Positions 1-25,967 of a stretch of 25,967 nt of DNA are shown piece by piece (within the stretch, counting starts at the first letter, position 1; every line of letters begins with the position of its first letter). Where the stretch lies: positions 1 through 25,967 of the IMG/VR virus record IMGVR_UViG_3300014720_000164; one strand, 5' to 3'. A program made the position numbers and the translations under genes. Under the pieces are notes generated by a model, which saw only the letters and a list, made by a program, of their open reading frames with translations, made no database searches and was not told the DNA's origin. This stretch comes from a virus.

Positions 1-1
1 G

Positions 2-199
2 CAAGCCAAACAACTACGAGAGGCAGAAATAAAAAAACTGCGTGATAAATCATATAAGATGAAGGAGAATAAAAAGATATGGAAAAAAACTAATGCTGCC
101 TCCTTTATTAAAATTGATGACGTAGACTATCTTCTAAACAATAATATGGATGTAACGGGGCTACGTGCCTATAAAGGATATCGTAAAGATGAAAAGTAA
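2..199 (+). CDS. 3' end of an unknown phage gene (5' truncated)
   Basis: An open frame enters from the left edge and stops with TAA at 197-199, giving 65 C-terminal residues. The visible part is rich in Lys, Glu and Arg at its start (AEIKKLRDKSYKMKENKKIW), consistent with a charged helix. It then has a short segment, FIKIDDVDYLLNNNMDV, and a basic tail. The gene overlaps the start of the small terminase gene by 11 bases, the same packing seen throughout the window, which supports it being real and co-transcribed. I do not recognise a family. A DNA-binding or packaging-linked protein next to the terminase is possible but is only a guess from position. Confidence 0.6.
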   Translation, partial: QAKQLREAEIKKLRDKSYKMKENKKIWKKTNAASFIKIDDVDYLLNNNMDVTGLRAYKGYRKDEK

Positions 200-611
200 T
201 AAAATAGAACACACTCAACATATTGATGAGTCTGTTGAATATATTCTACAGAATCGCTCAGGATGGTCACAATTTACCAACTGGGCACGGGAGAAATACC
301 ACATTAATAATAGACAAGCTAATGACTTGTGGAAAAAATGTTGGGACATTATTAATGTTGACTTTGAAGATAGTATCAAAGATACAATTAATAAAACACT
401 ACTTGAATTAGAACAAGTAAAATTAGCCGCCATTGAAGATAATGATAGACGTATTTGGTTAGAAACAATCAAGTATCAAAATAAGATACGTGGTGGTGAG
501 ATTGAACGTCAGGAAGTTAAGGTTACAGGAAATGTTGTATTAAGCTGGGGTACTGATCCTGGTTTAGCTAAATTAGAGTCAGACGATAGAGAATGGCAAA
601 GTAAAATGTAA
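189..611 (+). CDS. terS: putative terminase small subunit
   Basis: This 140-residue protein is called from its position five bases before the large terminase and from its architecture. Residues about 10-50 resemble a helix-turn-helix (SGWSQFTNWAREKYHINN followed by a helix with RQANDLWKKCW). Residues 55-110 form acidic-basic helices suited to oligomerisation. A short strand-like tail (NVVLSWGTDPG) follows, as in other small terminases, where the C-terminus contacts the large subunit. The family recognises viral DNA and regulates the motor. The ATG at 189 was preferred over an in-frame GTG at 165, because it is an ATG and keeps the overlap with the upstream gene short. The sequence itself is not distinctive, so the call rests mainly on context. 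Confidence 0.7.
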   Translation: MKSNKIEHTQHIDESVEYILQNRSGWSQFTNWAREKYHINNRQANDLWKKCWDIINVDFEDSIKDTINKTLLELEQVKLAAIEDNDRRIWLETIKYQNKIRGGEIERQEVKVTGNVVLSWGTDPGLAKLESDDREWQSKM

Positions 612-615
612 GTAA

Positions 616-1887
616 ATGAATGTTACGTTATTTACACCACATATTGGGCAACAAAAAATTATTGATAGGTTTGCAGATAGTGCTCATAAGTTTGGTGTGG
701 TTGCTACTGGTCGTCAGTTCGGCAAGTCATTACTTGCACAGAATTTGATGCTATATTGGTTATTGTCAAATAAGGGACAAAAGGGAGCTTGGGTTGCTCC
801 AATCTATAATCAGTGTAAAAAAGTATTCAATGAAATAACCAATGCAGCATATGAAATTATTACTAAACAAAATAAGTCTGATCTTACTATTGAGTTCGTT
901 AATGGTTCTACTTTGCAGTTTTTATCAACCGATAACTACAATACAATTAGGGGCTTTTCCTTTAATTACATGGTGGTGGATGAGGCCGCATACGTTCGAG
1001 AAGAAGCTGTTAATGAGGCTATATTCCCTACCTTATCGGCTATTGGGAAAAAATGTTTAATTATTAGTACACCAAAGTCTAAAAATTGGTTTTATACCTA
1101 TTTTATACGCGGGTTAGGTGAAAATAACGACATTATATCATTTAGGGGAGTAAGCGCAGATAACCCGCATATAGACGTAAATTACATACAGGAACAATCT
1201 AAATCATTACCTGAATCAATTTACAAACAAGAGTATCTGGCTGAATTCACAGATGCTGGTTCTGATGTATTTACTAATGTTGAAACAGTATGTATAATAA
1301 ATGGATGGACTGAACCCAGAAACGGAGAGAGATATTTTGCTGGCCTCGATTTCGGCTTGTCAAACGATTTTAGCGTATGCACTATTATATCAGAGTCTGG
1401 AAGAGTATGTCGCATTGAGAGAATCAATGGATCCTCTTATGCTGAGATTGCGAAATCGTTTACAACCCTACTTAGAAGATTTAAAATTACAGCAGGATTT
1501 GCTGAAGTCAATGGGCCAGGACTACCCGTATTTGAATTGATAGGTAAGGAAATACGAGCATTAAGAGAATTTTATACCTCAAATGAAAGTAAAAATCAAG
1601 GTATTAGAACGTTGATATATGACATTCAAGAGGGGATATTAGAACTGCCTAGTAAAGACTTATTCCCGCAGTTATATAACGAGTTAAACGCGTTTACTTA
1701 TAAGGTTAATGCAACTGGTACAATATCATTTTCGGCACCTAATGGAATTAATGATGACTGTGTGATGTCCTTAATGTTAGCAAATGAAGCTAGAACTAAA
1801 GCAGTAGTAAAAAAATCAGGCATCTACATTGGTGGCCCCAAAATGGATATGCAAACAAAAGTTAACTGGGGTGGTAAATCATTTTAA
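616..1887 (+). CDS. terL: terminase large subunit (packaging ATPase-nuclease)
   Basis: This 423-residue protein is the DNA packaging motor and headful or cohesive-end nuclease, which docks on the portal. The N-terminal ATPase has a Walker A-like loop at about residues 30-38 (ATGRQFGKS) and a Walker B at 118-124 (YMVVDEA, with catalytic Glu after Asp). A coupling motif follows at about 149-153 (IISTP). The C-terminal RNase H-like nuclease begins at about residue 240, where AGLDFGLSNDFSV carries the first metal-binding Asp. A late acidic motif (NGINDDCVMSLMLA) lies near the end. Length and motif order fit the terminase family well. It starts at an ATG five bases after the small subunit. No insertion or frameshift is seen. 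Confidence 0.95.
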   Translation: MNVTLFTPHIGQQKIIDRFADSAHKFGVVATGRQFGKSLLAQNLMLYWLLSNKGQKGAWVAPIYNQCKKVFNEITNAAYEIITKQNKSDLTIEFVNGSTLQFLSTDNYNTIRGFSFNYMVVDEAAYVREEAVNEAIFPTLSAIGKKCLIISTPKSKNWFYTYFIRGLGENNDIISFRGVSADNPHIDVNYIQEQSKSLPESIYKQEYLAEFTDAGSDVFTNVETVCIINGWTEPRNGERYFAGLDFGLSNDFSVCTIISESGRVCRIERINGSSYAEIAKSFTTLLRRFKITAGFAEVNGPGLPVFELIGKEIRALREFYTSNESKNQGIRTLIYDIQEGILELPSKDLFPQLYNELNAFTYKVNATGTISFSAPNGINDDCVMSLMLANEARTKAVVKKSGIYIGGPKMDMQTKVNWGGKSF

Positions 1888-1929
1888 CTTAAGCTTGGCT
1901 TTCCAAAAAATAATCGTTACTATTACAAT

Positions 1930-2289
1930 ATGAAGAAATACAATAAGTATGGAGCAGCAAATAAGAATGCAATTAAGTTTGATTCTGAAATAATTACTGA
2001 ATATAAAGGACATAAATTAGATGATGATATTCTAATGATTAGATGCTATAGCAAGAAAGATGAATGCTATGTTCTATATCAACCTAATTATAAAGAAAAA
2101 CAAGTAGGAATTGCCCTAGATAGAACTACACCATTCTCAGATGCTGTATTGACCTGGTTAATTAATTCAGGTACAGCAGAAAAAATGATGAAAGAAATCT
2201 ATCAGATATTGTGGGGTGAAAATACTGCAAATACAATTGTTAGGGAAGCGGTTGAGCTCCCTAAACTAGAGTATGTTGTAAGGAATTAA
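1930..2289 (+). CDS. hypothetical protein, 119 aa
   Basis: A soluble-looking protein of 119 residues with alternating strands and helices (GHKLDDDILMIRCYSKKDECYVLYQPNYKEK) and a C-terminal helical part (MMKEIYQILWGEN). I do not recognise a family, and no catalytic motif stands out. It lies 42 bases after the large terminase, with a TTG-N20-TACTATTA stretch between them that is only a weak promoter match. Its stop codon overlaps the stop of the convergent lipoprotein gene on the other strand within a shared TTAA. Composition matches the neighbouring phage genes. A small cytoplasmic accessory protein is the most that can be said. Confidence 0.7.
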   Translation: MKKYNKYGAANKNAIKFDSEIITEYKGHKLDDDILMIRCYSKKDECYVLYQPNYKEKQVGIALDRTTPFSDAVLTWLINSGTAEKMMKEIYQILWGENTANTIVREAVELPKLEYVVRN

Positions 2290-2483
2290 TTTTTATCCTT
2301 AGTATTAGCTACAATTGTGTAGTACTGATCTAATGTCAGTGTAGTACGAGTGACAATAACAACTTTGTCCTCATAAATAAGTGCTTGGCGAGTTGATTTA
2401 GGTGTTTCTGAGATAGGGTGAGTAACCGAACACGAGACCATAACCAAACCAACTACTAATAAAATTAGTTTTTTCATACTCAT
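2286..2483 (-). CDS. small predicted lipoprotein (moron-like), minus strand
   Basis: This 65-residue protein is the only convincing minus-strand gene in the window. It starts MSMKKLILLVVGLVMVSCSV, a typical type II signal peptide: basic N-terminus, hydrophobic core and a lipobox VMVSC with the lipidated Cys at residue 18. The mature part is about 48 residues with a strand-like region (EDKVVIVTRTTLTLDQYY). It should be exported and anchored in a membrane, probably the outer membrane in a Gram-negative host. Its position, reversed inside a late region, is typical of a moron. Some phage lipoproteins, for example T5 Llp, block receptors and exclude other phages; that role here is inference only. 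A second start at the MKK, two codons in, is possible. A TATAAT sequence lies upstream on the minus strand but no full promoter was recognised. Confidence 0.75.
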   Translation of the reverse strand: MSMKKLILLVVGLVMVSCSVTHPISETPKSTRQALIYEDKVVIVTRTTLTLDQYYTIVANTKDKN

Positions 2484-2549
2484 AGATATTGTTGCGTAAT
2501 ATTATAGTCATATTTACGTAAAGGAGTCATATCTAAGTGTGGCCTACGT

Positions 2550-2581
2550 TTGGCTTATCATATACTATATGTTATATTTAG
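2550..2581 (+). promoter_or_regulatory. putative Bacteroidota-type promoter
   Basis: TTTG at 2549-2552 is followed by 20 bases and TATATTTAG at 2573-2581. This resembles the Bacteroidota primary sigma consensus (TTG, about 19-21 bases, TAnnTTTG). It lacks the CTTTAA hexamer seen in the four other promoter-like sites. Transcription would begin near 2585-2590, in front of the ATG at 2605. Confidence 0.5.
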
Positions 2582-2604
2582 ATATAATTAAAAAACAAAT
2601 AGTT

Positions 2605-2787
2605 ATGTACAAGACACAATTAGTTACGACCAAAGGAGATGTGATTCGCACTTTCGTATCAGCATCAAAACCAGCAACCCAAGCATACTCAACAATGGGT
2701 GGTGTAGAAGTAAATTACACTGACGCTGATACTAGTTTTACCATTATTGGTAACTTCAATATTATTGTAGAGAAAGTAGAAGAATAA
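2605..2787 (+). CDS. hypothetical protein, 60 aa
   Basis: A 60-residue protein starting MYKTQLVTTKGDVIRTF, probably a small beta-rich fold (GGVEVNYTDADTSFTIIGNFNIIVEKVEE). The frame extends upstream to a GTG at 2539 with an AAGGAG 12 bases before it, which would add a hydrophobic 22-residue leader (WLIIYYMLYLDII). I chose the ATG at 2605 because a promoter-like site covers 2550-2581, so a transcript from it could only encode the short form, and because the A-rich stretch before 2605 is the usual start context here. No family is recognised. It is followed two bases after its stop by the next promoter. Confidence 0.6.
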   Translation: MYKTQLVTTKGDVIRTFVSASKPATQAYSTMGGVEVNYTDADTSFTIIGNFNIIVEKVEE

Positions 2788-2788
2788 C

Positions 2789-2821
2789 TTGATTCTTTAA
2801 AATAGGGACATTATATTTATG
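2789..2821 (+). promoter_or_regulatory. putative phage promoter driving the small RNA
   Basis: TTG at 2789-2791, CTTTAA at 2795-2800, 11 bases, then TATATTTATG at 2812-2821. The CTTTAA-N11-YATATTTATR pattern recurs exactly spaced at 2957, 22832 and 23552. No gene lies between it and the terminator at 2911, so its product should be a short RNA. Confidence 0.65.
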
Positions 2822-2824
2822 TCA

Positions 2825-2946
2825 TAGTCTAACATTAATGCTTTGGTGATGTTAGGTCATATGTGTGCATAAAAAAAATTAAAACTGTTCTTGCTTTTTT
2901 AGGTTTTATTCCCCTACGTTCGTGACATTTCGTAGGGGTTTTTTTT
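2825..2946 (+). ncRNA. putative small RNA of about 120 nt, family unknown
   Basis: A stretch without an open frame lies between a strong promoter-like site and a strong intrinsic terminator, so a discrete transcript of roughly 120 nucleotides is expected. A nine-pair hairpin is visible: CTAACATTA (2829-2837) pairs with TGATGTTAG (2847-2855), with one G-T pair, around the loop ATGCTTTGG. The loop ATGC could pair with GCAT at 2867-2870 as a pseudoknot. A single-stranded A-rich stretch (2871-2884) and a U-rich stretch (2894-2900) precede the terminator stem. The 5' end is inferred from the promoter. It does not resemble a tRNA or any RNA family I know. It could be a regulatory RNA or merely a leader of the tail operon with an attenuator. 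Confidence 0.55.
2911..2946 (+). terminator. intrinsic terminator of the small RNA unit
   Basis: CCCCTACG (2911-2918) pairs perfectly with CGTAGGGG (2931-2938) around a 12-base loop. A run of eight T follows (2939-2946). The late-operon promoter starts 11 bases later, so the small RNA and the operon are insulated from each other. Confidence 0.85.
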
Positions 2947-2956
2947 ACTTAAGAGT

Positions 2957-2983
2957 CTTTAAAATTGTCACAACATATTTATG
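2957..2983 (+). promoter_or_regulatory. putative late-operon promoter
   Basis: CTTTAA at 2957-2962, 11 bases, then CATATTTATG at 2974-2983. The upstream TTG of the other copies is TTA here. It stands right after a terminator and just before the first tail gene. The start codon at 2989 is only five bases past the element, so the message would have almost no leader. Confidence 0.6.
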
Positions 2984-2988
2984 GTTAT

Positions 2989-3729
2989 ATGGAATTAAAG
3001 TTTAACATACCTGATTATTTAAGTATTAAGGATTGGAAATATCTTAACTCACTAGAGATAGAGGATGAGACTGAAAAAATGCTCAAATTTATTTCTCATA
3101 CAACAGATATTCCAGAAGACACTATTATGTCTTTAAAACCATCAGATCTAACTGAGGTATATTCTACTATATTGAATCAATTGAGTGATGTGAGTCCTTC
3201 ATTTTATCCTATAATAGAGATAAATAATCAATTATATGGTTATTCATCTATCTCAAAGATGACGTTAGCTGAATATGTTGATTTAAAAAGATTGGCTAAA
3301 AACCCAACAGCCAATATTGAAGAGATGATGGCTATACTTTACCGCCCTATTGAGAAACATTCATTTGATGGTATTGTGTGGGCTATAAAATCACAATTTA
3401 AGATAGGTACAGGCAATATAGAAAATCTATTTAATTACTACACATTAGAAAAATACGATTCTGCAACACGAGCCCAACGAACTGAGATAATGAAAGAGTT
3501 ACCAGTAGCATTTGCATTAGGTGCGTTGAGTTTTTTTTTAGTTCTGAAAAACACACAATTGGTAAGTACCAATCTGTCTTTAAACCCCAAAATCAAGAAG
3601 GAGATGGAGATGATCAAGACTCTGAGCAAAGCAGGTTCAGCTCACATTGGGGATGGTTTGCTACAATTCATTACCTCTCAGAAACTTCCATCCTTTCAAT
3701 TACCGGCGATAAAGCTATCACTGACTTAA
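2989..3729 (+). CDS. tail assembly chaperone, short form (gpG-like, zero frame)
   Basis: The 246-residue zero-frame product starts MELKFNIPDYLSIKDW and is mostly helical. By order it corresponds to the G-type chaperone that binds the tape measure protein during tail assembly. The frame opens at a TTG at 2965, but that lies inside the promoter element, so the ATG at 2989 is used. At residues about 179-184 the codons pass through nine T bases (LSFFL), where a -1 shift gives the longer form. After the site the zero frame continues for 62 residues (ending in PAIKLSLT), and part of that looks like a real protein end (HIGDGLLQF). The assignment rests on the frameshift arrangement and its place at the head of the tail genes, not on strong sequence similarity. 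Confidence 0.65.
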   Translation: MELKFNIPDYLSIKDWKYLNSLEIEDETEKMLKFISHTTDIPEDTIMSLKPSDLTEVYSTILNQLSDVSPSFYPIIEINNQLYGYSSISKMTLAEYVDLKRLAKNPTANIEEMMAILYRPIEKHSFDGIVWAIKSQFKIGTGNIENLFNYYTLEKYDSATRAQRTEIMKELPVAFALGALSFFLVLKNTQLVSTNLSLNPKIKKEMEMIKTLSKAGSAHIGDGLLQFITSQKLPSFQLPAIKLSLT

Positions 3730-3830
3730 ACTTTATATTTGTACTTAACTATCTAGCATTTGAACAGGATAAAAAAGGAGTACAACAAAGAGAACAAAAT
3801 AGACAATTACAAACTTATAAATTAAGATGA
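2989..3830 (+). CDS. tail assembly chaperone, long form by -1 frameshift (gpGT-like)
   Basis: Reading 184 codons in frame zero and then slipping back one base at 3534-3540 (T TTT TTA) opens a frame of 96 further codons that stops with TGA at 3828-3830. The product would be about 280 residues. The added part begins SSEKHTIGKYQSV and carries SHWGWFATIHYLSE and FIFVLNYLAFEQDKK, which resemble the C-terminal T domain of other phage chaperones, where aromatic residues precede a helix ending in basic residues. The stop overlaps the ATG of the next gene at 3827, so this frame fills what would otherwise be a gap. Lambda G/GT uses the same logic. Efficiency cannot be judged from sequence. Confidence 0.6.
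3534..3540 (+). other. slippery heptamer for -1 ribosomal frameshift
   Basis: T TTT TTA fits the X XXY YYZ rule in the zero frame and is part of a run of nine T (3531-3539) followed by A. The -1 frame has no stop from here to 3828. No stimulatory structure was worked out. Confidence 0.6.
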
Positions 3831-4039
3831 CAAAAGAAATTATTCAACAAGCAAAAGGTATGATTGAGGAAGGATATGACCTTAACCAAGTATCAGCTAT
3901 CTTAATGATTGATAAAGTCACATTAGCTAAGGCTATGGCTGAACCAGTTAAGAAAACTAAAGTTGAAACACCTCAAGAACCAGAATTACCAGGAGCTGAA
4001 TTTAATGCTACTAGCTGGCTTAATGAAGAAAACATATGA
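3827..4039 (+). CDS. hypothetical protein in tail operon, 70 aa
   Basis: A 70-residue acidic protein. Residues 1-38 form two or three helices (MTKEIIQQAKGMIEEGYDLNQVSAILMIDKVTLAKAM) that look like a small helix-turn-helix or adaptor fold. The rest is Pro and Glu rich and probably flexible, ending in SWLNEENI. Its start overlaps the stop of the frameshifted chaperone frame, and its stop overlaps the next ATG (ATGA at 4036). Translational coupling is likely. No family is recognised. A small virion or assembly protein is plausible from context. Confidence 0.65.
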   Translation: MTKEIIQQAKGMIEEGYDLNQVSAILMIDKVTLAKAMAEPVKKTKVETPQEPELPGAEFNATSWLNEENI

Positions 4040-4506
4040 AAACATATAAAGAAATAGTGACTGAATTTTCAGCATCGTGCGCTGCACACTTGGCAATCAA
4101 ATCATTTGCTGAGGGTGCTCTTGACTATTTAGATGCTAGTTCACAAAACATACAATACCCGTATATATTTTTACGTCCACTAACCTCACCTGGAATTAAT
4201 CTAAATGCAAATGGTATTAGTGGGACACGTACATTAACATTTGAATTATACTCAATGGATATTCCTAAATTAAGTGATGCTTCTCCATTGCAAATCAAAT
4301 CAAATACTGAACAGTACATTTATGATATTATAGGGTATTTTAACTTAGGTTCAGCGCAACAAACCGAATTTATTACCCTACAAAATATTACTCCAGTAGA
4401 TGAGGCCTTCAATGATAGAGCATACGGTTGGGTTGGTGTATTAAATTATACAGATATCGCAGTACTAGATTACTGTGCATTCCCTTCATTCCAGCAAAAT
4501 GGCTAA
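4036..4506 (+). CDS. putative tail terminator or head-tail completion protein
   Basis: A 156-residue protein with an alpha-beta pattern: an N-terminal helix (YKEIVTEFSASCAAHLAIKSFAEG), then YPYIFLRPL, then a strand pair with SGTRTLTFELYSMD, and a later helix with SNTEQYIYDIIGYFN. This layout, with a mid-protein strand ending in an aromatic and an acidic residue followed by a helix beginning near a Glu, is similar to small tail-completion proteins that cap the tail tube. It sits in a row of small connector genes (4036-5142), which supports a head-tail joining role. The exact role is inferred. Confidence 0.55.
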   Translation: MKTYKEIVTEFSASCAAHLAIKSFAEGALDYLDASSQNIQYPYIFLRPLTSPGINLNANGISGTRTLTFELYSMDIPKLSDASPLQIKSNTEQYIYDIIGYFNLGSAQQTEFITLQNITPVDEAFNDRAYGWVGVLNYTDIAVLDYCAFPSFQQNG

Positions 4507-4633
4507 GCAAACTACAGCTCTTAAATTAGAGAAACCTAAGGTTAGTAGACCAGGTATCCATTCTAAGACTAAAACTAGTCAATTAAAATCATCTAAGAAT
4601 TACAAAAAATTATATAGAGGACAAGGCAAATGA
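4499..4633 (+). CDS. tiny basic protein, 44 aa
   Basis: An ATG at 4499 opens 44 codons ending at TGA 4631-4633. It overlaps the previous gene by eight bases and the next ATG at 4630 by four. The protein is very basic, with a core VSRPGIHSKTKTSQLKSSKN and an end YKKLYRGQGK. I recall similar short proteins with RPG(I/V)H-KTKTS and a YxGQG(K/R) end in other Bacteroidota phages, which argues it is a real gene rather than chance. Its function is unknown. The charge suggests nucleic acid or capsid-interior binding, but that is a guess. Confidence 0.7.
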   Translation: MAKQTTALKLEKPKVSRPGIHSKTKTSQLKSSKNYKKLYRGQGK

Positions 4634-5142
4634 TACCTGTTGAATACTTAGCCACCACTGAAGAGTTAACTAAGATAGCCAATTCCTATAAGGAAGAAGC
4701 TATTCTTAAGTTATCTCAAAATGGTAGCAATGTAACAGGTAAATTAGCTGCATCTATTAAAGTACAACCTGCTCGAGTAACTGAAACCTCAGTTGTTATT
4801 CCAGTTACAATGTTGAAGTATGGTGATTATGTAGATGATGGAGCTGAACGACGTGAAGGTAAACAACCACCAGTACAAGATATTGTTAGATGGGTTAAAC
4901 AAAAAAGAATATCAGTACCTAATCAATTTAAAAATGTAGAACAATTTGCTTGGGCAATTGCTTATAATATAGGAAAACAAGGTCAACGTTTTAAACGTGC
5001 AAGACCATTTATTGAACCCGCGCTTAATTCTGTTAGAGAACAGTATATTAACAGCGGTCAGTTAGCAAGCGCCGTAGCTATTGATTTAGACAGAAACATT
5101 CAAATAAACATAGATAATACACCAGGATTAAATGGCAATTAG
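4630..5142 (+). CDS. HK97 gp10-like head-tail or minor tail protein
   Basis: A 170-residue protein. Helix 1 (TTEELTKIANSYKEEAILKLSQ) is followed by TGKLAASIKV, a strand pair with VVIPVTMLKYGDYVDDGAERREG, a helix (PPVQDIVRWVKQK) and a late basic motif (FKRARPFIEPAL). The order helix, TGxLxxSI, YxxYVDxG and RPFIxPAL is the usual signature of the HK97 gp10 family, small proteins of the head-tail junction or tail completion. It is translationally coupled to its neighbours and its C-terminus overlaps the next gene by 11 bases. Confidence 0.75.
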   Translation: MIPVEYLATTEELTKIANSYKEEAILKLSQNGSNVTGKLAASIKVQPARVTETSVVIPVTMLKYGDYVDDGAERREGKQPPVQDIVRWVKQKRISVPNQFKNVEQFAWAIAYNIGKQGQRFKRARPFIEPALNSVREQYINSGQLASAVAIDLDRNIQINIDNTPGLNGN

Positions 5143-6487
5143 TATTTCACAATTCCCAACTTCACCTAATATGGCGAACAACAATTTGTTGTTCACTGTA
5201 TCCTCTAATTCTGCTTCAGCTGCTCAATTTCAGTATATTGTAGATATTACTTTAAGTGGTTCAAGTACTGTTTTACAAAGAATAAAACAACAACCAAACC
5301 CATTTGGGTATGGTGTATTTGATATAGGTCAAATTATTTCAAACTACTTAGATAGTGATAATTCATGGAAAGCAGCTCCATTCGTTACAGCTAGTGAAGC
5401 TGGTAAACGTTTCCAAGTTAAATTTGGTGAAGAATACGCTACCTCAATTTCAGGTACTGCTATCTCATATACTGGTATTGCTGCTGTAACAGGATCACCT
5501 GCTACAACTGCTTCTGCTTACTACTATATTGCAAATGGTTTAGTTGATCCTTATGATAAGGTGAATTGGAACTGGCCTTCAGCTTCATACTACATTGATG
5601 CTGCTGTTTCTGGTTCAAGTTCATTTAGTTATCAACACGCGTTAACTAACGCTCCTCTTACTCAAAGCATACAAGACGGTGAATACGCAACAATATCGCT
5701 TATAAACGGGAATTTTAACGGTTCTACAACGGCAGCTCAAGACATATTTGCTGTTAGAGTTCGTTCATATGATGCTACTGGTAGTTTACTTGATGATGTT
5801 GATTTATCTAACTTAGTTCCTAATGGAGGAGGCCCTCGTGCTAATGGTACTCAAGTATGGAGTTCAGTAGCGGCCAACCAAACAGCAGGAACACAATTAT
5901 TGACTGTAGGGATTGGTCCTCAAAATTTAAGTAATGCTGGAGACCCTTTATTAGCTAACTGGGCATACTATATTGTACAGCCAGTAGGACAAGCATCTGC
6001 TGGAGTAGCTAACTATTCAGGTAGTTACGCTACATTAAGATTTGAAAAACAAGGACCACAATGTGGTTATGATGGAGTTAGATTTGCTTGGAAAAACGAA
6101 TTTGGTGTTTGGGACTACTACACATTTACTTTACAAAATGATAAGTCAACTAACATACAACGTGAGGCATATAATCAAACGTTTGTAGATTACTCAACAC
6201 CTAACCCAACTGTTTCTTATGATAAACAACGTAGAGGTATAAAGCAATTCTATAATAAATTAGTTGAAACTCAAACAGCTAATTCAAACTGGTTAACTCA
6301 AGCAGAGGCTGATTGGTTAAAAGAATTATTTTATTCTACAAATGTTTATCAACAAGATGGTAATGATTTCTTCCCTATAGCTATTACTTCAGTTGAGTTA
6401 ATAGAAAAAACAAATCCACGTACTCAAAGAACATTCCAATACTTAATTGAATTCCAGCCTGCTAATCAGCCAAACGCTCGTCTATGA
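5132..6487 (+). CDS. virion structural (tail) protein, 451 aa
   Basis: A 451-residue protein rich in Ser, Thr, Ala, Asn and aromatic residues, typical of an extracellular beta-structured virion part. The first 120 residues look like a beta-sandwich (FQYIVDITLSGSSTVLQRIK). A middle Ser/Ala/Gly-rich section follows. A conserved-looking C-terminal third includes CGYDGVRFAWKNEFGVWDYY and YDKQRRGIKQFYNKLVE. Such proteins with an RFxWxNxxGxxDYYTF motif are common beside tail genes in Bacteroidota phages. I infer a distal tail or tail-tip component because the next gene, coupled by ATGA, is a large tail protein. The specific role is not known. Confidence 0.65.
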   Translation: MAISISQFPTSPNMANNNLLFTVSSNSASAAQFQYIVDITLSGSSTVLQRIKQQPNPFGYGVFDIGQIISNYLDSDNSWKAAPFVTASEAGKRFQVKFGEEYATSISGTAISYTGIAAVTGSPATTASAYYYIANGLVDPYDKVNWNWPSASYYIDAAVSGSSSFSYQHALTNAPLTQSIQDGEYATISLINGNFNGSTTAAQDIFAVRVRSYDATGSLLDDVDLSNLVPNGGGPRANGTQVWSSVAANQTAGTQLLTVGIGPQNLSNAGDPLLANWAYYIVQPVGQASAGVANYSGSYATLRFEKQGPQCGYDGVRFAWKNEFGVWDYYTFTLQNDKSTNIQREAYNQTFVDYSTPNPTVSYDKQRRGIKQFYNKLVETQTANSNWLTQAEADWLKELFYSTNVYQQDGNDFFPIAITSVELIEKTNPRTQRTFQYLIEFQPANQPNARL

Positions 6488-9400
6488 TAATATTAAGAGT
6501 AACAAATGATAATGGTGTTGTAACTGATCTTACACCACTAGAGGATATTGACCTTAGGTTAGATATCTCTGCTATTGAAAATACTGAGATTGGGGTATCG
6601 TTTGGTATCTCATCTCAGGAATTTGCTATTGCTGGAGATAATATTGCTAACCAATTTTTTGGTAACCTATATAATTTAGGATCCACACCAGCTATTGCCT
6701 TACAAAATAGTGTTGACTGTCAAGTATTAACTGATGGTCAAGAAGTATTTACAGGTAAGCTTTATATCCGTAACATTATTACTGACCAAATAGGTTACAC
6801 AATCTATAATGTAATTGTAGTAAACGAAACTATTGACTTTAAATATAGAATTCAAAATCTATCATTACGTGATCCTAAGTTTGATTGGAGCCAATATGAT
6901 CACTTATTAACAGCAGCAAACGTAACAGGCAGCTGGTATGGTGATTTAAAGAGTGGTAGTGTTGTATATCCTAATATTAACTATGGACAGCCAGAAGGAG
7001 ATAATACAGCTCCTAACTATGCTTTTGCAGGGTTAAACTCATTAGCTACTCTGGAGAATACAATTGATAATTCTGAGTCACCATTACGTTTAGTTGATTT
7101 TAAACCAGCCATTAAATTAAGAGATGTTATTGATATTATTTTCTCTGGTTCTTACACTAGTGGAAGTACAGGTTATCAATACACATCTTCATTTTTTACA
7201 AGCCCTTACTTTAATAATCTTTACTTATTAACTACCTCTAATGATCAGTTAGGACCTAATAATATAAACCCAGTATCTCAAAACTGTTGGGCTTACCTTT
7301 CAGGTTCTGTAGCACAAACCATTCTTTACAATATTGCTACTGAAATTGATTTTAACGCTGAATCATATGATAATGCAGGTAATTTTAATTTAACTACAAA
7401 TGCATTCACAGCTGATGCTCAAGGCACTTATAAAATACAATCTCAAATTACATTTAATGTAAACAATTTTGCTAGTGATCCTACAACAGAGGTGCAACTA
7501 TTATTAAGATTAAATGGTGGTGGATTCCCTGTTTCATTAGGTACTAGATTCAATCCTTTAGCATCAAATAATACATTATTAGGTAGTGCTACAATTAATC
7601 TAAATCCAGGTGATTATATTGAGGTTTATGCTATTTTAAGAGGACCAAATACTCAAACACTATCAATTATACCAGGAACACCAACTCAAACATTTGCTGC
7701 TATACAAGGTCCTCCTACAGTTATTGGAGGTAATGTTAGTATGGCTCAACAGTTTTCTGATGATTTAAAAGCATTAGATTTGTTACAAGGTATAATTGAG
7801 AAATTTAACTTAGTAGTTGAACCAGTTCCTAATGCTAAAAACTTATTAAGAATTGAACCCTATAATGAATGGGTCGAGTCAGGCAATATTGTAAACTGGA
7901 CTAATAAAGTAGATAGAGATGTTAATTTTGAAATTCAACATCCAGCAATTGAACAACCTCGTACTATTGTATTTAGTGATGAGGAAGATGATGATTATCT
8001 AAACTTATATACACAACAAACATTTGACAGAATTTATGGTCAATATGTTTATACTAGTGTAAGTGATTTAGCTGAAGGTGAAAGAAAAGTTGGTAAAATA
8101 TTTGCCCCAACTCCTACAACTAATATCCCTAACTCAACTGAATTTATTATTCCTCACCTATGTACTAAGGTAGTAGGTAGTAATGACACATATCAGCCAT
8201 TAGCATTTAAACCACGTTTGCTATATGGTATTGGATTAAAAGATGTTGAATCAGCTGCCGCTGGATATACTGGTAGTGCTTCATTAACTGGTTCATACTT
8301 CTTATTAGATGAAAATGGAACAGTAACTCGCCAAACAAAATGGTACCAAGTATCATCATTGAGTGAAACACCTATTTCAGGAGCTGCATTTGATTTACAT
8401 TTCAATAATAATAATCAGGGAGCTGGAGCTATTCCTCCTTACTGGACTAATGTTGTTCCAGTAGGTAGTAACTTTATTTCAGGTTCAGGTGATGCATTCA
8501 CTCAGTATTGGGCAAACTACATTAATGGTTTATATGATGTTGATGCCCGTAAATTAACTTGTAATGTTTATTTAGCACCTAATGAGGTACAAGCTATTGC
8601 ACTTAATCAAAAAGTATTTATTGATGGTCTGTACTATAGAATTAATAAAATTTCAGGTGCTAACCTAACACGTAGAGACTCAGTTGAGGTAGAACTTATT
8701 AAAACAATTGCTCGTCAATTAACATTCCCACGTAGACGAATTACTAACACAGGTACTGGAATATCTAGAGATGTTCAATTCCAAGGATATAATCCTAATG
8801 GTGGAGGTAGATACGTTGATTTTAATACTGGAGAAGCAGTTGATGATTTTAATACTTTAGCTCAAGCAGGACCATTAGATGGTCTAAAAGTATATCAGAC
8901 AGGATCAGGTTCAGGTTCTGTAATATGGAACTATGAAGCACCTGTTATTCCTATTCTACAACAAACCTTAATAGGTACAAACCAAGTAGCTTCTGATTCA
9001 TCTAAAATATTAGCATTAGGTAGTAAAAATACTATTGCAGAATCTGTTTCTACAGCCACAGCATTAGGTCAACAAAATAGTGTTGAAAGTAATGTAACAA
9101 ATGCTTTTATTGTAGGACAACAAAACACTATTGGCTCTACTTTAAGTAATGTTCAAGTTGTAGGTGGTTCTGGTAATAGTATAACAGGTAGCTATAACGT
9201 TAATAACTCAATTATCTCTAGTACTGGCTCGTATATGTCCAATGCTGATTATTCCGTTATAATAAACGGGTATAATGCGGGATTAGTGGACAGTGATGTA
9301 ACTACATTAATCAATTCTCATGAAAATGAAGTAGTAATTAATGGTAATGGTCATACTGTAATAGGACTTAATTACGAAGGTAATGGTTTAGATTTACTTA

Positions 9401-9777
9401 ATACTCGTAATAATTCAAATTACTTAGGAGACACTTATTTAGGTGGAGCATTATTTGGTGTATACCAAAATATACTTATATCTGCTAGTGCCAATATAGA
9501 TTTATCTAGTACAAATTATAGACATGCCCCTATCTTTATTTTTGATTGGTCTGGTACTACTATAAATTCTGGTTCGGTGACATTACCTAATGCTTCTAAT
9601 AATGATTACAAACAAGTAATCTATGAATTTAAGAATCAAGGTACTACTGGTGGAGTTAGATTATTACCATTTAGCGCTGGGCAAAACATTGATGGAGCTA
9701 CAAGTTATTTGATGGGAAGTACTTATGACTATGTGAGATTAATTGCTAGTGGTTCTCAATGGCTTAAATTAAATTAA
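6484..9777 (+). CDS. large tail tip/hub-like protein with adhesin-like C-terminus
   Basis: This 1097-residue protein appears to join two functions. The N-terminal half (to about residue 760) has hub-like features: a start MIILRVTNDNGVVTDLTPLED, a central region KALDLLQGIIEKFNLVVEPV with NLLRIEPYNEWVESG, and a long stretch of strands. About residues 840-960 form a repetitive stretch (ALGSKNTIAES, ALGQQNSVESN, IVGQQNTIGST, VVGGSGNSITG) like the head repeats of trimeric autotransporter adhesins. The last 130 residues end in GQNIDGATSYLMGSTYDYVR and GSQWLKLN, like a phage fibre tip. It likely sits at the tail end and contacts the cell. The first ATG overlaps the previous stop (ATGA). Roles are inferred from pattern. 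Confidence 0.65.
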   Translation: MIILRVTNDNGVVTDLTPLEDIDLRLDISAIENTEIGVSFGISSQEFAIAGDNIANQFFGNLYNLGSTPAIALQNSVDCQVLTDGQEVFTGKLYIRNIITDQIGYTIYNVIVVNETIDFKYRIQNLSLRDPKFDWSQYDHLLTAANVTGSWYGDLKSGSVVYPNINYGQPEGDNTAPNYAFAGLNSLATLENTIDNSESPLRLVDFKPAIKLRDVIDIIFSGSYTSGSTGYQYTSSFFTSPYFNNLYLLTTSNDQLGPNNINPVSQNCWAYLSGSVAQTILYNIATEIDFNAESYDNAGNFNLTTNAFTADAQGTYKIQSQITFNVNNFASDPTTEVQLLLRLNGGGFPVSLGTRFNPLASNNTLLGSATINLNPGDYIEVYAILRGPNTQTLSIIPGTPTQTFAAIQGPPTVIGGNVSMAQQFSDDLKALDLLQGIIEKFNLVVEPVPNAKNLLRIEPYNEWVESGNIVNWTNKVDRDVNFEIQHPAIEQPRTIVFSDEEDDDYLNLYTQQTFDRIYGQYVYTSVSDLAEGERKVGKIFAPTPTTNIPNSTEFIIPHLCTKVVGSNDTYQPLAFKPRLLYGIGLKDVESAAAGYTGSASLTGSYFLLDENGTVTRQTKWYQVSSLSETPISGAAFDLHFNNNNQGAGAIPPYWTNVVPVGSNFISGSGDAFTQYWANYINGLYDVDARKLTCNVYLAPNEVQAIALNQKVFIDGLYYRINKISGANLTRRDSVEVELIKTIARQLTFPRRRITNTGTGISRDVQFQGYNPNGGGRYVDFNTGEAVDDFNTLAQAGPLDGLKVYQTGSGSGSVIWNYEAPVIPILQQTLIGTNQVASDSSKILALGSKNTIAESVSTATALGQQNSVESNVTNAFIVGQQNTIGSTLSNVQVVGGSGNSITGSYNVNNSIISSTGSYMSNADYSVIINGYNAGLVDSDVTTLINSHENEVVINGNGHTVIGLNYEGNGLDLLNTRNNSNYLGDTYLGGALFGVYQNILISASANIDLSSTNYRHAPIFIFDWSGTTINSGSVTLPNASNNDYKQVIYEFKNQGTTGGVRLLPFSAGQNIDGATSYLMGSTYDYVRLIASGSQWLKLN

Positions 9778-9798
9778 AAGTCTATTCCCATATAAAAA

Positions 9799-9806
9799 AT
9801 ATTTAT
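9799..9806 (+). promoter_or_regulatory. ATATTTAT element before the tape measure gene
   Basis: ATATTTAT lies five bases before the ATG at 9812. The same octamer precedes 2989 and 11439 at six and seven bases. Here the CTTTAA hexamer is replaced by a poor match (TCTATT), so it may be a weak promoter or an A/U-rich start context. Confidence 0.3.
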
Positions 9807-9811
9807 AGAAT

Positions 9812-11419
9812 ATGGCAGAAGCAATAGTTAATATAGGGGCGAATACCTCCCAGGCAACAGCAGCAGTAGACCAACTTAATAATACATTAGGTCAAACAGG
9901 AACTGCTACAAAAGCTGCCAATGCTGATACTGAAAAATTAACCAGTAATTTAGAAAAACAAGAAGCAACCATTAAGATTTTAGATGGTGCTGTTAATCTA
10001 TTAGGTGGTTCAATTGAATTAGCTGCAGGCGCTGCAATTGGTTTAGGATTAGCCTCAGAAGAAGATACAAAACAATTTGAAGCAGCAGCATTAGGTGCTA
10101 TTGCATTTGCTGAGGGTGCAAAACGTACATTAGACGGTGTAGTTAATTTAACAGAAGGTATTACTAAATTTGGTGGTGCCCAAAAAATTGCTACAGCATT
10201 CACTACAGCATTTGGAGTAGCATTAAAAGTAGCAATGGGTCCTGTTGGTATTGCTATTGCTGCTATTGGAGCCATTACAGCAGCCATTATACTATTAAAA
10301 GATAAATTTGAGATAGTAAATAAGGTAGCTGAGTTCTTTGGTAACGCCTTTACTAAAATAGCCGAAGCAGTAGGATTAGCAGCTACAGCAGAGGAAAAAT
10401 TTGCTAAAGCACAAGGTGAAGCTGCCAAGGAAAGTGAATTCCAGCTTAAATTATTGAAGGCACAAGGTGCTGGATTTGAGAAATTAGCTGAGGCAGAACG
10501 TAAATTGCTTACTGAACGAGTTAACTCATTTAAGGCAGGTACTGAGGAAAGAAAAAAAGCAGAACAAGAATTACAAATCTTTGAAGCCCAAGTAATTACT
10601 GATAGAGAAGAAGCTCAAAAAGCAGCTAATGAAAAACGTAAAGCAGCTGAAGAGAAAGCTGCACAAGAACGTTTTGATATTCTAAATAAGGAACTTCAAG
10701 ATAGAGAAGCTAGACTTAAAGCATATGAGGATGCTAGAATAGCTAAAGAAACAGCTGCCCGTGCTCAAAGTATTTCAGATGCTCAATTCTTAGCTGATTA
10801 TGAAGCAGAACAAGATAAAGAGGCATTTGATGCTGTACTTGCTAATCTAGAGAAAAGAAAAGCAGCGGGTCAAAAACGTGTTGATGATGCTCAAAAAGTA
10901 GCTGATGCCTTAAAAGCAGTTGAAGATTTTAATGTTGCAAACGTACAAAGTGGTATTGCAGCCCTAGGATCATTATTTGCTGAAGGTACAGCAGCAGCCA
11001 AAGCAGCAGCCATTGCAGATATTGCTATTAATACTGCCTTAGGATTTATTCAAGGTTTAGATATTGCACAAAAAACATCTAAAGCAGCAGGTCCTGGAGC
11101 AGCATTAGTATTCCCACTTTTCTATGCTTCACAAGTAGCAGCAGTATTAGCAGCAGCAAATAGCGCAAAACAAATTTTAGCAACTACACCAGGTGGAGCA
11201 GGTGGAGGAAATACTCCAAGACCAAATATCCCAGGAACACCAAGTATTAGTAATGTAGGATTCACAGGTACTTTACCAGGTACTGAAACAACTCCAGCAT
11301 TTGGTATTCAATTAGGTAGACAAGAACCAGTTAGAGCTTATGTTGTAGCTCAAGATGTATCTAATGGTCAAGAAGCTAATGCTGCTATTAGACGCAGACG
11401 TCGTTTAGGTCCAGGATAA
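9812..11419 (+). CDS. tail tape measure protein
   Basis: A 535-residue, Ala-rich, mostly helical protein. Residues 15-75 have coiled-coil character. Residues about 130-165 form a hydrophobic block (VALKVAMGPVGIAIAAIGAITAAIILL), the usual membrane-like segment of tape measures. Residues 190-370 are a long charged coiled coil. The C-terminal 90 residues are Gly and Pro rich and end with a basic RRRRRLGPG. The family sets tail length and is ejected with DNA. At about 0.15 nm per residue this implies a tail near 80 nm. It is separated from the frameshifted chaperone by six genes, farther than usual. The minus-strand frame inside it is a shadow. Confidence 0.85.
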   Translation: MAEAIVNIGANTSQATAAVDQLNNTLGQTGTATKAANADTEKLTSNLEKQEATIKILDGAVNLLGGSIELAAGAAIGLGLASEEDTKQFEAAALGAIAFAEGAKRTLDGVVNLTEGITKFGGAQKIATAFTTAFGVALKVAMGPVGIAIAAIGAITAAIILLKDKFEIVNKVAEFFGNAFTKIAEAVGLAATAEEKFAKAQGEAAKESEFQLKLLKAQGAGFEKLAEAERKLLTERVNSFKAGTEERKKAEQELQIFEAQVITDREEAQKAANEKRKAAEEKAAQERFDILNKELQDREARLKAYEDARIAKETAARAQSISDAQFLADYEAEQDKEAFDAVLANLEKRKAAGQKRVDDAQKVADALKAVEDFNVANVQSGIAALGSLFAEGTAAAKAAAIADIAINTALGFIQGLDIAQKTSKAAGPGAALVFPLFYASQVAAVLAAANSAKQILATTPGGAGGGNTPRPNIPGTPSISNVGFTGTLPGTETTPAFGIQLGRQEPVRAYVVAQDVSNGQEANAAIRRRRRLGPG

Positions 11420-11423
11420 CATA

Positions 11424-11431
11424 ATATTTAT
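11424..11431 (+). promoter_or_regulatory. ATATTTAT element before the protease gene
   Basis: ATATTTAT lies seven bases before the ATG at 11439. No CTTTAA hexamer is found 11 bases upstream. It is either a weak promoter of the head module or a shared start context. Confidence 0.3.
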
Positions 11432-11438
11432 TGTATAT

Positions 11439-13277
11439 ATGAAAATTGTAAAATTAGATATCGAAGAGAATTCATTATTAGCTGGTATTGATGCTGTTGC
11501 ATTAGTTGAAAAACCAGCTATTGAAACTGATTTCTTTGCATTTGCAGCAGAACAATTTGCTGAAACTTATTCTGATTATCCTGAAGCCGCAATTGAAGCA
11601 GCTAAACAAGGTATTAAGCGTAATGAAGCAAATGATAACAAATGTGCTACCCAAGTAGGTAAAGTAAGAGCACAACAATTAGCTAATCGTGAACCAGTAT
11701 CATTAGATACAATTCGTAGAATGCGTTCATTCCTTATTAGACAAAAAGATAATTATGAACTACAGCGTGACAGAAAAGCTTATGATGAGTGTGGTTATAT
11801 CTCTTACTTGTTATGGGGTGGTGAAGCAGCATTACCTTGGGCTGAAAAAGTATTAAGACAAGCAGGTGAAGAATTTGCTGGTGATTACAAATCAAATAGA
11901 GGTAAGGAAGTATTCTTATTATCTTGCTCAGCTACTAAATTAGAAAAAGCAGCACCAGCTCGTGAATTATATGCTTCACCATTATTTAAGAAATCATTAG
12001 ATTATGCTGAGCGTCATTGTTCCTCAGATGATAATATTGCTATCCTGTCAGCTAAACATTATTTAATACCGTTAAATACCGTTATAAAACCGTATGATAT
12101 CACATTAAATGATATGACACGCGAACAGCGTAAACAATGGGCTAATACCACGTTTATCAAGATATTAGAACAATACGATATGCAGAAGGATAAATTTGTC
12201 TTTCTAGCAGGAGAAGCATACACTGAATTCCTATTACCTAAATTTAAATATAAGGTTAACCTATTGGAGGGAAAAAAGATAGGTGAGAGAATGCAATGGT
12301 TAGATAAGTACTACATCTGTTTTAATGATGATGAGTATGCAGGTGATTTGATTAGAGAGGCAATGGCTAAAATTGGTCCACGTGGTGGAGTAGTTGAATC
12401 TAAAAAAGCACCTAAATCAGATACTAAAAATCCAACCCCTAAAGGTAAGGGTACAGCTAAAGGTGAAGCAGGTACAACTCGTGGAGCTAAAGTAGATGCT
12501 AAAACAGAAGAGACATTAAAGAAAAAATCAGATGAATTTAATGAGCGCTACAAAGATAAATTAGGATATGGTGCCAATGTTGGCGCTTTAAAATCGGTTT
12601 ATCAACGTGGATTAGGCGCTTATAATACCTCACGCAGCCCAGCTGTGGCTGCTGCTGGAGGTGCTAAACAATGGGCTATGGCTCGTGTTAATGCGTTTCT
12701 TTATTTGTTAAAAGAAGGTAGACCACAAAATAAAAAGTACACTACTGATTATGATTTGTTACCTGAAGGACATCCTAAAAAGGAACAATTTGAACTTATA
12801 GTATCAGCTTTACCTAATTATGTTAATGAGCCAACAGGTAAATTAAAAGTAAATGAAGGTGCTACTTATGGATTTGCCGCCATTGATGACCAACAAATGC
12901 TTGTAGGCCCATTAATGACACCTGGTAAATTGATTCCTCGTAAGGATGAAAATGACGATACTTACTATGTTTACTTTACAGAAGATAGTATCAAAAGAAT
13001 TGCATACAAGGCTATGCAAGACAAAATTATTGACAGAGTAAACATTGAACATAACTCAGGTGAGAATGTAGATGATGTTTACCTTGTAGAGACTTGGTTA
13101 GTAGAAGATCCTGAAAAAGATAAAGCTACAAAATATGGTTTCAAACCAATTAAAGGACAATGGTTTGGAATGTATAAAGTAGATAACTTAGATGTTTGGG
13201 AAGGATATGTTAAGCCAGGACTAGTTAAAGGCTTCTCTGTAGAGGGCTATTTTGCAGAACAAGTAATAAAATCATAA
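11439..13277 (+). CDS. multidomain prohead protease (XkdF-like) with DUF6884-like insert
   Basis: This 612-residue protein contains several modules. Residues 1-36 (GIDAVALVEKPAIETDFFAF) match the N-terminal strand of XkdF-like proteases. Residues 50-140 form a small phage domain (CATQVGKVRAQQLANREPVS, then ISYLLWGGEAALPWAEKVLR). Residues 157-292 resemble DUF6884 (VFLLSCSATKL, ARELYASPLFKKS, AILSAKHYLI, KPYDITLNDM). Residues 313-350 are a Gly/Lys/Pro linker. Residues 357-445 hold another widespread phage module (RGLGAYNTSRSP, QWAMARVNAFL). Residues 470-609 hold the protease body (FAAIDDQQMLVGPLMTPGKL, VNIEHNSGENV, VKGFSVEGYF), with His538 and Ser600 as likely catalytic residues. It should cleave scaffold and capsid proteins during maturation. 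The DUF6884 part is not needed for that and its role is unknown. It is followed after three bases by the next gene. Confidence 0.8.
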   Translation: MKIVKLDIEENSLLAGIDAVALVEKPAIETDFFAFAAEQFAETYSDYPEAAIEAAKQGIKRNEANDNKCATQVGKVRAQQLANREPVSLDTIRRMRSFLIRQKDNYELQRDRKAYDECGYISYLLWGGEAALPWAEKVLRQAGEEFAGDYKSNRGKEVFLLSCSATKLEKAAPARELYASPLFKKSLDYAERHCSSDDNIAILSAKHYLIPLNTVIKPYDITLNDMTREQRKQWANTTFIKILEQYDMQKDKFVFLAGEAYTEFLLPKFKYKVNLLEGKKIGERMQWLDKYYICFNDDEYAGDLIREAMAKIGPRGGVVESKKAPKSDTKNPTPKGKGTAKGEAGTTRGAKVDAKTEETLKKKSDEFNERYKDKLGYGANVGALKSVYQRGLGAYNTSRSPAVAAAGGAKQWAMARVNAFLYLLKEGRPQNKKYTTDYDLLPEGHPKKEQFELIVSALPNYVNEPTGKLKVNEGATYGFAAIDDQQMLVGPLMTPGKLIPRKDENDDTYYVYFTEDSIKRIAYKAMQDKIIDRVNIEHNSGENVDDVYLVETWLVEDPEKDKATKYGFKPIKGQWFGMYKVDNLDVWEGYVKPGLVKGFSVEGYFAEQVIKS

Positions 13278-13280
13278 ATT

Positions 13281-13559
13281 ATGCCAATCCCAAAAAGAAA
13301 CGCAACTGAAAGTAGAGATGAATTCATCGGAAGATGTATTTCAAATCTTTCAGATGAATACCCCCAAGATCAAGCAGCTGCTATTTGCTATCAACAATTA
13401 AGAAAAGTAAATATGGCTGAGGAAACTCCTGCTATTCCACAGGAAGAAATTGATTACTGTTTAGCTATGTTAAGAGGTCAAAACCCATCTTATGTGGGAC
13501 CTGGCGCATTAAAAATTTGTATCGCCAGATTGACTATAGCCAAACAGGCTCAACCGTAA
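13281..13559 (+). CDS. small conserved phage protein, 92 aa
   Basis: A 92-residue protein opening MPIPKRNATESRDEFIGRC and continuing with SNLSDEYPQDQAAAICYQQL. This module, with IP at the start, FIxRC, a YP and an AICY motif, recurs near capsid, portal and protease genes of many phages, sometimes fused to them. The rest contains YCLAMLRGQNPSYVGPGALK, a short helical segment with two Cys residues. Its function is unknown. It sits between protease and scaffold genes, so a head-assembly role is likely. It begins three bases after the protease stop. Confidence 0.65.
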   Translation: MPIPKRNATESRDEFIGRCISNLSDEYPQDQAAAICYQQLRKVNMAEETPAIPQEEIDYCLAMLRGQNPSYVGPGALKICIARLTIAKQAQP

Positions 13560-13591
13560 AAAACGATCTAAACCGAAATTAACGATATGTA

Positions 13592-13621
13592 TTGCCATGA
13601 CGTTAATGTACATTAACCTTA
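13592..13621 (+). promoter_or_regulatory. possible promoter with embedded palindrome before capsid genes
   Basis: The 78-base gap before the scaffold gene contains TTG (13592-13594), 19 bases, then TAACCTTA (13614-13621), a partial match to the Bacteroidota consensus. A perfect 14-base palindrome, TTAATGTACATTAA (13603-13616), lies between and across the elements. TTAACG and CGTTAA nearby (13579-13584 and 13600-13605) could also pair. An operator, or a hairpin in the message, would both fit. Confidence 0.35.
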
Positions 13622-13637
13622 ATAAATAAAAAATCCT

Positions 13638-14300
13638 ATGACATCAAAAGAACTTAAAGAACTTGTCAAGGAATATTTCAACCTAACCGAACTTACTTTT
13701 GGTGAGATCTACGACGAGAATCGTGCTTTTAAAATTGTTTTTGAAGGCGACACTCTTGAATTAGGAATGCCAGTAAAAGTTGTAACCACTGAAGGCCAGG
13801 AAATGGATGCTCCAGATGGTTTTCACAAACTTGAAAACGGTATGGAGATCAAGACAGAAGGATCTAAAGTAGTAGAAATCACTGAGGCATCTATGATGGC
13901 TGAAGAAGAAGAAACTTTAGATGGCGGTAAAAAAATCGCTGAAGTTAAGATGGCCGAGGTTGTTAAACCTGACGTAGTGGAGCAGTTTCCAGTTGAAGTA
14001 CAACGCGGAGCTGAATACGAAAAGCCAATGGCACAGCAAATGGAATCTGAAGAAGACGCTATGGACAAAAAGTCTATCGTTGAAGCAGTTGCAAAAGCAG
14101 TAGCTGAGGAACTCGTAGAAATGAAAAAAGAAATGGCAGCTATGAAGGAGAAGATGGAGAAAATGTCCGCTGAACCTGCTGCCGACAAAACCCTTCCTAC
14201 AGCAAAGAAATTTGCTTTAGAAAGTACCGTAGCTACCCCAGCTAATGCAGAGCGCTACGAAATGATGAAATCATTAATGAAAACCAAAAAATCTAAATAA
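13638..14300 (+). CDS. putative capsid scaffolding/core protein
   Basis: A 220-residue acidic protein directly before the major capsid gene. Residues 1-85 include a beta-rich part (GMPVKVVTTEGQEMDAPDGF, then LENGMEIKTEGSKVVEI), a pattern seen in scaffold or protease-linked proteins of related phages. Residues about 143-178 are a strong coiled coil (KAVAEELVEMKKEMAAMKEK). The C-terminus is basic (MMKSLMKTKKSK), as expected for a scaffold that binds capsid subunits. The upstream protease probably removes it. Codons here and in the next two genes end in C more often than in the neighbours. Assignment is by position, charge and coiled coil. Confidence 0.7.
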   Translation: MTSKELKELVKEYFNLTELTFGEIYDENRAFKIVFEGDTLELGMPVKVVTTEGQEMDAPDGFHKLENGMEIKTEGSKVVEITEASMMAEEEETLDGGKKIAEVKMAEVVKPDVVEQFPVEVQRGAEYEKPMAQQMESEEDAMDKKSIVEAVAKAVAEELVEMKKEMAAMKEKMEKMSAEPAADKTLPTAKKFALESTVATPANAERYEMMKSLMKTKKSK

Positions 14301-14302
14301 AA

Positions 14303-15247
14303 ATGAGCTTAAACGTATCAGCCCTATCGGATTTTAACAACCAGATCGCTGGTGAGTTAGTCCTTAAAATGGTATACGGTGGTAGCACTATCGAGTACGT
14401 AACTGTACAAGAGGGTGTTAAATACCAAGAGCCAATCAATCTATTCGAAGTATCTTTGTACATCAACAACGGTACTTGTGTTAGCACTGCATCTGGTTCA
14501 GCCACCTTTACTCAACGTAACATCACAGTATGTCCACGTACTTCTTTCGACGCTATCTGTTTGAAAGATCTTGACAAAAAGTACCTAGGTATCTCTTCAC
14601 TTGAGCGCGGCTCATACAACGAGACTTGGGCACTTGCAAATGCTTACTCTGAGCTATTGGTTAACCAATTCCAGAAAGCTAACGACCAATTCCTTTGGTT
14701 ACAATTATCTGGTTCAAATTCTACCTACGGTGGTACTTGCGAAACTTCAGGTCTTAAGTACATCATCACCGGTTCAACTTCAGGTGTTGTAGTACCAAAT
14801 GACTTCACTGGTTCATTCACTGCTGCTAACGCTCTTACTAAGATGGATGGCGCTATCGCTGGTCTTTCTTCTGATGTTGCTGACCGTGATGACTTAACTT
14901 TCTTTATGAGTGTTGCTAACTTCCGTAACTACGTAAGCGCACTTCGCTCTGCTAATAACTTCTACTTTGATCCTTCTAGCATCACTAACCGTGGTGGTAT
15001 CTTGGAAATGGCTTACCCATTCCAACCAGGTATTAAGGTTGTAGGTACTGTAGGTCTACAAGGCACTGGCCGCGTAGTACTCGGACCTGCTAAACAAATC
15101 GTAGTAGGTACTGACCTATTAAGCGACTTCTCTGAATTCCAACTTTGGTACGATATCAATACTGACACTCTTCGTCACCGTATCTCTACCAAGTTAGGTG
15201 TGAATATCGCTTACCCTGAGTTCTGGGTTTCTAACGACCAGGCCTAA
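14303..15247 (+). CDS. major capsid protein
   Basis: A 314-residue protein, probably an HK97-fold capsid subunit, starting two bases after the scaffold stop. Supporting signs are its position after protease and scaffold, a length suited to an HK97-type core, an N-terminal arm (residues 1-90), a long helix (LANAYSELLVNQFQKANDQF, about residues 112-131), a second helix region (LTKMDGAIAGL), and a late strand-rich segment (VLGPAKQIVVGTDLLSDFSE). The sequence ends near TKLGVNIAYPEFWVSNDQA, resembling other Bacteroidota phage capsid proteins. Codon use is shifted to C-ending codons (TAC, AAC, ATC, TTC), as for a very highly expressed gene. A GC hairpin follows the stop. Confidence 0.85.
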   Translation: MSLNVSALSDFNNQIAGELVLKMVYGGSTIEYVTVQEGVKYQEPINLFEVSLYINNGTCVSTASGSATFTQRNITVCPRTSFDAICLKDLDKKYLGISSLERGSYNETWALANAYSELLVNQFQKANDQFLWLQLSGSNSTYGGTCETSGLKYIITGSTSGVVVPNDFTGSFTAANALTKMDGAIAGLSSDVADRDDLTFFMSVANFRNYVSALRSANNFYFDPSSITNRGGILEMAYPFQPGIKVVGTVGLQGTGRVVLGPAKQIVVGTDLLSDFSEFQLWYDINTDTLRHRISTKLGVNIAYPEFWVSNDQA

Positions 15248-15265
15248 TCAATACGTGTGTTTGAG

Positions 15266-15283
15266 GGGGGTTGTAAGACCCCC
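15266..15283 (+). other. GC-rich hairpin after the capsid gene
   Basis: GGGGG (15266-15270) plus T pairs with A plus CCCCC (15279-15283) around TGTAAG. There is no following T run, so it is not a standard terminator. It may protect the 3' end of the capsid message or slow transcription. Confidence 0.5.
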
Positions 15284-15326
15284 TACCAAACCAAAATTCA
15301 CTAAAAAAACTTAAACCAGAAATACT

Positions 15327-15872
15327 ATGTCTTGTGATATAACTTCAGGATTTACCCTCGGTTGTCGTGACAACGTGGGTTCAATCAAACAAATCTACAT
15401 CCTATCTGGTTCTGTTACTAACGTCGTTGACGCAAGTGAAGGATTGATTAACGCAATCACTGGTTCAGGTGTTTTCTATACTTTTGAATTATTCCGTGAG
15501 ACTTCAGATTACGCCGAAACCGTGACTGTAGCTCCTGAAAACGGAACAGTAGTTTACGAACAAACCGTAAACGCTGTATTCTTTAAAATGCAGACTTCAC
15601 TTAGAAACCAGATTAAAGTTTTAGCTCAAAACCCAACAATTCGTATGATTGTTGAGACTAACAACTCAGGTAATACTTCACAATACGTTTACGTAGGTGA
15701 GGAATACGGAATGCAGTTGTTAACTTCAGCAGGAGGTACAGGTACATTGTTTGGTGATCGTAACGGCTATACTTTAACTTTCACTGGTAGAGAACCAAAC
15801 CCAGCAGCTTTCATTTCAGCCTCTAACGAGACTCAATTGTTAGCTCGTCTTAGTGGAATTACAATTTCCTAA
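15327..15872 (+). CDS. virion protein, possible tail tube subunit
   Basis: A 181-residue protein starting MSCDITSGFTLGCRDNVGSI. It is beta-rich with one helix (FFKMQTSLRNQIKVLAQNP), and it ends with a motif FGDRNGYTLTFTGREPNPAA. Proteins with this start and the DxNGYxLxxxxxExxPA end are common in Bacteroidota phages as abundant structural proteins. The helix between two sheets and the size suit a tail tube monomer, but the location in the head module leaves a head decoration role open. Codon use is close to the capsid gene, which suggests high expression. It is flanked by hairpins at 15266 and 15892. Confidence 0.6.
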   Translation: MSCDITSGFTLGCRDNVGSIKQIYILSGSVTNVVDASEGLINAITGSGVFYTFELFRETSDYAETVTVAPENGTVVYEQTVNAVFFKMQTSLRNQIKVLAQNPTIRMIVETNNSGNTSQYVYVGEEYGMQLLTSAGGTGTLFGDRNGYTLTFTGREPNPAAFISASNETQLLARLSGITIS

Positions 15873-15891
15873 AAAATAAAAACCGAGAATT

Positions 15892-15919
15892 GGGTTGTGG
15901 ATTGCCACAACCCTTTCTT
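15892..15919 (+). terminator. hairpin terminator (possibly partial)
   Basis: GGGTTGTGG (15892-15900) pairs perfectly with CCACAACCC (15905-15913) around ATTG and is followed by TTTCTT. The T tract is interrupted, so read-through into the portal region is likely and the site may serve to lower portal expression relative to capsid. Confidence 0.6.
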
Positions 15920-15935
15920 GGTATCTATATAGACT

Positions 15936-16373
15936 ATGTTCCAGTTAAATAAATCAGAAGCAGTTAATACTATAGCTTTCTATCCGAATGAATTAACAAC
16001 GGGTAGTGCTATTATTTTAGACTATACTCAGTCTTATAGTAATACAGTTACAGGTAGTTTTACTGCAAGTGTAATATCAGATCCCCAAAATACTCCTTGG
16101 ATTATAGCTCAATTTAGCGGGTCTTCACTCCCAAGTGCTTCTGGTCAGTATGATTTCAATATATTTGAACTTATACCAGCTGGAGCTTTAGTTTGGAACA
16201 CTACAAACACACAATGGCAGTTAACTAATTTCACTTGGAATGCTGCTACTACATTTACTAAAGGTGATCAATTAAGCGTTGATAGAGCTCTTATTTCGGG
16301 CAGTGACGTAACACCTATTAAGGAATATGTATCACCGAACGAAAACGCACGTTACAAAGTTTACCTAGGATAA
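15936..16373 (+). CDS. hypothetical virion protein, 145 aa
   Basis: A 145-residue beta-rich protein (MFQLNKSEAVNTIAFYPNEL, then a Thr/Ser-rich sandwich, GQYDFNIFELIPAGALVW, and NARYKVYLG at the end). The pattern, with a central PxGxYxFxIFE-like strand and a final YKVYL, matches small beta-sandwich proteins often found next to head-tail genes of phages. It lies after a terminator-like hairpin and two bases before the portal ATG. It may be a decoration or connector protein. No enzyme motif is present. Confidence 0.6.
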   Translation: MFQLNKSEAVNTIAFYPNELTTGSAIILDYTQSYSNTVTGSFTASVISDPQNTPWIIAQFSGSSLPSASGQYDFNIFELIPAGALVWNTTNTQWQLTNFTWNAATTFTKGDQLSVDRALISGSDVTPIKEYVSPNENARYKVYLG

Positions 16374-16374
16374 T

Positions 16375-17640
16375 ATGGAAAAACAATTTAAATTTCAAAC
16401 ACTAAATAAGATAGAATCTGATCGTCAGTTTCCTACTGAAAAGTCTATGAAAGGCTTTATTCAGTATGGTCTATATAATGACTTTCCTGAGTATCTTATT
16501 TACTTGTTTAATAACTCAGCTATCAATAACACTGCAATTCACGCAACAGTAGAAGCAGTAGTTGGTGAAGGTTTAGTATGTACTGAATCACATTTGTTAG
16601 ATGAGGCAAATAATGAGGGAGAAAGCTGGAATGATATCTTTAAAAAAACAGCCCTCGATTATAAATTATATGGTGGCTTTGCTTGGGAAGTAATATGGTC
16701 AAAAGACCGTTCTAGAATCGCTGAAATTTACCATATTGATTTCTCTTGGCTACGTGCTAAGGAAAAAAATGAACGTGGTAAAATACCAGGTTATTACATT
16801 AGTGATGAGTGGGCTGAAAAGTACCGCTTTGGAGGTACTGGTGGTTTATACAACCAGGCTGCCTCAACTGGTATAACTCCAGATCTACCATTCTTACCTG
16901 TTTTTAATGCTAAAAGAAAAGAAACAGAACCAAAACAAATTTTTGTTTATAATCCTTATCGTCCAGGTCAGCGTTACTATCCTCTTCCAGATTATGTAGG
17001 AGCATTAAGAGTAATTGACTTAGATTCAGAAGTAGATAATTTCCATATCTCAAATATTAAGAATGGTTTAGCACCATCTTTAGCTATTACTACTTTTACT
17101 AATGCTGATCCTGATCAAAGAAATGAAATTGAAGCAATGCTTCGTTTGCAATATCAAGGATCAGGTAACGCAGGACAATTAATGTATATGGATGTTGATT
17201 CACCTGAGAATGCTCCTGTGATTACTCCTATTAATGGTAACGGATCAGATGATTACTATATCGCGATTAATGATATGGTAAAAGAAAAAATATTAACTGC
17301 CCATAGAATTACCTCACCAGAGATTTTTGGTATTATGACTCCAGGTAAATTAGGAGGTAAAGATGAGGTAACAGATGCTTACCTATTATTCATCAACACA
17401 GTAATTCGCCCTTATCAACAAACCCTACTGGCTGAAATTGAGAATTTCTTACATTTAATGTTCCCAACAGCAGGTGAATTTTCAGTAGGTGTACAGCAAT
17501 TAAGATTATTTAACGATGGCGAGACTGAAGTAGATGTTGTAACTTCAGTAGAATCAGAAGCAGGTGAAGATAGAGTATTAGAAGCTGAAATTGAAGCAAC
17601 TGATCAACAATTAGAAAACGACGAATTAGCAATCCTATGA
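16375..17640 (+). CDS. portal protein
   Basis: A 421-residue protein. The dodecameric portal forms the DNA entry vertex and docks the terminase. Typical traits are an N-terminal segment ending in YPEYLI-like text (LYNDFPEYLIYLFNNSAINN), helix pairs with HATVEAVVGEGL, a core strand AEIYHIDFSWLRA, a long helix (DLDSEVDNFHISNIKNGL), the MTPGKLGGKDEVTDAYLLF region where the clip and wing follow, and an acidic C-terminus (EAEIEATDQQLENDELAIL). Position after capsid and before the connector fits. Usually the portal precedes protease and capsid; here it follows them. It overlaps the next gene by ATGA. Confidence 0.85.
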   Translation: MEKQFKFQTLNKIESDRQFPTEKSMKGFIQYGLYNDFPEYLIYLFNNSAINNTAIHATVEAVVGEGLVCTESHLLDEANNEGESWNDIFKKTALDYKLYGGFAWEVIWSKDRSRIAEIYHIDFSWLRAKEKNERGKIPGYYISDEWAEKYRFGGTGGLYNQAASTGITPDLPFLPVFNAKRKETEPKQIFVYNPYRPGQRYYPLPDYVGALRVIDLDSEVDNFHISNIKNGLAPSLAITTFTNADPDQRNEIEAMLRLQYQGSGNAGQLMYMDVDSPENAPVITPINGNGSDDYYIAINDMVKEKILTAHRITSPEIFGIMTPGKLGGKDEVTDAYLLFINTVIRPYQQTLLAEIENFLHLMFPTAGEFSVGVQQLRLFNDGETEVDVVTSVESEAGEDRVLEAEIEATDQQLENDELAIL

Positions 17641-18269
17641 CAACTACATTAATAATTTCAGAAGAAAAGTTGCGTGAATTCACCGACATCAATGACAACC
17701 TAGATTTTAAGTTGTTAATGAATGCTGTTCGTGAAGCTCAAGACATTTATCTACAACGCCTTACTGGTACTTCCCTTTATGAGTATATATTAGCTGAAAT
17801 TGATGCTAATACTTTAAGTGGCAATTACCAAACTTTGGTTGATGATTTTATTCAACCATTCTTGATTTACGCTTCTTATTGGGAAGCATTAGACGCAATC
17901 TACACTCGCCCAAGAAATAATGGCCTATTACAGCCAACAGGGGGTGAAAATAGTGAAAAAGCAGACGGTACTTGGTACAATAGAAAACGTGAAGCTGTAA
18001 ATAATAAAATGCAATATTACAGTGAGCGTTTAACTAACTACTTGATTCAAAATGAATCACAGTTTCCACAATTGAATGATAACGGACCATTCTGGAAACA
18101 ATATCCAGACTATGGATCAGGCTATAAATCACCAGTTGTATTTAACAGAACTACAAGATCATACCACTTAGGAGGAGCATTAAATGCTGGATTACGTTTA
18201 GCAGATTCTCGTTATCCATTTATGCCTTATGGTAGTGATGTTTTTTATCCAGGACCTAGACCTTGCTAA
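17637..18269 (+). CDS. head-tail connector/adaptor protein
   Basis: A 210-residue protein starting MTTTLIISEEKLREFTDINDN. Its N-terminal 90 residues are helical (LLMNAVREAQDIYLQRLTGT, then SLYEYILAEI), matching the head-completion adaptor type that forms the ring below the portal. The middle has an aromatic helix (IYASYWEALDAIY), and the C-terminal 60 residues are Pro and aromatic rich. Coupling to the portal gene by ATGA supports the role. The stop at 18267-18269 is ten bases before the fibre gene. Confidence 0.75.
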   Translation: MTTTLIISEEKLREFTDINDNLDFKLLMNAVREAQDIYLQRLTGTSLYEYILAEIDANTLSGNYQTLVDDFIQPFLIYASYWEALDAIYTRPRNNGLLQPTGGENSEKADGTWYNRKREAVNNKMQYYSERLTNYLIQNESQFPQLNDNGPFWKQYPDYGSGYKSPVVFNRTTRSYHLGGALNAGLRLADSRYPFMPYGSDVFYPGPRPC

Positions 18270-18279
18270 TTAAAATAAT

Positions 18280-21114
18280 ATGGGACAAAATTTAACAGGA
18301 CAAACAATTGCCTCAACGTATGAGGATCTAGTACAAATCTCAGGTAGCATTTTAACTGATGGTACTGGTTCAAACATTACCAATTTAACAGTCACTTCCT
18401 CATTTGCTACTACAGCATCATATGCTTTAAATGCTGGTGTAACAGTTAATACAGGATCATTAATGGTCACTGGTAGTGCTACAAATAACGTATTAACCTT
18501 TACTAAAGGTGATGGTAGTACATTTAATTTAACAGTTGATACAGGTTCAGCTGTAACAGTTAATACAAGTAGCTTGTTAGTAACCGCGTCTATAAGCGAT
18601 GCTACTATCACATTCACTAAAGGCGACGCATCCACATTTGGTATTACAGTTAACAACGTAGTAAACGCGAATTCTGCAAGTGTAGCAACTAGTGCTTCAT
18701 ATGCCCTAACTGCTTCTTACGCTGAGAATGTAACACCAATTAACACTGGTTCATTCTATGTTAGCTCATCTGTAAACAATGCTACTGTTACCTTTACACA
18801 AGGTGATGGTACAACAGAAGCAGTCACAGTTAACAACGTAGTAAACGCGACTTCAGCTTCATTTGCTACTACAGCTTCTTATGCATTACAAGCATTAAGT
18901 GCTTCATACGCACCTTCATCACCTGCTTTTCCATACACAGGTTCAGCAATAATTTCAGGTTCATTAATAGTAACTGGTTCTATTAATGTAACTGGAAGTG
19001 ATATAACAATAGCGCAAGGGAGTAATTTAGTGACCCATCACGTTAAAGCATTAGCTGTTAATGGTGTTGAAATATTAAATAATGCTGGGGGTGTTGTTAG
19101 TCTATCAGGTGCTGGTGGAGGTACAGGTACTACATTTTATGGACAAATAAATGCTACTGCAATATCTGCTTCTAGCTTTATAAGCTCATCTCAATTTGTA
19201 GGTAACTTAAATGGTACTGCTTCACACGCAGTGAATGCAGACACAGCCTCATTAGCTCAAAATATTGTACCTGGTTTATCTCCAACATTTACAAATGTTA
19301 CAGTAACAAATGATCTAACAGTTAACGGAACTGCCTCAATTGCAGTACTTAATTATGTTACAGGCTCAGCAACTTATATTGGTGATTCATTTGTAGTAGT
19401 GAACACAGATTTACCTGCTCAACGATATGCAGGTTTAGCAGTATTTGATTCTGGTTCTTCACCTCAATTCTCAGCATCTTTAGAATGGGATGGTGAGGAT
19501 GATATATGGTTACTTAAGGAAGAAACCGGTAATACTTCAGTTATATTAACTGGTCCTACAGGAAGTAAAGGAGCGGAAATATTCCCAACTCAAAATAAAT
19601 TACAAAAAGGATTAGGTTATAACTACTTAGGTGATTCTTCAATCACTGATAATGGTACTACAGTATCTATTAATTCAAATACTGAAATAACAGGATCATT
19701 AAAAGTAACAGGTGGTGTGACCGCTAGTTTAGAGGGTACCGCTTCATTTGCTACTTCAGCCACTTCAGCTTCATATGCTTTAACCGCTTCATTTGCTCAA
19801 AATGTAACCCCAATTAACACAGGTTCATTCTATGTTAGCTCATCTATAACTAACGCCACTATTACCTTTAATCAGGGTGACGGTACAACAGAAGCAGTCA
19901 CAGTTAATAACGTAGTAAACGCGACTTCAGCATCATTTGCTATAACAGCATCACACGCTCTTAATGCTACTCCTTCAGGTTTTGTATCTGGTTCTTCACC
20001 TAACTCAATGAAGAATGCTAATTTCTTAGTTACTACTCCAGCTACTGCTTCAGGTACTGGTTCAATTGCAATTGGTAATAATGCAAGATCATTTGCTGAT
20101 TTTTCAGTAATGATTGGTGATAGTACTCAGAACTATGATTCAGCTAGACCAAACTCAATAGCTATTGGTAGAAATGCTAGTACTGCTCAAAATACAATTG
20201 CTATAGGTTGGGGAGCTACTGCTTTATCTGATAGTACAGTAGCTATTGGTAGAGACACAAGTGCTAATGCCGATTTTAGTGTGGCAATTGGTCAAAATGC
20301 TAATGCTAATGATGGTGGTCTTTCAACTAAAAGACAAGTTGCTATTGGATTTGATGCTAAAACAAGACACGAAGGTGAAATAAACGTTGGTAGAAGATTC
20401 TTCTTTAACTCAGGTAGTAGTGGTGAAATTGAATTAAGAGCTAATTCTAGAGTATCAGGTAGTCTAAATGCTAGTGGAAATATAGCAACTACAGGATCCT
20501 ACTTAAGAGTATCTGGTTCATTTAGTGGTTCAGCAATTGATAATATTACTGATGTTTACACTACAACACCAGCAATTGAACACGTAGTTAGTTTAACTCA
20601 AGCAGAATACAATGCTGTAAGTGCTTCAGCAAATGGTGATACACTTTATTATATTACAGATGCCCCATCATTTGTAACAAGTGCTTCATTTGCAGCTACA
20701 GCTTCATATGTTTTAAATGCAGTAAGTGCTTCATTTGCTACTACAGCTTCATTCTATAGTTTAGCTAATGTTGATCAAGATGTAGTGATTACAGGATCAG
20801 TTAGAGGAAATGTAGGTGCGTTAAGTATTTCAAGTAATACTGCTTCAATGGACTTAAGTACAGGTAATTTCTTTACATTGACCTTAGTTTCAGGAAGTAA
20901 TACTTACATTAATCCTTCAAATATAGCGGCTGGTCAAACTATTAATTTATTAGTTAGTACAACTGGATCTGGTACAGTATCATTCCCATCTTCAGTTAAA
21001 CAAGTATCAGGTTCATCTTATGTACCTACAACTACAACTTCAAAAGATATTATAACATTTATCTCATTTGATAATACTAGCTTATACTTAAGTAACGTTA
21101 AAAACCTAGTTTAA
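18280..21114 (+). CDS. repeat-rich tail fibre / adhesin-like protein
   Basis: A 944-residue fibre. The N-terminus (MGQNLTGQTIASTYEDLVQI) looks like an anchor. Residues about 50-230 and 490-570 hold shaft units with the pattern NTGSFYVSSS, NATVTFTQGDGT and VTVNNVV, at least four copies, separated by ATSASYALTASY stretches that recur many times. Residues about 590-700 form YadA-like head repeats (IAIGNNARSF, IAIGRNASTAQ, VAIGRDTSANA, VAIGQNANAN). The last 120 residues (MDLSTGNFFTLTLVSGSNTY, INLLVSTTGSGTVSFPSSVK) form a tip domain found in many phage fibres. A trimeric beta-roll fibre is expected, acting in adsorption. The long minus-strand frame near its start is a shadow. Confidence 0.8.
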   Translation: MGQNLTGQTIASTYEDLVQISGSILTDGTGSNITNLTVTSSFATTASYALNAGVTVNTGSLMVTGSATNNVLTFTKGDGSTFNLTVDTGSAVTVNTSSLLVTASISDATITFTKGDASTFGITVNNVVNANSASVATSASYALTASYAENVTPINTGSFYVSSSVNNATVTFTQGDGTTEAVTVNNVVNATSASFATTASYALQALSASYAPSSPAFPYTGSAIISGSLIVTGSINVTGSDITIAQGSNLVTHHVKALAVNGVEILNNAGGVVSLSGAGGGTGTTFYGQINATAISASSFISSSQFVGNLNGTASHAVNADTASLAQNIVPGLSPTFTNVTVTNDLTVNGTASIAVLNYVTGSATYIGDSFVVVNTDLPAQRYAGLAVFDSGSSPQFSASLEWDGEDDIWLLKEETGNTSVILTGPTGSKGAEIFPTQNKLQKGLGYNYLGDSSITDNGTTVSINSNTEITGSLKVTGGVTASLEGTASFATSATSASYALTASFAQNVTPINTGSFYVSSSITNATITFNQGDGTTEAVTVNNVVNATSASFAITASHALNATPSGFVSGSSPNSMKNANFLVTTPATASGTGSIAIGNNARSFADFSVMIGDSTQNYDSARPNSIAIGRNASTAQNTIAIGWGATALSDSTVAIGRDTSANADFSVAIGQNANANDGGLSTKRQVAIGFDAKTRHEGEINVGRRFFFNSGSSGEIELRANSRVSGSLNASGNIATTGSYLRVSGSFSGSAIDNITDVYTTTPAIEHVVSLTQAEYNAVSASANGDTLYYITDAPSFVTSASFAATASYVLNAVSASFATTASFYSLANVDQDVVITGSVRGNVGALSISSNTASMDLSTGNFFTLTLVSGSNTYINPSNIAAGQTINLLVSTTGSGTVSFPSSVKQVSGSSYVPTTTTSKDIITFISFDNTSLYLSNVKNLV
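18731..18867 (+). repeat. fibre shaft repeat, copy A
   Basis: This 137-base stretch and 19805-19941 are the same length and nearly identical in sequence, with mostly silent differences. The copies encode NTGSFYVSSS through NNVVNATSASFA. They are direct repeats 1074 bases apart. Confidence 0.8.
19805..19941 (+). repeat. fibre shaft repeat, copy B
   Basis: Second copy of the 137-base repeat that starts at 18731. Recombination between the two would remove or duplicate 1074 bases, which is 358 codons, and keep the frame. Confidence 0.8.
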
Positions 21115-21977
21115 TGTCATTTTATACACCATTTGCTTTTGTAAAACAAGCAGCAGCAGTAGGTCCTTATGTCCCTCAAAATGCTGAGGTAGAAGATTGG
21201 GTTATTGCTACAGGAATTGCAACAGATACATTAATTGAAGCTGTTGATGATTTTGTGACAGGATGTAAAGATGATGGTATTTGGACTAAATTCAAAGCAG
21301 TTTATCCTTTTGTAACTGATTCTACAGACACAGCCACTATTAAAGATCAATTTAAGTATAACTTAGTAGATACAACTACATTTACTTTATCTTATACTGG
21401 TAGTAGTACTGTAGGATATGGTGGTTATACAAATGGTGGGGCTGGATCTATGATTGGAACAGGATTTGTTCCTACTACTCATTTAGCTAGTGTAAATAGT
21501 ATTCATATGTCTATATACACAACCTCAGGTAACCCAGGAACAGATGTTATTGACTTAGGTGGTGGTGTAGATGACTACTCTTATATAGTCTGTGGTAGAG
21601 ACTCAGGTGGTAATACTAATCAAGCTTTAACAGCTATAGTAGCTGGTCAATTTGCTGGAGCTACTGGGCAAACTATTTTTACAGGATTATTTGTAGGAAC
21701 TTATGCTAATCCAACTATTGAAAGTTACAACACTAGATTATGGAGAAGAGGTAGTATAGTTCAAAATGATACAGGTACAGGTGGTCCAGCTAATGGACAA
21801 ATGGGTATAGGTACTTTTTACTATGGTAGTATTATTAATCCAACATCTAAACAGTATCAATTTGTAAGTTTTGGTAGTCATATGGATTCTACTGATGTAT
21901 CTAACTTTACTACCAGAGTAGATGATTTACAAACCGCAGTAGACGCAATTTACTCAACATCAAGAGCAGTAGCATAA
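21114..21977 (+). CDS. putative tail appendage/adhesion protein, 287 aa
   Basis: A 287-residue protein with an N-terminal helical part (AEVEDWVIATGIATDTLIEA, then AVDDFVTGCKDDGIWTKFKA followed by VYPFVTD) and a beta-rich C-terminal part with Gly-rich strands (TVGYGGYTNGGAGSMIGTGF). The combination of an AIxxFVxxLKxxGIWxKxxxxYPF segment and a concanavalin-like sheet domain is common in proteins beside phage fibre genes. It probably binds a surface glycan or decorates the fibre. Its ATG overlaps the fibre stop (TAATG) and its own stop overlaps the next ATG the same way. Confidence 0.6.
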   Translation: MSFYTPFAFVKQAAAVGPYVPQNAEVEDWVIATGIATDTLIEAVDDFVTGCKDDGIWTKFKAVYPFVTDSTDTATIKDQFKYNLVDTTTFTLSYTGSSTVGYGGYTNGGAGSMIGTGFVPTTHLASVNSIHMSIYTTSGNPGTDVIDLGGGVDDYSYIVCGRDSGGNTNQALTAIVAGQFAGATGQTIFTGLFVGTYANPTIESYNTRLWRRGSIVQNDTGTGGPANGQMGIGTFYYGSIINPTSKQYQFVSFGSHMDSTDVSNFTTRVDDLQTAVDAIYSTSRAVA

Positions 21978-22738
21978 TGGGACAAACATACTTAGGAAAT
22001 ACAGCATTAAACCAAGTTTGGTTAGGTAATACCCAAATCAATACAGGCACTGTAGCTTATTCAGTTCCAACTTCAAGCCTATATGCCAGATATGATGCTT
22101 CAAATAATGCATCATATCCTGGTACAGGTACAACTTGGTATGATTTATCAGGTAATGGTAATAACTTAAGTTATCAAGTAGGAGATTCAATTACTTATAG
22201 CTCAGCTTTTGGAGGTATATTCAATTGGAGTGGTGGAGGAACATTTTATCGTGCAGCTGGTTCAACATTTAATAGTGGTAGTCAACTATCTATGATGGTT
22301 TGGTATAGAGATTATGCTCTTACAGCTCAAACACAAAATGTGTTAATGCTTTTTAGCAATGGAACAGCTAATTTAGAAACTCGAAGAGATATCAGTAGTA
22401 CATTTTATGGTCCTTATGGTTATGTTTATTATAATGGTATAGGAATAATTGATTTTGACCAAACAAATCGTACTTCAGCTTCATATTTAAATAAATGGCA
22501 TTTTTTAGCTATAGTATCATCAACTACATCAACTAGAATGTTTTTTGATGGTGAATATTTTTACTCACCTTTTTCAGGTTCTTCTTTAAATATGGCTACC
22601 ACAACTCCTGAATTAGCTATTCTAGATACTAGTAATTTTTCAGGATCAGTAGGTGAAGCTGCTTTTTATAATAGAACATTATCTAATAGTGAAGTGTACA
22701 ATTATTATAATGCCACAGCTTATAGATACCAAGTATAA
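21977..22738 (+). CDS. LamG/concanavalin-like tail adhesion protein
   Basis: A 253-residue protein with a short N-terminal anchor (MGQTYLGNTALNQVWLGNTQ) of the repeated LGNTxxxxVWLGNT kind. A LamG-like domain follows (about residues 30-250): SLYARYDASNNASYPGTGTT, WYDLSGNGNNLSY, a central MMVWYRDYALTAQTQNVLML and a closing FSGSVGEAAFYNRTLSNSEV. These are the conserved strands of phage and bacterial LamG modules, which bind carbohydrates. It is the last gene before the tandem terminators, a usual place for variable receptor-binding proteins. Carbohydrate target unknown. Confidence 0.75.
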   Translation: MGQTYLGNTALNQVWLGNTQINTGTVAYSVPTSSLYARYDASNNASYPGTGTTWYDLSGNGNNLSYQVGDSITYSSAFGGIFNWSGGGTFYRAAGSTFNSGSQLSMMVWYRDYALTAQTQNVLMLFSNGTANLETRRDISSTFYGPYGYVYYNGIGIIDFDQTNRTSASYLNKWHFLAIVSSTTSTRMFFDGEYFYSPFSGSSLNMATTTPELAILDTSNFSGSVGEAAFYNRTLSNSEVYNYYNATAYRYQV

Positions 22739-22742
22739 TAAA

Positions 22743-22765
22743 CTAGCGTAAGCTAGCTATTTTTT
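22743..22765 (+). terminator. intrinsic terminator 1 of the late operon
   Basis: CTAGC (22743-22747) pairs with GCTAG (22752-22756) around GTAA, followed by CTATTTTTT. It begins four bases after the last late gene. Confidence 0.75.
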
Positions 22766-22790
22766 CTCTATTAACTGGGATTGTCTAAGG

Positions 22791-22817
22791 AGAGGTACCA
22801 ATAGGTGCCTCTTTTTT
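22791..22817 (+). terminator. intrinsic terminator 2 of the late operon
   Basis: AGAGGTACC (22791-22799) pairs with GGTGCCTCT (22804-22812), with one T-G pair, around AATA. The T run reaches 22817. Together with the first hairpin it should stop nearly all late transcription before the HNH promoter. Confidence 0.85.
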
Positions 22818-22825
22818 ATTCAAAT

Positions 22826-22858
22826 TTGTTACTTTAATGCTTTTGACATATATTTATA
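22826..22858 (+). promoter_or_regulatory. putative promoter of the HNH gene
   Basis: TTG (22826-22828), CTTTAA (22832-22837), 11 bases, TATATTTATA (22849-22858). The first 12 bases, TTGTTACTTTAA, are identical to those of the promoter at 23546. A leader of about 20 bases would precede the ATG at 22884. Confidence 0.65.
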
Positions 22859-22883
22859 AATAGCACTAAAATATAAATGTCAT

Positions 22884-23543
22884 ATGCCTAAAAAATTATA
22901 CCCCCAATTACAAGGTCTAAAAGGAAAAGAATACGCTAAAGCCTATAATAGACTAACTAGAGAAATACAAGAATGGAGATCTAAAGAATTACATAATGCT
23001 CTACCTTCAGATGCGCGTTTAATTCCGGATTATCCTACTTATTACGCAACTCCAAATGGAGAAATATGGCGTGATACGACTTTAGAACCTACCGCTATTA
23101 AACACGGGAAAAATCGAGTTGTAAAAATTAAAGATAGATACAACCCATCTTGTGGATATCATCAGGTACAACTATATCAAAATGGTAAACGTAAATTATG
23201 TTATGTCCATCGTTTAGTTCTTCTAGCATTTAAAGGTTATCCAGATCAACCTGGAATGGAATGTCATCACATTGATATAAATACTTCAAATAATTGTATT
23301 AGTAATTTAGAATGGGTGACAAGATTAGAAAATATGAGATATGTTTCCTATGAAAGACGATCAGTTAGTAAAAAGAAATATGGTACTGGTAGAAAATTCT
23401 CAGATAGTAAATGGGGATCATTTAGAAAACAAATTACTGATTTAGTTGATGCTGGACTAGGTAATAAAGCCATCAGTGAGAAATTAGGTGTTCCTGTTTC
23501 AACTGTTCAGTTTCATAAAAAAATGTACAAAAGATATTCTTAA
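22884..23543 (+). CDS. HNH endonuclease with NUMOD4-like and HTH parts
   Basis: A 219-residue protein of the free-standing homing endonuclease type. Residues about 45-100 resemble NUMOD4 (DYPTYYATPNGEIWRDT, then GYHQVQLYQNGKRKLCYVHR). The HNH core follows with VHRLVLLAFKGYP, the ECHHIDINTSNN motif carrying the catalytic His pair, and CISNLEWVTRLENM. The C-terminal 50 residues form a helix-turn-helix (ITDLVDAGLGNKAISEKLGV followed by STVQFHKK), likely for DNA recognition. It has its own promoter-like site after the late terminators and is followed by a second copy of that promoter. It could act as a mobile element that excludes related phage alleles. No intron ends were found around it. Confidence 0.85.
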   Translation: MPKKLYPQLQGLKGKEYAKAYNRLTREIQEWRSKELHNALPSDARLIPDYPTYYATPNGEIWRDTTLEPTAIKHGKNRVVKIKDRYNPSCGYHQVQLYQNGKRKLCYVHRLVLLAFKGYPDQPGMECHHIDINTSNNCISNLEWVTRLENMRYVSYERRSVSKKKYGTGRKFSDSKWGSFRKQITDLVDAGLGNKAISEKLGVPVSTVQFHKKMYKRYS

Positions 23544-23545
23544 GC

Positions 23546-23578
23546 TTGTTACTTTAAGGATATCCTGATATATTTATG
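23546..23578 (+). promoter_or_regulatory. putative promoter of the structured RNA
   Basis: TTG (23546-23548), CTTTAA (23552-23557), 11 bases, TATATTTATG (23569-23578). It starts two bases after the HNH stop. Start of transcription is expected near 23582, exactly where the first RNA helix begins. Confidence 0.65.
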
Positions 23579-23581
23579 TAT

Positions 23582-23755
23582 GACGGTTTGACTCCGGCTG
23601 AGAAGGAACAGTACCATCTAAGCATCACCAGCCCAGAGTAATTAACTCTCCGTCAAGGTTGCCGCCAATGCAAATAGCATCAGGCCTTGAAATGTGTAAA
23701 CCCTCTATAATACTAGCCTAAGAGAGCTAGGGGTGAAATTCCCACGGGATAGAGA
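23582..23755 (+). ncRNA. structured noncoding RNA, family unknown
   Basis: This stretch between the HNH gene and the next start has no good gene and shows many nested pairings. GACGG (23582-23586) closes on CCGTC (23650-23654). Inside it GGCTG (23596-23600) pairs with CAGCC (23629-23633) and AGAGT (23635-23639) with ACTCT (23645-23649), so a compact three-way junction results with almost no unpaired bases on one side. Then AAGG (23655-23658) pairs with CCTT (23685-23688) around ATGC/GCAT (23668-23671 with 23677-23680). A 3' unit closes with CTCTAT (23703-23708) and ATAGAG (23749-23754), enclosing CTAGC/GCTAG (23713-23717 with 23726-23730) and GGG/CCC. Base composition is richer in G and C than flanking DNA. 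The 103 bases after it (23756-23858) are A/T rich with no clear feature. It could be a free RNA or a long leader of the next genes. No known family is recognised. Confidence 0.65.
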
Positions 23756-23858
23756 ATAAGCACAAAGTAAAAAAATGCAAAAGATATTTTTTATACCCGG
23801 GCTATCTCTCTGCTTAATTAGATTTCGCTTTATTAGATTTTTTACTTATATTATCACT

Positions 23859-24128
23859 ATGAGAAACAAACGCGATAAAAAGTATACTTGGGAAACGTAT
23901 AGTAAATCTGCTCTTCGTAATCAACAACAAAAGACTAATACTGTATCTCAAATACACTCAGTACCAGATCATATTAAGTATCCATTCTTTAACATTAATG
24001 GAGTGCTATTAAAAGGTAAACATAAGGGTAAAAAATTAACTGAGGTACCTATTGATTACTTAATTTGGATGGTTGATAATGTTTCTTTAACTCCTAATCA
24101 ACTTCATACTCTTTCCTTATTGATCTAA
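23859..24128 (+). CDS. small DUF3820-like protein, 89 aa
   Basis: An 89-residue protein starting MRNKRDKKYTWETYSKSALR. Its second half has LLKGKHKGKKLTEVPIDYLI followed by WMVDN, the pattern GKxKGxxLxxVPxxYLxWLxxN of the DUF3820 type, which also occurs at the end of some exonucleases. The first part is basic and probably unstructured. The frame extends upstream to an ATG at 23775, adding 28 hydrophobic residues. I prefer 23859 because the hydrophobic leader overlaps the RNA tail region and is unlike related proteins. Nucleic acid metabolism is likely; the precise role is unknown. Confidence 0.65.
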   Translation: MRNKRDKKYTWETYSKSALRNQQQKTNTVSQIHSVPDHIKYPFFNINGVLLKGKHKGKKLTEVPIDYLIWMVDNVSLTPNQLHTLSLLI

Positions 24129-24178
24129 CTCTCACACTATTCCTGGCGTATGTATAATAGAATAATTATATTGGGAAT

Positions 24179-24715
24179 ATGATTTTAAATGAGAAAATAA
24201 ATAGATGGTTTAGCCAACATTTCTCTCATCTTCAGAACGAGGTGAAAACTAAGATTGCTGTGGATGGGATGAAAGAATATGCTGATGATCTACTATCAGT
24301 TTGTACTGAATCATTCCTCACTAAAACTCCAGCTCAGAAACAACAGATGCTGGATGATGATAAGATTGAGAACTATATCCTATACTGTTGTGGATTCCAA
24401 ATTCGTTCAGGTAATTCACCCTTCTACAATCAATTCAGAAAACATAAGATGAGATCTAGATCAGGAATGGTAGAATTTGAAAATACTCCATTCACCCCAG
24501 ATCAACAAATAGAAGATACAGAACTATACCAGTGCTATAAGCAAACTAGAAGTGAGCTACATTGGTACTATAACAAACTTTTATCTATGAAATGGGACGA
24601 TGATTTAACTTATAAACAAATTAGAGAAAAAACAGGTATTACTCTAAACTCAATTCAGAAAGATATTTCATTAGCCTATAACATTATTAGAGAAAGATGT
24701 CAACATTGTATATAA
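24179..24715 (+). CDS. putative phage sigma factor (sigma-70 family-like)
   Basis: A 178-residue protein. Residues about 20-90 resemble sigma region 2: helix KIAVDGMKEYADDLLSVCTE, then FLTK, then DDDKIENYILYCCGFQIRSG. A linker with PFTPDQQIEDTELYQC follows. Residues 120-172 resemble region 4, with a recognition helix-turn-helix (LTYKQIREKTGITLNSIQKD, then ISLAYNIIRER). The size fits a minimal two-domain sigma factor. Four promoters of one class in this window make a phage sigma factor attractive, but the link is inference. Similar small DNA-binding proteins could give the same helix pattern. The gene starts at an ATG with no Shine-Dalgarno sequence and overlaps the next gene by 19 bases. Confidence 0.6.
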   Translation: MILNEKINRWFSQHFSHLQNEVKTKIAVDGMKEYADDLLSVCTESFLTKTPAQKQQMLDDDKIENYILYCCGFQIRSGNSPFYNQFRKHKMRSRSGMVEFENTPFTPDQQIEDTELYQCYKQTRSELHWYYNKLLSMKWDDDLTYKQIREKTGITLNSIQKDISLAYNIIRERCQHCI

Positions 24716-24975
24716 TATTACTTGTTTTACTTACCGTTATATTAAACGTTTCTATAACGTGGGCAACGCCATTAGTGAAGAATAAATGGTATGCGTTTAA
24801 AAGCGATATTAAACGCGCTTTAGAACATAAACCAAGTAAGATAGAACTACGTTTAGATGAATTTGATAAACAATTAGATAATTTATCTCGTAGAGTTAAA
24901 AACGTTAACGATCAAAATAGAGATCTGATTCGTAAAGAGGTAAGAGAATATTTAACACAATTAAAATCAAAATAA
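24697..24975 (+). CDS. small membrane-anchored coiled-coil protein, 92 aa
   Basis: A 92-residue protein with one N-terminal transmembrane segment (LYIILLVLLTVILNVSITWA, residues 4-23) and a charged coiled-coil tail (ELRLDEFDKQLDNLSRRVKN). The topology resembles inner-membrane spanin or Rz-like lysis proteins, or a simple membrane tether. No partner lipoprotein gene overlaps it, so a spanin role is weakly supported. It overlaps the sigma-like gene by 19 bases and is followed after one base by the next gene. Confidence 0.65.
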   Translation: MSTLYIILLVLLTVILNVSITWATPLVKNKWYAFKSDIKRALEHKPSKIELRLDEFDKQLDNLSRRVKNVNDQNRDLIRKEVREYLTQLKSK

Positions 24976-24976
24976 T

Positions 24977-25207
24977 ATGGGACTAACATTTCAAACAGCA
25001 GAAGAACGTAATCCAATAAATGTAGCACCTCCAACACCACCAGTTGATCCTTGTGCTACCATTAAGGAGGAAAGAGATTTACTTAATCAATTTATTGAGG
25101 AGACTGGTCATGCCATTACTTATGATTTATGGAAAGATGCTAAGACGGAGGTAGAACGTCTACAAAAACTAGCAATTGAGAATAACGGATTCGAGGAAAT
25201 ACAATGA
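24977..25207 (+). CDS. hypothetical protein, 76 aa
   Basis: A 76-residue acidic protein. Residues 12-26 are Pro rich (NPINVAPPTPPVDPC), and residues 27-70 form a helical pair (TIKEERDLLNQFIEETGHAI, then LWKDAKTEVERLQKLAI). No family is recognised. It is coupled to the next gene by ATGA and lies one base after the membrane protein, which suggests that the three act together. Confidence 0.6.
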   Translation: MGLTFQTAEERNPINVAPPTPPVDPCATIKEERDLLNQFIEETGHAITYDLWKDAKTEVERLQKLAIENNGFEEIQ

Positions 25208-25506
25208 TTCAGGTATTAGGATTAGCTTGTATAGCTTTATTATTTGTTAAGTATTTCTCTCCAGTTCAACCACTACGTAACTGGATTGTAGATAAACTAA
25301 TTCATTGGATGGTAACTAAAAATTGGAATTGGTTATTCTATCCTATACAGATACTATCGTGTCCTTTTTGTTTTAGTTTCTGGTTAACTTTGGGTTTAAC
25401 GTTATCACTCTATAAGGCCGCCATAGCTAGTGTTATAACAATGGTAGCGCTTTATACCGTGGAATCTTTAATGAAATATTTGGGTGATGAAGGAAAGAAA
25501 GCCTAA
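25204..25506 (+). CDS. small integral membrane protein, 100 aa
   Basis: A 100-residue protein with hydrophobic segments at about residues 2-18 (IQVLGLACIALLFVKYF), 54-70 and 71-92. A CPFCFSFWLTLGLTL motif lies before the last helices. A CxxCxxFW motif between membrane segments is also present in small phage proteins of the DUF1360 type, and that is the best guess. Function there is unknown; a holin role is possible because small phage proteins with two or three membrane spans often are, but nothing here proves it. Confidence 0.6.
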   Translation: MIQVLGLACIALLFVKYFSPVQPLRNWIVDKLIHWMVTKNWNWLFYPIQILSCPFCFSFWLTLGLTLSLYKAAIASVITMVALYTVESLMKYLGDEGKKA

Positions 25507-25774
25507 ATACTTTATATATCATCATCCTACTTACCAATGGAAAGATGGTAGTATAGGTAAAATTGGAGTAACAGATAATATAACCCGTAGAGCAAAACAA
25601 TATGGCCTAGAAGATTTAGATATAATTGATACAGAAACTTGTGCTAAACGAGCAGGTGAAAAGGAAATTGAACTACAAAAATATTATGGATATCCAGTAG
25701 ACAGGAAGGCATACCATAAGGTAAAAAGAATGGCAACTAAACGAAAGAAAAAAAATGGTACAGAATCTAAGTAG
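25487..25774 (+). CDS. GIY-YIG-like small nuclease-type protein
   Basis: A 95-residue basic protein. The sequence KYFIYHHPTYQWKDGSIGKI, then GVTDNITRRAKQYG, then RAGEKEIELQKYYGYPVD, follows the GIY-YIG layout: a first strand, an IGxTxxxxxR motif, and a Glu in a late helix. The canonical GIY and YIG triplets are weak, so activity is uncertain. Proteins ending in an AGxxExxLQxxYGYxVD motif are common in environmental phages next to homing-type nucleases. The GTG at 25484 is passed over for the ATG three bases later. It overlaps both neighbours. Confidence 0.5.
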   Translation: MKERKPKYFIYHHPTYQWKDGSIGKIGVTDNITRRAKQYGLEDLDIIDTETCAKRAGEKEIELQKYYGYPVDRKAYHKVKRMATKRKKKNGTESK

Positions 25775-25967
25775 AGAAGATATAGACTGGTTATTGAATA
25801 ACTACAATAAAATCAGACAATATGGTAAGGTAAATAGTTGGATTGATGATCACGTACGTGCATTACAACTATTAAAAGGAAATTGGAATAAACCAGGTTG
25901 CAATTATGAATACGCAGCAACAGCCCGCATTGCAAACTCAGTATATGAACAATATGAACTCGAATTA
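25755..25967 (+). CDS. hypothetical protein, 3' truncated by window end
   Basis: An ATG at 25755 opens a frame of 71 codons with no stop before the window ends. The visible part is helical and starts MVQNLSREDIDWLLNNYNKI, with NKPGCNYEYAATARIANSVY later. It overlaps the previous gene by 20 bases, like its neighbours. No family is recognised from the fragment. Confidence 0.6.
   Translation, partial: MVQNLSREDIDWLLNNYNKIRQYGKVNSWIDDHVRALQLLKGNWNKPGCNYEYAATARIANSVYEQYELEL

Follow-up and report, generated by a model that had tools for sequence, protein, structure and literature searches.

The window, i.e. the whole 25,967 bp of the IMG/VR virus record IMGVR_UViG_3300014720_000164, carries a folded RNA of ~230 nt, type C, which is almost certainly a real structured RNA gene, as its predicted helices show changes on both sides with pairing kept far above the level of slid controls. 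This previously undescribed RNA lies in a slot upstream of a sigma-factor-like gene, p4, which among related phages is occupied by a conserved RNA of type A, B or C, the three being unrelated, or by none of these.

The segment 23582-23755 had been singled out in a sequence-only reading as a dedicated structured RNA gene outside the known families. This interpretation is supported by strong covariation, a promoter directly 5' of the RNA and the lack of an Rfam match, while the observation as first described is borne out in part. The segment, flanked by an HNH gene and small late genes, indeed shows no notable open frame and no conserved protein. It is also richer in GC than its surroundings, as had been claimed (47.7% versus 35.0% in the window, a value reached by only 0.04% of 174-nt windows), and Rfam, relaxed search included, returned no match for it, in keeping with its proposed distinctness from known families. 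When folded alone its stability is not above that of shuffles (z = -0.35); given this and the lack of an Rfam match, the single sequence alone does not prove an RNA. Five of the helices originally proposed (GACGG/CCGTC, GGCTG/CAGCC, AAGG/CCTT, ATGC/GCAT and CTCTAT/ATAGAG) still pair in sequence-divergent homologues. However, the AGAGT/ACTCT hairpin, held to be the second arm of a three-way junction in the 5' part, is missing from the homologues, in which ACTC/GAGT pairs instead; the 5' domain thus forms a stacked stem, and the real three-way junction belongs to the 3' domain. The end placed at 23755 also turned out to be too short, since the conserved sequence and a TGTGT/GCACA helix run to at least 23764 and conserved blocks to ~23806.

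Relatives were taken from IMG/VR via the terminase of the window and via p4; a p4 search of bacterial genomes recovered no relative. Type C RNAs were found upstream of p4 in seven IMG/VR relatives (L021, L024, L041, L047, L048, L063 and L087), of which L087 was added by a pattern scan and the other six by reading the DNA upstream of p4. A second pattern scan yielded no additional members. Alignment A4 comprises seven sequences, namely the window and six relatives, with L021 being incomplete at a contig end. Compensatory changes, proposed in the sequence-only reading as the check on its RNA, are present in these sequences: across 33 predicted pairs 93.4% of the cells pair, as against 35-47% with slid partners, and 19 of the 33 pairs have changed on both sides with pairing kept. 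The covariation score is 0.616 versus 0.283 for shuffled alignments (0/500 as high) and 0.05-0.11 with slid partners; as these seven sequences also served to derive the structure, the test leans in its favor, yet the slid controls fall far below. As the 5' domain was poorly aligned by MAFFT, the strands of H1, H1b and H1c were assigned by hand, with an upward bias on their pairing: their own strands pair in 103/103 cases, as against 31-61% when strands are swapped between sequences. Model R1, built from the aligned type C sequences, matches only type C carriers among 79 sources, its matches to its own building sequences being so by construction. In 299 genomes from the family of a Nonlabens genome, models R1 and R2 found no type C RNA and a single borderline type A match (E 0.008), which is not convincing. 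Phage records searched by BLASTN with types A, B and C gave nothing real, and a DNA pattern for type A matched 17 times in genome contigs, each match proving unrelated once read. A literature search that took in few subscription journals found no account of the three RNAs.

Comparison shows that the type C RNA has three conserved domains, a 5' stacked stem, a middle hairpin and a 3' domain (Table 1). In the 5' domain the counterparts of H1b in homologues, with hand-assigned strands, are CTTC/GAAG, ATTC/GAAT, CACT/AGTG and CATT/AATG. In the 3' domain the TGTGT/GCACA and CTCTAT/ATAGAG helices are paired in 100% and 96% of cells, respectively, and both sides change in 9 of 12 pairs. The loop of the GGG/CCC hairpin occurs as TGAAATT, TGTGATT, TGTAATT, TGAAAAT or TTAAATT, and this 7-nt loop, which keeps U1 and A5, appears T-loop-like. 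In the conserved tail the CTAT could potentially pair with an ATAG loop.

Table 1. Coordinates of the type C RNA, its parts and its neighbors in the window
Feature	Position	Strand	Evidence or remark
HNH endonuclease gene, upstream neighbor	22884..23543	+	Pfam HNH_3, 4.8e-13
Promoter of the RNA, TTGTTACTTTAA-N10-ATATATTTAT, Bacteroidota-like	23546..23577	+	Exact second copy; match in L006
Structured RNA gene, type C	23582..23815	+	Homologues and covariation; 3' end uncertain, conservation to ~23806
5' domain, stacked stem	23582..23654	+	H1, H1b and H1c kept in 7 sequences
H1	23582-23586/23650-23654	+	Pairs in 7/7 sequences, strands differing
H1b, ACTC/GAGT	23591-23594/23636-23639	+	Pairs in 7/7 sequences, strands differing
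H1c	23596-23600/23629-23633	+	Pairs in 7/7 sequences, strands differing
Middle hairpin, AAGG/CCTT and ATGC/GCAT	23655..23688	+	Covariation
CC/GG of middle hairpin	23662-23663/23683-23684	+	Covariation
Loop AAATA of middle hairpin	23672-23676	+	Invariant
3' domain, three-way junction bearing two hairpins and closed by TGTGT/GCACA and CTCTAT/ATAGAG	23693..23764	+	
CTCTAT/ATAGAG helix of 3' domain	23703-23708/23749-23754	+	
Hairpin CTAGC/GCTAG of 3' junction	23713..23730	+	Both sides change in 4/6 pairs
Hairpin GGG-TGAAATT-CCC of 3' domain	23731..23743	+	Stem invariant, hence no covariation evidence
A-rich conserved stretch and TATACCC-GGGCTAT tail	23764..23806	+	Conservation; too invariant for covariation
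p4, sigma-factor-like gene	24179..24715	+	Beside slot in all relatives used; PHROG, PDB

The promoter ends 5 nt 5' of the first helix, and from its position the transcription start of the RNA would lie at the beginning of the fold. The TTGTTACTTTAA-N10-ATATATTTAT arrangement is present exactly twice in the window, before the RNA and, as an exact copy of the whole unit, at 22826-22857 in front of the HNH gene; 100 shuffles gave none. The DNA upstream of the RNA in L006 is 88% identical to the window promoter over 35 nt. The RNA may be made as a transcript separate from those of its neighbors. The adjoining HNH gene encodes a 219-aa HNH_3 protein whose sole second match is HTH-type. Its place beside the RNA, by which the sequence-only reading located the segment, is incidental: slot RNAs occur without an adjoining HNH gene in relatives such as L052, where no HNH gene interrupts the series of tail gene, RNA and p4. 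The downstream gene p4 has relatives with matches to a PHROG sigma family (9 of 12, best 7e-8), and there is a weak PDB match to the sigma factor FliA.

In the window the slot upstream of p4 holds type C, whereas in phages other than the type C carriers it is filled differently. Of the 40 loci on the p4 tree, 19 carry type A, and more were recovered by pattern; this type is marked by a hairpin that is short and variable, together with an element of the form ACTTC-hairpin-TTGGATCAG, a helix of the CTCAG/CTGAG type and a tract rich in G. Type B is a structured RNA in L014, L029 and L062, i.e. three sequences only. The type B RNA of L029 (L029:1890-1927) contains TAAGGAGGTGAT, which matches a strong ribosome-binding sequence perfectly; the site differs by one base in L062. 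None of the three types has an Rfam match at E<=1, and the window and eight relatives have none at the gathering threshold. Some phages with slots lacking RNAs A, B and C have small protein genes there instead. In two such loci these encode DUF6291 proteins (L064:5121-5639, 2.6e-15; L025:8084-8512, 2.6e-7), whose genes either adjoin p4 on its upstream side or are separated from it by one ORF, and the other RNA-less loci carry different ORFs without an assigned family, not DUF6291. Several small ORFs near the slot (p3 at 23859-24128 in the window, L073:4242-4475, that following the RNA in L087 and those of several RNA-less loci) display by eye an L(S/T)xxQ-like motif followed by hydrophobic residues, and may form one family.

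On the p4 tree of 40 sequences the four slot states require at least 15 changes, where the minimum possible is 3 and the shuffled mean 18.4. The window pairs with L006 at 100/100; L006 is its nearest p4 relative (68% identical p4), yet bears type A behind a near-identical promoter. Other close p4 pairs likewise have unlike slots: L050 (A) and L055 (none), L014 (B) and L087 (C), and L073 (A) with L074 and L079 (none). An unrelated larger phage, of whose 47.9-kb contig L123 is a part, also has a type A RNA (L123:3884-3993), which precedes a glutaredoxin-like gene and lies ~1.7 kb upstream of a sigma-like gene. The slot is exchangeable, its content having been swapped many times on the p4 tree, and this pattern suggests that it holds an exchangeable RNA tool.

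The window appears to be a complete genome of ~26 kb, circularly permuted, from a group of 24-31 kb (G004-G012), given that its ends abut in L006 and that several contigs of the group start and end within the same gene. The host is probably a member of Bacteroidota, based on the promoter type and the nearest isolate portal protein, that of a Nonlabens phage (28%). The gene survey (PHROG and Pfam on most window genes, with the ORFs of nine relatives read) found packaging, structural, nuclease and sigma-like genes and no recognizable replication gene, which is weak evidence for its absence as many small ORFs without an assignment could be replication genes. The terminase comprises a canonical large subunit with Terminase_6N and 6C (nuclease) domains and a probable small subunit. 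A GAGGGGGG..CCCCCTA hairpin is present directly after the probable major capsid gene of the window (15262-15286), and long G runs occur just after the same gene in G004 and G007.

With a probability of roughly 40%, we favor the type C RNA being a trans-acting accessory RNA for host take-over or counter-defense. Under this proposal, the ~230-nt RNA would be made from its own promoter as a phage small-RNA gene and would act in trans, its tertiary fold serving to bind a protein or ribonucleoprotein of the host or the phage, potentially by way of the T-loop-like hairpin and the invariant AAATA loop, with host take-over or counter-defense as the outcome. Such a role would be dispensable, which would favor rapid replacement. 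An accessory function is indicated by the frequent swap of the RNA for an unrelated RNA or none while the terminase stays ~60% identical; the counter-defense role in particular is suggested by this exchange pattern only. Complementarity to the 3' end of 16S rRNA, as in a ribosome sponge, did not exceed that of shuffles for almost all type A RNAs and was mixed in type B; in type C the match falls mostly within the paired T-loop-like hairpin.

Alternatively, the RNA might be a structured 5' leader, either riboswitch-like or a processing element, controlling the p4 operon in cis. In most relatives the RNA does lie between the promoter and p4, its end and the start codon being only 13-37 nt apart without a further promoter between them, no terminator-like site was found 3' of the RNA in the window, and RNA-less loci often have a promoter directly before p4. 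However, in the window 380 nt and the gene p3 intervene between the RNA and p4, and a promoter-like site, recognized by eye, precedes p4 here as well as in L006, L047, L054 and L073, implying that p4 need not depend on the transcript of the RNA. Moreover, three unrelated folds precede the same gene and type A precedes a different gene in L123. A cis-acting leader is less probable than the trans-acting RNA, but a serious alternative. The T-loop hairpins of the FMN and cobalamin riboswitches are similar to the GGG-TGAAATT-CCC hairpin, but these riboswitches differ from type C, which has no Rfam match, an otherwise unlike fold and no metabolic gene downstream.

The trans-acting accessory RNA also has to be weighed against a replication-priming RNA analogous to ColE1 RNA II, which would form an R-loop priming the host polymerase and replace an initiator protein. 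The resemblance, drawn by description only, lies in a structured transcript with a G-rich and then A-rich end (in type A), and in the lack of a recognizable replication gene in the complete-looking 24-31 kb genomes of this phage group. The G-rich tract of type A is top or near top in most genomes checked, and the DUF6291 proteins just upstream of p4 in two RNA-less loci presumably resemble phage replication initiators. Against this, the G-rich tract is unexceptional in type C and, within type A, in phages G006 (L052) and L123, the remaining RNA-less loci carry different ORFs, there is no GC-skew switch at the RNA, and the small unassigned ORFs could themselves supply replication genes. Priming by the RNA is accordingly rather improbable; still more doubtful is the extended form of this analogy, in which a folded RNA would replace the initiator protein of these tailed phages, with three unrelated folds taken up for one and the same job and exchanged as plasmid replicons are.

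A packaging RNA acting with the terminase, like the pRNA of phi29, is very unlikely: phi29 pRNA is likewise a phage RNA of ~170-230 nt encoded alongside packaging genes, and in relatives such as L008 ~2.3 kb separate the slot from the gene for the large terminase subunit downstream, but pRNA is expected with a motor lacking a canonical nuclease-bearing terminase, whereas the type C phage possesses one, and close relatives with ~60% identical large terminases are devoid of RNAs A, B and C. An element acting as DNA, be it a signal for packaging or an origin, or what is left of a mobile element with the HNH gene that adjoins in several loci, can be practically set aside, as a folded single strand accounts for the compensatory changes, a promoter lies directly 5' of the RNA and slot RNAs occur in loci without an HNH gene (L052).

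Other known RNAs were considered and rejected. The best window matches to any Rfam 15 family fall far below gathering thresholds; neither ARAGORN nor Rfam recognized a tRNA or tmRNA; a group I or II intron with a homing endonuclease is contradicted by the lack of an Rfam catalytic core and by the intergenic position of the RNA; and an omega RNA or HEARO by the lack of an Rfam match and by a neighbor that is an HNH_3 protein, not IscB/IsrB-like. The closest parallels in general kind, though not in family, are GOLLD and ROOL, phage RNAs of undefined function that exceed 600 nt and are often found near tRNA islands (PMC12286853). Like type C they are phage-encoded structured RNAs, and in both cases unrelated sequences may serve similar roles; unlike them, type C is ~230 nt, without an Rfam match, and the window has no tRNA genes.

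Small phages of probable Bacteroidota hosts harbor three new structured RNA families, one of them with strong covariation support. A locus at which unrelated folded RNAs or none replace one another is unusual, and none was found in the literature searched. The close phages differing in RNA type provide a direct comparison route to function. If the RNA were to start replication, this would explain how 26 kb phages multiply without a recognizable replication gene.
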